From positions 806,001 through 870,000 of the forward strand of contig NZ_CP067100.1 of assembly GCF_016616235.1 (NCBI RefSeq): a stretch of 64,000 bases of DNA. The letters are read 5' to 3'. Positions 1 to 64,000 of this stretch are shown in pieces. The stretch comes from Bradyrhizobium diazoefficiens. GTDB taxonomy: Bacteria; Pseudomonadota; Alphaproteobacteria; Rhizobiales; Xanthobacteraceae. How positions within the stretch are numbered: position 1 is the stretch's first letter; each line of letters opens with the position of its first letter. Position numbers and translations under genes: made by a program. The notes under the pieces were generated by a model. That model saw nothing but the letters and a program-made list of their open reading frames with translations. It did no database searches and had not been told where the DNA came from.

Positions 1-281
1 ATCGCACTCAGGAAGGCCGCGACACCGTCAACAAGATGGTGCGCCTGGCCGACCTCACCCGCAACGCCTTCGCCAATGGCGATCTGTCGACGGTGATGAG
101 CCCGCGCACGGTGATCACCTGGGCGGAGAACGCCGACATCTTCGGCGATATCGGCTTCGCCTTCCGCGTCACCTTCCTCAACAAATGCGACGAGCTCGAA
201 CGTCCCTTGGTCGCCGAGTTCTATCAGCGCTGCTTCAATGCGGAGCTGCCGGAATCGGCGGTCAACGTGGCGCTCAGCTGA
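1..281 (+). CDS. cobS: Cobaltochelatase subunit CobS, C-terminal end (5' truncated by window)
   Basis: Partial gene: the reading frame is open from the window edge (first full codon at base 3) and stops at 279-281. The 92 visible residues include an [10 protein letters not shown] segment and end in the [13 protein letters not shown] type tail that I recognise from CobS, the AAA+ ATPase subunit of the aerobic cobalt chelatase (CobNST), which inserts cobalt into hydrogenobyrinic acid a,c-diamide during cobalamin synthesis. The Walker motifs lie upstream of the window. cobT follows on the same strand 68 bp downstream, the usual pairing. The only oddity is a palindromic repeat in the short gap between them. 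Confidence 0.9.
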
Positions 282-291
282 GGTCTAGGAT

Positions 292-338
292 GTCGTCCCG
301 GCTCCCCGTGCGCAATTGCGCGCCGGGTCGGGACGACG
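292..338. repeat. Palindromic repeat between cobS and cobT
   Basis: The arms GTCGTCCCGGC (292-302) and GCCGGGTCGGGACGAC (near 322-337) flank a perfect GCGCAATTGCGC palindrome at 310-321. The same core recurs at 3324-3340 downstream. It forms a strong hairpin in the cobS-cobT gap and belongs to the intergenic palindrome family seen across this window. Confidence 0.75.
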
Positions 339-349
339 GATAGGGTGAG

Positions 350-2251
350 ATGACCACCTCCAATTCCAAATTCCGTAACAGCAAGGAAGCGCCGACCGAG
401 CCGTTCAAGCGCTCGGTCGCCTCCTGCCTCAAGGCGATCGCGAAATCGCCTGAGCTCGACGTCTCCTTCGCCGCCGAGCGTCCCGGCCTTGCGCCGGGCA
501 AGGCGCGGCTGCCCGAGCCGGCGCGCAAGATGACCAAGCGCGATGCCGCGGTCGTGCGCGGCCATGCCGATTCCATCGCGCTCAAGCTCGCCTGTCACGA
601 TCCCAAAGTTCACCGCAAGCTGATGCCCGGCAACCCGCAGGCGCGCGGCGTGTTCGAGGCGGTCGAGCAGGCCCGCGTCGAGGCGATCGGCGCGCGCCGC
701 ATGGCCGGCGTTGCGAAAAACCTCACCGCGATGCTCGACGACCATTTCCATCGCGGCAAGTTCGACGAGATCACCGACCGCGCCGATGCGCCGCTGGCCG
801 ACGCGTTGGCGATGCTGGTGCGCGAGCGCCTGACCGGCATGGCGCCGCCGGCGGCCGCCAGGAAGATGGTCGATCTCTGGCGTCCGATTCTCGAGGACAA
901 GATCGGCAAGCGGCTCGACCGGCTCGACGGCGTGCTCGAGGACCAGATCCGGTTCGGCGATGCCGTGCATGATCTCCTGACCGCACTCGAGCTCGGCGAC
1001 GAGCGCAGCGCCGACAGCGAGGACGATGAGGACAACGACGAGAACCAGGACGGCGACAACGATCAGTCCGGCGCCGAAGGCTCGCCCGATTCCGATGCCG
1101 CGCAGGAGATGAGCGCCGACCAGGCGCAAGCCTCATCCGAGGAGATGGCCGACAGCGCAATGGAAAGCGCGCAGGCCTCGACCTCCGACAGCTTCGACGA
1201 CGGCGAGCTCGGCGACGACGAGACCCCGGGCGAGGCGACGCGTCCGAACGCGCACGGCAAGAACGAGCCGCGCGGGCCCGAATACCACGCCTTCGCGCCG
1301 AAATTCGACGAGGTCATCGCGGCCGAAGACCTCTGCGACCATGACGAGCTGGAGCGGCTGCGCGCCTATCTCGACAAGCAGCTCGCGCATCTGCAGGGCA
1401 TCGTCGCCCGTCTTGCCAATCGTCTCCAGCGCCGCCTGATGGCGCAGCAGAACCGCGCCTGGGAGTTCGACCTCGAAGAGGGCATTCTTGACCCCGCGCG
1501 CCTCTCGCGCGTCGTCACTGATCCCTATCACCCGCTGTCCTTCATGCACGAGAAGGAGGCGACGTTCCGCGATACCGTGGTGACGCTGCTGCTCGACAAT
1601 TCCGGCTCGATGCGCGGTCGGCCCATCACCGTGGCCGCCACCTGCGCCGACATTCTCGCCCGCACGCTGGAGCGTTGCGGCGTCAAGGTCGAGATTTTGG
1701 GCTTCACCACCCGCGCCTGGAAGGGCGGGCAGTCGCGTGAGGCGTGGCTTGCCGCCGGCAAGCCGGCCAGCCCCGGCCGTCTTAACGATCTCCGCCACAT
1801 CATCTACAAGTCGGCGGATGCGCCGTGGCGCCGTGCACGAAAAAATCTCGGCCTGATGATGCGCGAAGGGCTGCTCAAGGAGAACATCGACGGTGAGGCG
1901 CTCGACTGGGCGCACAAGCGCCTGCTGGCGAGGGCCGAGCAGCGCAAGATCCTGATGATGATCTCGGACGGCGCGCCGGTCGACGATTCCACGCTGTCGG
2001 TCAATCCCGGCAATTATCTCGAGCGGCATCTGCGCCACATCATCGAGGAGATCGAGACCCGCTCGCCGGTCGAGCTGATCGCGATCGGCATCGGCCATGA
2101 CGTGACGCGCTACTACCGCCGCGCGGTGACGATCGTGGACGCCGAGGAGCTCGGCGGCGCCATCACCGAAAAGCTCGCCGAGCTGTTCAGCGAGACCAAC
2201 ACCGCGCCGAGCCAGCCGGCCGCCCGCCCGCGCCGCAAATTGCATTCGTGA
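350..2251 (+). CDS. cobT: Cobaltochelatase subunit CobT
   Basis: 633 residues, the normal CobT size. CobT is the von Willebrand A partner of the CobS ATPase; together they form the chaperone-like ring that drives CobN to insert Co2+ into hydrogenobyrinic acid a,c-diamide. Visible parts are an N-terminal helical region, a very acidic low-complexity stretch around residues 215-310 rich in Asp/Glu/Ser, and a C-terminal vWA domain from about residue 410 whose MIDAS metal site begins DNSGS near residue 416. The ATG at 350 follows a GGATAGGG-like Shine-Dalgarno. The stop codon overlaps the GTG of the next gene. It lies directly downstream of cobS, as expected. Confidence 0.95.
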
Positions 2252-3288
2252 GCACCGATCAATCCCGCCGCAGCTTTCTCGGCCACGCGGCGGCGGGATT
2301 TTCCATTCTAGCGATCCCTGGAGTGGCGCAGGCGCAGGTTGAGCACGCCATCACTGCGCCTGTCAGCATCGAGGTCAATGCGCGGCCGATTCCGTCATTC
2401 GAGCCGCGCGACCGCGCGCGCGTGCGCTTCGGCTCGCTGCAATATCGCAGCGGTCTCGTGCTGACCTCGCCGCATCGCGGCTTTGGCGGCCTGTCCGCGC
2501 TCCGTTTTCTCGACAGCAAAGGCGAGCGTTTTCTCGCGCTGTCCGACCAGGGCAGCTGGTTCACCGGGCGCATCCGCTATTCTGGCGGCAAGATGGTCGC
2601 GCTCGACGATGTCGAGGCGGCGCCGATGCTGAATGCCGAGGGGCGGCCGATCACCGAGAAGCGCAATTGGTACGACACTGAGTCGCTCGCGCGTGACGGC
2701 AATGTCTTTTATGTCGGGCTCGAGCGCGTCAACCAGATCATGCGCTTCGATTTCGCCAGGGGCGGCATGCAGGCGCGCGGCGAGGTGGTGCCGACGCCGG
2801 CGGCGATCCGCAAGCTGCCGGATAACAAGGGGCTGGAGGCGCTGGTGTTTGTGCCGAAGGGCCAACCCTTGGCCGGCACCCTGATCGCCTTCTCCGAGCG
2901 CGGGCTCGATGCCGACGGCAATCTGCTCGCGTTCCTGATCGGCGGCCCCACGCCCGGCCAGTTCAGCGTGCGCCGCACCGAGAAATTCGACATCAGCGAC
3001 GCCGTGCTGCTGCCCAGCGGCGAGCTCCTGATCCTCGAACGCAAATTCTCCTGGTTCACCGGCGTCAACATCCGCATCCGCGCGATCCCGCTCAAATCCA
3101 TCGCACCGGGCGCGCTGGTCGACGGCCCCGCGCTGTTCGCCGCCGATCTCGGCCACGAGATCGACAACATGGAAGGCATCGACGCCCACGTCACGGCCGA
3201 GGGCGAGACCGTGCTGACGCTGGTGTCGGACGACAACTTTTCCATGTTGCAGCGGACATTGCTGCTGCAGTTTGCGCTGGTGGAGTAG
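2248..3288 (+). CDS. Tat-exported esterase-like activity of phytase family protein
   Basis: 346 residues starting at GTG 2248, overlapping the cobT stop by 4 bp, so probably translationally coupled. The N-terminus holds a twin-arginine signal (SRRSFLGH at about residues 7-14, then a hydrophobic stretch and an AQAQ-like cleavage site near 30), so export of a folded protein to the periplasm is expected. The body looks like the 'esterase-like activity of phytase' beta-propeller family, with repeated Gly/Asp-containing blades and a late DNMEGID segment. Substrate cannot be told from sequence; the family is assigned from overall pattern. The link to cobalt chelatase is positional only. Confidence 0.75.
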
Positions 3289-3310
3289 CGGGGGCGCGAC
3301 ACACTCTCCT

Positions 3311-3455
3311 GTCGTCCCTGCCTAGTGCGCAATTGCGCACGGGGCGCAGGGACCCATACCGCGTGATCTAGCGATTGGGGATGATGCCAATCCCGAACGA
3401 CTAATCTCCGCCAAACTCCTCCCTGTGGTTCTGGGTCCCTGCTTTCGCAGGGTCG
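3311..3455. repeat. Long intergenic palindromic repeat
   Basis: The 317-bp gap 3289-3605 is mostly this element. It opens with GTCGTCCCTGC, carries the palindrome GTGCGCAATTGCGCAC (3325-3340) and GGGACCCA, and closes with TGGGTCCCTGC, the inverse of the opening arm. It shares the GCGCAATTGCGC core with the repeat at 292-338. No gene or convincing promoter is visible in the rest of the gap. Confidence 0.7.
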
Positions 3456-3605
3456 ACAGCGGAATGTGAAGGCTCACCTCGTGACCACATGACCCGCAAT
3501 GCATGGCCCCGCAGGCGGCCATGCCGCCTGCGCAACTCGCAATTCGCCGCCGGGCCACTAAACTTCATGCAATCGCTTCCATCCCTCCATCCCCGGAACT
3601 CCCGC

Positions 3606-4718
3606 ATGAGCGCCCTGTTTTCCCCGATCAAGCTGCGCGGCCTGACTTTGAAGAACCGCGTCGTGGTGTCGCCGATGTGCCAGTATTCGGCCGAGGACGG
3701 CGTCGCCACCGATTGGCACTTCACCCACATCAACAATCTCAGCCTCTCGGGCGCGGCGATGTTCTGCATCGAGGCAACCCATGTGGAGGCGATCGGCCGC
3801 ATCACGCCGGGCTGCCTCGGGCTCTACAGCGATGCTTGCGAGGCCGCGCTGAAGCAGATCCTTAGCTCCGTGCGCAAGCGTTCCTCCACGGCGGTGGCGA
3901 TGCAGCTCGCCCATGCCGGCCGCAAAGCGTCGAGCGCGCGGCCCTGGGACGGCGGCCAGCTGATCCCGGTCGAGCACGGCGGCTGGCAGACGGTGGCGCC
4001 GTCGGCGGTGCCGCACAAGGAGGGCGAGGCCGCCCCGCTTGCGCTCGATGCCGCGGGCCTGAAGCGCATCCGCGACGCCTTCGTCGACTGTGCCCGCCGC
4101 GCGGACCGCATCGGCATCGACGCCATCGAGCTGCACGGCGCGCACGGTTATCTCCTGCATCAGTTCCTGTCGCCGATCTCCAACAAGCGCACGGATGAGT
4201 ACGGCGGGTCTTTGCAGAACCGCATGCGCTTCCCGCTCGAGGTCTACGACGCGGTCCGGGCCGTGTTCCCGCACGACAAGCCGGTCGGCATGCGGGTGTC
4301 GTCGACCGACTGGGTCGAGGGCGGCTGGGATCTGGCGCAGACCATCGAATTCGCGCAAGCGCTGAAGGCGCGCGGTGTCGACTGGATCGACGCCTCCTCC
4401 GGCGGCGTCTCGCCGCTGCAGAAGATTCCGCTCGGCCCCGGCTATCAGGTCCGGTTCGCCGAGGCCATCAGGCGCGAGACGGGCGTGCCGACCATCGCCG
4501 TTGGCCTCATCACCGAGCCCAAGCAGGCCGAAGAGATCGTCGCGTCCGGCAAGGCCGACATGGTCGCGCTCGCCCGCGGCATGCTCTACGACCCCCGCTG
4601 GGGCTGGCACGCCGCCGCCGAGCTCGGCGGCGAGGTCGAAGCCCCGCCGCAATATTGGCGCTCGCAGCCCTCCAGCCAGAAGGCGCTGTTCGGCAAGACC
4701 ACGTTCGGGGCGCGGTGA
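3606..4718 (+). CDS. NADH:flavin oxidoreductase, old yellow enzyme (YqjM/NamA-like)
   Basis: 370 residues from ATG 3606. It is an FMN-dependent TIM-barrel ene-reductase of the YqjM/NamA branch: N-terminal KNRVVVSPMCQYS, then the HGAHGYLLHQFLSP block at about residues 176-190 that carries the substrate-binding His pair, followed by the NKRTDEYGGS loop and a C-terminal phosphate-binding region ending ALARGMLYDP. Such enzymes reduce activated C=C bonds with NAD(P)H; the natural substrate is unknown. An in-frame ATG at 3567 would add 13 residues; 3606 is preferred because MSALFSPIKLRG is the usual N-terminus of the family. It is not obviously part of an operon. Confidence 0.88.
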   Translation: MSALFSPIKLRGLTLKNRVVVSPMCQYSAEDGVATDWHFTHINNLSLSGAAMFCIEATHVEAIGRITPGCLGLYSDACEAALKQILSSVRKRSSTAVAMQLAHAGRKASSARPWDGGQLIPVEHGGWQTVAPSAVPHKEGEAAPLALDAAGLKRIRDAFVDCARRADRIGIDAIELHGAHGYLLHQFLSPISNKRTDEYGGSLQNRMRFPLEVYDAVRAVFPHDKPVGMRVSSTDWVEGGWDLAQTIEFAQALKARGVDWIDASSGGVSPLQKIPLGPGYQVRFAEAIRRETGVPTIAVGLITEPKQAEEIVASGKADMVALARGMLYDPRWGWHAAAELGGEVEAPPQYWRSQPSSQKALFGKTTFGAR

Positions 4719-4725
4719 TGTCTTT

Positions 4726-4889
4726 ACCTCTCCCCGCTTGCGGGGAGAGGTCGAATTCGATCGCAGATCGAATTCGGGTGAGGGGGTACAGGTCTCATGG
4801 TGATCTCATTCGCGGAGAGAGGCCCCTCACCCCAACCCTCTCAGCGCGAGCGAAGCTCGTCGCGACTCCGTAAGAACGGGGAGAGGGAG
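4726..4889. repeat. Composite palindromic repeat
   Basis: Two nested inverted repeats: a hairpin of CCTCTCCCC/GGGGAGAGG around 4727-4750 and CGAATTCGATC-GCA-GATCGAATTCG at 4752-4776, followed by a CCTCTCAGCGCGAGCGAAGCTC segment. Closely related copies lie at 45409-45533 and 58088-58253. Non-coding. Confidence 0.75.
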
Positions 4890-4987
4890 ACATCTCCCCC
4901 TCACGCATCCGTAACTCCCCCCAACCTTCCACCCCCCGCAAAACTGGCCTAACCTCCGCAACCTGCAACGCCTCACGGAGGCCGGCC

Positions 4988-5395
4988 ATGCGTTTTGGTG
5001 TTCGCAAAACTGCCCATGTGTTCGAGCGCGTGGGCCTTGCGATGGCAGGCGCGGCGTGCGGGCTGTTCGTCGGCGCCTATGTGGGATCGGCGATCCCGCA
5101 CCTCACCACGCAGGGCTTCCTGCTGCTGATGATGGTGCTGGGCTTCGTCGGCTTCTATCTCGGCATCGACACGCCGCAGCTGCCCTTCGACGAAGCGCAC
5201 AGCCACATCGACGCCGCGGAATTCCTGAGCGCCGCCGGCACGCTCTGCGCCACCTTCACCGCGCTCGCCTCCGTCGCCGTGATCGTGCTGCGGCTCGACC
5301 CGCACATCGCCTGGAGCTGGCTCGCGCTGCTCGGCTGGATCGCCGGCGTCGCCATGCAGATCGTCGCAGGGGCGAAAGCCAGGATGCGCGGGTAG
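4988..5395 (+). CDS. Small integral membrane protein, unknown function
   Basis: 135 residues with a good Shine-Dalgarno (ACGGAGG, 8 nt before the ATG). Four hydrophobic segments are visible, roughly residues 17-37, 40-58, 78-98 and 106-126, with a short acidic and His-containing loop (DEAHSHIDAAE) between the second and third. I do not recognise a family. It stands alone between two repeat elements, so context says nothing about its role. Confidence 0.65.
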   Translation: MRFGVRKTAHVFERVGLAMAGAACGLFVGAYVGSAIPHLTTQGFLLLMMVLGFVGFYLGIDTPQLPFDEAHSHIDAAEFLSAAGTLCATFTALASVAVIVLRLDPHIAWSWLALLGWIAGVAMQIVAGAKARMRG

Positions 5396-5436
5396 CGGGG
5401 GAGTTGTTGAAGAACGATCGCGCCGCGCGCGCTGCA

Positions 5437-5546
5437 ACCTCTCCCGCGTGCGGGAGAGGTCGCGCCGAAGGCGCGGGTGAGGGCTCCCTCCTCTGGGGGA
5501 GTGTCCCATCGCGGAGACACCCTCTCCCCGACCCTCCCCCGCCAGC
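5437..5546. repeat. Palindromic repeat, left half, interrupted by the insertion sequence
   Basis: Begins with a hairpin of ACCTCTCCCG/CGGGAGAGGT (5437-5460) and runs to ACCCTCCCCCGCCAGC. Removing the insertion sequence and one copy of its target duplication joins this to GGGGGAGGG at 6741-6749 and restores a CCCTCCCCC/GGGGGAGGG hairpin with a 6-base loop. The right-hand remainder is 6741 onward. Confidence 0.75.
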
Positions 5547-6732
5547 GCAGGGCTATCGCATATGAGTAAAGAGCTCGAAGAAGAAGTCTTTGCTCCACAT
5601 GGCGCGGCGCATTTTACTGCTGATGGATGTATTGGAGGGATGCATTCGCAAGATGTTTTGAGCAAGACGGCGGATCACAGCGAAGTTTTCCGGCCCATAA
5701 TCCTTGCGGGTGCGTGCGGAATCCTCGTCGAATACGACATCGAGAATCCAGTGCAACTGGTTCTCGATACCCCAATGTGCGCGCACGACTTGGGCCATTC
5801 ATAGCCTGCGCGAGAGCGCAATATAGCGTGTGGCGGTTTCGCGCTTGCCATTGGCCGTGGTGCGTTCTGCTTCGATGCGGCCAAACGCCTTGAGACCAGG
5901 CAGCAAGGCCCGCGCTGCGGCTGGAGCCGGTATTACGCTCGCGCGGCGCCGCTCGATCCGGCCGTGGGCCTTCTCCTCCGTGGCCAGCGAAGCAGCGACG
6001 TCGCCGGCTTTTGCGAAGGCGCGCTCGGCCTCGGCGTAAAGCGGACCATTGTTGCCCTTGAGACCCAGAGCATAATCGGCCTTGGCGTCCAAGACCGCCT
6101 GCGCCATCGCCGGGTGACAATGCAGTGCATCCGCCGTCACGGTGCAGCCCTTGAGGACAAGGCTGCCCAGCAATTGCAGGGTTGCGGCCACCTCATTGCC
6201 GCCGGGGGCGCGCGCTTGGGCCAAGGCCACTCGCGTCTGGGTGTCCCAGATGCTCACCATCAGTGGCGGCAGGTAGGCCCGCCCCTTCTCATAGCCGCGT
6301 CGCAGGCTTTTGCCGTCGACCGCCACAACCCCTGGCGCAGGCTTCAACCCGAGCTCCGCCCGCAGTGCCGTCATAAAGGCCATAAACGCCTTCGCCAACT
6401 CGTCCGGATCAAGCAGGCGGAACAGACGGCTGAAGGTATCGTGGCTCGGTGCCCCGTGGGGCAGGTCGACAATCGCAGAAAGCTCTTCCACACGCGCTTC
6501 TGCGAAATCGGCGACTTCAGCACCGCTCTTGGCTCCGCACAGCGTCGCCGCCAAAGTCAAAAACAGTATAGTTCCAATAGGGTGACGAGCATTGATGTCG
6601 CGTGGGTCGCGTACTTCTCGCAATATCGAGATGTAAGACTGCATCAGGCCTTCTCCGCAAAGAGAAAACCACAACAGAATCTCTCAAACGCCGATCCGCA
6701 AGCCGCGATTTACTCATATGCGATTCCCCTGC
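5547..6732 (-). mobile_element. ISAs1-family insertion sequence, 1186 bp, with terminal repeats and 8-bp target duplication
   Basis: Both ends are visible. The left inverted repeat is 5547-5570 and the right 6709-6732; read outward to inward they match at 22 of 24 positions, beginning GCAGGG and ending ATCGCATATGAGTAAA. The direct repeat CCGCCAGC flanks both sides (5539-5546 and 6733-6740), the 8-bp duplication expected of ISAs1 elements. It carries one transposase gene on the minus strand whose stop codon lies inside the left inverted repeat. Intact ends with a duplicated target suggest a fairly recent insertion, although the transposase has a premature stop. Confidence 0.92.
5553..6644 (-). 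pseudogene. ISAs1-family transposase interrupted by an in-frame TGA
   Basis: DDE transposase that catalyses movement of the surrounding element. The first part (from ATG 6644, preceded by GGAGAAGG) contains the AVDGK motif with the first catalytic Asp and a TADALHCH motif with the second, and ends at a TGA at 5799-5801. The frame continues without shift: an ATG follows the stop immediately, and the remaining 81 residues contain HWGIENQLHW with the catalytic Glu. Total length of about 362 residues is normal for the family. The stop therefore separates D-D from E. Family members usually have a few residues such as SPE at this junction, so a small deletion may have created the stop. Stop readthrough or re-initiation at 5798 cannot be excluded. 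Confidence 0.85.
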
Positions 6733-6789
6733 CCGCCAGCGGGGGAGGGAGCGTACCTCCCGCGTGGTGATGCTGAAGTCTACAAAATC

Positions 6790-7035
6790 CTAAAACACCA
6801 CGCCGACCCGCGTGCCGCGCTTCCAGGCGATCCGGCACCGCTTCTTGGTGTTGACGTGCAGCAGCTCGAACCGGTCGGGGATGCTCACCTGCCCGCCGAG
6901 ATCGACGCAGGCCCCGCCGGGCGAATAGTCGATCAGGGTGCAGTTGATCACCGGCGCGCGCGGGTCGGTGATGATCTTGGCCTGGCGGGACACCAGGCCG
7001 GCGGGTTTCACGCGGGTAAATCGTCGCGGATGCAT
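6790..7035 (-). CDS. Small PilZ-domain protein
   Basis: 81 residues. The two c-di-GMP-binding motifs of PilZ domains are present: RxxxR near the N-terminus (R-R-F-T-R, residues 4-8) and DxSxxG as DYSPGG near residue 38. The protein is a single stand-alone PilZ domain, so it probably acts as a c-di-GMP-responsive adaptor; its partner is unknown. The start at 7035 is chosen because GGAGGAG lies 8 nt upstream on the minus strand, and the open frame further upstream (to 7236) has no PilZ character. It lies just beyond the right end of the insertion sequence. Confidence 0.82.
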   Translation of the reverse strand: MHPRRFTRVKPAGLVSRQAKIITDPRAPVINCTLIDYSPGGACVDLGGQVSIPDRFELLHVNTKKRCRIAWKRGTRVGVVF

Positions 7036-7232
7036 TGGCACATCTCCTCCAACTCCGCAGGGCATGATCGGGAAAAGTGTGAGCGGTTTTCCGAGCAGAT
7101 CATGCCCAACCAAAAGGGTCGCGGCGGGCTTGGTCGCAATGATGAAACGGAGTTGATGCGATCCGGCTAAGGCGAGCGCGCGAATTTTAATGAAAAGTAG
7201 CAGCGAATGCCGGAAGCAGCGGTAGCGCGGTG

Positions 7233-7392
7233 CCACCCTCCCCTGGAGGGGGAGGGTCGATCGCGCACAGCGCGAGCGGGGTGGGGTGATCTCTCAACAC
7301 GGGCACTGCTGGATGCTGAGAGACCGTCACCCCACCCCGTCTCCCCTCGCTGCGCGATGCGAGCCGACCCTCCCCCTCCAGGGGAGGGTAAG
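7233..7392. repeat. Large inverted repeat with CCCTCCCC/GGGGAGGG arms
   Basis: Outer arms CCACCCTCCCCTGGAGG (from 7233) and CCTCCAGGGGAGGGTA (to about 7390) enclose a second pair, GCGAGCGGGGTGGGGTGA and TCACCCCACCCCGTC. It occupies most of the gap between the PilZ gene and the DUF2235 gene. Confidence 0.75.
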
Positions 7393-7402
7393 AGGAATCC
7401 CC

Positions 7403-8734
7403 TCACGCCACGTTCTCCTCCGCCGCCGCCTCCGCATGCGGCCCGACCGGCATCGGCACGGTCACATACACCTTCGGCAGATTCACCGGCCGGTAGTCCG
7501 GCTCCACCGCCATCCGCTTCACCACGCTCTCATGCACATGCGCGCCCTCGGGGATGACGCGCGGCTCGCGATCGGGGATGTAGAAGCCGGCAAACACCTT
7601 CCGGTCGGGCCATTCCTTGTACGTCGCACGCTTCGGCACATACTCCAGCACGCGCCAGGCCGCCGTCATCGAGTTGTGCAATGCGCCCGCCTTGCCGGTG
7701 TATTCAGGCGCGACATATCTAAACGGCGAGTTCTTGCGCGGCACGCCCCAGGCGAGCTGGTTCACGGTGCGCGGATTGAAGTTCAGCCCCGCCTTCGCCG
7801 CCTCCTCGATCATCCAGATCAGCGGCCATTTCGACTCCGCGCTCTCGGCTTCCGGATAGCCGCCGCCGACGTCGCAATGCACGCCGGCGAACCACACCTG
7901 CAAAATATCCTGCGGCTCCTTCTTCTCGTCGGGCACATAGCGGTTGCGCCAGAACTCCTGCGGCTCCCAGTACTCTTTCAGGCGGAACATGCAGCGCCGC
8001 TCGTCGATCGCGATCGCCTGCCGGAAGATCTTGACGCTCGGATTGCGCAGCGTGAAGGCGAGCTCCTCCAGGCTGAACAGATAGAAGAAATTGTCGCGCC
8101 GCGGCACGATCACGCTCGCCACCGTGTCCCAGACGCCGATGAAGTGGATGGTCGGCCAGCGCGTCGAGGTGATGCGCGCGAATTGCGCGGCGAGGTCGAA
8201 CGTGCCCTTCGGCAGCGGCCCCTGCTCGTCGACCGCGATGTCCTTGAGATCGTCGATGTCGTTGCCGCGCCCGGTGCCGGAATATTGCTTGTAGGCGACG
8301 AGCCCCGAGCCTGCGAGGTTCGCCTGCTCCGGCGAGATCAGCCCGATCTTGTGGATCAGCCCCGCCAGCACGCGAACGGTGTAGGCGCCGCGCGAAAAGC
8401 CGAACAGATAGATGCGGTCGCCGGGCGCATAATGCTGGACCAGGAAGCAATAGGCCGAGAGAACGTTGGCATCCAGCCCGTAGCCGGTGGCGAGCCCCAG
8501 CACCAGGTCGATATTGGCCTTGAGCCGGTGCCACGTCGTCGGCTCCGTCACCGTGCCGACCCCGGGGTCGTAAAACACCATCTGCCTGGGATGCGTCCTG
8601 TCGGTCTTGCGCAGGCAGCGATACAGCTTCAGGACGTTGGAGATGCTTTCGCTGATCTCGTTGCCGGTGCCGTCACAGCAGATGACGAGGTGCTTCGGCG
8701 AGGGGTTGTGGTCTGGGTTGGCTGCGTGCTCCAT
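7403..8734 (-). CDS. DUF2235 family alpha/beta-hydrolase
   Basis: 443 residues. DUF2235 proteins are alpha/beta-hydrolase-like and include the Tle1 phospholipases delivered by type VI secretion, but most chromosomal members are uncharacterised. Visible motifs are the N-terminal LVICCDGTGNE and the nucleophile elbow GFSRG with Ser at about residue 114, followed by AYTVRVLAG. The ATG at 8734 follows GGAGGCGCATCCC. No signal peptide, no VgrG, Hcp or immunity gene is nearby, so a secreted-effector role is not supported by context. Lipase or esterase activity is inferred from the family only. Confidence 0.82.
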   Translation of the reverse strand: MEHAANPDHNPSPKHLVICCDGTGNEISESISNVLKLYRCLRKTDRTHPRQMVFYDPGVGTVTEPTTWHRLKANIDLVLGLATGYGLDANVLSAYCFLVQHYAPGDRIYLFGFSRGAYTVRVLAGLIHKIGLISPEQANLAGSGLVAYKQYSGTGRGNDIDDLKDIAVDEQGPLPKGTFDLAAQFARITSTRWPTIHFIGVWDTVASVIVPRRDNFFYLFSLEELAFTLRNPSVKIFRQAIAIDERRCMFRLKEYWEPQEFWRNRYVPDEKKEPQDILQVWFAGVHCDVGGGYPEAESAESKWPLIWMIEEAAKAGLNFNPRTVNQLAWGVPRKNSPFRYVAPEYTGKAGALHNSMTAAWRVLEYVPKRATYKEWPDRKVFAGFYIPDREPRVIPEGAHVHESVVKRMAVEPDYRPVNLPKVYVTVPMPVGPHAEAAAEENVA

Positions 8735-8848
8735 GGGATGCGCCTCCGGGTGATGCTACCGGGGCGAGTATAGCGGAAAATGGGGAGCAAGTTGAGAGTG
8801 ACGCGCATAATTGTTTTCGCGAATCTACTCCAAAATCAATAGCACGCA

Positions 8849-8862
8849 ATTCTCGTGAGAAT
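8849..8862. promoter_or_regulatory. 14-bp palindrome upstream of the defence-gene remnant
   Basis: ATTCTC-GT-GAGAAT is a perfect inverted repeat 12 bp upstream of the ATG at 8875, in an AT-rich stretch between the divergent DUF2235 gene and the OLD-family fragment. It could be an operator or a 5' mRNA hairpin; no factor can be named. Confidence 0.4.
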
Positions 8863-8874
8863 CATAGGGGCGAA

Positions 8875-9024
8875 ATGTACTTAGCTGAATTGTCCATCAA
8901 GAATTTCCGTCGCTTAAGCGAAGCCACCCTTAGATTTGTACCCGGTCTTAACGTGCTCGTCGGTCCAAACAATATTGGTAAGACCGCAGTTGTCGACGCG
9001 CTTAGATGTGGCTTCGGAGGTTAG
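8875..9024 (+). pseudogene. OLD-family ATPase/nuclease (GajA-like), N-terminal fragment
   Basis: Only 49 residues before a TAG at 9022-9024. They are a clear N-terminus of an ABC-type OLD ATPase: LSIKNFRRL at the start and the Walker A motif GPNNIGKT, followed by VVDALR. Full-length relatives carry the rest of the ATPase and a TOPRIM nuclease domain, all missing here. After the Walker A region the sequence continues in another frame for about 25 codons and then enters a helicase fragment, so more than one deletion or frameshift has occurred. The base composition is visibly more AT-rich than the flanks, suggesting acquired DNA. Confidence 0.8.
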
Positions 9025-9081
9025 CGATGCTGCGAAAGCGAGAGTGCTGTTCAGTGGCATGTTTGAGCGCTCGCAAAATAA

Positions 9082-10005
9082 TGTTCAGAAGGGAAGATTT
9101 ACCGGTCTGTACCCACCGTCGTCGAGGTCGCCAATAAGCTGTCGGGACGCTCTGATATCGCCAATCGAACTGCACCTTCGGAGATGAGCGGCGCCTACTA
9201 CATTCCGTACAAGAAGGCGGAGAAAGCCAAGCTACTTGCAGCCTACAAGAGCATGCTTGCATCTGCAGATATCGACGCGAGGGATGCGGTAATCCTCTGT
9301 CGCAGTACGAATTGGGTGGATGAGTGGCGAGGAGGCGGCGAAGCGCAGGGCCAGGGAATTGTAAGGTCGTTTATAGAAGCCACCATTATGCGCGACAAAC
9401 TCGGCCGGTTCGACGAGGCTTTCGACAAGGCCTGTAAAGGTATTGTCGGCTTGTTAGGAGAGGACCATGGCGATCTAGTCGCAGTGCTGAAGAGAGGACA
9501 GCCGCGTGCCACAGCAATTCCTCTGCGGCGAGTCATCTGGTCGTTTGTACGAGGTGCGGACGATGGGTTGCCTTCTGGGAAACTACTCGCCAAGTCGCAG
9601 TGGCATCCGCTCTTGAAGGCTCGGTTGCTTGCGCTGCTTCAACGGTTAGAGACCGAGTTCTCGCTCGCGCCCGCAGATAACGTCGGTCAGAAGTTGGCGA
9701 ACAAGGCCTTGTCCGATGCTCCGATTATCGAGCTATCTGATCTCGCCGGCAACCAAAGCGGGCCTATGCATGTGTCCACAGTTCATCAAGTGAAAGGCGA
9801 GAGCATTAGCGCCGTTATGTACGTTGCTGACAAGGCGCAGGTGCGGAGTATGCTCGACGGAACTCATACCGAGATTGGGCGGATCGGGTACGTTGCAGTC
9901 ACTCGTGCACGTAATCTCTTTGTTCTTGCCGTACCAGAGAGCTGTGTCGAGGATTTTGTGTCTGAGTTCGCTGCGTGCGGATTACTAAAGGCAGGTTCAT
10001 CCTAG
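9082..10005 (+). pseudogene. UvrD/PcrA-like helicase (GajB-like), C-terminal fragment
   Basis: The frame is open from 9082 and meaningful from about 9100, where YRSVPTVVEVANKL matches the YRS..I..FAN block that follows the ATPase domain of UvrD-like helicases. The C-terminal motifs are intact: STVHQVKGES (motif V region) and VAVTRARNLFVLAVP (motif VI, with the arginine finger). The N-terminal Walker A domain is absent. The pairing of an OLD ATPase/nuclease followed by a UvrD-like helicase is the Gabija arrangement (gajA-gajB), though OLD-helicase pairs outside Gabija also exist. An in-frame ATG at 9184 could allow a product of 273 residues, which would lack ATPase function. Confidence 0.75.
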
Positions 10006-10061
10006 CGCGAGCGACGCGTAGACGTAGAAAGCTGCATCCAATTTCGCGTGTCGCCTTCCCA

Positions 10062-10096
10062 CCAACAAAAACGGCCGGATCTTCCGATCCGGCCGC
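10062..10096 (-). terminator. Intrinsic terminator of rpmB
   Basis: Perfect 10-bp stem CGGCCGGATC/GATCCGGCCG (10072-10081 and 10086-10095) with a TTCC loop. On the minus strand it is followed by TTTTTGTTGG. It lies about 70 bp past the rpmB stop in the direction of rpmB transcription. Confidence 0.85.
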
Positions 10097-10166
10097 AACG
10101 CAAAACTCTACCGGCTAAGCCTACGCCACGCGACGCAACCTAGCCCCCGCCCAATTCCAAAAATCT

Positions 10167-10475
10167 TTAGCTCGCCTTCTTCGCCGGCGCGGTGTCGCCG
10201 ACCTTCTTCTGGATGGCGCGCTTCAGGTCGACCGCGCGCGGCGACAGGGCCTCGGTGTTGGCCTTGAGCAGGAAGGCATCGAGGCCGCCATTGTGGTCGA
10301 CGCTCTTGACCGCGTTGGTGGAGACGCGCAGGCGCACGTTGCGGCCGAGGGCTTCCGAGATGAACGTCACGTTGACGAGGTTCGGCAGGAAGCGGCGCTT
10401 GGTCTTGATGTTGGAGTGGCTGACCTTGTGGCCGACGAGGGGGCCCTTGGCCGTCAGTTCGCAGCGGCGAGACAT
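10167..10475 (-). CDS. rpmB: 50S ribosomal protein L28
   Basis: 102 residues, normal for alphaproteobacterial L28. The N-terminus [22 protein letters not shown] and the following [11 protein letters not shown] are the L28 signature. L28 sits on the large ribosomal subunit near the E site and contributes to assembly. The ATG at 10475 is preceded by AAGGAT. The gene is monocistronic, with its own terminator at 10062-10096, and is flanked by a repeat on the promoter side. Confidence 0.97.
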
Positions 10476-10633
10476 GGCATCAATCCTTAGGTTCGAACCC
10501 CCAACGATGTGCGGCCGCCATTCGGGGCGCCACGGGGGCTAATTCTCTGTCCTTGCAGGGAGCGGCGGACGTATAGGGGGAAGGGGCGGGTAGTCAAGGA
10601 TTTGGGCGGGGGTTGCGCCGCTCGGGCGGTGCG

Positions 10634-10759
10634 CTCCCTCCCCCGCGCGCGGGGAGGGTTGGGGAGGGTGCCTCCGCGGCGGGGCAGTCGTGAGTGTCCC
10701 CCAGAGGAGAGAGCCGTCACCCGCGCTGCGCGCGACCTCTCCCGCACGCGGGAGAGGTT
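10634..10759. repeat. Palindromic repeat between rpmB and the DUF3108 gene
   Basis: Two hairpins, CTCCCTCCCCC/GGGGAGGG near 10634-10659 and ACCTCTCCCGC/GCGGGAGAGGT near 10735-10758, enclose GTGCCTCCGCGG and CCCAGAGGAGAGAG arms. It is the same family as 5437-5546. The rest of the 450-bp gap holds the rpmB leader and the upstream region of the next gene; no other feature is visible. Confidence 0.7.
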
Positions 10760-10925
10760 AGCCCGCCCGCTGCCCCGATCACCAAAACGGCAATGATTGA
10801 AACCGCTTACCATCACATAAACGGCGCAATCGGGCCTGAAGAGTCAGCCCAAGTTCCAGGCCGGACAGGCCCGGACACATTGTCTGCCGCGGTTTTTGGC
10901 TTAAGTAACAGCCGTCGCGCCCCGA

Positions 10926-11801
10926 TTGGAAAGTTTCGTGCTCAGTTCTCCCCGACTTGCGCTCCGGCCGCGCTCGGCTCGCCGGATGGCCTTCGCGGCC
11001 CTGTGCGGGCTCGCCTTGGCGTGGGGCGCGGAGCCCGTGGCGGCGCAGGGCAAGCTCGAGGCGCAGTATGAGGCGACGCTGGCGGGCATTCCGGTCGGCA
11101 AGGGTGCCTGGAACATCGATATTGGGGAGGACGTGTTCTCCGCCGCAGCCTCCGGCGGCACCACGGGGATTTTGAAATCCTTCGCGGGCGGCTCGGGCAC
11201 CGGCGCTTCGCAGGGCCGCGTCGTTGGCGGCGCGCTGGTTGCGACCGCCTACCAGGCCTCCACCACCACCTCGAAGAAGACCGAACAGATCCACATCACG
11301 CTCGACAAGGGCAATGTGAAGGAGTTCGGCATCGTGCCGGAGCCGCCGGTCGATGCCGACCGCATCGTCGTCACCGATGCGCATCGCCGCGGCGTCTGGG
11401 ATCCGATGACGGCCTCGCTGTTGCGCGTGCCCGGCACCGGCGACCCCGTCACGCCGGAGGCCTGCCACAACTCGGCGCCCGTGTTCGACGGCCGCATGCG
11501 CTACGACCTCAAGCTCGATTTCAAGCGCATGGAGAACGTGAAGGCCGAGAAGGGCTATCACGGCCCGGTCGTGGTCTGCGCGCTCTATTTCGTGCCTGTG
11601 GCCGGCTACATCCCCGACCGCCCCGTGATCAAATACCTCGCCGCCCAGCGCAACATTGAGATCGCGTTTGCGCCGGTCGCCGGCACGCGCATCCTGGTCC
11701 CGTTCTGGCTGAAGGTCCCGACGCCGCTGGGGCCGGCGATGCTGGAAGCGACAAGCTTCATCACCTCCGCCCAGCCGCCGCGCGTCGCGAAGACGCAGTG
11801 A
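10926..11801 (+). CDS. DUF3108 exported protein
   Basis: About 291 residues with a hydrophobic signal segment (FAALCGLALAWGA) ending in a VAAQG-like cleavage site near residue 41, so probably periplasmic or envelope-associated. The mature part resembles the DUF3108 family: LEAQYEATLAGIPVGKGAW at the start, DFKRMENVKAEKGYHGPVVVC in the middle and a beta-rich C-terminus. Molecular function is unknown. The start is uncertain: TTG 10926, GTG 10938 (GGAAAG just upstream) and ATG 10987 are all possible. A palindrome immediately follows the stop and may serve as a terminator. Confidence 0.78.
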   Translation: MESFVLSSPRLALRPRSARRMAFAALCGLALAWGAEPVAAQGKLEAQYEATLAGIPVGKGAWNIDIGEDVFSAAASGGTTGILKSFAGGSGTGASQGRVVGGALVATAYQASTTTSKKTEQIHITLDKGNVKEFGIVPEPPVDADRIVVTDAHRRGVWDPMTASLLRVPGTGDPVTPEACHNSAPVFDGRMRYDLKLDFKRMENVKAEKGYHGPVVVCALYFVPVAGYIPDRPVIKYLAAQRNIEIAFAPVAGTRILVPFWLKVPTPLGPAMLEATSFITSAQPPRVAKTQ

Positions 11802-11802
11802 T

Positions 11803-11831
11803 CTTACCCTCCCCCTCCAGGGGAGGGTAAG
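11803..11831. repeat. Short palindrome CTTACCCTCC..GGAGGGTAAG
   Basis: Almost perfect inverted repeat starting 2 bp after the DUF3108 stop. A near-identical copy lies at 53741-53768 after the second SGNH gene. Both positions directly follow stop codons, so a role in transcript termination or mRNA 3'-end protection is plausible although no T-run follows. Confidence 0.65.
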
Positions 11832-11902
11832 AAAGCACGCAAATTCAATGGCTTGCCTACTGTGCATGGGGTTGTTTTCGCAACTTTTGCCTTGCCGCCC
11901 CC

Positions 11903-12110
11903 GAATCCGGGAATCCATTTGACTCCGCCCCGATTCTGATTCGACTCCGCGCCGTCCCCAACTTAACCGATTGCGCCCTCGAAACGCCGCTTGTGCGGCA
12001 GCGCAAAACTCCATCTAGTGCGCACGCAAAACGAGTCCCGCAACATCTTGCGTGAACGGAACGGGACTCCCGGGGGAGTCAGCGATTCGGCCGCGATTCG
12101 TTCTGGAGTC
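11903..12110. other. Dense cluster of 12 GANTC (CcrM) sites in non-coding DNA
   Basis: GANTC begins at 11903, 11911, 11921, 11932, 11938, 11943, 12033, 12065, 12076, 12084, 12095 and 12106. Six fall in 45 bp and five in another 46 bp. The second group contains the palindrome GACTCCC-GG-GGGAGTC (12065-12080) and two copies of GCGATTCG; the first has two copies of GACTCCGC. GANTC is the recognition site of the cell-cycle methyltransferase CcrM. From base composition fewer than one site would be expected in this length. The surrounding gap 11802-12413 has no gene; no DnaA box was seen. Confidence 0.8.
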
Positions 12111-12196
12111 GTTCCGAAGCTTAAAGCGAACGGGAAAAGCGTCGCAAAGTGAGACAGTTGCGCGAGGTTCGGGAAGGCAGCTTCCACACTCACCGT

Positions 12197-12298
12197 GTCA
12201 TCGCCCGGCTTGACCGGGCGATCCAGTACGCCGAGGCGGATGTGGTCGAGCGGACAGGCCGCGGCGTACTGGATGCCCCGGTCAAGCCGGGGCATGAC
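12197..12298. repeat. Long inverted repeat upstream of the helicase gene
   Basis: Arms of about 36 bp: GTCATCGCCCGGCTTGACCG... at 12197-12232 and its imperfect complement ending CGGGGCATGAC at 12298, separated by about 30 bp. The same element, with diverged arms, is at 60939-61040 and one arm is shared with 56343-56446. Confidence 0.75.
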
Positions 12299-12413
12299 CG
12301 CGGAGAGCGGCGCGGCAGCGGAGCGATCGGAGACGCAGCCAACAAGCACCAGTCCCCGACCCGCCCCAAACAGCACTGACATTTGCCCCAATCGCCACTA
12401 CCTAATCCCCCAG

Positions 12414-15400
12414 ATGGCTTTTTCTCCCTCCCCCTTCGCTTCCGAGCGCGCCGCCGGCGCTGGCGTCACTGCGGTGCTCGGGCCGACCAACACCGGCAAG
12501 ACCCATCTCGCCATCGAGCGGATGCTGGCGCATCCCTCCGGGATGATCGGCCTGCCGCTGCGCCTGCTCGCGCGCGAGGTCTACAACAAGATCGCCGACC
12601 GCGCCGGCGTGGAGAGCGTCGCGCTGGTGACCGGCGAGGAGAAGATCAAGCCGAAGAACCCGCGCTACTGGGTCTCCACCGTCGAGGCGATGCCGCGCGA
12701 CCTCGACGTCTCCTTCCTCGCCGTCGACGAGGTCCAGATCGCCTCCGATCTCGAACGCGGCCACGTTTTCACCGACCGGCTGCTCAACCGCCGCGGCCGC
12801 GACGAGACGCTGCTGCTGGGCGCCGCCACCATGCGCCCGATCATCGAGCGGCTCTTGCCGGGCGTCTCCATGATCACGCGGCCGCGCCTGTCGAGCCTCG
12901 AATTCGCCGGCGACCGCAAGATCACCCGCCAGCCGCGCCGCACCGCCATCGTCGCGTTCTCGGCGGATGAAGTCTATGCCATCGCCGAGCTGATCCGCCG
13001 TCAGCATGGCGGCGCCGCCGTGGTGCTGGGCTCGCTCTCGCCGCGCACCCGCAATGCGCAGGTCGCGATGTTCCAGAACGGCGATGTCGACTATCTCGTC
13101 GCCACCGACGCCGTCGGCATGGGTCTCAATCTCGACGTCGACCACGTCGCCTTCGCCTCCGACCGCAAGTTCGACGGCTACCAGTTCCGCCGCCTGACGC
13201 CGGCCGAGTTCGCGCAGATCGCCGGCCGCGCCGGCCGCGCCACGCGCAACGGCACCTTCGGCACCACAGGCCGCTGCGCCCCGTTCGAGCCCGAACTCGT
13301 CAACGCGCTCCAGAACCACACCTTCGACAACGTGAAGGTGCTGCAATGGCGCAACTCGAAGCTGGATTTCGCCTCGCTCGGCGCGCTCCAGGTCTCGCTG
13401 AACCTCGCCCCCGGCCAGGCGCTGACGCGCGCGCCGGTTGCCGAGGACATGCGCGTGCTCGACCATGCCGCCCGCGACGTCGAGGTGCGCGATATCGCGC
13501 ATGGCAAGGCGGCGGTGGAACGGCTGTGGGAGGCCTGCCAGGTCCCGGACTACAGAAAACTGTCCCCGGCGGCCCATGCCGAGCTCGTCACCACGCTGTA
13601 CGGCTTCCTGATGAAGAAGGGCTGCATCCCCGATTCCTGGTTCGCGGCTCAGGTCGACCAGGCCGACCGCATCGACGGCGACATCGACACGCTGTCGGCC
13701 CGAATCGCGCAGATCCGCACCTGGACCTTCGTCGCCAACCGCCCGGACTGGCTGAAGGACCCCGAGCGCTGGCAGGGGATCGCGCGGGAGGTCGAAAATA
13801 AATTATCGGATGCGCTCCACGAACGCTTGACTGAGCGTTTCGTTGATCGCCGGACCAGTGTATTGATGCGCCGCCTGCGGGAGAACACGAGCTTGAATAC
13901 TGAAATCGGCAAGACCGGCGAAGTCATCGTCGAAGGCCATGTCATCGGCCGCCTCGATGGCTTCACCTTTGCACCGGATGCGGCGGAAGCCGGCTCTGAT
14001 GCGAAAGCCTTGCAGGCTGCAGCGCAAGCGGTGCTCGCCGGCGAGATCAACGCGCGCGCCGAAAAGCTCGGCAACGCGCCGGACGAGCAGTTCGTGCTGA
14101 CCTCGGAAGGCATCATCCGCTGGACCGGTGATGCCGTGGCGCGGCTGTCCGCCGCGGACGAGGCGCTGCATCCGCGCATCCGCATCATCTCCGACGAAAG
14201 GCTCACCGGGCCGCCGCGTGACAAAGTGCAGGCCCGCCTCGAGCTCTGGCTCAAGACCCATATCGAAAAACTACTCGGGCCGATGTTCGAGCTGTCGAAG
14301 GCCGAGGACGTCACCGGCATTGCCCGCGGCATCGCCTATCAGCTGGTCGAGGCGCTCGGCGTGCTCGAGCGTCCGAAGATCGCCAACGAGCTGAAGGATC
14401 TCGACCAGCCCTCGCGCGCGACCTTGCGCAAATACGGCGTCCGCTTCGGCGCCTATCACCTCTATTTCCCCGGCCTCTTGAAGCCCGCCGCACGTGCGCT
14501 CGCCGCGCTGTTGTGGGCGCTGAAGCAGGACAATGTCGATCTGTCCTCGCTCTCCGGCGCGCAGCATCTGGCCTCGTCCGGCCGCACCTCGTTCCCGGTC
14601 GACAAGGCTCTGCCGCGCGATGCCTATCGCGTGCTCGGCTACAAGCAGGCTGGCGAGCGCGCCGTGCGCGTCGACATCCTGGAGCGCCTTGCCGATCTGA
14701 TCCGTCCCGCTTTGGCCTGGCGCGAGAACTCGCCCGGCGAAAAGCCCGCCGGCGCGTTCGACGGCCGCAGCTTTGTCGTGACGCAGGCGATGACCTCGCT
14801 CACCGGCTCGGCCGGCGAGGACTTTGCGTCGGTGCTGCGTGCGCTCGGCTATCGCATGGAGAAGCGCCCGCCGCTGCCGCCAAAGCCGGCGGCGCCTGCC
14901 GCGGAGACGGTTGCGGCCGAGACGCCGCCCGCTGAGGGCAGCGCGGAGACCTCGACCGAGACCGCAGCTGAAGCGGTCGCCGGTCTGCCGGCCGAGGCTG
15001 CCGTTTCCGATATGCCCGCTGCTGAAGCCATCACCGTCGAAGACGCGCCGGGCATGGAGCCGCACGACGAGGGAGCGGCCGAAGCGCCGGCGCTCGAAGC
15101 TTCGCCCGAGGCTCCCGTCACGTCCGAGGACGCTCCGGGCATCGCACCGCCGGCGGAAGAACCTGCTGCGCCGACGGGGGAGGCTGCTGGCCTTGAAGCC
15201 GCACCGGCCGAGGCCGCTGCGACGGAAGCCGCCGCATCGGCCGATGCCGCTGCGCCTGTGGAGGCTGCGGCTGCGCCCGCCGAGCCCGAGCTCGTCGAGG
15301 TCTGGCGTCCCGGTGGCCGTCACGAGGACCGCAAGCCGCGCCACGAGCGCCATCGTCACCAACGTCATCAAAATCAGCGCCCGCAGGCCGGTGCCGAGGC

Positions 15401-15851
15401 TGGCGCTGCGCCCGCTGAAGGTGAGGCGGCGCAAGGCACCGACGGCGAGAAGCGTGGCGAGCGCCATCGTCACGGCGGTCATCGTCGCGACGGCGGCAGA
15501 GACTTCCGCAAGCCGCGCGAAGGCGGCGGCGAAGCTGCGCCGCGCCAAGAGGGGCGGGACGACAGGGGGCGTGACGACAGGAATCGTCGCTTCGAAGGCA
15601 AGGATCGTGACAAAGACCGCGACAACAAGGGACGGGACCGCGACAAGGGCAAGTTCGGCGGCGATCGCGACAAGGGCCGCGACAATCGCGGCCGCGACCG
15701 CGACAAGGGGCGTGACCGTCAGGGCGGTCCCTCGCTGCGTCCCTACGCCTCGAGCGCGAACCCGCGCGAGCGCGATCGTCCCGCCGATCCGAACTCGCCC
15801 TTCGCAAAGCTCGCCGCGCTGAAAGAGCAGCTCTCGGGGCGGAAGGAGTAA
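12414..15851 (+). CDS. SUV3-type superfamily 2 RNA helicase with long charged C-terminal tail
   Basis: 1145 residues from ATG 12414. The N-terminal helicase core has Walker A GPTNTGKT at residues 23-30, motif II as VDEVQ (DEVQ instead of DExH), LLGAATMRP (motif III) and QIAGRAGR (motif VI), followed by a SUV3-like C-terminal region to roughly residue 820. This subfamily unwinds RNA; in mitochondria SUV3 works with the degradosome. The last 320 residues are low complexity: an Ala/Pro/Glu-rich part, a His/Arg-rich part, then repeated Asp-Arg-Lys-Gly units ending near residue 1110, likely disordered and RNA-binding. The S4 gene starts a few bases after the stop, suggesting co-transcription and a joint RNA-related role. 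Confidence 0.88.
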   Translation: MAFSPSPFASERAAGAGVTAVLGPTNTGKTHLAIERMLAHPSGMIGLPLRLLAREVYNKIADRAGVESVALVTGEEKIKPKNPRYWVSTVEAMPRDLDVSFLAVDEVQIASDLERGHVFTDRLLNRRGRDETLLLGAATMRPIIERLLPGVSMITRPRLSSLEFAGDRKITRQPRRTAIVAFSADEVYAIAELIRRQHGGAAVVLGSLSPRTRNAQVAMFQNGDVDYLVATDAVGMGLNLDVDHVAFASDRKFDGYQFRRLTPAEFAQIAGRAGRATRNGTFGTTGRCAPFEPELVNALQNHTFDNVKVLQWRNSKLDFASLGALQVSLNLAPGQALTRAPVAEDMRVLDHAARDVEVRDIAHGKAAVERLWEACQVPDYRKLSPAAHAELVTTLYGFLMKKGCIPDSWFAAQVDQADRIDGDIDTLSARIAQIRTWTFVANRPDWLKDPERWQGIAREVENKLSDALHERLTERFVDRRTSVLMRRLRENTSLNTEIGKTGEVIVEGHVIGRLDGFTFAPDAAEAGSDAKALQAAAQAVLAGEINARAEKLGNAPDEQFVLTSEGIIRWTGDAVARLSAADEALHPRIRIISDERLTGPPRDKVQARLELWLKTHIEKLLGPMFELSKAEDVTGIARGIAYQLVEALGVLERPKIANELKDLDQPSRATLRKYGVRFGAYHLYFPGLLKPAARALAALLWALKQDNVDLSSLSGAQHLASSGRTSFPVDKALPRDAYRVLGYKQAGERAVRVDILERLADLIRPALAWRENSPGEKPAGAFDGRSFVVTQAMTSLTGSAGEDFASVLRALGYRMEKRPPLPPKPAAPAAETVAAETPPAEGSAETSTETAAEAVAGLPAEAAVSDMPAAEAITVEDAPGMEPHDEGAAEAPALEASPEAPVTSEDAPGIAPPAEEPAAPTGEAAGLEAAPAEAAATEAAASADAAAPVEAAAAPAEPELVEVWRPGGRHEDRKPRHERHRHQRHQNQRPQAGAEAGAAPAEGEAAQGTDGEKRGERHRHGGHRRDGGRDFRKPREGGGEAAPRQEGRDDRGRDDRNRRFEGKDRDKDRDNKGRDRDKGKFGGDRDKGRDNRGRDRDKGRDRQGGPSLRPYASSANPRERDRPADPNSPFAKLAALKEQLSGRKE

Positions 15852-15855
15852 TCCC

Positions 15856-16134
15856 ACGACGACCGAGCGGCAGCGCATCGACAAATGGCTGTGGCACGCG
15901 CGGGTGGTGAAGGCGCGCACCTCCGCGGCTGAGCTGGTCGTCACCGGCCACGTCCGCGTCAATGGTGAGCGCGAAAAATCGCCGGGCCATGCGGTCAAGA
16001 TCGGCGACGTTCTCACCATCGCGCTCGATCGCACCGTGCGCGTGTTGAAAGTGACCGCCTTCAACGAGCGCCGCGGCGACGCCGCCTCGGCGCGCGTGCT
16101 CTACGAGGAGCTGAGTGAAGCAAAGCGCAATTAA
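15856..16134 (+). CDS. S4-domain RNA-binding protein (HslR/Hsp15-like) with apparent ACG start
   Basis: 92 residues if begun at ACG 15856. The S4 domain starts RIDKWLWHARVVKAR and continues to HVRVNGE, as in Hsp15-type proteins that bind stalled 50S-tRNA complexes or structured RNA. No ATG, GTG or TTG exists in frame between the upstream stop (15820) and GTG 15904; that GTG would remove the first helix of the S4 domain. AAGGAG at 15843-15848 lies 7 nt before the ACG, exactly where a start is expected, so either ACG is used or the ATG has mutated. It follows the helicase stop by 4 bp. Confidence 0.72.
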   Translation, partial: TTTERQRIDKWLWHARVVKARTSAAELVVTGHVRVNGEREKSPGHAVKIGDVLTIALDRTVRVLKVTAFNERRGDAASARVLYEELSEAKRN

Positions 16135-16266
16135 TTGCGGTCAGAATTCACTTCTTGGCCGATCACGCACATAAAGCCGTCATGATCGGGCGTTCCCGAC
16201 CTTGCGGCGCCGGGCCATCCGCGCTACGCAAGCCGCGACTTTTAAAAGAGCTTTTCGGAGCGTTGG

Positions 16267-16605
16267 ATGACTTACGTCGTCACTGAAAACTGCATCAAGT
16301 GCAAGTACACCGACTGCGTCGAGGTCTGCCCGGTCGACTGCTTCTACGAGGGTGACAACATGCTCGTCATCCATCCGGACGAGTGCATCGACTGCGGCGT
16401 GTGCGAGCCGGAATGCCCCGCCGACGCCATCAAGCCGGATACGGAACCGGGGCTGGAAAAGTGGCTCCAGGTCAACGCCGACTACGCCAAGAGCTGGCCG
16501 AACATCACCCAGAAGAAAGAATCACCGGCCGACGCCAAGGAATTCGACGGTCAGGAAGGCAAGTTCGAGAAATATTTTTCTCCGAACCCCGGCTCCGGAG
16601 ACTGA
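16267..16605 (+). CDS. fdxA: Seven-iron ferredoxin FdxA
   Basis: 112 residues, typical of the FdxA [3Fe-4S][4Fe-4S] ferredoxins. The two cluster motifs are C-I-K-C-x4-C-x3-CP near the N-terminus and [12 protein letters not shown] near residues 40-51, with the extended C-terminal tail ([16 protein letters not shown]) of this family. It is a soluble electron carrier of low potential. It stands alone between the S4 gene and carD, with a 130-bp upstream gap; GGAG lies just before the ATG. Confidence 0.95.
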
Positions 16606-16673
16606 ATCAGGGGCAAACTTAACCCTAATACCTTCGTCGGCGCCGAAAACCAGTCACAAAAGTCCCTAAATCA

Positions 16674-16701
16674 TTGATTTTTGCGGGAAATGTGCTATAT
16701 T
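16674..16701 (+). promoter_or_regulatory. Predicted sigma-70 promoter of the carD gene
   Basis: TTGATT (16674-16679), 16-bp spacer, TATATT (16696-16701). This is the only strong housekeeping-type promoter in the fdxA-carD gap and would start transcription near 16708, 44 nt before the GTG at 16752. Confidence 0.55.
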
Positions 16702-16751
16702 GGGCACATTAAGCCGAACCCCGTCAGCCCCGTTGGCCCCTCTGGGTTCCC

Positions 16752-17756
16752 GTGAAACCAAATGTCGAACAGGGGCGTGGCAGTTTCCGCGCGCAGGCTG
16801 TGTCACAGAAAACGCGTAAAAAGAGTACTTCAGCGAGGGCCTCCCATAAGGTGGCCAAGAAAGTCGCCGCGGCCAGCCGTAGCGCATCCAAGGGTCGGAC
16901 CGCGACGAAGGCGCCGGCTGCAAAGTCCTCGAAGAACAAAAGAAGCGCAATGCCTCACAAGACTGCCAAACCGGCCGCGAAAGCGACCGCTGCCAAGCCT
17001 GCGGCTGCCAAGCCTGCTACAGCCAAGGCTCACGCTGCTGCGAAGCCCGCTGCGAAGGCTCCGGTTGCTGCTGCTCCTGCCAAGGCTCCCGTTGCTGCCA
17101 AGCCGGTCGTGAAGGCCGCCGCACCCGCGCCGAAGGCCGAGGAAAAGAAGGTCGTGACTCAGCGTCAGGGCTTCAAAGCCAATGAATTCGTGGTCTATCC
17201 CGCTCACGGCGTCGGGCAGATCCTGGCCATCGAGGAGCAGGAGATCGCCGGTGCGAAGCTCGAGCTGTTCGTCATCAACTTCATCAAGGATAAGATGACG
17301 CTGCGCGTGCCGACCGCCAAGGTCGCCAATGTCGGCATGCGCAAGCTGTCCGACCCGGCGCTGGTCAAGAAGGCGCTCGAGACGCTCAAGGGCCGCGCCC
17401 GCGTCAAGCGCACCATGTGGTCGCGCCGCGCCCAGGAATACGAAGCGAAGATCAATTCGGGCGACATCGTCGCGATCGCGGAAGTCGTGCGCGACCTCTA
17501 CCGCTCGGAGTCGCAGCCGGAGCAGTCGTACTCTGAACGCCAGCTCTATGAAGCGGCGCTCGATCGTCTGTCCCGCGAGATCGCGGTGGTGCAGCACTCG
17601 ACCGAGACCGAAGCGGTCAAGGAGATCGAGGCCCAGCTCGCCAAGAGCCCGCGCCGCAACGCCAAGGCGGAAACCGCCGAGGGCGAGACGGATGCCGAGG
17701 GCGAGACCGACGACGGCGATGGCGACGATACCACCGTCGCCGACGAGGCCGCGTAA
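16752..17756 (+). CDS. carD: CarD-family transcriptional regulator with histone H1-like N-terminal extension
   Basis: The CarD/CdnL domain begins at about residue 140 (GFKANEFVVYPAHGVGQI, then KDKMTLRVPTAKV) and is followed by a helical DNA-binding part containing RVKRTMWSRRAQEYE. Family members bind the RNA polymerase beta subunit and stabilise the open complex. Unusually, it is preceded by a long Lys/Ala/Pro repeat region resembling histone H1 tails and followed by an acidic Glu/Asp tail. The start is uncertain: GTG 16752 gives 334 residues, GTG 16800 or ATG 16950 give shorter forms; the lysine-rich composition continues up to 16752, so the long form is listed. A terminator follows the stop. 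Confidence 0.85.
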   Translation: MKPNVEQGRGSFRAQAVSQKTRKKSTSARASHKVAKKVAAASRSASKGRTATKAPAAKSSKNKRSAMPHKTAKPAAKATAAKPAAAKPATAKAHAAAKPAAKAPVAAAPAKAPVAAKPVVKAAAPAPKAEEKKVVTQRQGFKANEFVVYPAHGVGQILAIEEQEIAGAKLELFVINFIKDKMTLRVPTAKVANVGMRKLSDPALVKKALETLKGRARVKRTMWSRRAQEYEAKINSGDIVAIAEVVRDLYRSESQPEQSYSERQLYEAALDRLSREIAVVQHSTETEAVKEIEAQLAKSPRRNAKAETAEGETDAEGETDDGDGDDTTVADEAA

Positions 17757-17784
17757 GCTCCTCTTGCGTCGATCGCAACAGATC

Positions 17785-17818
17785 AAAAGCCCGGCCTTTC
17801 GGCCGGGCTTTTTGTTTT
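17785..17818 (+). terminator. Intrinsic terminator after carD
   Basis: Perfect 10-bp stem AAGCCCGGCC/GGCCGGGCTT (17787-17796, 17801-17810), loop TTTC, followed by TTTTTGTTTT. It lies 30 bp after the carD stop. Confidence 0.93.
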
Positions 17819-17862
17819 GAACGATAGCTGTCGTCGTTCGGCGATGTTGGTCCTGCGCAGGA

Positions 17863-18234
17863 TCAAATCGGGGGTGCGCGTCGCGTCGAGCCGATCCCGG
17901 TCTCGCGGCCCTCTCCGCCGGCCAATGGTGCGACGGTCGACCACCAGTCGCCCAATGCGTCGATCAACGGCACGAGCGTGTGACCGGCGGAGGTCAGGTC
18001 ATACTCGACCCGCAGCGGATATCCATCGAATTCGGTGCGAGTCACGATGCCGGCATCCTCCAGCTTGCGAAGCTCCAGGGCGAGCATCCTGTGCGAGATG
18101 GTCGGATTGTCCCGGCGCAGGTCGCTGAAGCGCTTGGTGCCCTACTTCAAATAGTAGATCAGAAGCGTCGGCCAGCGACCGCTCAGAATCTGCATCACCT
18201 CCTCGATCGGACATCTCGACACGAGATCTTTCAT
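17863..18234 (-). pseudogene. HxlR-type regulator interrupted by one in-frame TAG
   Basis: From ATG 18234 the frame reads CPIEEVMQILSGRWPTLLIYYLK, then a TAG at 18142-18144, then continues in the same frame with GTKRFSDLRRDNPTISHRMLALELRKLEDAGIV and a normal HxlR ending. HxlR proteins are winged-helix repressors, often of adjacent detoxification genes. Everything except the single stop is intact, including the recognition helix, so this is a one-base nonsense mutation (or a sequencing error) rather than old decay. It is divergent from the glutathione transferase gene, the likely target of the intact regulator. Confidence 0.85.
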
Positions 18235-18342
18235 CGGCGACTCCCGGTTACAAAAAAGTTCGCAATTTACTTGATGCAGCGAGTGGCTAAAGGTCTGGCA
18301 TCGCTGCGCAGCGTGATCATCAGAAATCACGGAGAATAGATC

Positions 18343-19047
18343 ATGGACCCAATTCTAATCTACGGCTTCCCGATGGGAAGCTCCATGGGGCTCGTTGCGG
18401 CTCTCGAATGGCTGGGCAAGCCGTACCGTTTGTGTCGCGTCGACATGCTCGGCGAGATGCGGAGCGCCTCCTATGCCCGGGTCAACCCGCGACATGAGAC
18501 GCCTGCATTCATCACGGAGCAAGGCGAGCTGTTGACGGAAACAATGGCGATCGCGGCCTGGCTCGAAGCCAGGGACGTCGAACGGCGCGTGAGCTTCGAT
18601 CCTCTGTCGCGAAAGGCCGATCGCATGCATCAGCTCATGGCGTTCGTGAATACCGGTTTCACTGCCGCCTTCACGCCGCTCTGGGTCGCAATGGAAGCCG
18701 AAGGGATGGAGCCCGCAATGAAGTCGGCCTTGCGGAATTTTGGCAGGATGAAGGTGATCGAGCGCCACGACAAGCTCGAAGCGATGATCGATGCGGGGGA
18801 ATTCCTGCTCGGCGACCGGCCGACCCTCGCCGACGCCTTGCTGGCCGGTGTTGCGCGCTGGCTCGATTTCCATGCTGTTGCGGAGAGGAGCCGTTGGCCG
18901 AAGCTGGCGGCTCTGCGAGCTCGCCTCGAAGCCGATCCTGCTGTGGTCTACGCCACCGCTTTGGAGAATGGAGCCTCTGATCCGGGAGCAGGATATTGTG
19001 CAGGCCACATCGCGCTAGCCGATGTCATTGCGCGGTTCGGCAAATAA
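18343..19047 (+). CDS. Glutathione S-transferase family protein
   Basis: 234 residues. The N-terminal thioredoxin-like domain begins LIYGFPMGSSMGLVAALEWLG and contains the conserved cis-Pro segment HETPAFI and the glutathione-binding TETMAIAAWL; the C-terminal all-alpha domain includes GDRPTLADALLAGVARWLDF. It probably conjugates or reduces electrophiles with glutathione in the cytoplasm. It is transcribed away from the broken HxlR gene with a 108-bp shared promoter region, so its control may be altered by the loss of that regulator. Confidence 0.88.
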   Translation: MDPILIYGFPMGSSMGLVAALEWLGKPYRLCRVDMLGEMRSASYARVNPRHETPAFITEQGELLTETMAIAAWLEARDVERRVSFDPLSRKADRMHQLMAFVNTGFTAAFTPLWVAMEAEGMEPAMKSALRNFGRMKVIERHDKLEAMIDAGEFLLGDRPTLADALLAGVARWLDFHAVAERSRWPKLAALRARLEADPAVVYATALENGASDPGAGYCAGHIALADVIARFGK

Positions 19048-19094
19048 GCGTCTCAAGAGAGAAAGAAAAGTACGAGGACCTCGACGCGGTCCTC

Positions 19095-19628
19095 CTACTT
19101 CACAGGTCGCTTCTCAAGCTTCCTCGCCAGCGTGCGGCGGTGCATCCCCAGCCGTCTCGCCGCTTCCGAGATATTGAAATCCGTTTCGATCAGGGTCTGG
19201 TGGATGCGTTCCCATTCCAGCGTCTTGATCGAGGTCGGCCTGGTATCGAGCGCGACTTCGGCGTTGCCTTCGGCCTTGTTGAAGGCGGCCTCGATGTCGT
19301 CGGTGTTCGAGGGCTTGGCGAGATAGTGGCAGGCGCCGAGCTTGATCGCTTCGACGGCGGTGGAGATGCTGGCAAAGCCTGTGAGCACCACGATCAGCAT
19401 GTCAGGGTCGTGGGTGTGCAGCAGCTCGACGCAGGCGAGCCCGGAGGCGCCGCCGAGCTTGAGGTCGACCACGGCATGGCCGAACGAGCGCTCCTCCAGC
19501 ACCTGGCGCACCTCCTCGATGGAGGCCGCCAGCACGACCTCGTAGCCGCGGCGCTCGAACGAGCGCTTCAGCGTGCGCGCGAAGCCCGCATCGTCCTCGA
19601 CGACGATCAGCGAACGGTCAGACGTCAA
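19095..19628 (-). CDS. regR: Redox response regulator RegR/ActR
   Basis: 177 residues. The receiver domain shows VVEDD at 9-13 and the phospho-acceptor Asp near residue 55 (VVDLKLGG), with the Lys in LAKPSNTDD. The C-terminus is a short Fis-type helix-turn-helix (NISEAARRLGMHRRTLARKL) nearly invariant among RegA/ActR/RegR proteins. In Bradyrhizobium RegR activates genes for low-oxygen and symbiotic metabolism, including nifA. It is the last gene of the operon, overlapping regS by 11 bp. Confidence 0.95.
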   Translation of the reverse strand: MTSDRSLIVVEDDAGFARTLKRSFERRGYEVVLAASIEEVRQVLEERSFGHAVVDLKLGGASGLACVELLHTHDPDMLIVVLTGFASISTAVEAIKLGACHYLAKPSNTDDIEAAFNKAEGNAEVALDTRPTSIKTLEWERIHQTLIETDFNISEAARRLGMHRRTLARKLEKRPVK

Positions 19629-21006
19629 ACTTGCCTCCGATCGCGAGCGTGGCGAGCGGCAGCGTCAGGCGCACCGTGGCACCGCGCTTCCTGTGGTTCT
19701 CGGCAGTCACGGTGCCACCGAGCTTGCGCACGACATTTACCACCAGGAACAGGCCGAGCCCGCCGCCGGCGCGGCCCTTGCTCGACTGATAGGGCTTGCC
19801 GAGCTGGGTCAGCATCTCCGGCGCAAAGCCCGGGCCGCGGTCGCTGATCGCCAGCACGAGATTGTCGCCGTCGCGCTCGGCGACGAGCTCGACCCAGTCG
19901 CGCGAGACCTCATAGGCGTTGTCGAGCACGTTGAAGATCACCTGCTTCAGCGCGACGTCGGAGACGATCGCGACATCCTCCCCGAACGTATTGACGAAAT
20001 AGAGCGTGCGCGCCGAGCGCGCGTTGCGCCACTCCTCCACCAGTGCGGTGACGAAGGCCGTGACCGTCGTCGGCGAGGAGCCTTCGCCGCGCGCCTCGCC
20101 TGCCGACACCAGAATGCCGGTCACGATGGACTTGCAGCGTTGCAGCGAGGTTTCCATCTCCGCGAGATCCTCGGCGAGCTCCTGGTTGGCGGCGAGGTCC
20201 GGCATGCGGCGCCAGTCGCTGAGGATCACCGACAGCGAGGCCAGCGGCGTGCCGAGCTCATGCGCTGCCCCGGAGGCGAGCAGGCCCATGCGGACGATGT
20301 GGTCCTGCTCGGCCGCATGCTGGCGCAGCGCCGCCAGATGCGCATCGCGCGAGCGCAGGTTTCGATTGATGCGAGTCACGAACACGACCAGCAGCACGGC
20401 GTTGAGCATGAAGCCCAGCAGCATGCCAGTCACGGTGAGAGTGTAAGTCTCGCTCAGCAAGTTCGGCGGCAGATCCAGCGGCCTGTAAGACAGCGTCAAG
20501 CACACGAAGCTCGCGCTGGTCAGTGCCACCAGAGACCAGGTCGAGCGCGCATCGAGCAGCACGGCGCCGAGCGTCACCTGAAGCAGGAACAGCGAGGTAA
20601 AGGGATTGGTGGCGCCGCCGCTCAGATAGAGCTGCGCGGTCAGGGCTGCAACGTCCAGCATCAGCGAGACCAGCAGCTCGTTGTTGGTGACGGCGGCGCG
20701 GTGGCGCACCCACACCAGGCTCGAGACATTGAGCAGCACCAGCGCCCCGATCACCGCGCCCATCCGGGGCAAGGGCAGGGGAATGCCGAGCCAGAAATGC
20801 ACGCCGCCGATGGTGACGATCTGGCCGACCACTGCGGTCCAGCGCAGCTGGATCAGCAGCGCCATGTTCTTGCGGTTGGTCTCGTCGTCGGTCGGCGCAG
20901 CGCCGATCAGCTCGCGGCGCGCGTCCGCCTGCGATTGCAGCGTGACCACGAGCTCGCCAAGTGCTTGCGTCCTTCCGTCAGGCCTGTTCGACGATCGTTC
21001 CAGCAT
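19618..21006 (-). CDS. regS: Redox-sensing histidine kinase RegS/RegB
   Basis: 462 residues from ATG 21006 (a longer frame to 21132 has no family character). Several membrane segments carry GGATNPF, matching the GGxxNPF quinone-sensing motif of RegB. The H-box is GAAHELGTPLA at about residue 247, and the LQRCKSIVTGIL segment near residue 290 carries the redox-active Cys known from RegB. The ATPase domain ends with GGGLGLFLVV. It senses quinone-pool and redox state and phosphorylates RegR. The start overlaps the end of the SURF1 gene by 29 bp. Confidence 0.93.
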   Translation of the reverse strand: MLERSSNRPDGRTQALGELVVTLQSQADARRELIGAAPTDDETNRKNMALLIQLRWTAVVGQIVTIGGVHFWLGIPLPLPRMGAVIGALVLLNVSSLVWVRHRAAVTNNELLVSLMLDVAALTAQLYLSGGATNPFTSLFLLQVTLGAVLLDARSTWSLVALTSASFVCLTLSYRPLDLPPNLLSETYTLTVTGMLLGFMLNAVLLVVFVTRINRNLRSRDAHLAALRQHAAEQDHIVRMGLLASGAAHELGTPLASLSVILSDWRRMPDLAANQELAEDLAEMETSLQRCKSIVTGILVSAGEARGEGSSPTTVTAFVTALVEEWRNARSARTLYFVNTFGEDVAIVSDVALKQVIFNVLDNAYEVSRDWVELVAERDGDNLVLAISDRGPGFAPEMLTQLGKPYQSSKGRAGGGLGLFLVVNVVRKLGGTVTAENHRKRGATVRLTLPLATLAIGGKFDV

Positions 21007-21826
21007 CTGATCCCGTCCTGCGCACGGCGGCATCGTGGCCGCTGGCCGGTTCGTGGACGAAGCGCTTGCGGCGGAACAGCCCGCCGCCGAATGTGACGAA
21101 AAGCCTACCGGCCAGCATGAAAGCCAGAGCAAACCACGTCAGCGCGTAGATCAGGTGGTTATTGGGAAAGCGGATCACGGTCAATCCGCCGATTGGCCCG
21201 CCGGCGGATTGTGACCCGGCGTCGGCATCGACGAAGAATGGGGCGACATCGTGCAGGCCGCGCGCCGCCGCAATCGCGGCGACATCCCGCGAATACCAGC
21301 GGTTGTGTTGGGGAACGTTGTTCCGGAGGAAGCCGCCTTTCGGCTCCGTCATGCGGAGCAGGCCGGTGATCTCGACCTCGCCTTGCGGATTGCCCTCCTG
21401 CCGCGTCGATGCCTCGCGCCGGTCGCTCGGCACGAAGCCGCGGTTGATCAGGATCTGCGTGCCGCCGCTGCGCGCAAGTGGCGTCAGCACCCAATAGCCG
21501 GGGCCTTCCTCAGTGACCGCCTGAACCAAAGTTTCGCGGTCATGGAGGAAGCGGCCGGCGACGCTCACATGCCTGTATTCGTCGTTCGTGGTCGAGACCT
21601 CGGGCCATGAAGCCGGTGAGGGGATCGGCTGGGCCGGGGCATGGACGCGCTGCTCGACACGGTCGATCAGCGCCAGCTTCCAGGCCCGGCGCTCGACCTG
21701 CCAGATTCCGAGCGCGATCAGAAGAGCAAAGGCGGCAAGCGAGAGGACGGTGAGCCACAGGGAAGGACGCGCAGCCTTGCCGCGCGCCCCGTTTTCCTCT
21801 TCTGTCTCGGTCCCGGTTTTGCTCAC
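20978..21826 (-). CDS. SURF1-family oxidase assembly protein
   Basis: 282 residues with two membrane spans, near residues 22-44 and 228-248, enclosing a periplasmic domain; this is the SURF1 layout. Recognisable blocks include LALGIWQ-like LGIWQVERRAWK after the first helix, YRHVSVAGRF, GPGYWVLTPL and LINRGFVP, then NNHLIYALTWF at the second helix. SURF1 helps insert heme into subunit I of heme-copper oxidases. It follows cyoD by 13 bp, so it probably serves this quinol oxidase. Confidence 0.92.
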   Translation of the reverse strand: MSKTGTETEEENGARGKAARPSLWLTVLSLAAFALLIALGIWQVERRAWKLALIDRVEQRVHAPAQPIPSPASWPEVSTTNDEYRHVSVAGRFLHDRETLVQAVTEEGPGYWVLTPLARSGGTQILINRGFVPSDRREASTRQEGNPQGEVEITGLLRMTEPKGGFLRNNVPQHNRWYSRDVAAIAAARGLHDVAPFFVDADAGSQSAGGPIGGLTVIRFPNNHLIYALTWFALAFMLAGRLFVTFGGGLFRRKRFVHEPASGHDAAVRRTGSDAGTIVEQA

Positions 21827-21839
21827 GTCAGAGGCTCGC

Positions 21840-22220
21840 TCACCTCATCCCCGTCATTTCGTGCATCGGCATCATGTTGCTGTTGAGGTGGTTCATCACC
21901 CACAGCGAACCGGACAGCGCGATCACCACCATGACGATGGTGAAGATCAGCGCCATCATGCTCCAGCCGTTCTCGGATTTCGGGCTCATGTGCAGGAAGT
22001 AGATCATGTGCACGACGATCTGCACGACCGCGAAAGCCATGATGACCAGCGCGGTGATCTGCTTGCTCGGCAGCGCGCCGCTCATCACCAGCCAGAACGG
22101 GATCGCGGTCAGCACCACCGAGAGCACGAAGCCGAGCATGTAGCTCGAGAAGGTACCATGGGCGTGGCTGTCGCCGTGGTGATGATCGGCCGCGTGCGCA
22201 GCGTGGGTATCGGTGTTCAT
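21840..22220 (-). CDS. cyoD: Cytochrome o ubiquinol oxidase subunit IV
   Basis: 126 residues with three membrane helices. The N-terminus is His-rich (HAAHADHHHGDSHAHG), then SSYMLGFVLSVVLTAIPFW, and IVVHMIYFLHM in the second helix, the CyoD pattern. The start at 22220 is supported by GGGAG upstream and a 4-bp ATGA overlap with the cyoC stop. The subunit assists assembly of the Cu-B site. Confidence 0.93.
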   Translation of the reverse strand: MNTDTHAAHAADHHHGDSHAHGTFSSYMLGFVLSVVLTAIPFWLVMSGALPSKQITALVIMAFAVVQIVVHMIYFLHMSPKSENGWSMMALIFTIVMVVIALSGSLWVMNHLNSNMMPMHEMTGMR

Positions 22221-22846
22221 CGCAGAACTCCCAGGAGATAGACGAAGGTGAAGACGCCGATCCAGACCACGTCGAGGAAATGCCAGAACATCGACAGGCA
22301 CATCAGGCGGCGGCGATTGGCTTCGATCAGGCCGAACTTCCAGACCTGCACCATCAAGGTGACCAGCCAGATCAGGCCGCAGGAGACGTGCAGGCCGTGG
22401 GTGCCGACCAGGGTGAAGAAGGCGGACAGGAAGGCGCTGCGCTGCGGGGTCGCCCCTTCATGGATCATGTGGGCGAACTCGGTGAGCTCGATGCCGATGA
22501 AAGCTGCGCCGAACAGACCGGTGATCGCCAGCCACATCTGGGTCAGGGCGATCTTGTTCTGCTGCATCGTCAGCATGGCGAAGCCATAGGTGATCGAGGA
22601 GAGCAGCAGCATCGAGGTGTTCACCGCGACCAGGTCGAGGTCGAACAGGTCCTTCGGCGCCGGGCCGGCGGCGTAGTTGCCGCCGAGCACGCCGAAGGCG
22701 GCGAACAGCATCGCGAAGATGAGACAGTCGCTCATCAGGTAGATCCAGAAGCCGAGCGATGTGCTGTAGCCTTCCGGATGCGGGTGCTCGTCGGCAAGAT
22801 AGAAGACCGGCTCGCCGGTTTGGGTGGGATTGACAGCGACAGTCAT
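22217..22846 (-). CDS. cyoC: Cytochrome o ubiquinol oxidase subunit III
   Basis: 209 residues and five membrane helices, without the two extra N-terminal helices of some cytochrome c oxidase subunits III. LGFWIYLMSDCLIFAMLFA, IGIELTEFAHMI and FTLVGTHGLHVSCGLIWL are characteristic. It directly follows cyoB with no gap. Confidence 0.95.
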   Translation of the reverse strand: MTVAVNPTQTGEPVFYLADEHPHPEGYSTSLGFWIYLMSDCLIFAMLFAAFGVLGGNYAAGPAPKDLFDLDLVAVNTSMLLLSSITYGFAMLTMQQNKIALTQMWLAITGLFGAAFIGIELTEFAHMIHEGATPQRSAFLSAFFTLVGTHGLHVSCGLIWLVTLMVQVWKFGLIEANRRRLMCLSMFWHFLDVVWIGVFTFVYLLGVLR

Positions 22847-24844
22847 TTACTTGGCTCCGGCGAGCAGTTTGGTGCGCGCGTCCTCGGTCCGGATGACGTC
22901 CTCAGCCGGAATGTCGAAGTCGCGGTGATAGTTGAAGGTGTGACCGATCCCGACGGCAAGCATCGCGATGAAGCTCAACGCAGCCAACCACCAGATGTAC
23001 CAGATCAGGCCGAAACCCATCGCGGTGGCGAGGCCGGCGAGGATGACGCCGGTGCCGGTGCTGCTGGGCATGTGGATCGGCTTGAACCCGGTGAGCGGAC
23101 GCTGGTAGCCGCGCTTCTTCATGTCCCACCACGCGTCATTGTCGTGAACCACGGGAGTGAAGGCGAAGTTGTAGTCCGGCGGCGGCGAGGAGGTCGCCCA
23201 TTCCAGCGTGCGCGCATCCCAGGGATCGCCGGTGACGTCCTTGAGCTGCTCGCGCTTGAGGAAGCTGACCGCGAACTGCATCAGCATCGAGAGGATGCCG
23301 ATGAAGACGAAGACGGCGCCGATCGCGGCGACGACGAACCAGATCTGCAGGGACGGATCGTCGAACACGCGCAGGCGCCGGGTCACGCCCATCAGACCGA
23401 GCACATAGAGCGGCATGAAAGCCAGGTAGAAGCCGGTGACCCAGAACCAGAATGACATCTTGCCCCAGAACGGATCGAGCTTGAAGCCGAACGCCTTCGG
23501 AAACCAGTAATTGATGCCGGCGAACGCGCCGAACACCACACCGCCGATGATCACGTTGTGGAAGTGCGCGATCAGGAACAGGCTGTTGTGCAGCACGAAG
23601 TCGGCCGGCGGCACCGCGAGCAGCACGCCGGTCATGCCGCCGATCACGAAGGTCAGCATGAAGGCGATGGTCCACAGCATCGGCAGATCGTAGCGGATGC
23701 GGCCGCGATACATCGTGAACAGCCAGTTGAACATCTTCGCACCCGTCGGGATCGAGATGATCATCGTGGTGATGCCGAAGAACGAGTTGACGCTGGCACC
23801 CGAGCCCATCGTGAAGAAGTGGTGCAGCCAGACCAGGTACGACAGGATGGTGATGACGACCGTGGCGTAGACCATCGAGGTGTAGCCGAACAGCCGCTTG
23901 CCGGAGAAGGTCGAGGTCACTTCCGAGAAGATGCCGAAGGCGGGAAGGACCAGGATGTAGACCTCGGGGTGACCCCAGATCCAGATCAGGTTCACGTACA
24001 TCATCGGGCTGCCGCCGAAATCGTTCGTGAAGAAGTTGGTGCCGACATAGCGGTCCAGCGAGAGCAGCGCGAGCACGACGGTCAGGACCGGGAAGGAGGC
24101 GACGATCAGGACGTTGGTGCACAGCGAGGTCCAGGTGAACACCGGCATCTTCATCATGGTCATGCCGGAGCAGCGCAGCTTGACGATAGTGCAGATCAGG
24201 TTGATGCCGGATAAGGTCGTGCCGACGCCGGCGACCTGCAGCGCCCAGATGTAATAGTCGACGCCGACGTCCGGGCTGTAGCCGATGTTCGACAGCGGCG
24301 GATAAGCCAGCCAGCCGGTGCGGGCGAACTCGCCGATGAACAGCGAGGCCATCACCAGCACCGCGCCGCCGACCGTCATCCAGAAGCTGAAATTGTTCAG
24401 GAACGGGAACGACACGTCGCGCGCGCCGATCTGGAGCGGCACGACGTAGTTCATCAGGCCGGTGACCAGCGGCATCGCCACGAAAAAGATCATGATCACG
24501 CCGTGAGCGGTGAAGACCTGGTCGTAGTGATGGGCGGGAAGGAAGCCTTCGGAGCCGCCGAACGCGAGCGCCTGCTGAGCGCGCATCATGAGGGCGTCGG
24601 CGAAGCCGCGCAGCAGCATCACGATGCCGAGGATCATGTACATGATGCCGATGCGCTTGTGGTCGACCGTGGTGAACCACTCGCGCCAGAGATAGCCCCA
24701 GAGGCGGAAATAGGTCACGCCGCCGAACAGCGTGATACCGCCGAGCGCGACCACCGCGAAGGTGCCGACGAGGATCGGCTCGTGCAGCGGCAGCGAATCG
24801 AGGCCGAGCCGGCCGAAGATGAGCTTGAGAAGATCAGGAGACAT
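22847..24844 (-). CDS. cyoB: Cytochrome o ubiquinol oxidase subunit I
   Basis: 665 residues, about 15 membrane helices. It binds heme b, heme o3 and Cu-B and reduces O2 while pumping protons. Metal ligands are visible in [18 protein letters not shown] (with the His-Tyr crosslink), and [12 protein letters not shown]. The quinone-binding residues of the E. coli enzyme appear conserved: Arg and Asp in RGFADALM and His/Gln in HHYDQVF. This supports a quinol rather than cytochrome c donor. Confidence 0.97.
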
Positions 24845-24870
24845 GCGGGATCTCTTTTACGAGTCTGACT

Positions 24871-26034
24871 TCAGGAGTCGGACCTGGGACGTTGTCCGAG
24901 GAAGAAGGACGAGGACTTCAGCGGCGCGAAGGTCGGTCGCTTCAGACCGGCGCCAATGAGCGGCGCCGTGTCGACGGGGGCCTTGATCGCGGCCGTGGTC
25001 GCGGCGCCTTGCGGCGCATCCGGTGTGCAGGTGCCGGCGACGAAGGTCGGCTCCGGCCCGAACGGACTGCCGCGGCGGGCGTATTTGTCATAGGTGAGCG
25101 GCAGGGTGTTGTTCAGGCCCTCATGGCCGTTGCCGCCCTTGGCGTCGATCGCCATCATCTCGCTCGCGCACATCTTGCCGGTCTCGACGCACATGTTGAG
25201 GATCAGGCGGTAGAGATCGGCATCGACGGTGCCGTAGCGCCGCACCGGCTCGTTCTCGCTGGGCTTCTCGAGCTGGAGATATTCGGTGCGGCCGAGCGAG
25301 CCGCCGGCCGATTTGGCCTGCGCGACCCAGGCGTCAAAGCCCTTGTCGTCGAGGCCCTGGAAGTTGAAGTGCATGCCGGAGAAGCCGGCGCCGCTGTAGT
25401 TCGCCGAGAAGCCCTTGTAGGTGCCGGCGTGGTTCACGACGGCGTGGAGCTTGGTCTCCATGCCGGGCATCGCGTAGATCTGGCCGGCCAGCGCGGGGAT
25501 GTAGAACGAGTTCATCACCGAGGAGGCGGTGATGCGGAAATTGATCGGACGATCGACCGGTGCCGCCAGGTCGTTGACGCTGGCGATGCCATAGTCCGGA
25601 TAGATGAAGAGCCACTTCCAGTCGAGCGCGACGACGTCGACCTCGAGCGGGGCCTTCGACTGGTCGATCGCGCGATCGGCGTGGATGCGGCCGAGCGTGC
25701 GATAGGGATCGAGCAGATGCGTGCCCATCCAGGTCAGCGCGCCGAGGCAAATGATGATCAGCAGCGGTGCCGACCAGATCACCAGCTCGAGCTTGGTCGA
25801 GTGATCCCATTCCGGCTCGTAGCGGGCCGAATTGTTGGACTGGCGGTAGCGCCAGGCGAACAGCACCGTCAGCGCCATCACGGGGACGACGATCAGGAGC
25901 ATCAGGACGGTGGAGATGATGACGAGGTCGCGCTGCTGGGCAGCGATGTCGCCGGCTGGCGCCAGCACGATGTAGTTGCAGCCACTGAGCGCAACTGCCA
26001 GGGGTAGCAGCGCCAGGATCTTGAGACGGGACAC
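24871..26034 (-). CDS. cyoA: Cytochrome o ubiquinol oxidase subunit II
   Basis: 387 residues. A lipoprotein signal ends LSGC near residue 19; two membrane helices follow and then the periplasmic cupredoxin domain. The region that would carry the Cu-A centre lacks the CxxxC and Met ligands (GFSGMHFNFQG instead), confirming a quinol oxidase. The C-terminal tail of about 60 residues beyond the cupredoxin domain is Pro/Ala-rich. It is the first gene of the operon cyoABCD-surf1-regS-regR. Confidence 0.95.
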   Translation of the reverse strand: MSRLKILALLPLAVALSGCNYIVLAPAGDIAAQQRDLVIISTVLMLLIVVPVMALTVLFAWRYRQSNNSARYEPEWDHSTKLELVIWSAPLLIIICLGALTWMGTHLLDPYRTLGRIHADRAIDQSKAPLEVDVVALDWKWLFIYPDYGIASVNDLAAPVDRPINFRITASSVMNSFYIPALAGQIYAMPGMETKLHAVVNHAGTYKGFSANYSGAGFSGMHFNFQGLDDKGFDAWVAQAKSAGGSLGRTEYLQLEKPSENEPVRRYGTVDADLYRLILNMCVETGKMCASEMMAIDAKGGNGHEGLNNTLPLTYDKYARRGSPFGPEPTFVAGTCTPDAPQGAATTAAIKAPVDTAPLIGAGLKRPTFAPLKSSSFFLGQRPRSDS

Positions 26035-26101
26035 GGGCCGAACCTTTGAGAATGGGTTTCCTTTGCGGGACCAAGGGGTAGCTGCGGCGCAACAATCAGG
26101 A

Positions 26102-26122
26102 CATTGGACAATTTGTCCAATG
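26102..26122. promoter_or_regulatory. Perfect 10-bp inverted repeat between cyoA and the MFS gene (candidate operator)
   Basis: CATTGGACAA-T-TTGTCCAATG spans 26102-26122, 68 bp upstream of the cyoA start and 93 bp before the divergent transporter start. The length and symmetry are those of a dimeric regulator site. The recognition sequence matches none I can name; RegR sites are not of this form. Confidence 0.6.
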
Positions 26123-26214
26123 TTGCAGTGCGGGATGTTGGGTCAAACAGGCCCAGATTGCCTGGCATCCGCCGGGCGGCCGGCTTTGGTTTTCAGGACG
26201 TTAAGGGCGCACGC

Positions 26215-27543
26215 ATGGCGACGGCACAGACCCCCGCAATGGCAGACCTCCACTCGGGCGAGCATGGCCACGACCAGGCCAGTCCCGGCGAGATCGCCAT
26301 CGGCGTCATCATCGGCCGCACCTCGGAATTCTTCGACTTCTTCGTCTTCGCGATCGCCTCGGTGATCGTGTTTCCGCGCCTGGTCTTCCCGTTCACGAGC
26401 GAGCTGACCGGCACCCTTTATTCCTTCATGATCTTCGCGCTGGCCTTCATGGCCCGCCCGATCGGCACCGTCATCTTCATGATTGTCGACCGGGAGTACG
26501 GCAAGACGGCCAAGCTGGTCTCGGCGCTGTTCCTGCTCGGCACCGCCACCGTCGCGCTCGCGTTCCTGCCCGGCTATCGCGACATCGGCAGTGCGGCGAT
26601 CTGGCTCTTGGCGCTGGCGCGTATCGCGCAGGGCCTGGCCTGGGGCGGCGCCTGGGACGGCATGGCTTCGCTGCTGGCGCTGAACGCGCCGCCGTCCAAG
26701 CGCGGCTGGTACGCGATGGTGCCGCAGCTCGGGGCTCCGCTCGGATTGATCGTGGCGAGCGCGCTGTTTGCCTATTTCGCCGGCAACCTCTCGGCCGACG
26801 ATTTCTTCGATTGGGGCTGGCGCTATCCGTTCTTCGTCGCCTTCGCCATCAACGTCGTGGCGCTGTTCGCGCGGCTGCGCATGGTGACGACGGAGGAATA
26901 TGCCACGCTGTTCGAGACCCGCGAATTGCAGCCCGCGCGCATCTCCGAGACCGTCGCGCGCGAGGGCCAGAACATCATGCTCGGGGCGTTCGCGCCGCTG
27001 GCGAGCTTCGCGCTGTTCCACATGGTCACGGTGTTTCCGCTGTCCTGGGTGTTCCTGTTCACCCGCGAAAGCCCGGTGCGCTTCCTGATCATCGAGATTG
27101 TCGCTGCCGTGTTCGGCGTCGCCGCGATCGTGATCTCGGGCATCATCGCCGACCGCGTCGGCCGCAAGTCGCTCTTGATGGGATCGGCAATCGCGATCGC
27201 GATCTACAGCGGCTTCGCCCCGCAGCTGCTCGATGCCGGCGCGTTCGGCGAGACCATCTACATGGTGATCGGCTTCATCCTGCTCGGCCTGTCGTTCGGC
27301 CAGTCCTCGGGCGCGATCGCCTCGAACTTCAGGCAGGCCTACCGCTACACGGCCTCGGCGCTGACCTCGGACATGGCCTGGCTGTTCGGTGCCGGCTTCG
27401 CGCCGCTCGTCGCACTGCTGCTCGCCACCAATCTCGGCGTCATCGCCTCGGGTGCGTATCTGCTGTCAGGCGCGTTCTGGACCCTGCTTGCGCTCTGGCT
27501 CAGCGGCCAGCGCGAAGCCGGCGACATGGACGCGGGCGGTTAG
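26215..27543 (+). CDS. MFS transporter, metabolite:H+ symporter type
   Basis: 442 residues from ATG 26215, with about twelve membrane helices. EFFDFFVFAIASVIVFPRLVF at helix 1 and DREYGKTAKLVSALFLLGTA at the cytoplasmic loop after helix 2 are typical of the metabolite:proton symporter group (relatives of the citrate, proline and shikimate carriers), as is the late IIADRVGRKSLLMG loop. Substrate unknown. It is divergent from cyoA; the shared 180-bp region contains a strong palindrome, so the two may be co-regulated. Confidence 0.85.
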   Translation: MATAQTPAMADLHSGEHGHDQASPGEIAIGVIIGRTSEFFDFFVFAIASVIVFPRLVFPFTSELTGTLYSFMIFALAFMARPIGTVIFMIVDREYGKTAKLVSALFLLGTATVALAFLPGYRDIGSAAIWLLALARIAQGLAWGGAWDGMASLLALNAPPSKRGWYAMVPQLGAPLGLIVASALFAYFAGNLSADDFFDWGWRYPFFVAFAINVVALFARLRMVTTEEYATLFETRELQPARISETVAREGQNIMLGAFAPLASFALFHMVTVFPLSWVFLFTRESPVRFLIIEIVAAVFGVAAIVISGIIADRVGRKSLLMGSAIAIAIYSGFAPQLLDAGAFGETIYMVIGFILLGLSFGQSSGAIASNFRQAYRYTASALTSDMAWLFGAGFAPLVALLLATNLGVIASGAYLLSGAFWTLLALWLSGQREAGDMDAGG

Positions 27544-27573
27544 CTAGGCGCGAGCTGCAGCTCCAAAACAGGT

Positions 27574-27708
27574 GTCGTCCCGGCGAACGCCGGGACCCAT
27601 AACCCCAGGGTGGGGTTGTAGGGGCGAGCTGGCAACCACGAGTCTTCGCCAAACCAAATTCTGTGGTTATGGCTCCCGGATCCGCGCTTACGCTTGTCCG
27701 GGACGACG
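27574..27708. repeat. Long palindromic repeat, GTCGTCCCGGCG..CCGGGACGAC type
   Basis: Outer arms GTCGTCCCGG and CCGGGACGAC enclose CCCATAACCCC and GTGGTTATGG. Related elements lie at 48700-48868 and, partly, 3311-3455. It fills most of the gap between two converging genes. Confidence 0.7.
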
Positions 27709-27734
27709 GCGGAATTTGTCGAGATACGGCAGCG

Positions 27735-29234
27735 TCAATCCGCGACGATCTTCACGCGGTCGCGCACCTTCACCTGCGCGGAGCGATCGAGTCCGTTCAG
27801 CACACGAAACCGCTCGGCGGGATGATCGACGCCGGCCATGCGGTGCGAGAGCGATTCCACGGTATCGCCGGGCTGCACGGTGATGACTTTGATGCGCAGC
27901 GGGCGCGCGGCCTGGATCTCGTCGAGCGTCAGGCGGCGGAATGAATTGACGGTCTCGCGCGCGTTGCGCTCGCTCTCGGTCGATTTCTGCCGTGCCGCGA
28001 AGATGAAGCGGTAGACATCGCTGCCGAACCGCAGCGCATAGACCTTGAACTGCCATTGGTCGCCCTTGGCGGTGGCGGACGCCGCCGGAAAACCGTTGAT
28101 GGTGAGGTCCTCGGTCGATGCCTTCTCGACGCCCTCCATCCAGCCTGAATTGAGGTAATCGCCGAGCGACTGCTCGGCTGGCACGCGCACGACATCGAAG
28201 CGCATCGCCTGCGAGCCGCCGTCGCGCACGCCGATCACAGCCTGCGCGGTATTGTCGAGCGTAAAATTGTCCGGCGCCTGGAAGGTGAAGCCGAGCTTGG
28301 GATGCAGAAAACGGCGGCCGCGGACAAAGCCTTCGCTGGGATCTTCGCCATAGACGAGATTGTCGATCGCGGCGAGATAGCTCTCGCGGTCGCGCTCGGC
28401 GCCTTCAGGGGCAGTATATTGCCGCGCGATGGCCTGCGCGTTCTGGACGCGCTCCGGCGTTGCCGGATGCGATGAGGTGAAATCCTGCGCGCGCGGATCG
28501 AGCGAGGTCTTGCCGGCTTTCAGCTCGGCATTGCGCTCCATCGCCGAAAGAAACCGTGCAGCACCATAAGGGTCGAAATGGGCCTTGGCGGAGATGCCGA
28601 CGCCCATGGCGTCAGCCTCGAACTCCTGGTTTCGCGAAAAGCTCGCCATGGTGAGCTTGGTCTTGGCGAGCGCGAGCGCGGTGAGGTCGGGATCGGTGCT
28701 CATGTCAGTGACGACGCGGGTGACGATCGCAGCCTGGCGGGCCTGGTCCTCGCGCATCGCCGCGTGCTTGGACAGCACATGCGCCATCTCGTGGCTCAGC
28801 ACCGAGGACAATTCCGAGGTATCGCTCGCGAGCGCAAGCAGTCCGCGGGTGACATAGAGCTGGCCGTTCGGCAGCGCGAAGGCGTTCACCGCGCCGGAAT
28901 TGAGGATGGTGACCTTGTAGCCCTGGTCGGGACGGTCGGACGCGGCGACGAGCCGGTCGACGGTCTTGCTGACGAGCGCCTCGAGCCTGGGGTCGTCATA
29001 GGTGCCGCCGTAGCTCGCCAGGATCCGCTCATGCTCCTTCTCGGTGGCAGGAGTCTGCGCGACGGCCGGCTTCGGCTTGGGCATCGCCACGGTCGGCGGA
29101 GCGGCCGCAGTCTGGAACCGGTTCATGTCGCCGCAACCGGCGAGGAGCCCGCCCAGCGCAAGGCAAAGCGCGGCCGGCGCAGCCCGCAGGCGGCGGCCAT
29201 TACTTCGTCCGTGCCGTTCTAGCACCCCATTCAC
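27735..29234 (-). CDS. M48-family zinc metalloprotease lipoprotein with C-terminal LysM-like segment
   Basis: 499 residues beginning at GTG 29234. A lipobox GLLAGC places Cys at residue 34, so the protein is probably anchored in the envelope. The M48 zinc site is HEMAH at 148-152, with the third ligand in NQEFEADAMG. The peptidase domain is followed by a beta-rich region and, at the end, VQPGDTVESLSHRM, which resembles a LysM start. M48 lipoproteins of the BepA/LoiP type degrade misfolded outer-membrane proteins. It lies 26 bp after the SNase-like gene and is probably co-transcribed with it. Confidence 0.88.
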   Translation of the reverse strand: MNGVLERHGRSNGRRLRAAPAALCLALGGLLAGCGDMNRFQTAAAPPTVAMPKPKPAVAQTPATEKEHERILASYGGTYDDPRLEALVSKTVDRLVAASDRPDQGYKVTILNSGAVNAFALPNGQLYVTRGLLALASDTSELSSVLSHEMAHVLSKHAAMREDQARQAAIVTRVVTDMSTDPDLTALALAKTKLTMASFSRNQEFEADAMGVGISAKAHFDPYGAARFLSAMERNAELKAGKTSLDPRAQDFTSSHPATPERVQNAQAIARQYTAPEGAERDRESYLAAIDNLVYGEDPSEGFVRGRRFLHPKLGFTFQAPDNFTLDNTAQAVIGVRDGGSQAMRFDVVRVPAEQSLGDYLNSGWMEGVEKASTEDLTINGFPAASATAKGDQWQFKVYALRFGSDVYRFIFAARQKSTESERNARETVNSFRRLTLDEIQAARPLRIKVITVQPGDTVESLSHRMAGVDHPAERFRVLNGLDRSAQVKVRDRVKIVAD

Positions 29235-29260
29235 GTCGCTTAACCTGTGCCCAGCCTTAT

Positions 29261-30124
29261 CTAAGGCCTTACCCCTGTCGGCTCGTTTGCGCCCAGCAAT
29301 TCGACCTGTCCGATGAGGCGCACATCGATCCGCGGCCCCGTATTCCCCTCGACCCAGCCCCGAACTCGAATACGACGATTTTCCAAGGACTTGAGGGCGA
29401 TTCCGGCGGTTTCGAACGCCGGCAGCACGCGCTTTGAAATAGTCACGGCAAAGCCGCGTGTCCAGCTTCGTCCGAAGTTGAGGTAGGTCGTTGCCCCAGC
29501 TTGCCGGACCGACAGGACTTTGCCCTCGACCACCATAAAGCGCCCGATCCCGGCCAAAATATCGTCCGGACTTTCCGCGTTTTTTATGGCCGACAGGTCA
29601 GCCCAACTGCCCTTTTTTTGGCGCCGCGCCTCGGCCTCCGACGACATCAGGACCGCCGCGCAGTCCTTGTCGGTGATCTCGGCGGAGACGAGGGCGTCCC
29701 CTTGGGCGAGCAGCAGGGCCTGCACGGACATGTCGCTCTCGCCGATGAACACGAGCGCGCCCTGCCGGCCATAGCGATCGGGCGTGTCGTCAGTGCCGCG
29801 CAGGATCACGTCGCGGCCGACGAGCAGAGAAGTCAGCGCCTGCTTCGTCGTTGCGGTCGCCTCGATGCCGGTGAGGCGCACCTCGCGGCCGTCGTCGAGA
29901 CGCACGCTGCGCGCATCGACAATCGTGGCGACGCGTCCTTCGCCCTGCGTGTCGAATTGGCACGGCGCGGCCAGCGCGGCGTGACCCACGAGGAGAAAGG
30001 ATGCGACGATGAGACGAAGCCGTTGCGTCACGTGACCCGGAGAGGTTGCGTTACGCGTCGACCTTAACTCACGCGCGGTGGAGCGCGAAGGGGCTTCGTT
30101 CCGTTTTACGGAAAACATGCGCAT
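29261..30124 (-). CDS. Exported thermonuclease-like (SNase fold) protein
   Basis: 287 residues. A hydrophobic segment around 36-52 (LIVASFLLVGHAALA) is a signal peptide with a long charged N-region; an alternative start may lie within the first 35 codons. The mature part has the SNase fold signature: EGRVATIVDARSVRLDDGREVRLTGIEA, and DRYGRQGALVFIG. The usual catalytic Arg-Glu-Arg set cannot be fully traced, so activity is uncertain. A second beta domain follows. It sits in an operon with an M48 protease. Confidence 0.72.
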   Translation of the reverse strand: MRMFSVKRNEAPSRSTARELRSTRNATSPGHVTQRLRLIVASFLLVGHAALAAPCQFDTQGEGRVATIVDARSVRLDDGREVRLTGIEATATTKQALTSLLVGRDVILRGTDDTPDRYGRQGALVFIGESDMSVQALLLAQGDALVSAEITDKDCAAVLMSSEAEARRQKKGSWADLSAIKNAESPDDILAGIGRFMVVEGKVLSVRQAGATTYLNFGRSWTRGFAVTISKRVLPAFETAGIALKSLENRRIRVRGWVEGNTGPRIDVRLIGQVELLGANEPTGVRP

Positions 30125-30238
30125 GATCGTTCATCCGCACCCGTGCTTGCTGCGCTGTCGCGCATGCGGCATGATCGCGGCAACAACGATAACCAAGCCG
30201 CCATCAGAGCAACGGCGCGATAAGGGGAGTCTTTTTCC

Positions 30239-31447
30239 ATGAAGCATATTTTGTCGGGCATTTTTGCCGCAGCGTTTGCCCTCAGTGCGAGCGCCGCGGC
30301 ACAGGCCCAGGACAAGCCGCCGCTGAAGATTGGCGGCATTCTCGACATGTCGAGCCTTTACGCCGACATCACCGGCGCCGGCAGTGAGACCGCAGCCAAG
30401 ATGGCCGTCGAGGATTTTGGCGGCGAGGTGCTCGGACGCAAGATCCAGGTGCTGGCGGCCGACCATCTCAACAAGGCCGACCTGTCCGCCAACATTGCCC
30501 GCGACATGATCGACAACCAGGGCGTCGAGATGATCTACGACGTCGCGGCGTCCGCGACCGCGCTTGCCGCCGGCGAGATCGCGAAGGCGCGCAACAAGAT
30601 CATCATGTTCAACGGCCCGGGCTCGATCCGTCTCACCAACGAGGCCTGCGGACCCTACACGGTGCATTACGTGTTCGACACCTTCGCCCAGGCCAACGTG
30701 ACCGGCCTTGCCGCGGTGAAGTCCGGCCTCGACACCTGGTTCTTCCTCACCGCGGACTACGCCTTCGGCCAGGACCTGGAGAAGGACACCAGCGCCGTCG
30801 TCACCAAGACCGGCGGCAAGGTGCTCGGCAGCGTGCGCCATCCGCTCAACACGTCGGACTTTTCGTCGTTCCTGCTCCAGGCCCAGGCTTCGAAAGCCAA
30901 GGTGATCGGGCTCGCCAATGCGGGCGGTGATACCGTCAACGCCATCAAGCAGTCGGCGGAGTTCGGGATCATGAAGGGCGGCCAGAAACTGTCGCCATTG
31001 CTCGCCTTCGTCACCGACATCGACTCGATCGGGCTGGAAACGGCGCAGGGCCTGCTGCTCGCGGAAGCGTTCTACTGGGACCTCAATGACGAGACCCGCG
31101 CCTTCTCGAAGCGCTTTCAGGAGCGCATGAAGCGGCCGCCGACCTCCGCGCAGGCCGGCGTCTATTCCTCCGTCACGCATTACCTGAAGGCCGTGAAGGC
31201 CGCCGGCACGACAGACGCCGCCGCGGTGATGAAGGTGATGAAGGAGACGCCGATCAACGACTTCTTCGCTCACGGCGGCAGGATCCGCGAGGACGGCCGC
31301 ATGATCCACGACATGTACCTGTTCGAGGTGAAGAAGCCGTCGGAGTCCAAGGGCCGCTGGGACGACTACAAGCTGCTCGCCACCGTGCCCGGCAGCGAGG
31401 CGTTCCAGTCGCTGGAGCAGTCGCGCTGCCCGCTGGTGAAGAAATGA
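30239..31447 (+). CDS. ABC transporter substrate-binding protein, branched-chain amino-acid type
   Basis: 402 residues with a classical signal peptide (about 1-24, cleavage after AAQAQ). The mature protein is a LivK-type periplasmic binding protein (LKIGGILDMSSLYAD, YDVAASATALA, FFLTADYAFGQDLEKD). No permease or ATPase gene is nearby, so it is an orphan; ligands of this family include amino acids and aromatic acids. A GGGGAG ribosome-binding site precedes the ATG. The next gene, an enoyl-CoA hydratase, is 150 bp away across a repeat. Confidence 0.88.
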   Translation: MKHILSGIFAAAFALSASAAAQAQDKPPLKIGGILDMSSLYADITGAGSETAAKMAVEDFGGEVLGRKIQVLAADHLNKADLSANIARDMIDNQGVEMIYDVAASATALAAGEIAKARNKIIMFNGPGSIRLTNEACGPYTVHYVFDTFAQANVTGLAAVKSGLDTWFFLTADYAFGQDLEKDTSAVVTKTGGKVLGSVRHPLNTSDFSSFLLQAQASKAKVIGLANAGGDTVNAIKQSAEFGIMKGGQKLSPLLAFVTDIDSIGLETAQGLLLAEAFYWDLNDETRAFSKRFQERMKRPPTSAQAGVYSSVTHYLKAVKAAGTTDAAAVMKVMKETPINDFFAHGGRIREDGRMIHDMYLFEVKKPSESKGRWDDYKLLATVPGSEAFQSLEQSRCPLVKK

Positions 31448-31470
31448 CATCGTGACGTAGGTCGCGACGT

Positions 31471-31568
31471 CATCCCGGGCTCGCGAAGCGAGAGCCCGGG
31501 ATGCATCGGGCCGCAGTGACTGTCGAAAAATGGACTCCGGGCTCGCGCTTCGCGCGCCCCAGAATGAC
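31471..31568. repeat. Palindromic repeat with CATCCCGGGCTCGC hairpin
   Basis: Hairpin CATCCCGGGCTCGC/GCGAGAGCCCGGGATG at 31471-31503 and a second half GGGCTCGCG.. ending CAGAATGAC at 31568. It sits between the binding-protein stop and the enoyl-CoA hydratase start. Confidence 0.7.
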
Positions 31569-31599
31569 CGATCAAAACAACAACAAGGGAGACCACCCC

Positions 31600-32388
31600 A
31601 TGAACGACATGGTCCTGCAAAAGCTCGAAGGCGGGCTGCTCACCATCACCATGAACCGGCCCGAACGGAAGAATGCGCTGAATCCCGAGATGGTCGCCGG
31701 CCTTGTCGAAGCGGCACGGCGCGCGGCCGACGATCCGGAGGTGCGGGCGGTGCTGTTCAAGGGCGCAGGCGGCTCGTTCTGCGTCGGCGGCGACGTCAAA
31801 TCGATGGCGGCAGGCCGCGCCCCGCTGCCATTCGAGGTGAAGATGGCGAACCTGCGCCGCGGCATGGAGGTCTCGCGCATCCTGCACCAGATGCCGAAGC
31901 CCGTGGTGGCGCAGCTCGATGGTGCAGCAGCTGGTGCCGGCCTGTCGATGGCGCTGTCGTGCGACCTGCGCATTGCCAGCGAATCCTGCAAGATTACGAC
32001 CGCTTTCGCCAAGGTCGGTTTTTCCGGCGATTACGGCGGCACTTATTTTCTCACCCAGCTGCTCGGCAGCGCGCGGGCGCGGGAGCTCTATCTGATGTCG
32101 CCGGTGCTGACCGCGAAGGAAGCGCATGCGATCGGCATGGTGACCAAGGTCGTGCCCGACGCCGAGATCGATGCCGCCGCGCACGAACTTGCGTTGTCGC
32201 TGGCGCAAGGGCCGTCGATCGCGCTCGGCTTCATCAAGCGCAACATCAACAATGCCGAGCATCTGCCGCTGGAGGACTGTTTCGATGGCGAAGCGATCCA
32301 CCACACCCGCTGCAGCGATACCGAGGATCACAAGGAGGCTGCAAAGGCCTTCGTCGAGAAGCGCAAGCCGACGTTCAAGGGCGCATGA
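31600..32388 (+). CDS. Enoyl-CoA hydratase/isomerase family protein
   Basis: 262 residues from ATG 31600 (GGGAG upstream). Crotonase fold: MNRPERKNALNPEM at the start, the oxyanion-hole segment GGSFCVGGDVKSM, and DGAAAGAGLSMALSCD. The acidic residue following SFAKVGFSGDYGGTYF (with Asp rather than the usual Glu-type pair) resembles PaaG-like isomerases more than hydratases, so the reaction is not certain. It overlaps the following VOC gene by 4 bp (ATGA), an indication of shared function in acyl-CoA or aromatic degradation. Confidence 0.85.
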   Translation: MNDMVLQKLEGGLLTITMNRPERKNALNPEMVAGLVEAARRAADDPEVRAVLFKGAGGSFCVGGDVKSMAAGRAPLPFEVKMANLRRGMEVSRILHQMPKPVVAQLDGAAAGAGLSMALSCDLRIASESCKITTAFAKVGFSGDYGGTYFLTQLLGSARARELYLMSPVLTAKEAHAIGMVTKVVPDAEIDAAAHELALSLAQGPSIALGFIKRNINNAEHLPLEDCFDGEAIHHTRCSDTEDHKEAAKAFVEKRKPTFKGA

Positions 32389-33143
32389 CGATGGCGCCCT
32401 ATGTCCGGCTGCGTCAGATCTGCCTGGTCGCGCCGCAGCTCGAGCCGGTGATCACGGATATCGCCCGGATCATGGGCCTCGCCGTCTGCTACCGCGACGG
32501 TAATGTCGCGAAATATGGCCTGGAGAACGCGCTGCTCCCGGTCGACACGATCCTGCTGGAGGTGGTCGCGCCGTTCAAGGACGGCACCGCGGCCGGCCGC
32601 TTCATCGAGAAGACCGGCGGCCGCGGCGGTTACATGGCGATCTTCTGCTGCAACGATCCCGACGAGCGCGGGCGTCATGCCAATGCGATGGGTGTGCGCA
32701 CGGCGAACGTTATTGACCACGCGCCCTATCACGGCGTGCAGCTCCACCCCCGCGACTGCCGCGCGGCCTTCATCGAGTTCAACCACACCGAAGGCAGCGA
32801 CGACATTTTAGGCCCGTATCCGCCGGCGGGACCCGACTGGCAGAAATTCATCCGCAAGGATGTGACCCAGGCGCTGACCAGCGTCGAGATGCAGAGCCCG
32901 GACCCACAGGGGCTGGCGGCGCATTGGGGCAAGATCATCGGGGTTGCCCCGACTGGCGATGCCGAACTGAAACTTCCAAATGCGACCTTCCGCTTCGCCA
33001 CCGGCGCCAGCGAGATCATGAGCGCGCTGGAGTTTCGGGTTGCCGATCCTGCAAGTGCCCTGCACGCGGCGCGGCAAAGGGGGCTCGCGGTTGCCGGCAA
33101 CGAGTTCCTGCTGGGCGGCGTGACGTTCCGGCTAGCGTCTTGA
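32385..33143 (+). CDS. VOC-family glyoxalase-like protein
   Basis: 252 residues. Two-module glyoxalase/bleomycin-resistance fold: the first begins VRLRQICLVAPQLEPVITDIARIMGLAV and the second starts near ALTSVEMQSPDP. The metal ligands typical of catalytic members are not all evident. Start at 32385 gives ATGA coupling with the hydratase; a second ATG lies at 32391. Function unknown; it probably acts on the same substrate as the preceding enzyme. Confidence 0.78.
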   Translation: MTMAPYVRLRQICLVAPQLEPVITDIARIMGLAVCYRDGNVAKYGLENALLPVDTILLEVVAPFKDGTAAGRFIEKTGGRGGYMAIFCCNDPDERGRHANAMGVRTANVIDHAPYHGVQLHPRDCRAAFIEFNHTEGSDDILGPYPPAGPDWQKFIRKDVTQALTSVEMQSPDPQGLAAHWGKIIGVAPTGDAELKLPNATFRFATGASEIMSALEFRVADPASALHAARQRGLAVAGNEFLLGGVTFRLAS

Positions 33144-33185
33144 GCGAGGCGTCGTTTTGCGGGCCTTGAAGGATGGGCGGCGCTC

Positions 33186-33995
33186 TCAGCTATCCCAGCC
33201 GCTCCCCTTGATCCCCGGATTCGCATAGACGATCCCGCCATCGACCGCGATGGTCGCGCCCACCACGTAATCCCCCGCGCGCGAGGCGAGATAGATCGCT
33301 GCGCCCGCCATGTCCTCGTCGGTGCCGATGCGCCCCGCAGGCACGCGGGTCGCGACCTCGTCCCCGTGGTCGCGGGCGGCGCGGTTCATGTCGGACTGGA
33401 ACGGGCCCGGCGCGATCGCCGTGACGACGACGTGGTCGGAGATCAGCTTCACCGCCATGCGCCGGGTCAGGTGGATCAGCCCGGCCTTGCTCGCGGCGTA
33501 GGAATAGGTCTCCATCGGGTTGACGAAGATGCCGTCGATCGAGGCGATGTTGATCACCTTGGCCGGCCGCTCGGCGCTCGCTGCCGCGCGCAGGGCCGGT
33601 GCAAGCGCCTTGGTCAGGAAGAACGGCGCCTTGACGTTGAGGTTCATCACCTTGTCCCAGCCGCTCTCCGGAAATTCGTCGAACGCGGCGCCCCAGGCCG
33701 CACCGGCGTTGTTGACGAGGATGTCGAGCCTCGGCTCGCGCTTTTTGAATTCGCCGGCGAGCAGCTCGGCGCCGGCCAGCGTCGAGATGTCGATCGGCAG
33801 CGCGATGCATTCGCCGTCATAACGTGCGGAGAGCTCCTTCGCGGTCTCCTCGCACGGCCCGGCCTTGCGCGCGGTGATGTAGACCTTCGCCGCGCCGGCG
33901 CTGAGAAAACCCGCCGCAATCATCTTGCCGATGCCGCGCGAGCCGCCGGTGACGAGCGCAATGCGGCCTTTGAGTGAGAACAGGTCGTTGAACAT
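33186..33995 (-). CDS. Short-chain dehydrogenase/reductase
   Basis: 269 residues from ATG 33995 (GGGAGG upstream). NAD(P)-binding TGGSRGIG at about 14-21, NNAG, and the catalytic YSYAASK (Tyr and Lys of YxxxK), with the ending YVVGATIAVDGG. It oxidises or reduces a hydroxyl or keto group; substrate unknown. It converges with the VOC gene across a 42-bp gap. Confidence 0.9.
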   Translation of the reverse strand: MFNDLFSLKGRIALVTGGSRGIGKMIAAGFLSAGAAKVYITARKAGPCEETAKELSARYDGECIALPIDISTLAGAELLAGEFKKREPRLDILVNNAGAAWGAAFDEFPESGWDKVMNLNVKAPFFLTKALAPALRAAASAERPAKVINIASIDGIFVNPMETYSYAASKAGLIHLTRRMAVKLISDHVVVTAIAPGPFQSDMNRAARDHGDEVATRVPAGRIGTDEDMAGAAIYLASRAGDYVVGATIAVDGGIVYANPGIKGSGWDS

Positions 33996-34064
33996 GGTGC
34001 CTCCCTTGTTGGCGCTCGTTGTGGGCGGGGAGGGGTGGGGAGTCAATCTCCGCTATCGCTCCGC

Positions 34065-34150
34065 CTCATCCTGAGGAGCGCGTCAGCGCGTCTCGAAGGA
34101 TGCGGGCGGCCATCCTTCGAGACGCGCTCCTTCGGAGCGCTCCTCAGGAT
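34065..34150. repeat. Inverted repeat with CATCCTTCGAGACGCG arms
   Basis: Arms CTCATCCTGAGGAGCGCG...CTCGAAGGATG (34065-34102) and CATCCTTCGAGACGCGCTCC...CTCAGGAT (34111-34150) pair almost throughout. It lies between two minus-strand genes. This arm sequence is one I recognise as common in Bradyrhizobium intergenic DNA. Confidence 0.8.
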
Positions 34151-34172
34151 AAGGTCTGAATGTGCGGACGGA

Positions 34173-35231
34173 TCAGGCCGCCGCGATTCGGCGAAAGCCG
34201 TTCCACATCGCGGTCGCAGCGCCCGAGGTCAGCACCGGCAAAATCCGCGTGTCCTGGTAATTGCCGTTGAGCGAGACCCGCGGCAGCGCGGTCAGGTGGC
34301 CGGCGTTCTCGGCGAACAGCATGCCGGGCCGCGTCGTCACCGCGGTCTTGAAGCCGGCGGATGCGGCAAGGACGAATTCGCGCATCCCGGCGGCCTCGCG
34401 GTCGCCATAGGGATAGGCGAAATGCTGTACGGGGCGCTCCAGCGCCGCTTCGATCCGGGCACGGCCGATCGCCATCTCCTGCGCGGCGATATCTTCGGCC
34501 TGCTTGGCGAGATTGCAATGGCTGATGGTGTGGGCGCCGATCGTCACCAGCGGATCGGCGGCAAATGTCTTCACCTCGTCCCACGACAGGCACAGGCTGC
34601 GGCACAGCGCGCCTAGGTCGACGCCGTATGTCGTGCAGAGCGCCTCGATCTCGCGCTTGAGGTCGTGCTCGCCCGGCAGCGCGCGCAGCCAATCATGCAG
34701 GCGGTCGAATGCCGCCTGCTTTGCGGCCGGCGTCGTCGCATCAAGGCGCAGCGCGGCATTGCCGATTCTCACCTCGATCTGCTCCGCCTTGGCGACGACC
34801 GCTTCCAGCGCCGCCCACCACAGCCGTCCGGATCCTTCGGCGAAATCGCTGGCGACATAGACTGCCAATGGCGCGTCAAATTCGCGCAGCACGGGCAGCG
34901 CATAGTCCACATTGTCGCGATAGCCGTCGTCGAGGGTGAAGGCGGCGAAGCGGCGGGCGAAGCGGCCCTGCACCAGCCGCTCATGTAGCTCGTCCATGCT
35001 GACGATGTCGATGTCGCGCGAGCGCAGATGGCACAGCGTGGCGCGCAGGAATTCGGGGGTGACTTCGAGATGCCGGTTCGGTTGGAACGCGCCTTCACGA
35101 GCCGGCCGCACATGGTGCAGCATGAAAATGGCGCCGACGCCCGACAACAGCGGACGCAGCAAATGGTGCGCCCCACTGAAATAGAGCGCCCCCAGCCCGG
35201 CGCGAATGACGTTGTTGCGGAGTTGTTTCAT
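34173..35231 (-). CDS. Polysaccharide deacetylase family protein
   Basis: 352 residues. NodB-homology domain: the catalytic Asp pair in TLDDGYRDN near residue 98 and the zinc-binding HTISHCN (H-x3-H) near residue 235. Such enzymes remove acetyl groups from N- or O-acetylated sugars. A possible membrane-associated N-terminus is present (GALYFSGAHHLLRPLLSGVGAIFML). Context gives no polysaccharide operon; the OmpA-like gene is divergent 170 bp away. Confidence 0.85.
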   Translation of the reverse strand: MKQLRNNVIRAGLGALYFSGAHHLLRPLLSGVGAIFMLHHVRPAREGAFQPNRHLEVTPEFLRATLCHLRSRDIDIVSMDELHERLVQGRFARRFAAFTLDDGYRDNVDYALPVLREFDAPLAVYVASDFAEGSGRLWWAALEAVVAKAEQIEVRIGNAALRLDATTPAAKQAAFDRLHDWLRALPGEHDLKREIEALCTTYGVDLGALCRSLCLSWDEVKTFAADPLVTIGAHTISHCNLAKQAEDIAAQEMAIGRARIEAALERPVQHFAYPYGDREAAGMREFVLAASAGFKTAVTTRPGMLFAENAGHLTALPRVSLNGNYQDTRILPVLTSGAATAMWNGFRRIAAA

Positions 35232-35399
35232 TGCAGGCTGGCGAACCCCCGGGGCATTCCGCCCACAACTTAGGGTGTGACCCTTGAAGAAAAAGTTATT
35301 CCAAATGTTTCACGAAAGGCGCCCGAAAAGGGACCATTTCCGGTTTGACAGCCCGCCAAGGGTTTGTTTTGTCTTCGGTTCCAGAGTTCGGGTCGTCGA

Positions 35400-36794
35400 A
35401 TGCACAAACTTTTCAGGTGGGCCAGCAAATGGTGGCCGGGGCTGATCCCCCTGGCCGTCATGTGGGGATTTGCGGCCTGGAATAACACCTTGCCGGTCGA
35501 GGCGGATCTCTCGGCCCGCAGCACGGCGGCGCTCAAGGACACAGTCCTCGATAAGACGCGGATCACGGTCGACGGCCGCGACGTCAGCCTGGCCGCGGAG
35601 GCCTTTTCCGAGGAAGGGCGCCGCGACGCCGTGACGGCGGTCGAGACCGTTCCCGGCGTGCGCCTCGTCGACGACCGGACTCGCCTTGTTCCCGAAGCAA
35701 AACCCTTCGTCTGGAATGCCGAACGTGACGTGGTGCGGGTGACGCTGTCGGGCTCCGCGCCCTTGCCGTCGATGAAGCAGCGGCTGACCGAGGCGGCCCG
35801 CAAGGAGGTCAACGGGGGCGAGGTCGCCGATCAGATGGGGCTGGCGCGCGGTGCGCCGCCGCGCTTCGAAGCGGCTGCGATGCTGCTGCTCGACCAGATC
35901 GGCAAGCTGAAGGACGGCAAGATCACGATCGCCGATACCAAGGTCAATCTGTCGGGTATGGCGCGCGAGCTCGGCGGCCGCGAGGCCATCGCCGCGGCGC
36001 TGAAGAATCTGCCCGAAGGCTTTTCGATCGCCGGCAACGCCATCAAGGCGCCGCCTTACATCTTCCAGGCCTACAAGGACCCGGTCGCCGCGACCGTGAC
36101 GCTGACCGGCTACGTGCCTGACAACGACGTGCATGGGGCGATCGCGACCAGTGCGTCGCGCAAATTCTTTGGCGAGAAGGTGGTCGATAATCTGAAGGCC
36201 AGCATCGGGGCGCCCGGCTCGTTCAGCACCGCCGTGGTCGCCGCGCTCGGCGCGCTGTCGCGGCTGTCGACCGGCACGCTCGTGGTGTCCGATCGCGAGG
36301 TGAAGCTGTCGGGCGATGCGCTCTATGAAGGCGCCGCCAACGACATTCGCGCAGGGCTCGGCAAGGACTTTCCGAAGAACTGGCAGTACAAGCCCGAGAT
36401 CACGGTGAAGCCCGCGGCGGGCCCGGTCGACGGCACGGTGTGCCAGCAATTGTTCACCGAGCTGCTGAACAAGGGCAAGATCCGCTTCGCGGCCAAGCGC
36501 GCCGACATTGATCCGGATTCCGCCGGCGTTCTCGATCATCTGATCGAGACGGCGCTGCGCTGTCCCACCACCAATATCGAGGTCGCCGGGCACACCGATG
36601 CCGACGGCGAGGACTCCTTCAACCAGGCGCTCTCGGAGAAGCGCGCGCAGGCAGTGATCGATTATCTGGTCAAGGCCGGTCTGCCCGCCACCCGCTTCAC
36701 CGCGGTCGGCTACGGCGCCACGCAGCCTCTCGCCCGCAACGACAGCGACGAAGGCAAGGCGCAAAACCGCCGCATCGAATTTCTGGTGAGGTGA
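35400..36794 (+). CDS. BON/OmpA-domain envelope protein (ArfA-like)
   Basis: 464 residues from ATG 35400. A short N-terminal membrane anchor (WWPGLIPLAVMWGFAAW) is followed by a periplasmic region with repeated beta-alpha units resembling BON domains (ITVDGRDVSLAAEAFSEE.., VTLTGYVPDN), and a C-terminal OmpA-like peptidoglycan-binding domain with HTDADGEDSFNQALSEKRAQAV and NRRIEFLV. It probably links inner membrane and cell wall. ATG 36797 of the next gene follows within 3 bp, so the two form an operon. Confidence 0.85.
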   Translation: MHKLFRWASKWWPGLIPLAVMWGFAAWNNTLPVEADLSARSTAALKDTVLDKTRITVDGRDVSLAAEAFSEEGRRDAVTAVETVPGVRLVDDRTRLVPEAKPFVWNAERDVVRVTLSGSAPLPSMKQRLTEAARKEVNGGEVADQMGLARGAPPRFEAAAMLLLDQIGKLKDGKITIADTKVNLSGMARELGGREAIAAALKNLPEGFSIAGNAIKAPPYIFQAYKDPVAATVTLTGYVPDNDVHGAIATSASRKFFGEKVVDNLKASIGAPGSFSTAVVAALGALSRLSTGTLVVSDREVKLSGDALYEGAANDIRAGLGKDFPKNWQYKPEITVKPAAGPVDGTVCQQLFTELLNKGKIRFAAKRADIDPDSAGVLDHLIETALRCPTTNIEVAGHTDADGEDSFNQALSEKRAQAVIDYLVKAGLPATRFTAVGYGATQPLARNDSDEGKAQNRRIEFLVR

Positions 36795-36796
36795 CC

Positions 36797-37099
36797 ATGC
36801 CCTATCTGGTCTCGTTTCATGTGGGTTGGTTGATCGGCTCGCTGCTGCTGGGCTTCTGTATGGGCTGGATCTCGGTGGTCCAGCGCGGCAACGGCACCTC
36901 GAAGGTCACCGCCCGCTGGCTGGCCGCGCTCGCTGCCGCTCTGGTCGCGGCCTCATTCACGCATGTGGTCCCCGGTCGCTTCGGCTACTGGCTCGACCTC
37001 GGCCTGATCATGTTCGCCTGCTATCTCGTCGGCTGCACCATCGGGGCCTGGCTGCGCGACCGGGTAGTATCGCGGACCGCGCCGCCAGCGGCTCCGTGA
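36797..37099 (+). CDS. Small membrane protein downstream of the OmpA-like gene
   Basis: 100 residues with three hydrophobic segments (about 8-28, 42-60 and 68-90). The start at 36797 follows GAGGTG; a GTG at 36791 overlapping the upstream stop is possible. No family recognised. The tight spacing suggests it works with the OmpA-like protein in the envelope. Confidence 0.7.
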   Translation: MPYLVSFHVGWLIGSLLLGFCMGWISVVQRGNGTSKVTARWLAALAAALVAASFTHVVPGRFGYWLDLGLIMFACYLVGCTIGAWLRDRVVSRTAPPAAP

Positions 37100-37563
37100 T
37101 GTTGCTGCGCACCCTGACCATTGGCGGCAGGGTCTGGCTACGTAGCCCTTCGGCACATTGGAAAACCGTGAACAACGGCTTCGGGCTGCCCCTCTTTCAA
37201 CAGGCAGGCGCGGTCCATAGATTGACGTCGGCTTAAGCCGCGACGGAACATTGTGCGGCTGAAATCATCAAAACTTCATGGCACCTGCGCAGGATTGCCA
37301 TGGAGATTCGCCTCAGGTCCTGCCGCCGAAAGCGCCAAACCCGTGCACCCGGAGCCCATAGCCTGCCTAAAACATTGAAGGCACGAGTTTTTATTCGAAT
37401 TGGCGAATTCCACTCGGCCGCAAAACGCGCTAGTGGAGGGGCAGGGGGCATGCGCGAGGCCGGAGCCGGCGGCAAAGGGCCTGGCAAGGGTTCGTTGAGT
37501 GCCAGTGCGTCGTCTGCCTGTCCGTCGGCCACCCCGGCCGCTGAAGCGTTGTTCGAGGTCTAG
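37100..37563. other. 464-bp intergenic region with a nested palindrome
   Basis: Contains the palindrome CGGCTTAAGCCG (37229-37240) and a nested inverted repeat, CATGGCA-CCTGCGCAGG-AT-TGCCATG (37277-37302). A reading frame at 37300-37563 ending against the next start has no recognisable features and was not called. Nothing else is supported. Confidence 0.5.
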
Positions 37564-38619
37564 ATGCTGGAAGCTATCCGCAGGGCGATGACGTTTCTGC
37601 GCCAGAAGCAAATCCTGCACAAACTTGGAGTTGTGGTCAGCGTCGCGGTCATCGGCATCGCTTGCTATGTGCTCTACCATATGCTGCGCGGCATCGATTT
37701 CAACGAGGTGCTCGAGGCGATCAAGAGCACCGAGCCGAGCCAGATTGCGATGGCGGCGCTGTTCGTCGCCGCGGGCTATTTCACCCTGACCTTCTACGAC
37801 CTGTTCGCCGTGCGCGCGATCGGCCATGCCCACGTACCCTATCGCGTCAACGCGCTCGCCGCCTTCACCAGCTATTCGATCGGCCACAATGTCGGCGCCA
37901 GCGTCTTTACCGGCGGTGCGGTACGTTACCGCATTTACTCGGCCTATGGGCTGAACGCGATCGACGTTGCGAAGATCTGCTTCCTCGCCGGCCTGACCTT
38001 CTGGCTCGGCAATGCCGCCGTGCTCGGCCTCGGCATCTCCTACCATCCGGAGGCCGCCGCCGCGATCGACCAGCTTCCGCCCTGGCTGAACCGGGCGATG
38101 GCGATGATGATCATCGTGGCCTTGGTCGCCTATGTGGTGTGGGTCTGGACCCAGCCGCGCGTGGTCGGCCGCGGACCCTGGACCGTGATGCTGCCGGGCG
38201 GCCCGCTGACACTGCTCCAGATCGCGATCGGCATCGTCGATCTCGGCTTCTGCGCGCTCGCGATGTACGTGCTGGTGCCGGACGAGCCCAACCTCGGCTT
38301 CGTCGTGGTCGCGGTGATTTTCGTCTCGGCGACGCTGCTCGGCTTTGCCAGCCACTCGCCCGGCGGCCTCGGGGTGTTCGACGCCGCCATGCTGGTCGGG
38401 CTCTGGCAGATGGACCGCGAGGAACTCCTTGGCGGCATGCTGCTGTTCCGCGTGCTCTACTATCTGTCCCCCTTCGTCATATCTGTAATCTTGCTGACGT
38501 TTCGCGAAGTTATAATCGGTGCACGATCGAAGCGTTTGCAGCAGGCGGCGCTCAAGCTCGACCCCGGCCCGGCGCGTGAAGCCGCTTATGTGAGAGAACG
38601 CAGCGACAGCGGCGCCTGA
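37564..38619 (+). CDS. Lysylphosphatidylglycerol synthase-type transmembrane protein (UPF0104)
   Basis: 351 residues with about eight membrane helices. Family segments include GHNVGASVFTGGAVRYRIYSAYGL, FASHSPGGLGVFDAAML and the final RVLYYLSPF. These are related to the flippase half of MprF, but no lysyltransferase domain is attached, so it is a lone flippase-like protein. Phospholipid or glycan-lipid substrate unknown. phoR begins 23 bp downstream; whether the two share a transcript is unclear. Confidence 0.85.
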   Translation: MLEAIRRAMTFLRQKQILHKLGVVVSVAVIGIACYVLYHMLRGIDFNEVLEAIKSTEPSQIAMAALFVAAGYFTLTFYDLFAVRAIGHAHVPYRVNALAAFTSYSIGHNVGASVFTGGAVRYRIYSAYGLNAIDVAKICFLAGLTFWLGNAAVLGLGISYHPEAAAAIDQLPPWLNRAMAMMIIVALVAYVVWVWTQPRVVGRGPWTVMLPGGPLTLLQIAIGIVDLGFCALAMYVLVPDEPNLGFVVVAVIFVSATLLGFASHSPGGLGVFDAAMLVGLWQMDREELLGGMLLFRVLYYLSPFVISVILLTFREVIIGARSKRLQQAALKLDPGPAREAAYVRERSDSGA

Positions 38620-38642
38620 GCCCCTAGGAGAAGCCCGCCCCG

Positions 38643-39941
38643 ATGGCGATCGACGCCCCATCGTCTCCCTCCACCCAGCCCTGGTCCGACCGGCTGCGGC
38701 ATTCCACTGTCATCCTGATCGCCGCGGCGGTGGCGCTGTCGGTGGTGGTCTCGCTCGGCGAATTGTCAGTGATGCGCGCCGCGACGGTGTTCCTCTGCAT
38801 CGCTGCCGCGGCGCTGATCCCCTGGCGGCTGCACGATCATGCCGCCTCGCGCGACGACACCCGCCGCGTCAATCCGGTCGAAAGCGCAGCAGTGGCCGCG
38901 GTGGTCGCCGGCATGCCGGATCCGGCGGTGCTGCTCGACCGCGCCGGCCGCGTCATCCATCTCAATGCCGCTGCCGCCCAGCTTGCGCCGGCGCTGCGCA
39001 AGAACGAGCTCGCCCAGTTCGCGCTGCGCTCGCCGGAGATCATCACCGCGCTGCGCGAGTCGATCGCCACCACCGAGCCGCGCCGCGCGACTTATCTCGA
39101 CCATGTCCCGGTCGACCGCTGGATGGAGCTGATCATCACCCCGGTGCCGGTTCCGACCAGCTTCGGCGGCGCCGACAAATGCATGCTGATGACCTTCCAT
39201 GACCAGACGCCACTGCGCCGGGTCGAGGAAATGCGCGCCGACTTCGTCGCCAATGCCAGCCACGAGCTGCGCACGCCGCTCGCCGCGCTGTCGGGCTTCA
39301 TCGACACGCTGCAAGGGCAAGCCAAGGACGATCCCAAGGCGCGCGAGCGCTTTCTCGGGATCATGCACAACCAGGCCACCCGCATGGCGCGCCTGATCGA
39401 CGATCTGCTCTCGCTCTCGCGCGTCGAGCTGTCGGCCCATGTGCGGCCGGACACCCTGGTCGACCTGCTGCCAATCATCCTCCAGGTCGCCGATGGGCTC
39501 GAGCCGCTGGCGCGGGAACGCCAGGTCGAGGTCGAGACCCATCTGCCGGAGGCGCCGGTGATGATCGCCGGCGATCGCGAGGAGCTGCTGCGCCTGTTCG
39601 AGAACCTGATCGAGAACGCGCTCAAATACGGCGCCTCGGGCGGGCGTGTTATCGTGTCGCTGACGGTTCCGGCGGCCAGTGACGGCACTCAGGAAATCCG
39701 GGTCATGGTGCGCGATTTCGGTCCCGGCATCGCGCCCGAGCACCTGCCGCGCCTGACCGAGCGGTTCTATCGGGTTGACGTCGGCGACAGCCGCTCGCAG
39801 GGCGGGACGGGACTGGGATTATCGCTGGTGAAACATATTCTTAACCGTCATCGCGGCCGGCTTTTGATCGAAAGCGTGCCCAGACAGGGCGCCACTTTCA
39901 CCGCCTGTTTCCCCCAGGCGAAGACCCTGACGCAGGGCTGA
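38643..39941 (+). CDS. phoR: Phosphate-regulon sensor kinase PhoR
   Basis: 432 residues. Two membrane helices (about 23-60), a PAS domain (MPDPAVLLDRAGRVIHLNAAA from about residue 90), then the HisKA domain with SHELRTPLAALSGF (His near 211) and an ATPase domain with NLIENALKYG and GGTGLGLSLVKH. In complex with PstSCAB and PhoU it senses phosphate starvation and phosphorylates PhoB. Here the gene starts the cluster phoR-pstSCAB-phoU-phoB. The gap to pstS contains the Pho box. Confidence 0.95.
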   Translation: MAIDAPSSPSTQPWSDRLRHSTVILIAAAVALSVVVSLGELSVMRAATVFLCIAAAALIPWRLHDHAASRDDTRRVNPVESAAVAAVVAGMPDPAVLLDRAGRVIHLNAAAAQLAPALRKNELAQFALRSPEIITALRESIATTEPRRATYLDHVPVDRWMELIITPVPVPTSFGGADKCMLMTFHDQTPLRRVEEMRADFVANASHELRTPLAALSGFIDTLQGQAKDDPKARERFLGIMHNQATRMARLIDDLLSLSRVELSAHVRPDTLVDLLPIILQVADGLEPLARERQVEVETHLPEAPVMIAGDREELLRLFENLIENALKYGASGGRVIVSLTVPAASDGTQEIRVMVRDFGPGIAPEHLPRLTERFYRVDVGDSRSQGGTGLGLSLVKHILNRHRGRLLIESVPRQGATFTACFPQAKTLTQG

Positions 39942-39968
39942 ATTTCTAGTGATTCCAATCGCTTGGTT

Positions 39969-39986
39969 GTGTCATCCGACTGTCAT
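39969..39986 (+). promoter_or_regulatory. Pho box upstream of pstS
   Basis: GTGTCAT (39969-39975), 4-bp spacer CCGA, then CTGTCAT (39980-39986): two direct 7-mers at the 11-bp period bound by phosphorylated PhoB. It lies 100 bp before the pstS start codon and 28 bp after the phoR stop, so it should drive pstSCAB-phoU-phoB. Confidence 0.85.
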
Positions 39987-40085
39987 GAAACCTTCGTAAA
40001 AGCACAGCCGACCGCTCCTAAAGGGGCGGCACGGGGAGCGCAATCGGGCGCGCATGGCGCTTCGTTCCCCTGTATGGAGACCAGC

Positions 40086-41099
40086 ATGAATTTCATCAAA
40101 ACTGTCGTCGCTGCTGGCTTGGTCGCCGCATCGGCGACGGCGGCTTTCGCTGCCGACATCACGGGTGCCGGGGCGACCTTCCCGTTCCCGATCTATTCGA
40201 AGTGGGCTGACGCCTACAAGAAAGAGACCGGCAACGGTCTGAACTACCAGTCGATCGGTTCCGGCGGCGGCATCAAGCAGATCCAGGCCAAGACCGTGAC
40301 GTTCGGCGCCAGCGACGCGCCGCTCAAGGCCGAGCAGCTCGAGAAGGACGGCCTCGTCCAGTGGCCGATGGTGATGGGCGCGATCGTTCCCGTCGTCAAC
40401 ATCGAGGGCGTCAAGCCCGGCGAGTTGGTGTTCGACGGCGAGACCCTCGCCAACATCTATCTCGGCAAGATCACAAAGTGGGACGACGCTGCGATCAAGA
40501 AGCTCAATCCGAACGTGAAGCTGCCGTCGGACGCCATCACCGTGGTCCGCCGCTCGGACGGCTCGGGCACCACCTTCAACTTCACCAACTATCTCTCCAA
40601 GGCCAGCGCGGATTGGAAGAGCAAGGTCGGTGAGGGCACCGCGGTCGAGTGGCCGGTCGGCGTCGGCGCCAAGGGCAACGAAGGCGTGTCGGGCAACATC
40701 AGCCAGACCAAGAACTCGATCGGCTATGTCGAGTACGCCTATGCCAAGCAGAACAAGCTGACCTACACTGCACTCGTCAACAAGTCCGGCAAGACCGTCC
40801 AGCCGACCGTCGAGGCGTTCCAGGCGGCCGCTTCCAACGCCGACTGGGCCAAGGCTCCCGGCTACTACGTCATCCTGACCGACCAGCCCGGCGACAAGTC
40901 CTGGCCGATCACGGCCGCGACCTTCATCCTGATGCACAAGGAGCCGGCTGATAAGGCGGCGTCGAAGGAAGCCCTCAAGTTCTTCGCCTGGGCGTTCAAG
41001 AACGGCGCCAAGGCGGCTGAGGAGCTCGACTATATTCCGATGCCCGAGAGCGTCGTGAAGCTGATCGAGAAGACCTGGTCGGCCGACATCAAGAGCTAA
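40086..41099 (+). CDS. pstS: Phosphate ABC transporter substrate-binding protein PstS
   Basis: 337 residues. Signal peptide with cleavage after AAFA (residue 22-23). The mature start [22 protein letters not shown], the [10 protein letters not shown] and [10 protein letters not shown] segments that contact phosphate are all present. High-affinity periplasmic phosphate binding. GGAG lies 10 nt before the ATG. A Pho box precedes and a GNRA hairpin follows. Confidence 0.97.
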
Positions 41100-41116
41100 G
41101 CTCTTCTGTTCCGAAA

Positions 41117-41142
41117 GGCGGTGCGGCGAAAGCCGCGCCGCC
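41117..41142 (+). promoter_or_regulatory. Hairpin with GAAA tetraloop in the pstS-pstC gap
   Basis: GGCGGTGCGGC-GAAA-GCCGCGCCGCC: an 11-bp stem with one G-U pair and a GNRA loop, 18 nt after pstS and without a T-run. Hairpins here often protect the pstS mRNA 3' end so that the binding protein is made in excess over the permease. Confidence 0.7.
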
Positions 41143-41257
41143 GCTCCCGGGGCGCTTTGCGGACTATCGTTCTCCGGGCCGGACTCGCGATCTGCGAACC
41201 GTCTTGGGCCGGAGACCGGCGACCTAGAAATAGTATCTGTCAGTACAGGGGATCGGC

Positions 41258-42256
41258 GTGGCAGAGATGGCTGTCGAGAGCAATGTAGTTGATGCCGCCG
41301 GACCATATGATCGCGCCAAAGCGTTGAGCGCCTTCAGGCTCGGTGACGTCACTTTTTACTGGATCACTCGCCTCAGCGCGATTTCCGTGCTGCTGATCCT
41401 TGGCGGCATCATCGTTTCGCTGATCATCGGTGCCTTCCCGGCGATGAAGGAATACGGCCTCTCCTTCCTGTGGACGCAGCGCTGGGCGCCGTCGGCGGAT
41501 CCGCCCGTGCTCGGCGCGCTCGGGCCGATGTACGGCACGCTCGTCACCTCGTTCATTGCGATGCTGATCGCCATTCCGGTCGGCCTCGGCATTGCGATCT
41601 TCCTCACCGAGCTCTGCCCGCAGTGGCTGCGCCGCCCCATCGGCATGGCGATCGAGCTGCTTGCCGGCATCCCATCGATCATCTACGGCATGTGGGGCTT
41701 CTTCGTGCTGGGCCCGTTCCTGGCCAACACCTTCCAGCCCTTCATGATCAAGATCTTCGACGGCATCCCAGTGCTGGGCGCGATCTTCGCCGGTCCGCCG
41801 TCCTATCTCAGCCTGTTCAACGCCGCGCTGATCCTCGCCATCATGGTGCTGCCCTTCATCACCTCGATCTCGGTTGACGTGTTCAAGACGGTGCCGCCGG
41901 TGCTGAAGGAGGCCGCTTATGGCGTCGGCTGCACCACCTGGGAAGTCGTCCGCAGCGTCGTGATCCCCTACACCCGCGTCGGCGTCATCGGCGGCATCAT
42001 GCTGGCGCTCGGCCGCGCGCTCGGCGAGACCATGGCGGTGACTTTCATCATCGGCAACTCGTTTCGCATCTCCTCGTCGATCTTCGCACCGGGCACCACG
42101 ATCTCGGCGGCGATCGCATCCGAGTTCGCCGAGAGCGACGGCCTGCACCAGTCCGGCCTGATCCTGCTCGGCCTCCTGCTGTTCGTGCTGACGTTCTTCG
42201 TGCTCGCGGCCGCACGGCTGATGCTGATGCGGCTCGAACAGAAGGCGGGGAAGTGA
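41258..42256 (+). CDS. pstC: Phosphate ABC transporter permease PstC
   Basis: 332 residues, GTG start with AGGGGATC upstream. Six membrane helices with an extended loop after helix 1 ([23 protein letters not shown]) and the EAA loop ending [17 protein letters not shown]. Forms the membrane channel with PstA. pstA begins 4 bp after the stop. Confidence 0.95.
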
Positions 42257-42260
42257 CGCG

Positions 42261-43112
42261 ATGGCCTTGAACCCGATCTATTCACGCCGCCGCCGATGGG
42301 ACATCGTCGTCCGCGGCCTCTGCTTCGCCGCTGCCGCCTTCGGCGTCACCTGGCTTGCGCTGATCCTGATCACGCTGCTCTACAACGGCGTGGCCGGTCT
42401 CAACGTCCAGATCTTCACCGAGAACACGCCGCCTCCTGGCTCGACCGAAGGCGGCCTGCTCAACGCCATCGTCGGTTCGCTGATCATGACGCTGATCGGC
42501 GTCGGCATCGGTGCGCCGCTCGGCATGTTCGCTGGCACTTATCTTGCGGAATACGGCCGCAACGACAAGCTGACCTCGGTGATCCGCTTCATCAACGACA
42601 TCCTGCTCTCGGCCCCCTCGATCATCATTGGCCTCTTCATCTATGGCGCGGTGGTGGTGCCGATGCGTGGCTTCTCGGCGATCGCCGGCTGTCTCGCGCT
42701 CGCCGTGATCGTCATCCCGGTGGTGCTGCGCACGACCGAGGACATGTTGCTGCTGGTGCCCAGCGCGTTGCGTGAGGCAGCCTCGGCGCTCGGACTGCCG
42801 CGTTCGCTGGTGATCAAGCGGATCGCCTATCGTGCCGCCCGGTCCGGCCTCATCACCGGCGTGCTGCTCGCGACCGCGCGCGTCGCCGGTGAAACCGCGC
42901 CGCTGCTGTTCACCGCGCTGTCGAACCAGTTCTTCAGCCTGGATCTGACCAAGACGATGGCGAACCTGCCGGTGACCATCAACAACTTCGTGCAGAGCCC
43001 CTACGTCTACTGGAAGCAGCTGGCCTGGAGCGGTGCGCTGCTCATCACCCTGACAGTGCTTGCCCTGAACATCAGCGCGCGCATCCTTGGCGCCGAAAGG
43101 ACCGCAAAATGA
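42261..43112 (+). CDS. pstA: Phosphate ABC transporter permease PstA
   Basis: 283 residues, six membrane helices. Conserved [24 protein letters not shown] near the first loop and the EAA-loop segment [12 protein letters not shown]...[14 protein letters not shown]. Overlaps pstB by 4 bp (ATGA). Confidence 0.95.
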
Positions 43113-43933
43113 GTGATCTTTCCGTATCGTCGATGAGCGCGTCCGGTGGGCTTCCGCAGGCGCCGATGCTGCCCGAGGCTCCCGCCAAGGTGACGGTTCG
43201 CAACCTCAATTTCTATTACGGCGAACACCACGCGCTGAAGAACATCAACCTGACGCTCGGCACCAACCGCGTCACGGCGTTCATCGGCCCGTCCGGCTGC
43301 GGCAAGTCGACCCTGCTGCGCATCTTCAACCGGATGTACGACCTCTATCCGGGCCAGCGCGCCACCGGTCAGCTCATGCTCGACCAGACCAACATCCTCG
43401 ACCCCAAGCTGGACCTCAACCTGCTGCGCGCGCGGGTCGGCATGGTGTTCCAGAAGCCGACGCCGTTCCCGATGACGATCTACGAGAACATCGCCTTCGG
43501 CATCCGTCTCTATGAGAAGATCTCGAAGTCCGAGATGGACGACCGCGTCGAGAAGGCGCTGCGCGGCGGCGCGCTCTGGAACGAGGTCAAGGACAAGCTC
43601 AATGCCTCCGGCCTGTCGCTCTCGGGCGGCCAGCAGCAGCGCCTCTGCATCGCCCGCACCGTCGCGGTGCGGCCCGAGGTGATCCTGTTCGACGAGCCCT
43701 GCTCGGCGCTCGACCCGATCTCGACCGCCAAGGTCGAGGAGCTGATCCAGGAGCTGTCCGAGAACTACACGATCGCGATCGTCACCCACAACATGCAGCA
43801 GGCGGCGCGCGTCTCCGACAAGACCGCGTTCATGTATCTCGGCGAGCTGATCGAGTTCGACGATACCAGCAAGATCTTCACGTCGCCGACCGATCGGCGC
43901 ACGCAGGACTACATCACCGGCCGGTTCGGCTGA
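43109..43933 (+). CDS. pstB: Phosphate ABC transporter ATP-binding protein PstB
   Basis: 274 residues. Walker [10 protein letters not shown] near residue 57, signature [10 protein letters not shown], Walker B VILFDEP, and the His-loop VTHNMQQA. The N-terminal 25 residues are a Pro/Ser-rich extension. Powers phosphate import and passes the signal to PhoU-PhoR. Confidence 0.97.
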
Positions 43934-43944
43934 GGAGACTGGAC

Positions 43945-44661
43945 ATGGTTTCTGAACACACCGCAAAGGCCTTCGACACCGACCTCCAGGAGCTCACTCG
44001 CCTTGTCGCCGAGATGGGCGGCCTCGCCGAGCGCATGATCGTCGATTCCGTCGATGCGCTGATCCGCCGCGATGTCGCGCTCGGCCAGCGCGTGGTCGCG
44101 ACCGACGCCGAGATCGACGCGCTCCAGAAGAAGATCGAGGAGCGTGCTGTTCTCACTATCGCCCGTCGCCAGCCGATGGCGGTCGATTTGCGCGAGATCG
44201 TCGGTGCCATGCGCGTCGCGACCGATCTCGAACGCATCGGCGACCTCGCCAAGAACATGGGCAAGCGCGTCGCGGCGCTGGAGACGGATTTCCATCCGCT
44301 GAAACTGTTCCGCGGCCTCGAGCACATGACCGACCTCGTGCAGCAGCAGGTCAAGTCGGTGCTGGATGCCTACGCCGCGCACGATCTGCCGGCGGCGATG
44401 GCGGTGTGGAAGGGCGACGAGGAAGTCGACGCCATCTGCACCTCGCTGTTCCGCGAGCTCCTCACCTACATGATGGAGGATCCGCGCAACATCTCGTTCT
44501 GCATCCACCTGATGTTCTGCGCCAAGAACATCGAGCGGATCGGCGATCACGCCACCAACATCGCCGAGACCGTGTTCTACATGATCGAAGGCCAGGCGAT
44601 CACCGACAAGCGGCCGAAGGGCGACATGACGACCTTCGCGACGACGGTCCCGAATACCTGA
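43945..44661 (+). CDS. phoU: Phosphate transport system regulator PhoU
   Basis: 238 residues, all helical: two three-helix repeats, each with a metal-binding ExxxD-like motif, e.g. RVATDLERIGDLAKNM and FCAKNIERIGDHATNI. It links PstB to PhoR and represses the Pho regulon in phosphate excess. GAGGAGAC precedes the ATG. Confidence 0.96.
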   Translation: MVSEHTAKAFDTDLQELTRLVAEMGGLAERMIVDSVDALIRRDVALGQRVVATDAEIDALQKKIEERAVLTIARRQPMAVDLREIVGAMRVATDLERIGDLAKNMGKRVAALETDFHPLKLFRGLEHMTDLVQQQVKSVLDAYAAHDLPAAMAVWKGDEEVDAICTSLFRELLTYMMEDPRNISFCIHLMFCAKNIERIGDHATNIAETVFYMIEGQAITDKRPKGDMTTFATTVPNT

Positions 44662-44683
44662 AGAGCCAAGGAGCGACGACACC

Positions 44684-45391
44684 ATGGGCGCACGCATTAT
44701 GGTGGTTGAGGACGAGGAAGCTCTCACCGAGCTGCTTCGCTACAACCTCGAAGGCGACGGCTATGACGTCGAGACGGTGATGCGCGGCGACGACGCCGAC
44801 ACCCGTCTCAAGGAGCACATCCCCGACCTCATCGTGCTCGACTGGATGCTGCCGGGCCTTTCCGGCATCGAGCTGTGCCGGCGGCTGCGCACCCGCCCGG
44901 AGACCAAGCAGCTCCCGATCATCATGCTCACCGCGCGCGGCGAGGAGAGCGAGCGGGTGCGCGGTCTTGCGACCGGCGCCGACGATTACATCGTCAAGCC
45001 GTTCTCGGTGCCGGAGCTGCTGGCGCGCGTGAAGGGCCTCTTGCGGCGCGCCAGCCCCGAGCGGCTCGCCACCGTGCTCGCCTATGGCGACATCGAGCTC
45101 GACCGCGACAAGCGCCGCGTCGCGCGCTCGGGCCGGCCGATCGATCTCGGCCCGACCGAATATCGCCTGCTGGAGTTCTTCCTCGAGCATCCCGGCCGCG
45201 TGTTCTCGCGCGAGCAGCTGCTCGATAGCGTCTGGGGCCGCGATATCTACATCGACGAACGCACTGTCGACGTGCATATCGGCCGCCTGCGCAAGCTGCT
45301 CAATCTCGGCCGCGAACAGGACCCGATCCGCACCGTCCGCGGCGCGGGTTACGCGCTGGATGATCGGTTTGCCAAGGCTGAGCAGACGTAG
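44684..45391 (+). CDS. phoB: Phosphate-regulon response regulator PhoB
   Basis: 235 residues. Receiver domain with VVEDEE and the acceptor Asp in LIVLDWMLPG (near residue 53), Lys in IVKPFSVPEL, then an OmpR-type winged helix (RVFSREQLLDSVWGRDIYIDERTVDVHIGRLR). It binds Pho boxes such as that at 39969-39986. End of the operon; repeats follow. Confidence 0.97.
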   Translation: MGARIMVVEDEEALTELLRYNLEGDGYDVETVMRGDDADTRLKEHIPDLIVLDWMLPGLSGIELCRRLRTRPETKQLPIIMLTARGEESERVRGLATGADDYIVKPFSVPELLARVKGLLRRASPERLATVLAYGDIELDRDKRRVARSGRPIDLGPTEYRLLEFFLEHPGRVFSREQLLDSVWGRDIYIDERTVDVHIGRLRKLLNLGREQDPIRTVRGAGYALDDRFAKAEQT

Positions 45392-45408
45392 GGTTTGCGA
45401 GCTGTTTG

Positions 45409-45533
45409 CTGCTCCCTCGCCCGCTTGCGGGGGAGCTCCGCAAGGGCGGTGACAGCTGGAGTCGTGGAGAGTGCCCCTCACCCGAAATTCAAGCGATGCT
45501 TGGATTTCGACCTCTCCCCGCAAGCGGGGAGAG
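45409..45533. repeat. Palindromic repeat between phoB and gcrA
   Basis: Arms CTCCCTCGCCCGCTTGCGGGGG and CCTCTCCCCGCAAGCGGGGAGAG, with an inner CCGAAATTCAAG/CTTGGATTTCG pair. Related to 4726-4889 and 58088-58253. It lies between two converging genes. Confidence 0.75.
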
Positions 45534-45565
45534 TGAACGACATCATCAGCAGATTTTGGACGTAC

Positions 45566-46078
45566 TCAGCGGGGACCCGGCTTCGGTGCCGCGCGGCGGC
45601 GATCCGCGGCCGGCTGATACGCAACCCGCGAATGCTGGGCGCAATAGGGCAGGCCCGAGAGCGCCTTGCCACCGCAGAAGAAGAAATCCGGGCTGGAGGG
45701 ATCGCCGACCGGCCAGTGGCAGGTCGCCTCGTTCAGCTCCAGCAGCGACAGGCGCTGGCTCATCGGCACCACGTTGTCGTAGGTGACCGGCTCGGCCTCC
45801 ATCTCGACCTCGAAGGCCTGCGCCAGCGCGGTGTTGCCGCGCGAGATCGGCCGGCTCACCCGCATCATGTGCTGCGCCGGACGCGCCTTGCGCGGCCGGG
45901 GCGCTGCCGATGACGGGCTCTTGGCGCGTCCGGACAGGCCGAGCCTGTGCACTTTGCCGATCACGGCATTGCGGGTCACATTGCCGAGCTCGGCTGCGAT
46001 CTGGCTGGCAGAAAGTCCTGCTTCCCAGAGCTTTTTCAGCTGCTCGACGCGATCATCGGACCAGGTCAAAACCGTCAT
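45566..46078 (-). CDS. gcrA: Cell-cycle transcriptional regulator GcrA
   Basis: 170 residues. The N-terminal helix-turn-helix WSDDRVEQLKKLWEAGLSASQIAAELGNVTRNAVIGKVHRLGLSGR is the GcrA signature and the C-terminal sigma-70-binding domain follows (CHWPVGDP...FCG...YCAQHSRVAY, cysteine/His-rich). GcrA works with sigma-70 at promoters with CcrM-methylated GANTC sites. Its upstream region contains six GANTC sites, so autoregulation or methylation-dependent control is likely. Confidence 0.95.
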   Translation of the reverse strand: MTVLTWSDDRVEQLKKLWEAGLSASQIAAELGNVTRNAVIGKVHRLGLSGRAKSPSSAAPRPRKARPAQHMMRVSRPISRGNTALAQAFEVEMEAEPVTYDNVVPMSQRLSLLELNEATCHWPVGDPSSPDFFFCGGKALSGLPYCAQHSRVAYQPAADRRRAAPKPGPR

Positions 46079-46158
46079 TGCACCCTTTCCCTCGCCGCGC
46101 AGCTGCCGTCCTGGCGCCTCGCGGCGAATGCCTAAGCCTCGAAAAACCCGTGCCGTCA

Positions 46159-46371
46159 GAATCCCTTAAGGCTCGCCGGGCGCGCCTAGAACGCCCGAAC
46201 GTTACGCCGGTACATGAGGACTCTTGGGATCAGAACTGCTGCACGAGATGTCGTATCTGACAAGCCAAACGCTACAATATGGCGTGACTCACGCGCAAGA
46301 GTCCGCCGACTCGCTTCCACATGTTCCGTGGTGAAAATCCCGCAAAATCTGCACCGCAAGACTACGGATTC
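46159..46371. promoter_or_regulatory. Cluster of six GANTC sites in the gcrA-argD intergenic region
   Basis: Sites begin at 46159, 46219, 46286, 46299, 46308 and 46367, all within 213 bp upstream of gcrA and argD. Three fall within 27 bp. This density is several times the level in surrounding DNA. The 455-bp gap holds no other gene. Confidence 0.7.
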
Positions 46372-46399
46372 AGCGTTTCGCGAGGCTTTCCGGGCGGCA

Positions 46400-46427
46400 T
46401 TGACACCCGTCTTACCAGGCATAAGAT
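46400..46427 (+). promoter_or_regulatory. Predicted sigma-70 promoter of argD
   Basis: TTGACA (46400-46405), 16-bp spacer, TAAGAT (46422-46427), a consensus-like promoter. The start would be near 46434, about 100 nt before the argD ATG. Confidence 0.7.
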
Positions 46428-46434
46428 AGTCACG

Positions 46435-46468
46435 CGTGCCGCCCTTAAAAGGCGGCACGTTTCGTTTT
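46435..46468 (+). promoter_or_regulatory. Hairpin plus T-rich run at the predicted argD transcript start
   Basis: CGTGCCGCC-CTTAAAA-GGCGGCACG (46435-46459), a perfect 9-bp stem, then TTTCGTTTT. It lies at the very 5' end of the predicted transcript and could stabilise the mRNA or attenuate transcription; it looks terminator-like but would yield an RNA only about 35 nt long. Confidence 0.55.
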
Positions 46469-46533
46469 CCGGGCCGGTCAATGGTGCGTTGCGCAATGCA
46501 CGCCCAGTCCGCCGCAACATTCAAGTGACCGCC

Positions 46534-47736
46534 ATGACTATCAGCGCAGCGCCGCATTTGCTCCCCGTTTTCGCCAGGGCCGATCTCGGTTTCGAGCGCG
46601 GTGAAGGCTGCTGGCTGATCGCGACCAATGGCGAGCGCTATCTCGATTTCACCTCGGGCGTCGCCGTGAACGCGCTCGGCCATGCCCATCCCGCGCTGGT
46701 CAGGGCGTTGCAGGAGCAGGCGACGAAGCTCTGGCACATGTCGAACCTGTTCCAGAGCCCAGACGGCGAGAAGCTCGCCGCGCGTCTTTGCAGCGAGAGC
46801 TTTGCGGACTTCGTGTTCTTCTGCAATTCCGGCGCCGAGGCGCTGGAGGGCGTCATCAAGCTGGTACGCCATCATCACTTCTCCAAGGGCTATCCGGAAC
46901 GCTACCGCATCATCACCTTCGAGGGCGCCTTCCACGGCCGCACGCTGGCAACCTTGGCTGCGACGGGCTCTGCAAAATATCTCGAAGGCTTTGGTCCGCC
47001 GATGGAAGGGTTCGACCAGGTCCCGCATGGCGACATTGAGGCCGTGAAGAAGGCGATCGGTCCGCAAACCGCCGGCATCCTGATTGAGCCGATCCAGGGT
47101 GAGGGCGGCGTGCGCTCGTCGACCCCGGCCTTCCTCAAGGCGCTGCGCCAGCTCTGCGATGAGAAGGGCCTGCTGCTCGCATTCGACGAGGTGCAGACCG
47201 GCATGGGCCGCACCGGCGATCTGTTCGCACATCGGCGCACCGGCGTGACGCCTGACGTGATGTCGCTGGCGAAAGCGCTCGGCGGCGGCTTCCCGATCGG
47301 CGCGGTGCTGGCGACAGCCGGCGCGGCGGCCGGCATGGGGCCGGGCTCGCACGGCTCGACCTTCGGCGGCAATCCGCTCGCGATCTCGGCGGCCAATGCC
47401 GTGCTCGATGTCATGCTCAAGCCCGGCTTCTTCGACCACGTGCAGAGAATGTCGCTGCTGCTCAAGCAGAAGCTTGCTTCCGTGATCGACCGCCATCCTG
47501 AAATCGTCAGTGAAGTGCGCGGCGAGGGCCTCCTGATCGGCATCAAGGCCGTGGTGCCCTCCGGTGATCTGGTCGCCGCGCTGCGCAACGAAAAATTGCT
47601 TACGGTGAGTGCCGGCGACAACGTCGTGCGCTTCCTGCCGCCCCTCGTCGTCACCGAAGCCGAGATCGAGGATGGCGTCGCGCGGCTCGAGCGCGCCTGC
47701 ACTGCGCTCGCCGGCAACAAGCGGGCGGTAAGCTGA
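46534..47736 (+). CDS. argD: Acetylornithine aminotransferase
   Basis: 400 residues from ATG 46534. Class III PLP aminotransferase: [15 protein letters not shown], the Asp of [15 protein letters not shown], and the Lys of [14 protein letters not shown] that binds PLP. It converts N-acetylglutamate semialdehyde and glutamate to N-acetylornithine. The stop overlaps the argF start by one base (TGATG). GTG 46525 is an alternative start. Confidence 0.95.
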
Positions 47737-48671
47737 TGAGCGGTTCGCCCAATAACACGCCAAAGCACTTTCTCGACATCAACGAGCTGCCGCTGACCGA
47801 GCTCAAGCGCATGCTTGCCGCATCCTCCGCGATGAAGGCGAAGCAGAAGGCACACCAGCCGGTGAAGCCGCTCGAAGGCAAGACGCTGGCGATGATCTTC
47901 GAGCGTCCCTCGACCCGCACCCGCGTGTCGTTCGACGTCGCCATGCGCCAGCTCGGCGGCGAGCCCATCATGCTCACCGGCGCCGAGATGCAGCTCGGCC
48001 GCGGCGAAACCATCGCCGATACCGCGCGCGTGCTGTCGCGCTATGTCGACGCCATCATGATCCGCATCCTCAATCACGAGGCGCTGCTGGAGCTCGCGGA
48101 ATATGCCACGGTGCCCGTCATCAACGGCCTGACGCGGCGCTCGCATCCCTGCCAGGTGATGGCCGACCTCATGACCTATGAGGAACATCGCGGCCCGATC
48201 GAGGGCAAGACGGTGGCCTGGACTGGCGACGACAACAACGTGCTGGCGTCCTGGGCCCACGCCGCCGAGCGTTTCAAGTTCAGGCTTAACGTCGCGACCC
48301 CGCCTGAGCTCGCGCCGAAGAAGGTGATGCGCGACTGGATCAAGGCGACCAGCGCGCCGATCGTGCTCGGCACCGACCCCGAGGCCGCCGTGAAGGGCGC
48401 CGATTGCGTCGTCACCGACACCTGGGTGTCGATGGGCGACAAGGAAGGCGAGCACCGTCACAACGTGCTCAAGCCCTATCAGGTCAATTCGAAACTGATG
48501 TCGCTGGCCAAGCCCGACGCGCTGTTCATGCACTGCTTGCCCGCCCATCGCGGCGAGGAGGTCACGGACGAGGTGATCGACGGTCCGCAATCGGTCGTGT
48601 TCGACGAGGCCGAAAACCGCCTGCATGCGCAGAAGGGCATTCTGGCCTGGTGCTTCGACGCAGTGAAGTAG
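47736..48671 (+). CDS. argF: Ornithine carbamoyltransferase
   Basis: 311 residues. The carbamoyl-phosphate site [14 protein letters not shown] is at about 55-68, and the ornithine-binding [15 protein letters not shown] near the C-terminus. Forms citrulline from ornithine and carbamoyl phosphate. argD-argF forms a compact arginine operon. Confidence 0.96.
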
Positions 48672-48699
48672 GCTGTGGCGGAGCGGGGTGGCTGTGCTG

Positions 48700-48868
48700 G
48701 TGCACCCATCCTCCGCTGTCCTCGCGGAGAAGCGTAAGCGCAGATCCGACCCATAACCACAGGATGTGGCTTGACGATGACTCGGAGTTGTCATCGCCGG
48801 TTACAACGTAATCCTGTGATTATGGGTCCCGGTGCGCGCTTCCGTCTTCGCTCTTTGAGCTTCGGCGG
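48700..48868. repeat. Palindromic repeat between argF and hslO
   Basis: Fills most of the 318-bp gap 48672-48989. Arms CCCATAACCACAGG and CCTGTGATTATGGG pair, as do outer GCGCAGATCCGACC and GGTCCCGGTGCGCGC parts, related to 27574-27708. No gene is visible in this gap. Confidence 0.65.
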
Positions 48869-48989
48869 ACAAGTGGCGCGCCGCGCGATGACATCGAATT
48901 TGCAGGATCGTGTGCGATCATAACTGTATCCGGAACACACCGCCTCGCGGCCCTTCCATTTCACCACCTCGGACCCCAGATAAAGCGCC

Positions 48990-49997
48990 ATGGTTTCCCA
49001 ATCCCCTGACATGAAAACCGGGCCTGAAGGCCCGGTTCGCGCGCCATCGGCGGTTCCCATCGATGACGCCGTGCTGCCCTACGAGGTCGACGCGCTCGAC
49101 GTGCGCGGCCGTTTGGTGCGGCTCGGGCCTGCGCTCGACGAGATCCTGACCAAGCACGATTATCCGGCGCCCGTCGGCAAGCTGCTGGGCGAGGCCATCG
49201 TGCTGACGACGCTGCTCGGCTCGGCGCTGAAATTCGAAGGCCGCTTCATCCTCCAGGCCCAGACCGATGGCCCGGTGTCGTTCCTGGTGGTGGACTACCA
49301 GGCACCGGATCGTCTGCGCGCCTATGCGCGCTTCGATGCCGCCCGCCTTGGTGACACCAGGGATACCGGCGCGCTGCTCGGCCGCGGTCATCTCGCCATG
49401 ACCATCGACCAGGGCCCCGACATGAGCCGCTACCAGGGTCTGGTCGCGCTCGACGGCGGCAGCTTGGAAGATGCCGCCCACGAATATTTCCTGCGCTCCG
49501 AGCAGATCCCGACCAAGGTGCGCCTTGCGGTCGGCGAGGAGTGGCGCTCCAGCGACGGCGGCAAGCACCGTTGGCGCGCCGGCGGCATGCTGATGCAATT
49601 CCTGCCGAAGGCGCCCGAGCGCGCGCGGCAGGCCGACCTGCATCCCGGCGATGCACCCGACGGCGTCGAGGTGCACAGCGTTGCGGAAGACGACGCCTGG
49701 GTCGAGGCGCGCTCGCTGATCGAGACCGTCGAGGACGTCGAGCTGATCGATCCCGAGCTGTCCGGCGAGCGGCTGCTCTACCGTCTCTTCCACGAGCGCG
49801 GCGTGCGCGTGTTCAACCCGCTGAACCTCAGGGCGCAATGCTCCTGCTCGCGCGACGCGGTCGCCTCGATGCTGAGGAGTTTTTCGTCCGACGATCGCGC
49901 CGCCATGGTCAAGGACGACAAGGTGGTGGTGACCTGCGAGTTCTGCTCGTCGGTCTATCAGTTCACGCCGGACGAGGCCGGTGTGGAGCGCGCGTAA
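48990..49997 (+). CDS. hslO: Redox-activated chaperone Hsp33
   Basis: 335 residues. The C-terminal zinc switch is complete: CSC near residue 287 (AQCSCSRDAV) and CxxC as CEFCSSVY near the end. Oxidation of these four Cys activates the chaperone. The core domain contains GEAIVLTTLLGSALKFEGRF. It converges with apaG. Confidence 0.95.
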   Translation: MVSQSPDMKTGPEGPVRAPSAVPIDDAVLPYEVDALDVRGRLVRLGPALDEILTKHDYPAPVGKLLGEAIVLTTLLGSALKFEGRFILQAQTDGPVSFLVVDYQAPDRLRAYARFDAARLGDTRDTGALLGRGHLAMTIDQGPDMSRYQGLVALDGGSLEDAAHEYFLRSEQIPTKVRLAVGEEWRSSDGGKHRWRAGGMLMQFLPKAPERARQADLHPGDAPDGVEVHSVAEDDAWVEARSLIETVEDVELIDPELSGERLLYRLFHERGVRVFNPLNLRAQCSCSRDAVASMLRSFSSDDRAAMVKDDKVVVTCEFCSSVYQFTPDEAGVERA

Positions 49998-50007
49998 GTC
50001 GCCGCAT

Positions 50008-50102
50008 CGTAAGGTGGGCAAAGCAGAAGCGTGCCCACCGCTTCATCTCCGAATTCGAGAGAGATGGTGGACACGGCACGTTGCGCCTTTGCCCACCCTA
50101 CG
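50008..50102. repeat. Inverted repeat GTGGGCAAAG..CTTTGCCCACC
   Basis: Outer arms GTAAGGTGGGCAAAGC and GCCTTTGCCCACCCTAC enclose a second pair, GCGTGCCCACC and GGTGGACACGGCACG. It fills the hslO-apaG gap. Confidence 0.8.
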
Positions 50103-50109
50103 GCATCGC

Positions 50110-50502
50110 CTAATTCAACACCCGCTTGCTGTCCGGGCTGTCAAGCGAGAACGTCGGCACGTCGATCTCGAAGCGTTCGCCGCTTTCGCTGACCATCTGG
50201 TAGCGGCCCGTCATGAACCCGGAGGCGGTCGTGAGCGGCACGCCGGAGGTGTATTCGAAACGCTCGCCGGGGGCGAGGATCGGCTGTTCGCCGACCACGC
50301 CCTCACCCTTCACCTCCTGTTGACGGCCGGAGGCGTCGGTGATGATCCAGTGCCGCGTCTTGAGTTGCACGGTCTCGTCGCCGGAATTGGTGATGACGAT
50401 GGTGTAAGCCCAAAAGAAGCGCGAGCGGTCGGCCGACGACTGCTCCGGAACAAAGTTCGGCTCGACGGTCACTTCGATCTGACGGGTCACGGCGCGGTAC
50501 AT
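50110..50502 (-). CDS. apaG: ApaG (Co2+/Mg2+ efflux-associated protein)
   Basis: 130 residues from ATG 50502, the typical size. Single ApaG/F3 beta-sandwich domain: YRAVTRQIEVTVEPNFVPEQS, FFWAYTIVITNSGDETVQLKTRHWIITDA and GEGVVGEQPILAPGERFEYTSG. In enterics it influences Co2+ resistance; biochemical role is unclear. Longer upstream starts exist at 50514 and above without family similarity. Confidence 0.94.
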   Translation of the reverse strand: MYRAVTRQIEVTVEPNFVPEQSSADRSRFFWAYTIVITNSGDETVQLKTRHWIITDASGRQQEVKGEGVVGEQPILAPGERFEYTSGVPLTTASGFMTGRYQMVSESGERFEIDVPTFSLDSPDSKRVLN

Positions 50503-50681
50503 GGCTGCCATCATAACGAAATCCGGCTCCGGAACCAAACGCCGCAGGCGGATTTCGCGACATCGTCCCGCCAGAATTGGTGAGGAAGTAGACCCCAATG
50601 TGATCCGGCCGCTTTCGAGACAGCGACCGGACCTGTACACTCCTCAATGCGTCGCGATTTGCGCAAGGGTTTTTGGCCCCG

Positions 50682-51947
50682 ATGACCATTGCCGACCAAG
50701 TGACGGGATCGACGATCGCGGGAACCGCGAAACCGGCAGAAGCCAAGCCGCGCGCGGCTGCGCCGGCCACCTCGCTGCCGGCCATCTCGCTGCCGGCTAT
50801 CGGCGAGCGCGAGCTCCGGCTCGACCTGTTCCGCGGACTTGCGCTGTGGCTGATCTTCATCGACCATCTGCCGCCGAGTCTCTTGACCTGGTTCACGATC
50901 CGCAATTACGGCTTCAGCGACGCCACCGAGATCTTCATCTTCATCTCCGGATACACCGCCGCCTTCGTCTACGGCCGCGCAATGCTGGAGAGCGGCTTTC
51001 TCATCGCCACCGCGCGCATCCTGCGGCGCGTCTGGCAGATCTATGTCGCCCACGTCTTCCTGTTCACGATCTTCCTTGCCGAGATCTCCTATGTGGCGAC
51101 CAGCTTCGAGAACCCGCTCTACACCGAAGAGATGGGGATCATGGATTTCCTCAAGCAGCCCGACGTCACCATCGTGCAGGCGCTGCTGCTGCGCTTCCGT
51201 CCCGTCAACATGGACGTGTTGCCGCTCTACATCGTGCTGATGCTGGCGCTGCCGCTGATCCTCTATTCGATGAAGTGGAAGCCCGACGTCACGCTCGCGC
51301 TCTCGGTCGTGCTCTATGCGGTGACTTGGGAATTCGACCTCTACTTCTCCGCCTATCCGAACGGCTTCTGGGCGTTCAACCCGCTCGCCTGGCAATTGCT
51401 GTTCGTGTTCGGTGCATGGTGTGCGCTCGGAGGTGCGCGGCGCATGTCGCGTATCCTGGCCTCGCCCGTGACGATGTGGATCGCGATGGCCTATATCGTC
51501 GCGGCGTTCTGCGTGACGCTGACCTGGTACGTGCCGCAGCTCTCGCACTTCATGCCGAAGCGGCTCGAGCAGTGGATGTATCCGATCGACAAGACCGACC
51601 TCGACGTGCTGCGCTTCACGCATTTCCTGGCGCTGGCCGCGCTCACCGTGCGGTTCCTGCCGCGGGAGTGGCCGGGCCTGAAATCGCCCTGGCTGCGGCC
51701 GCTGATCCTGTGCGGCTCGCATTCGCTCGAGATCTTCTGCCTCGGCGTCTTCCTCGCCTTTGCCGGCCATTTCATCCTGGCCGAGGTCTCCGGCGGCGCC
51801 GTCATGCATGCGTTGATTAGTCTCTGCGGAATCCTGATCATGTGGGGCGTGGCCGCGGTGATTTCGTGGTACAAGCGCGTGGCTGACAAAAGCGGTGCGA
51901 AAACCAAAAACGCCGTCGGCAACGCCGATCTGGCGGGAGGGGGCTGA
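50682..51947 (+). CDS. OpgC-family membrane acyltransferase
   Basis: 421 residues from ATG 50682 (TTG 50673 also possible). About ten membrane helices after an Ala/Pro-rich N-terminus. RELRLDLFRGLALWLIFIDHLP at the first helix and FGAWCALGG are typical of OpgC, the protein that succinylates osmoregulated periplasmic glucans in Rhodobacter. Glucan substrate is inferred from the family. It overlaps the next gene by 1 bp (TGATG), so it is in an operon with two SGNH proteins. Confidence 0.88.
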   Translation: MTIADQVTGSTIAGTAKPAEAKPRAAAPATSLPAISLPAIGERELRLDLFRGLALWLIFIDHLPPSLLTWFTIRNYGFSDATEIFIFISGYTAAFVYGRAMLESGFLIATARILRRVWQIYVAHVFLFTIFLAEISYVATSFENPLYTEEMGIMDFLKQPDVTIVQALLLRFRPVNMDVLPLYIVLMLALPLILYSMKWKPDVTLALSVVLYAVTWEFDLYFSAYPNGFWAFNPLAWQLLFVFGAWCALGGARRMSRILASPVTMWIAMAYIVAAFCVTLTWYVPQLSHFMPKRLEQWMYPIDKTDLDVLRFTHFLALAALTVRFLPREWPGLKSPWLRPLILCGSHSLEIFCLGVFLAFAGHFILAEVSGGAVMHALISLCGILIMWGVAAVISWYKRVADKSGAKTKNAVGNADLAGGG

Positions 51948-52729
51948 TGAAGGCGAAGGTTCTCCTGAGCCTGGTCCTGCTATGCGGTAGCCTCGCCGCG
52001 CCGCCGGCGCGCGCGGGCGATGCTGCGCCTGCTGCCGCTCCTGCCGCGCCCGCAGCCTGCGAAGTGCCGCCCTATCTGCTCACCAGCGAGAGCCAGCTTC
52101 CCAAGGTCGCCGAGACCGTCAAATCAGGCAACCCGCTCGAAATCCTGGTCATCGGCAGCCGTTCGACCACCATTCCGGCCTCGGAGGACAGCTCATATCC
52201 GGCGCGCATGCAGGCCGTTTTGAAGGACAAGCTGCCGCCGTCGGAGGTCGTGCACGTCTCCGTAGAAATACAGAGCAAGAAGACGGCCGAGGAGGCGGCC
52301 GGAACCTTCGTTAAGCTGATGGAAGCAAAAAAGCCTACTTTGGTCATCTGGCAGACCGGGACGGTGGATGCTATCCGAGCCATCGATCCCGACGATTTTC
52401 GCGGCGCGCTGACCGAAGGGGTTACCGCGTTGCAAAATGCAGGGGCTGACGTCGTCTTGATGAATTTGCAGTACAGCCCGCGTACCGAAACCATGATCTC
52501 GGTGCCGCCATACCTCGACAACATGCGGGTGGTGGCGCAGGAGCATGACATCCCGCTGTTTGACCGTTTCGCGATCATGCGGCAGTGGAATGATCAGGGT
52601 CAGTTCGACCTGTTCAGCCCGTCCCGCGGGCCGGAGCTGGCGAAACAAGTCCATGATTGCCTTGGCCGGGCGTTGGCACAGTTCGTGATCGACGCTGCCC
52701 ATCTGGAGCCGGCCCAGCAGCAAAATTGA
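51947..52729 (+). CDS. Exported SGNH/GDSL-like hydrolase, variant active site
   Basis: 260 residues with a signal peptide (about 1-23, ending PARAG). A SGNH-like fold is suggested by VIGSRSTT as block I and LVIWQTGTVDAI as block III, but block I lacks the GSSS form of the next gene and Asn of block III is replaced by Val. The C-terminal DxxH block is not apparent, so activity may be lost or changed. Sequence and position suggest it arose by duplication with the next gene. Confidence 0.75.
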   Translation: MKAKVLLSLVLLCGSLAAPPARAGDAAPAAAPAAPAACEVPPYLLTSESQLPKVAETVKSGNPLEILVIGSRSTTIPASEDSSYPARMQAVLKDKLPPSEVVHVSVEIQSKKTAEEAAGTFVKLMEAKKPTLVIWQTGTVDAIRAIDPDDFRGALTEGVTALQNAGADVVLMNLQYSPRTETMISVPPYLDNMRVVAQEHDIPLFDRFAIMRQWNDQGQFDLFSPSRGPELAKQVHDCLGRALAQFVIDAAHLEPAQQQN

Positions 52730-52741
52730 GGTCTAGCGTAA

Positions 52742-53734
52742 ATGAGTTCTTTCCGCCCTTTTTGCCTGTCGGCTTGGCTGGCTGCGCCCGCAGCGGCAGC
52801 GCTGCTGTTGCTGACCCCGGCCTCGCAGTCGCGCGCGCAGGCGCAAGCCGCGCAGGCAACACCCGCGCCCGCGCAGTCGGCTAGTCCCGCTCCCGCATCG
52901 CCCGCCCAGACCACCGTCGCCGCGACGTCGCCTGAGCAGCGCGGCATCACCGCGCGCGCCATCGACAAGGTCAAGCAGGTCGCGAAATCCGCCGGCGACA
53001 TCTTCAGCCGCGTTCCCTGTTTGCGGCCGAAGGGCGGATCGAAGGCGATGGGCTCGCTGCCGCATGTCGCGGGCAAGCTGGTCGCCGGCCAGCCCGTCGT
53101 CATCGTCGCATTCGGCTCGTCGTCGACCGCTGGATTCGGTGCGAGCTCGCCGGAGTTCAACTATCCGAACCGGCTCGCCGCGCAGCTGCGCCGGCAATAT
53201 CCGAGCGCCGACATCACCGTCGTCAATGCCGGCGTCGGCGGCGAGGATGCGCCCGAGATGATGAAGCGCCTCCAGAAGGAGGTGATCGATGCGCATCCGG
53301 ATCTGGTGATCTGGCAGGTCGGCACCAACGCCGTGCTGCGCAATCTCGATCCCGGCGAGACCGCCAAGATCGTCGAAGAAGGCATCTCCCGCATCCAGGC
53401 TTCGGGTGGCACCGACATCGTGCTGGTCGATCCGCAATATTCCCCGGCCGTCAATCAGCGCGCCGAGAGCGCCGGCAAGATGGTGAAGCTGCTCGGCAAG
53501 GTCGCCGAGCTTCGTCACGTCGGCATCTTCCCGCGCTTCGAGGTGATGCGCGACTGGCACGAGAAGCAGGCGATCCCGGTCGAGGGTTTCGTGATCGCCG
53601 ACGGCCTGCACATGAACGATTGGGGCTATGCCTGCTTCGCCCAGTTGCTGGGCGACGACATCATCCGCTCGGTCGGCCAGATCAAGATCGGCGTGAACGT
53701 GCCTGCGGACGTGCGCGCGTATCGGCCGATGTAG
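52742..53734 (+). CDS. Exported SGNH/GDSL hydrolase
   Basis: 330 residues. Signal peptide about 1-32, then a Pro/Ala-rich linker. SGNH blocks: VIVAFGSSSTAGFGA (Ser nucleophile near residue 124), VVNAGVGGED (Gly), LVIWQVGTNAV (Asn) and DGLHMNDWGY (Asp-x2-His). A likely esterase or acyltransferase acting in the periplasm. With OpgC upstream, a role in adding or removing acyl groups on glucans is plausible. Confidence 0.85.
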   Translation: MSSFRPFCLSAWLAAPAAAALLLLTPASQSRAQAQAAQATPAPAQSASPAPASPAQTTVAATSPEQRGITARAIDKVKQVAKSAGDIFSRVPCLRPKGGSKAMGSLPHVAGKLVAGQPVVIVAFGSSSTAGFGASSPEFNYPNRLAAQLRRQYPSADITVVNAGVGGEDAPEMMKRLQKEVIDAHPDLVIWQVGTNAVLRNLDPGETAKIVEEGISRIQASGGTDIVLVDPQYSPAVNQRAESAGKMVKLLGKVAELRHVGIFPRFEVMRDWHEKQAIPVEGFVIADGLHMNDWGYACFAQLLGDDIIRSVGQIKIGVNVPADVRAYRPM

Positions 53735-53740
53735 GCGTCG

Positions 53741-53768
53741 CTTACCCTCCCCTCCAGGGGAGGGTAAG
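53741..53768. repeat. Short palindrome CTTACCCTCCCC..GGGGAGGGTAAG
   Basis: Near-identical to 11803-11831. It separates the converging SGNH and metZ genes. Confidence 0.7.
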
Positions 53769-53773
53769 ACAAA

Positions 53774-54961
53774 TCACGCCTTCTCCAGCGCCGCCGCTAG
53801 ATCCTCGATCAGATCATCCGCATGCTCCAGTCCTGCGGAGAAGCGGATGAAACCTTCGCTGATGCCGAGTGCGGCGCGGTCTTCCGGCTTCAGGCGCTGA
53901 TGCGTCGTGGTCGCCGGATGCGTGACGAGGCTCTTGGCGTCGCCCAGATTGTTCGAGATCTTCGCCAGCTTTAATTCGTTGAGCACGCGGAACGCCGCCG
54001 CCTTGCCGCCCTTGACCTCGAAGCCGACCAGCGTCGAGCCGCCGCGCATCTGCTTCTTCACCAGTGCCGCCTGCGGATGATCGGCGCGGCCCGGAAAAAC
54101 CAGCCGCGAAATCTTGGGGTGGTCCGCCAGCACGTCGGCGATGCGCGCGGCCGTGTCGGTCTGCGCGCGCACGCGCACGCCCAGCGTCTCGAGGCCTTTG
54201 AGCAGGACCCAGGCGTTGAACGGCGAGATCGACGGACCGGTCTGGCGCATGAAATTGTGGATGTGCTCGGCGATGAAGGCTTCCGACGACAGGATGATGC
54301 CGCCGAGGCAGCGGCCCTGGCCGTCGATGTGCTTGGTCGCGGAATAGACCACGACGTCGGCACCGAGCGCGAGCGGGCTCTGCCAGATCGGTGTCGCGAA
54401 CACGTTGTCGACGACGAGCCGTGCGCCGCCCTTGTGCGCGATCTCGGCGATGCCGGGAATGTCGAGCACGTCGAGCGTCGGATTGGTCGGGCTCTCCAGG
54501 AAGAACGTCTTGGTATTCGGCTTGAGCGCCCGTTGCCACTGGTCGAGGTCGAGGCCGTCGACCAGCGTGGTCTCGATGCCGTAGCGAGGAAGCAGGTCCT
54601 GGACGACGTAGAGACAGGAGCCGAACAGCGCGCGCGACGCGACGACGTGATCGCCGGCTTTCAGCGGCGCCAGGATCGCGGTCGTCACCGCCGCCATGCC
54701 GGTTGCCGCCGAGCGGGCGGCTTCCGCGCCTTCGAGCTCGATCATGCGGCGCTCGAACATCGCGATGGTCGGGTTGGAGTAGCGCGAATAGATGAAGCCG
54801 GGGTCCTCGCCCTTGAATCGCGCCTCGCATTGCTCGGCGCTTTCGTAGACGTAGCCTTGGGTCAAAAACAGCGCCTCCGAGGTCTCGCCATATTGCGAGC
54901 GGAGGGTGCCGGAATGGACCAGGCGGGTTTCGGGGCGGTAGGTGGCAGGCGACTTCGACAT
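53774..54961 (-). CDS. metZ: O-succinylhomoserine sulfhydrylase
   Basis: 395 residues from ATG 54961, with GGAGGATCCT immediately upstream. Fold-type I PLP enzyme of the Cys/Met metabolism family: YSRYSNPT, the Lys of YSATKHIDGQGR that binds PLP, and ETRLVHSG at the start. It makes homocysteine directly from O-succinylhomoserine and sulfide. The 5' leader contains a SAM-II riboswitch and terminator, which assigns it to methionine synthesis. Confidence 0.93.
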   Translation of the reverse strand: MSKSPATYRPETRLVHSGTLRSQYGETSEALFLTQGYVYESAEQCEARFKGEDPGFIYSRYSNPTIAMFERRMIELEGAEAARSAATGMAAVTTAILAPLKAGDHVVASRALFGSCLYVVQDLLPRYGIETTLVDGLDLDQWQRALKPNTKTFFLESPTNPTLDVLDIPGIAEIAHKGGARLVVDNVFATPIWQSPLALGADVVVYSATKHIDGQGRCLGGIILSSEAFIAEHIHNFMRQTGPSISPFNAWVLLKGLETLGVRVRAQTDTAARIADVLADHPKISRLVFPGRADHPQAALVKKQMRGGSTLVGFEVKGGKAAAFRVLNELKLAKISNNLGDAKSLVTHPATTTHQRLKPEDRAALGISEGFIRFSAGLEHADDLIEDLAAALEKA

Positions 54962-55000
54962 AGGATCCTCCGATATGACCGTCTCGTCGAAAACGGTCAC

Positions 55001-55033
55001 AAAAAAACCGGCCTGGACAAAACCACGGGCCGG
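55001..55033 (-). terminator. Intrinsic terminator in the metZ leader
   Basis: On the minus strand: CCGGCC, a 14-base loop, GGCCGG, followed by TTTTTTT. It lies between the SAM-II aptamer and metZ. The upstream strand can pair alternatively with the GGCCGGGG segment next to the aptamer (55034-55054), so it can be switched. Confidence 0.8.
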
Positions 55034-55053
55034 GATCACAGAGGTCCCCGGCC

Positions 55054-55107
55054 TGTTTAGCGACTTATTTAACGTGGCTGCAAGCCGGCCGGCTCAAATC
55101 ACCACGG
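55054..55107 (-). promoter_or_regulatory. SAM-II riboswitch
   Basis: The transcribed strand reads GTGATTTG, AGCCGGCCGGCTTGCAGCC, ACGTTAAATAAGTCGCTAAA: the short pseudoknot aptamer found before metA and metZ in alphaproteobacteria, including the conserved CGCTAAA pseudoknot strand. SAM binding would reduce metZ expression. The promoter is probably just upstream, around 55110-55160. Confidence 0.9.
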
Positions 55108-55195
55108 GATAAGTGATGCTCATATTCCGCAATGGCCTTTCCGTCAAGGCGTCCATCGGATAGCCGTAAAAGGCTCGTATTTCCCGCATGTCCGG

Positions 55196-56332
55196 ATGTA
55201 TTTGCCCCCCGATGAGGACCCCCGGTTGACATTCACGGTCGCTGCCGACGCCAATGGTATCCTGCCCGACCGCATGATCGCGGCGATGGCGGAGGCGGGG
55301 CTGATCTTGCCCGCATACGATTTCGTCGAAAGCCAGATCCAGCCGGCGAGCCTCGATCTGCGCCTCGGCGACATCGCCTATCGCGTTCGCGCGAGCTTCC
55401 TGCCGGGCCCCGGCGCAACCGTTGCCGAGCGCATCGACGAATTGAAGCTGCACGAGTTCAGCCTCGCCGATGGTGCGGTGCTGGAGACCAACTGCGTCTA
55501 CATCGTGCCGCTGCTGGAAAGCCTCGCGCTGCCGCCGGAGATCGTCGCGGCCGCCAATCCCAAAAGCTCGACCGGCCGGCTCGACGTCTTCACCCGCGTG
55601 ATCGCCGACGGCACCCGCCGCTTCGACATGATCGGCGCCGGCTATCACGGCCCGCTTTATGCCGAGATCAGCCCGAAAACGTTTCCGGTGCTGGTGCGCG
55701 AGGGCTCGCGGCTAAGCCAGGTGCGCTTCCGCACCGGCGATGCCATCCTCAATGCCGACGAGCTCGATAACCTGCATGCCGCCGAGCGCCTCGTCGACAT
55801 CGAGGACGCCGATCTGTCCGGCGGCGTCGCCGTCTCCGTCGATCTCTCCGGCGAAAAGGCAAATGGCTTCGTCGGCTATCGCGCCAAGCGCCACACCGGC
55901 GTCGTCGACGTCGACCGCCGCTCCGGCTACGCAGTCGAAGAGTTTTGGGAGCCGATCTCGGCGCGCCCGGACGGCAACCTGATCCTCGACCCCGGCGAGT
56001 TCTACATCCTCGCCTCCAAGGAAGCGGTGCAGGTGCCGCCCGACTACGCCGCGGAGATGGTGCCGTTCGATCCGCTGGTCGGCGAATTCCGCGTGCACTA
56101 TGCCGGCTTTTTCGATCCCGGCTTCGGCTATGCCGGCGCCGGCGGGCTGGGATCGCGCGCCGTGCTGGAGGTGCGCTCGCGCGAAGTGCCGTTCATCCTC
56201 GAGCACGGCCAGATCGTCGGCCGCCTCGTCTACGAGAAAATGCTGGCCCGTCCCGACGCGATGTACGGCCAGCGCATCGGCTCGAACTACCAGGCGCAGG
56301 GCCTGAAGCTGAGCAAGCATTTTCGGGTGTAG
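55196..56332 (+). CDS. dcd: 2'-deoxycytidine 5'-triphosphate deaminase, tandem-domain form
   Basis: 378 residues, about twice the size of E. coli Dcd; two dCTP deaminase/dUTPase-fold halves. First half: IQPASLDLRLG, NPKSSTGRLDVF, GSRLSQVRFRTGD. Second half: VPFDPLVGEFRVHYAGFFDPGFG and SRAVLEVRSREVPFILEHGQIVGRL. It deaminates dCTP to dUTP for thymidylate synthesis. ATG 55196 lacks a clear Shine-Dalgarno; a start slightly downstream is possible. Confidence 0.9.
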   Translation: MYLPPDEDPRLTFTVAADANGILPDRMIAAMAEAGLILPAYDFVESQIQPASLDLRLGDIAYRVRASFLPGPGATVAERIDELKLHEFSLADGAVLETNCVYIVPLLESLALPPEIVAAANPKSSTGRLDVFTRVIADGTRRFDMIGAGYHGPLYAEISPKTFPVLVREGSRLSQVRFRTGDAILNADELDNLHAAERLVDIEDADLSGGVAVSVDLSGEKANGFVGYRAKRHTGVVDVDRRSGYAVEEFWEPISARPDGNLILDPGEFYILASKEAVQVPPDYAAEMVPFDPLVGEFRVHYAGFFDPGFGYAGAGGLGSRAVLEVRSREVPFILEHGQIVGRLVYEKMLARPDAMYGQRIGSNYQAQGLKLSKHFRV

Positions 56333-56342
56333 TGTCAGCCCT

Positions 56343-56446
56343 GTCATTCCCCGCGAAGGCAGGGAATCAAGTACGCCGCGGCTCTTCGACTCCATCACAA
56401 CCGCCTCTGGAATACTGGATCGCCCGATCAAGGTCGGGCGATGACA
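56343..56446. repeat. Long inverted repeat after dcd
   Basis: Arms GTCATTCCCCGCGAAGGCAG and CGCCCGATCAAGGTCGGGCG plus ATGAC. The inner CTGGATCGCCCG part is shared with 12197-12298 and 60939-61040. Confidence 0.65.
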
Positions 56447-56498
56447 CCGAATGTGTGGCAGGATACGAAGTCAATCCGGCTACACGCGAGGTGACGAG

Positions 56499-56912
56499 AT
56501 GAGCAATCCATCCGAACTCGATGCAAAAATCCTCGACGATGTCGCCGACGCGCTGATCTATGCCGACCGTTCCGGCACGATCATGCGCTGGAATCGCGCA
56601 TCGACCACCCTGTTCGGCTTCACCGCCGCGGAAGCGCTGGGCCAGAACCTCGATCTGATCATTCCCGAACATCTGCGGCCTGCGCACTGGAAAGGCTTCG
56701 AGGCCGCGCTTGCCAGCGGCGCAATGAAGCTTGCGGGCAGGCCGACGCTGACCCGCGCGCTGCACAAGAGCGAGCGCAAACTCTACATCGAGATGACCTT
56801 CGCGCTGGTGCGGGATGCTGGCGGGGCGGTGCAAGGATCGGTCGCGATGGCGCGCGACGTGACGGAACGCGTCGAGCGCGAGCGCGCGGCCAAGGCTGCG
56901 CAAAATTCGTGA
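56499..56912 (+). CDS. Single PAS-domain protein
   Basis: 137 residues from ATG 56499. One PAS domain: ADALIYADRSGTIMRWNRASTTLFGFTAAEALGQNL, then VQGSVAMARDVTERVERE at the end. No kinase, cyclase or other output domain, so it probably senses a small ligand and acts by protein contact. Ligand unknown. Confidence 0.85.
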   Translation: MSNPSELDAKILDDVADALIYADRSGTIMRWNRASTTLFGFTAAEALGQNLDLIIPEHLRPAHWKGFEAALASGAMKLAGRPTLTRALHKSERKLYIEMTFALVRDAGGAVQGSVAMARDVTERVERERAAKAAQNS

Positions 56913-57016
56913 CGCGGAATTGATGGGCCGCCGTGCAGGGCGCCCTGCATGAACGTCAGGTTGCCCGTCACCGGGGGCGGTGACACACTCGATCAAGACA
57001 ACGATCGGGAGCGAAC

Positions 57017-58063
57017 ATGGCCGCAGACGCCGCGCAGCAAGCGCAATGGAAACGCTGGCGCGCCGTCGCCGATCTGTACCATGCCTATTTCACCGGCCTC
57101 ATCCTCACTGTCGTCACCCGACGTGGCACGGCCGATGCGGCCGAGTTCGTCTTCCGTGTCTTCCGCCGCCAGCAGCAGGAGCGCTTCCTGCCGGGGCTCA
57201 AGAAGCTCGGCCTCGACCACCTGCCGCCGGCGGTCGCTGCCGCGCAATATCACTATCTCTCCAACTGGATCGGCGGCGTGCATGTCGAATACATGTATGA
57301 GAGCGACACCAAGGCATGGATCCGTTATCCGCCGCCGCGCTGGATCTGGAAGGGCACCGCGATCTGCGGCGTGCCGGGCGAGGTCTCTCGCGCGATGCTG
57401 CGCGGCTGGCACGCCAACAACGGCGTTGCACTCGGCGATACCAGGCTGGGCTTCGTCTGCACCAAGCAGAGCGTCGATGGCCAGGACGGGCTCGAAGGCT
57501 ACTACCACCAATACGACCACCCGCTCGAGCTCGACGGGCGTCTGGTGTTCGCGCGGCACCTGGAGGCGCCGTTGTTCGACGCGAAGACCGCGCCGGCGCT
57601 GCCCGTCGCCAGCTGGCCGAAACCGCGGCTGGAAAAAGCCTATCGCAACTACGCGATGGAATATGTCCGCACCGCCGCGCCCGTGATGGTGCAGCTGTTC
57701 GGCCCGGAAGACGCCGGCTATCTGCTGCATCTCACCGGCAAGCTGATCGGCATGCAGTATTTCGACGAGGTCGCGGCCGCGCTCGCGATGAATCGCGGCG
57801 GTGCAAGCGAATTCGCATCATTCCTCAACGCGCTGTCCGCCGCGCAGGATGACGCCGCCGAGACGGTGCAGTCCGCAGGCACATTCGAAATCCGCCAGCA
57901 GAGCTGGAAGTTGATGGATGACGTCGCCGACTATCACAGCGCCTGCGCCAGAGTGCTGGAAGGCTTGTTCGAGGGTCTCGCTGCCGGATGCGGCCGGCAC
58001 ATCGGCGTGCAGCTTCGCCCGGCGGCAACTGGCCGCCCGCCGCTGGTCTGGACAATCGGGTAG
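57017..58063 (+). CDS. Conserved hypothetical protein, 348 residues
   Basis: No family recognised. Features: FTGLILTVVTRRGTADAAEFVFRVFRRQQQERF near the start (helical), an aromatic-rich segment YHYLSNWIGGVHVEYMYESDTKAWIRYPPPRWIW, GWHANNGVALGDTRLGFVCTKQ and GLEGYYHQYDHPLEL. No signal peptide or membrane spans. Soluble, probably enzymatic. A plausible GGGAGCG precedes the ATG. Neighbouring PAS gene is 104 bp upstream. Confidence 0.75.
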   Translation: MAADAAQQAQWKRWRAVADLYHAYFTGLILTVVTRRGTADAAEFVFRVFRRQQQERFLPGLKKLGLDHLPPAVAAAQYHYLSNWIGGVHVEYMYESDTKAWIRYPPPRWIWKGTAICGVPGEVSRAMLRGWHANNGVALGDTRLGFVCTKQSVDGQDGLEGYYHQYDHPLELDGRLVFARHLEAPLFDAKTAPALPVASWPKPRLEKAYRNYAMEYVRTAAPVMVQLFGPEDAGYLLHLTGKLIGMQYFDEVAAALAMNRGGASEFASFLNALSAAQDDAAETVQSAGTFEIRQQSWKLMDDVADYHSACARVLEGLFEGLAAGCGRHIGVQLRPAATGRPPLVWTIG

Positions 58064-58087
58064 ACAGGACTGTCGCCGCGCACTTCG

Positions 58088-58253
58088 TCTCTCCCCGGGT
58101 GCGGGGAGAGGCCGGAATTTGCGGCCGCAGATTCGGGGCGAGGGGGACTCTCCGCGAGTCCAGCTCTCACCGTCTGCGCGGATAGAGCCCCTCACCCCGA
58201 CCCTCTCAGCGCGAGCGAAGCTCGTCGCGGCCCCGTAAGAACGGAGAGAAGGA
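58088..58253. repeat. Palindromic repeat before the MATE gene
   Basis: Hairpin CTCTCCCCGGGTGCGGGGAGAG near 58089-58110 and the CCTCTCAGCGCGAGCGAAGCTCG segment also found at 4835-4863. Of the 376-bp gap 58064-58439 the rest is the MATE leader; no other feature seen. Confidence 0.75.
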
Positions 58254-58439
58254 GAAGAAAGGAAGCACCGCAATTCCACGGGCTGAAATGCGCTGCCGCA
58301 GGGCACGCCTGCACCTGACGCAGGAGGAATCGGCAATTGGCGTGCTAACAACCATCTCGGCGCCTTCTGCGCGAACAAATTCATTGGCACACCTGCTCAT
58401 TTGCCGCGCCGCCAATGGCGCCCGTGCCCGGGAGAGAAT

Positions 58440-59885
58440 ATGTCCGACATCGCCGAAATCCCGGTCGATGAGCAAGAGCGTCCGCTGCCGCCACCTCCGC
58501 GGCCGGTGCGGAGCGCGCTGATGGACGGCCCGATCCTGCGGACGCTGCTCTCCCTCGCCTGGCCGAACGTGGTCGCGCTCTCAGCGGGCACCTGCGTGGT
58601 GATCGCGGAGACCTCCTATATCGGACGTCTTGGCGTGGAAGCACTGGCCGCGATGGCGCTGGTGTTTCCGACCGTGATCCTGACCATGACCATGTCGGGC
58701 GGCGCCATGGGCGGCGCGGTGGCCTCCGCCATCGCGCGCGCGCTCGGCGCCGGCGATCGCGAGCGTGCGGGCACACTCGCCGCGCATGCGCTGCTGATCG
58801 GTATCACCTTCGGCTTGGTCTTCATGCTGGGCATGCTGCTCTATGGACCCAAAGTGCTCGAAATGCTCGGCGGTCGCGGCGATGTGCTGACGCATGCGAT
58901 CGCCTACACGCAGGTGTTTTTCGGCGGCGCGGTGCTGCCCTGGCTGCTCAACACCATGGCGGGCGTGCTGCGCGGCACCGGTAACATGAAGCTGCCGTCG
59001 CTGTTGATCCTCAACTCCGCTGTTTGGCAGGTCGTGCTCGGCGGCACGCTCGGCCTTGGGCTCGGCCCTGTGCCGCAGCTCGGCATGCGCGGCGTCGCGG
59101 CCGGCGCGCTGATCGCCTATTCCATGAACATCTGCGTGATGGGCTGGTACCTGTTCTCCGGCCGCGCGCGCGTTGTCCCAAAACTGCGTGGCCTGCGCGT
59201 CCAATGGGCGATGTTCTTCGACATCCTGAAGGTCGGCGCCATTGCCTGCTTCTCGCCTCTGCAATCGGTGCTGACGATCTCGATCTTCACCCACCTGCTG
59301 GCGAAGTTCGGCACCGCGATCCTCGCCGGCTACGGCATCGGCGCCCGGCTGGAATTCTTGCTGACCTCGATCGCGTTCTCGTTCGGCATTGCCTCGGTGC
59401 CGATGATCGGCATGGCGGTCGGCGCCGGCCGCATCGCGCGGGCCCGCCGCATTGCCTGGATCGCAGGTGTCTCCGCTTTCGTCGCTGTCGGCACGCCGGC
59501 ATGCCTGGTCGCCACCTTCCCCGATCTCTGGGTCAACATTTTTACCGACAGCGCGACGGTGCGAGCGACAAGCCATCAATATCTGTCGACGGTCGCGCCA
59601 TTCTACGCCTTCATCGGTCTCGCCTCGACCATGTACTTCTCCTCGCAAGGGGCGGCCAAGGTGATCGGCCCAGTGCTGGCGCAGACCGCGCGGCTCGTCT
59701 ACATCGCCGCGATCGGCTGGTGGCTGTCGACGCATGACGCCACTGCGCAAAACTTCTTCTGGCTGGCCGCGAGCTCGATGGTCGTGCTCGGCCTGCTCTC
59801 CTGCTCCAGCGTGGTGCTGACGCGCTGGGGGCCGCGGGACACAAAGCCTGCAGTCAGGCCGGTGCTCTCGACCGTTGCCGATTAA
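58440..59885 (+). CDS. MATE-family multidrug exporter
   Basis: 481 residues from ATG 58440, preceded by GGGAGAGAAT. Twelve membrane helices, with an N-terminal Pro-rich tail. LAWPNVVALSAGTCVVIAETSYIGRLG at helix 1 and GGAMGGAVASAIARALGAGDRERA are typical of MatE proteins. Exports cationic or dye-like compounds by Na+ or H+ antiport. It overlaps the converging next gene by 4 bp. Confidence 0.88.
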   Translation: MSDIAEIPVDEQERPLPPPPRPVRSALMDGPILRTLLSLAWPNVVALSAGTCVVIAETSYIGRLGVEALAAMALVFPTVILTMTMSGGAMGGAVASAIARALGAGDRERAGTLAAHALLIGITFGLVFMLGMLLYGPKVLEMLGGRGDVLTHAIAYTQVFFGGAVLPWLLNTMAGVLRGTGNMKLPSLLILNSAVWQVVLGGTLGLGLGPVPQLGMRGVAAGALIAYSMNICVMGWYLFSGRARVVPKLRGLRVQWAMFFDILKVGAIACFSPLQSVLTISIFTHLLAKFGTAILAGYGIGARLEFLLTSIAFSFGIASVPMIGMAVGAGRIARARRIAWIAGVSAFVAVGTPACLVATFPDLWVNIFTDSATVRATSHQYLSTVAPFYAFIGLASTMYFSSQGAAKVIGPVLAQTARLVYIAAIGWWLSTHDATAQNFFWLAASSMVVLGLLSCSSVVLTRWGPRDTKPAVRPVLSTVAD

Positions 59886-60358
59886 CGATGCCTGTGGCGG
59901 CGATGGCCGCCGCCGACATTGGCAAGCCGCATCAGTTGCGGAATCATCGCCATCATGTCGCCGCTCCCGGCGCCGCCGAGCATGCCCATGATATCGCCGC
60001 CGCCCATGCCGCCAAAGCCGGCCGGGATGGTGCTGCCGCCCATTGGGGTGTAGCCGCCGTAATTGGGCGCGCCGAATCCGCCGCCAAAATTGCCGCCGCC
60101 GAGGCCACCACCAAATCCGCCGCCGCCGTTCTCCATCATGCGGCTCATCATCGGGCCCATGGTCTGCATCAGCATGGCGAAGCGGCGCTTGCCCATCTTC
60201 GCCTTCATCATCTCCAGCATCGGCGCCATCTGCGTCATCATGTCCTCGCCGCCGGCACCGCCGCCGCCGAGGAACTGCGCCTTTGCCGGCGCGCTCGAGA
60301 TCGAAAACAACAGCAGCACGGCGGCCGCCTGGCAGATCACCTTGTCCGCACCTCTCAT
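59882..60358 (-). CDS. Small exported Gly/Met-rich protein with His-rich C-terminus
   Basis: 158 residues from ATG 60358 (GAGGAGCAGG upstream). Signal peptide about 1-27 ending APAKAQ. The mature part alternates a Met-rich helix (MMTQMAPMLEMMKAKMGKR..MLMQTMGPMMSRMM) and Gly repeats (GGGGFGGGLGGGNFGGG), with another Met-rich part and a tail HRRHRHR. Met and His clusters suggest copper or other soft-metal binding in the periplasm, but no family is recognised. Confidence 0.72.
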   Translation of the reverse strand: MRGADKVICQAAAVLLLFSISSAPAKAQFLGGGGAGGEDMMTQMAPMLEMMKAKMGKRRFAMLMQTMGPMMSRMMENGGGGFGGGLGGGNFGGGFGAPNYGGYTPMGGSTIPAGFGGMGGGDIMGMLGGAGSGDMMAMIPQLMRLANVGGGHRRHRHR

Positions 60359-60486
60359 GGCCTGCTCCTCGCGTGCGTGGCGCCACCGGGAGAGCGGCGC
60401 CAACCGGACGCACGCTGCCATGGTTACGGCTGAGGAGAGGAGGGCTCTGTGAGAAAAATCACTGAGCCGCGACGCGTGAGCCTCCG

Positions 60487-60888
60487 CTAGGCTGCAGCGG
60501 GCGGAAACGCCTTGTGGATGGCGATCACGGCGTCTTTAGTCTGTCCCTGCACATAGGCCGCAAGCTCGTTCGGCAGCATGTCGATGATCCAGACCAGGCG
60601 GCAGCTCTTGTCGCCCTCCGCGATCACCTGCACCGAGGCACTGTAATGCTTCAGCCGCTCGCTGTTGATCGCATAGACCAGCCGCCGCCGCGCATCGTCG
60701 CAATCGACCAGCACCTCGCGCGCGACGGAGCCATTGGCGAAGGTGACGATGCGCGCATCGCCGTCGAGCGTGCAGGCGGTGACGAAGCCCGGCGCCAGCC
60801 GTTGCGGCAGCGCGCCGAAATCGCGCACCGCGTCCCAGACATCGTGCGCGGAAGCGGAGAGGCGGATGTCGTTGTGGATGGAGGCCAT
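60487..60888 (-). CDS. SRPBCC (START/Bet v1-like) family protein
   Basis: 133 residues. SRPBCC fold: IHNDIRLSASAHDVWDAVRDFGALPQRLAPG at the start and the C-terminal helix PNELAAYVQGQTKDAVIAIHKAF. These proteins bind hydrophobic ligands in a helix-grip cavity. Role unknown; short gene standing alone. Confidence 0.82.
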   Translation of the reverse strand: MASIHNDIRLSASAHDVWDAVRDFGALPQRLAPGFVTACTLDGDARIVTFANGSVAREVLVDCDDARRRLVYAINSERLKHYSASVQVIAEGDKSCRLVWIIDMLPNELAAYVQGQTKDAVIAIHKAFPPAAA

Positions 60889-60938
60889 GGGGATTCCTGT
60901 AATGTGGAGAGGCGGGCGATAGGGCCATCATCTCAGCT

Positions 60939-61040
60939 GTCGTCGCCCGACTTGATCGGGCGATCCAGTCCAGAGACCGAGGTGATAGAATCGAGAGGCC
61001 CCGGCGTACTGGACGCCCCGGTCGAGCCGGGGCATGACGA
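60939..61040. repeat. Long inverted repeat
   Basis: GTCGTCGCCCGACTTGATCG arm and CCGGTCGAGCCGGGGCATGACGA arm, with a divergent middle. Same family as 12197-12298. Confidence 0.75.
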
Positions 61041-61063
61041 CGTGTGGTGTGGCGCGAGCATGC

Positions 61064-61423
61064 TCACACGCAAACCGCCTCGACATTGTTGCCGTCGGGG
61101 TCGATCAAGAACGCCGCAAAGTAGGTCGGGCTGTAATCCTTGCGCGGACCGGCGCCGCCATTGTCGCGGCCGCCGCTCTTCAGGCCTTCGCTGTGAAACG
61201 CCTTGACCGCGTCGTGGTCCTTGGCGCGAAACGCGATATGTGCGCCGTCGGCCTTCCGCCCCTTGTTCAGATGCAGCCACAGCGCCGGCTCGCCCTTCGG
61301 CCCGAAACCCGCATAGCCCTCGCCGCTGGAGCACAGGACGTAACCGAGCGGCGCGAGCACCGCGGTATAGAAGCGCGTTGAGGCGTCGAGGTCGGCAACG
61401 CGAAGTCCGATGTGGTCATACAT
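61064..61423 (-). CDS. VOC-family glyoxalase-like protein
   Basis: 119 residues from ATG 61423 (GGAG 6 nt upstream; ATG 61435 also possible). A single VOC domain: MYDHIGLRVADLDASTRFYTAVLAPLGY at the start and AAFLIDPDGNNVEAVC with the Glu metal ligand at the end. The His at residue 4 would be the first metal ligand. It follows the AraC gene by about 60 bp on the same strand, so is likely co-transcribed. Confidence 0.87.
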   Translation of the reverse strand: MYDHIGLRVADLDASTRFYTAVLAPLGYVLCSSGEGYAGFGPKGEPALWLHLNKGRKADGAHIAFRAKDHDAVKAFHSEGLKSGGRDNGGAGPRKDYSPTYFAAFLIDPDGNNVEAVCV

Positions 61424-61480
61424 GGTGGTCTCCATTTGCAAAGTGTGCCGCGTGGCGGTGCGCGCTGGAGACGACTCTAG

Positions 61481-62320
61481 TCAGTTGAGGGCAAGCTGCT
61501 CTTGGAGAATCTTGCGCTCACCCTTCGAAGCCTGCCGGAACTTTGTGGGTGACACGCCGGCGGCGCGATGAAACGTCCGGACGAAGTTGGAAAGGTCGCC
61601 GAAGCCGACGTCATAGGCGATGTCGGTGACCGCGATGTCCTCGTCCGTGAGGAGGCGCGCCGCATGTCGCAGCCGCGAGCGCACCAGATATTGATGCGGG
61701 GTGACGCCGAGCACGCTCGAGAATAGCCGCAGGAAATGGAACGGGCTGAGGCCCGCCTGCTTTGCTGCCTGTTCGAGGTCGACCTCAGTATGCGAATTGT
61801 CGTCGATCCACAGCGCAGCTTCCACCGCGCGGCGGCGGTCGCGTGCGGTCGGCGTCGTCTGCTTGCGCGCCTTGCCGGAGACGACGTCGACGAAACGGCC
61901 GGCCAGGATTTGCCCGACCTCGTCGAGACCCAAGTCGCTGTTGCCATCCGCTGCCGTCTGGGCGAGTTCGCCCAGCACCATCAATTCGGGCAGAGGCGGC
62001 GTTGCTCCGACTTGCCAGACCTCGCGCTGTCCGCCGAGCGCATCGACCAGGTCCGCGCTGAGGAAGAAGCCGAGGCAGACGTCGCCAGAGACATGCTCAT
62101 GGGTGCAGGTGTATTCCTCGCCCGGCGCGCCGACCAGCATCGCGCCCGCCACCAGCTCGAAGAAACCGGCACGGCAATGGCAGCCAAAACTGCCGGAGCG
62201 GACATAGGCGATGGAATGGCCGGTGCGGCACTCCGCAAACGGCGTGTCGTCCGGTCCCGCATCGCAGCGAAACTCGGAGACGGTCATTGAGCGTGTCGTC
62301 AGCAGCGTGGTCGCGTCCAT
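61481..62320 (-). CDS. AraC-family transcriptional regulator
   Basis: 279 residues. N-terminal ligand-binding part with several Cys/His ([22 protein letters not shown] and [13 protein letters not shown]), which may sense a reactive compound. The C-terminal AraC helix-turn-helix is complete: [36 protein letters not shown] and [21 protein letters not shown]. Likely controls the adjacent VOC gene. Confidence 0.9.
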
Positions 62321-62329
62321 CGCGCCTAT

Positions 62330-62908
62330 TTAGGTAGGCGCACGGGGCGGAGCAACGGGCAGCAGCACGTCGAACAGGGTCTTGCTGGCGATTGGGTGCG
62401 CGCCCTCCAGCGCCAGCAGCCGTCGCTTGGAGATCACTCCGCCGTAAGGCGAGAGCCGGTCGGTGTAATTGCCGGCTTCCAGCACCCTGTGGCTGGGCAC
62501 GATCAGCATGTAAGGATTTTTGGCGATCGCCTGCGCCAGCGAATGTGCGGCGCCGGAGGCGCCCAGCGCCTTGGCGACCTCGTGATAGGTGCGCGTCTCC
62601 CCGCGCGGGATCGTGCAGGCGTACTCATAGACCCGCCGGTTGAAGCCGGGCACCCCGCCGGCGTCGAGGCTGACCTCGGAAAAATCGGGATCGCTGCCTT
62701 GCAGCAGGCCCACGATCCCCTCGATCGCCAGCTCCGCGTTCTCGGATGGCCGCTGCTCGCGCGCCTCGGGATGGGTTTGGAAAATCCGGCGGCGGGTGTC
62801 GAGCTCCCGCGCCTCCGGCAATTGCACGGCAACGACGCCGGTGCTGCTCCAGATCATGCCGCAACGGCCTATGGCCGTGTCGAATATTGTATAGCCGTGC
62901 CCCACCAT
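62330..62908 (-). CDS. MGMT/Ogt-like protein with PSHR instead of the PCHR active site
   Basis: 192 residues from ATG 62908. The DNA alkyltransferase fold is evident: RGETRTYHEVAKALGASGAAHSLAQAIAKNPYMLIVPSHRVLEAG, then SPYGGVISKRRLLALE. The catalytic Cys of PCHRV is Ser here, so it cannot perform the usual irreversible methyl transfer. It may be an alkyltransferase-like protein that marks lesions for nucleotide excision repair, as in E. coli YbaZ where the position is Trp. The AraC gene follows 9 bp later on the same strand. Confidence 0.85.
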   Translation of the reverse strand: MVGHGYTIFDTAIGRCGMIWSSTGVVAVQLPEARELDTRRRIFQTHPEAREQRPSENAELAIEGIVGLLQGSDPDFSEVSLDAGGVPGFNRRVYEYACTIPRGETRTYHEVAKALGASGAAHSLAQAIAKNPYMLIVPSHRVLEAGNYTDRLSPYGGVISKRRLLALEGAHPIASKTLFDVLLPVAPPRAPT

Positions 62909-63074
62909 GCACACGCCCCACTCAGTGCACGTCTCTCCCCAGACACGAGGATCATAACACTGCCACAATCCGGCGCACCTGGAATCTTGCCAAAACGTTA
63001 AGAAGCATCCGCGCGCCAAACCGCTTGGCGGGGCGCGCCGTCTCGGCTAATCAGGACAGGCGCAAGGCGCATAA

Positions 63075-63148
63075 GCGGGCGTAGTTCAATGGTAGAACGG
63101 CAGCTTCCCAAGCTGCATACGAGGGTTCGATTCCCTTCGCCCGCTCCA
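63075..63148 (+). tRNA. tRNA-Gly (anticodon CCC)
   Basis: 74 bases ending CCA. Acceptor stem GCGGGCG/CGCCCGC, D-loop AGTTCAATGGTAGA, anticodon stem GCAGC/GCTGC with loop TTCCCAA (anticodon CCC), and T-arm GAGGGTTCGATTCCCTT. All arms fold without mismatch. It is very close to the E. coli Gly-CCC tRNA. Confidence 0.97.
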
Positions 63149-63323
63149 AGCTTTCGCAATTGCATGTCCATTTGGTCTGACTGTCCAAAGCGCGCGCTCG
63201 CGCGCCGCCCGAAGATTCCAATACATTAGCTCCTCGCTTCCGGCACGCGCCGTTTCCCCGGCTTAAGCTCCGCCCGCCCGCCGGATGCGGTCCTCCTGTC
63301 GGGCAATGTTCGGATCAGAGACC

Positions 63324-63905
63324 ATGAACCAGCAGAAACTCGACCGCGCGATCGGTCGCCGCTTGAAGACGCTGAGGACGCAAGGCGGCATGACCTTGAA
63401 CGAGCTGGCAGCGCGATCCGGCGTCAGCCGGGCCATGATCGGGCGGGTGGAGCGGGCGCAGAGCAGCGCGACCGCCGCGCTGCTCGGCAAGCTCTGCGCC
63501 GCGCTCGACGTGTCGCTGAGCGACGTCGTCGCGCTCGCGGAGAAGCCGCCGGAGCGCTTGATGCGGCTGGCCGACCAGCCGCATTGGCGTGATCCCGACA
63601 GCGGCTACCGGCGGCGTCATGCCTCGCCGCCGGATGCAGCGAGCGGCATCGAGATCATCGTCGTCGACCTGCCGGCCGGCGCGCGCGTCTCCTACAGCCC
63701 CTGGGGCCGCAATGCCTTCACCCAGCAGCTCCTGATGCTGGAGGGGGCGGTCTGCGTGTATATCGACGCCAAGACGGTGCGCCTGCGCGACGGCGACTGT
63801 CTCGACTTCGACGTCATGCGCGCCGTGACGTTCGAGAACGAAACCAAGCAGGATGCACGCTACGTCATCATCACGCGGCGCGGCACGTCTTATGGGAAAA
63901 TGTGA
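63324..63905 (+). CDS. XRE-type regulator with cupin domain
   Basis: 193 residues from ATG 63324. Helix-turn-helix: GRRLKTLRTQGGMTLNELAARSGVSRAMIGRVERAQSS at about 8-45, then a cupin (SYSPWGRNAFTQQLLMLEGAVCVYIDAKTVRLRDGD). Such proteins sense a small molecule in the cupin. It overlaps the next gene by 1 bp (TGATG), an acetyltransferase, so it probably controls that gene. Confidence 0.92.
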   Translation: MNQQKLDRAIGRRLKTLRTQGGMTLNELAARSGVSRAMIGRVERAQSSATAALLGKLCAALDVSLSDVVALAEKPPERLMRLADQPHWRDPDSGYRRRHASPPDAASGIEIIVVDLPAGARVSYSPWGRNAFTQQLLMLEGAVCVYIDAKTVRLRDGDCLDFDVMRAVTFENETKQDARYVIITRRGTSYGKM

Positions 63906-64000
63906 TGTCGCTGATCGTGCGGGACGCAACACTGGAGGATGCCGCCGACATTCTCGCCATCTACAACTACGCCGCGCTCAACACCACGGCGGTCTGGACC
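63905..64000 (+). CDS. GNAT-family acetyltransferase, N-terminal part (runs off window)
   Basis: First 32 codons: IVRDATLEDAADILAIYNYAALNTTAVW, the start of a phosphinothricin-acetyltransferase-like GNAT protein. Continues past the window. Coupled to the XRE-cupin gene. Confidence 0.82.
   Translation, partial: MSLIVRDATLEDAADILAIYNYAALNTTAVWT

Follow-up and report, generated by a model that had tools for sequence, protein, structure and literature searches.

The dense cluster of CcrM methylation sites (GANTC) at positions 11903-12110 of the window (by which we mean the whole 64-kb stretch of DNA that was analysed) is the Bradyrhizobium form of an older, multi-block, non-coding element of about 250 bp that lies between a DUF3108 protein gene and a SUV3-type helicase gene. 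The element has a core that is conserved far beyond the genus, it is linked to the helicase gene in most of the loci where it was found, and in some lineages it is present in extra copies. We tentatively read it as a deeply conserved cis-acting DNA element, for which control of the SUV3-type helicase operon from the promoter side seems the likeliest role. The evidence for this reading, and for the explanations that compete with it, is given below.

Density of GANTC sites

A recount found all twelve GANTC sites that the first-pass annotation had placed at 11903-12110, every position being correct, and divided them in the same way into groups of six (11903-11947), one (12033) and five (12065-12110); all four variants of the site (GAATC, GACTC, GATTC and GAGTC) are indeed present. 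The assertion that this number is far above chance was also borne out, since first-order simulation of the 208-bp region with its own dinucleotides (20,000 runs) gave a mean of 1.46 GANTC and a maximum of 8, against the real 12. Over the 64-kb window GANTC is about threefold depleted, with 100 sites observed against a mean of 327.6 expected from 100 dinucleotide shuffles. The genome is a single contig of 7.67 Mb, and a sample of it that consists of 60 stretches plus the window (1.26 Mb of 7,668,734 bases, or 16%) contains 2254 GANTC, or 1.79 per kb. Within this sample no other 208-bp stretch is equally dense and none has more than 6 sites, the next-densest ones holding 6, 5 and 5.

The runner-up in the sample is at contig position 6414744 (6 sites in 208 bp), and the third-ranked tier (5 sites in 208 bp) includes one stretch of the window upstream of gcrA. 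The gcrA gene (45590-46078 (-) and 46159-46371; PF07750, 206 bits) is 33 kb from the element, and its upstream region, with 6 GANTC within about 300 bp, ranks with the densest clusters in the sample.

Organization of the element

The blocks of the element and the genes on either side of it are listed here in coordinates of the window.

10926..11801 (+): DUF3108 protein gene, the upstream neighbor
11911..11947 (+): left block, with GANTC at 11911, 11921, 11932, 11938 and 11943
11963..11968 (+): TTAACC, in the place of the TTAAC block of many relatives; weakly kept in the genus
12012..12020 (+): block CATCTAGTG, family form GATCTnGTG
12033..12069 (+): two less constant GANTC sites, at 12033 (in 43 of 76 genus sequences) and 12065 (in 57 of 76)
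12040..12059 (+): block GCAACATCTTGCGTGAACGG, family form CGAGATATTGCGGTGAACGAA
12076..12115 (+): core, with GANTC at 12076, 12084, 12095 and 12106 (spacing 8-11-11)
12083..12103 (+): YGATTCG-N10-GTTC, the motif shared most widely (97 of 99 distinct copies)
12100..12114 (+): GTTC-N7-GTTC, a LexA-type direct repeat whose spacer carries a GANTC site
12121..12124 (+): TTAA block
12139..12156 (+): right block GCGTCGCAAAGTGAGACA, family form GCGTCGCATTGTGAGACA
12013..12158 (+): stretch matched by the sequence-only model R1 (87 bits)
12414..15851 (+): SUV3-type helicase gene, the downstream neighbor and likeliest target
15904..16134 (+): S4-domain protein gene, next downstream and possibly in the same operon

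We take the TTAAC block at 11963..11968 to be like a CtrA half-site. The DNA of the cluster is non-coding, as had been supposed, in that the best of the six reading frames is open in only 51 of 70 aligned loci (the family set described below). A small protein was rejected as a candidate; its GTG-started frame looks open in one relative, as judged by eye, and stops occur, the frame not being kept because the spacer varies in length and shifts it.

No exact copy of the YGATTCG-N10-GTTC motif turned up in 1.196 Mb of this genome beyond the window or in 0.4 Mb of genome G365. When the 619-base intergenic gap was used as a query against its own genome, the full-length element was found once, one extra short match covered query positions 56-101, and all the other rows were matches to a palindromic repeat near the right end of the query (379-523). 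This intergenic repeat is situated at 12180-12324, between the element and the helicase gene, and is scattered over the genome in dozens of copies (67 rows matched, with both strands counted).

Conservation within Bradyrhizobium

The corresponding gap was fetched by way of the helicase protein from 80 relatives, drawn from a named collection and nearly all labelled Bradyrhizobium; 75 loci were kept, and five that lacked the upstream anchor gene were dropped. Since these loci were found by the helicase protein and not by the element, the genus set is free of search bias. The densest 208-bp stretch contains between 6 and 12 GANTC in every one of the 75 orthologous gaps (12 in 6 of them, 11 in 33, 10 in 17, and 6-9 in 19), and the cluster is therefore kept in the relatives. 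The core motif YGATTCG-N10-GTTC is likewise present in 75 of these 75 gaps found by protein alone, and its presence there, set beside its count of 0 in the sampled background, argues for the cis-acting control element. In a search of a genus sample, 11880-12140 was matched in 259 of 265 genomes (E 0.001); this and the other search counts across genomes are counts among the matches listed.

Spread across the family, order and class

A search of the family with the right half of the element (12035-12170) gave matches in 177 of 248 genomes, which represent 41 of the 47 genera (E 0.001). An alignment of 70 family loci, made up of the 30 best matches and 40 loci fetched by place, with 14 of the 70 from Bradyrhizobium, gives the core consensus GAGTCAGCGATTCGGnCGCGATTCGTTCCGGACTCGTTCC, in which GATTCG at core positions 9-14 and GTTC at 25-28 and 36-39 are invariant in all 70. 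TTCGTTC stays in these loci with a single exception at its C, the later GTTC also stays, and the A of the third core GANTC is retained in 52 loci and lost in 18. The blocks TTGACTC, TTAAC, GATCTnGTG, CGAGATATTGCGGTGAACGAA, TTAA and GCGTCGCATTGTGAGACA stand at near-fixed distances with variable sequence between them, and the set is incomplete in some rows, where one or more blocks are missing. The helicase gene adjoins the element in 30 of the 30 and 38 of the 40 family loci, and the DUF3108 gene is present in 30 and 39 of them, respectively.

In the order, matches to model R1, a sequence-only model of the right half built from 37 sequences, were found in 217 of 297 genomes, from 89 of the 122 genera (E 0.01). 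In a sample of the class (E 0.001) the model matches 18 of 289 genomes, namely this genome, two others of the same order and 15 from other orders; by this model, therefore, the element is found in a minority of genomes outside the order. Of 20 loci fetched from the order, the helicase gene adjoins 17; among the other three, two are second copies in Bradyrhizobium. It also lies beside 15 of 17 loci from the class search (13 of 15 among other orders). Among 99 distinct model-found copies, YGATTCG is present in all 99, GATTCG-N10-GTTC in 97 and GTTC-N7-GTTC in 61, and core sites 1, 3 and 4 have the form GANTC in 40, 40 and 30 of them; because the 99 copies were selected by the model, their invariance is overstated. 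The same applies more generally to the family, order and class loci, where invariance is partly built in because the loci were found with the element itself.

The linkage to the helicase gene in the family, order and class loci counts in favor of an element that controls the helicase. It also overturns the first-pass statement that nothing in the neighborhood explains the cluster, since the GANTC sites turn out to be parts of an element tied to the helicase gene.

Constraint on the individual GANTC sites

A density of GANTC so far above that of the genome might be explained if the set had been selected solely as methylation targets, for titration of CcrM or GcrA, with the rest of the sequence as background. 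Within the genus, 9 of the 12 sites each have one unchanging middle base and are kept in 57-76 of 76 genus sequences (in the left block 11911 in 70, 11921 in 76, 11932 in 62, and 11938 and 11943 in 75 each). Swaps of the middle base between C and G occur only at 12033 (site kept in 43 of 76) and 12106 (66 of 76), and the GANTC at 11903 is found in no other sequence of the set (1 of 76). The fixed middle bases imply that a sequence longer than GANTC is read, and all four variants of the site occur because separate fixed positions hold different letters. Pure selection for GANTC is accordingly rejected for most of the sites.

There are signs of some selection of the kind that had been proposed from the variety of the sites. 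GANTC in the spacer of the LexA-type repeat is kept in 59 of 70 family loci while the other spacer letters vary, its middle base being C in 49 loci and G in 10. In 56 loci from other genera, the 190 bp that precede the core contain 132 GANTC in all where simulation gives 56 on average, part of this excess being a single conserved block, TTGACTC, which lies inside the left block and is common to many other genera. Some selection for GANTC itself is thus favored, and what does not survive of the earlier proposal is the free middle position. The loss of the A of the third site in 18 of 70 family loci, and the second copies (below) that have two GANTC or one and still retain both core motifs, weigh further against the sites having been selected as methylation targets and nothing else, an explanation that we consider very unlikely.

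Extra copies and arrays

Some lineages carry up to four copies of the element, either in tandem (often 200-270 bp apart) or unlinked. Four copies are present at loci L355 (spacings 224-233), L357 (255-266), L336 (203-650) and L350 (202-682), and three at L248. All nine Bradyrhizobium genomes in the order search have two R1 matches each, and the second copy in this genome, at contig 2133332-2133474 (L319 4333-4475), has no adjoining helicase gene. It contains 2 GANTC and the second copy of genome G236 contains 1; GATTCG-N10-GTTC and GTTC-N7-GTTC are retained in both. By eye, the second copy in G236 is near a glutathione-transferase-like reading frame, a remnant of such a frame seems to lie upstream of the second copy in this genome, and the four-copy array of L357 (G559), which has no helicase gene, is beside an acyl-CoA-dehydrogenase-like reading frame.

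Copies without a helicase gene (the second Bradyrhizobium copy and the L357 array) count against helicase control. They are what might be expected of a stand-alone DNA site, single or arrayed, that binds a replication- or chromosome-linked protein, either to recruit it or to titrate it, and that adjoins the helicase gene by descent only. Arrays of two to four copies with spacings as regular as those of L355 and L357, and blocks whose spacing hardly changes while the sequence between them does, are also consistent with such a site. On the other hand, the same helicase gene adjoins most of the loci, those in other orders included, and the position relative to the origin differs, being 0.5 Mb from parS here and inside one replichore in G365. 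We think it possible, and on the unlikely side, that the element is a site of this kind.

Candidate binding proteins

As judged from its sequence, the core joins a CcrM site in an extended GcrA-type form to an overlapping LexA-type repeat. Of the 10 strict YGAKTCG sites in the whole window, three (11937, 12083 and 12094) are in the element. PMC7987155 gives TGATTCG, YGAKTCK and YGAKTCG as proposed extended motifs for activation by GcrA, and says that the GTTC-N7-GTTC sequence of LexA can easily overlap GANTC. The genome encodes four PF07750 (GcrA-family) matches over the cut-off, one of them in the window and the others at contig positions 3766202-3766654, 2781555-2782037 and 4465804-4466070 (the last one short), together with one PF18755 RAMA match over the cut-off that is taken as CcrM-type from its RAMA domain alone. 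The connection to GcrA and CcrM that had been suggested at the outset is therefore plausible, given the three YGAKTCG sites in the cluster and the presence of GcrA homologues and a RAMA-domain protein. LexA is encoded as well, and a GTTC-N7-GTTC repeat is found about 100 bp upstream of the lexA match.

The mechanism that we find best supported, and that we put forward with due reserve, is one in which methylation state and a LexA-like protein together control the helicase operon. Proteins would assemble on blocks held at near-fixed distances, with the direct repeats of the core about one helical turn (11 bp) apart. CcrM-methylated YGATTCG would be read by one partner, probably GcrA with sigma-70 polymerase, and the overlapping GTTC-N7-GTTC by LexA or a LexA-like repressor. 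With its additional GANTC sites the Bradyrhizobium form might give a sensitive readout of the hemimethylated state after fork passage, and expression of the helicase would thereby be tied to replication and DNA damage. What the analysis demonstrates is the element itself with its conservation, its core, its extra copies and its linkage to the gene, whereas its action as DNA, the control of the helicase and the identity of the binding proteins are inferred.

Several observations count against parts of this scheme. GTTC-N7-GTTC is complete in only 61 of the 99 distinct copies and is not rare in this genome (24 in 1.196 Mb), which argues against LexA, and the SUV3-type helicase was not found as an SOS gene in the literature searched. 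A search of 11700-12500 gave 0 sigma-70 promoter matches, with an E. coli-type consensus that may not suit this organism, and this counts against the promoter reading. GcrA of Brevundimonas subvibrioides, as described in PMC7987155, has beyond GANTC only a slight preference for a preceding C, which argues against a simple GcrA promoter.

RNA genes and replication origins

The number of copies, their tandem arrays and their constant orientation toward the helicase gene resemble those of small-RNA loci, and the element is non-coding, so that the conserved blocks might be the promoter and transcript of a gene for a non-coding RNA, single or arrayed. A conserved RNA fold was nevertheless rejected; the consensus fold of the right-hand 148 positions in 37 sequences reaches only -3.74 kcal/mol and has no compensatory pair. 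No Rfam family scored over its curated threshold in the stretch from the window or in 14 relatives, and the weak miRNA matches in that search fall on the palindromic repeat (12203-12292). Neither an E. coli-type terminator nor a sigma-70 match was found in the window. An RNA gene thus seems quite improbable, and the missing fold counts in favor of an element that probably acts as DNA. EcpR1, a small RNA of the Rhizobiales, was also rejected as an identity, since it is at another locus (the divK-pleD/rpmG gap).

Many methylation sites within about 200 bp recall the GATC-rich oriC of E. coli, and octamer bias leaves a broad origin region (7.45-0.9 Mb) that includes the element. Against a chromosomal replication origin, there is no DnaA-box-like match in the element with up to one mismatch allowed (in agreement with the first-pass annotation, which saw no DnaA boxes), and perfect parS sites, three in number, are found not here but at 0.3105 Mb, with parB at 0.3146 Mb. 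In G365 the skew does not change sign at the element (2.66 Mb), being negative to its left and right and also at 2.88 Mb, and it is positive from 0, which places the element inside one replichore and away from the skew switch. An origin was rejected on these grounds as extremely improbable, and with it the suggestion of a replication-linked locus in that sense. In this contig dnaA is at the start, parS and parB are at 0.31 Mb and hemE, a neighbor of oriC in other alphaproteobacteria, is at 6.208 Mb.

Comparison with known systems

The CcrM/GcrA promoters of the Caulobacterales (for example ctrA P1) resemble the element in having intergenic GANTC upstream of a gene, here in the extended form YGAKTCG. 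According to PMC8116508, up to five or six GANTC are present within 300 bp upstream of ctrA in some orders; the element differs in having double that number of sites within less DNA, in being a long multi-block sequence kept across orders, in its target gene and in the lack of a match to a promoter consensus, and its binding of GcrA is a prediction from sequence. Alphaproteobacterial LexA (SOS) boxes are similar in that GTTC-N7-GTTC is present upstream of the helicase gene in 70 of 70 family loci and has the same form upstream of lexA, whereas here the repeat is only part of an element, is not always complete in the wider copies and mostly holds a CcrM site in its spacer. EcpR1 (PMC4414408) is, like the element, a conserved non-coding locus of the order and is linked to gcrA control, and it has strong stem-loops where the element has none.

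In E. coli, the GATC clusters of oriC are read by SeqA, and datA and DARS are protein-box sites. Like the element, they are short and non-coding, with a fixed layout in which methylation sites or protein boxes are closely packed; the element differs in its methylation site, in having no DnaA-box cluster and in its non-origin position, and we know of no SeqA-like reader for it. A more far-reaching form of the control-element reading, which we regard as unlikely, is that YGATTCG-N10-GTTC-N7-GTTC with its fixed-distance blocks is a new class-wide DNA element, modular and tandem-repeatable, that would combine a LexA-like signal with a readout of the methylation state after fork passage, be tied to the SUV3-type helicase, and perhaps be an alphaproteobacterial counterpart of sequestration or of datA/DARS.

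No description of the element was recognised in Rfam or in the literature searched, a scope outside which most subscription papers lie. Origins, centromeres and RNA genes are what such well-kept non-coding sequence usually turns out to be when it is shared by bacterial orders; in this case neither the origin tests nor the search for a structured RNA gave a positive result. The element is a short stretch, easily mutated, that could show if the SOS repressor and CcrM methylation come together at a single site, and it also raises the question of why a SUV3-type helicase would need control of the methylation or SOS type. Elsewhere in the window, a frame at 9184-10005 (+) resembles by eye the C-terminal part of a UvrD-like helicase, and it lies in a stretch of lower G+C (0.576 in 8001-10000).
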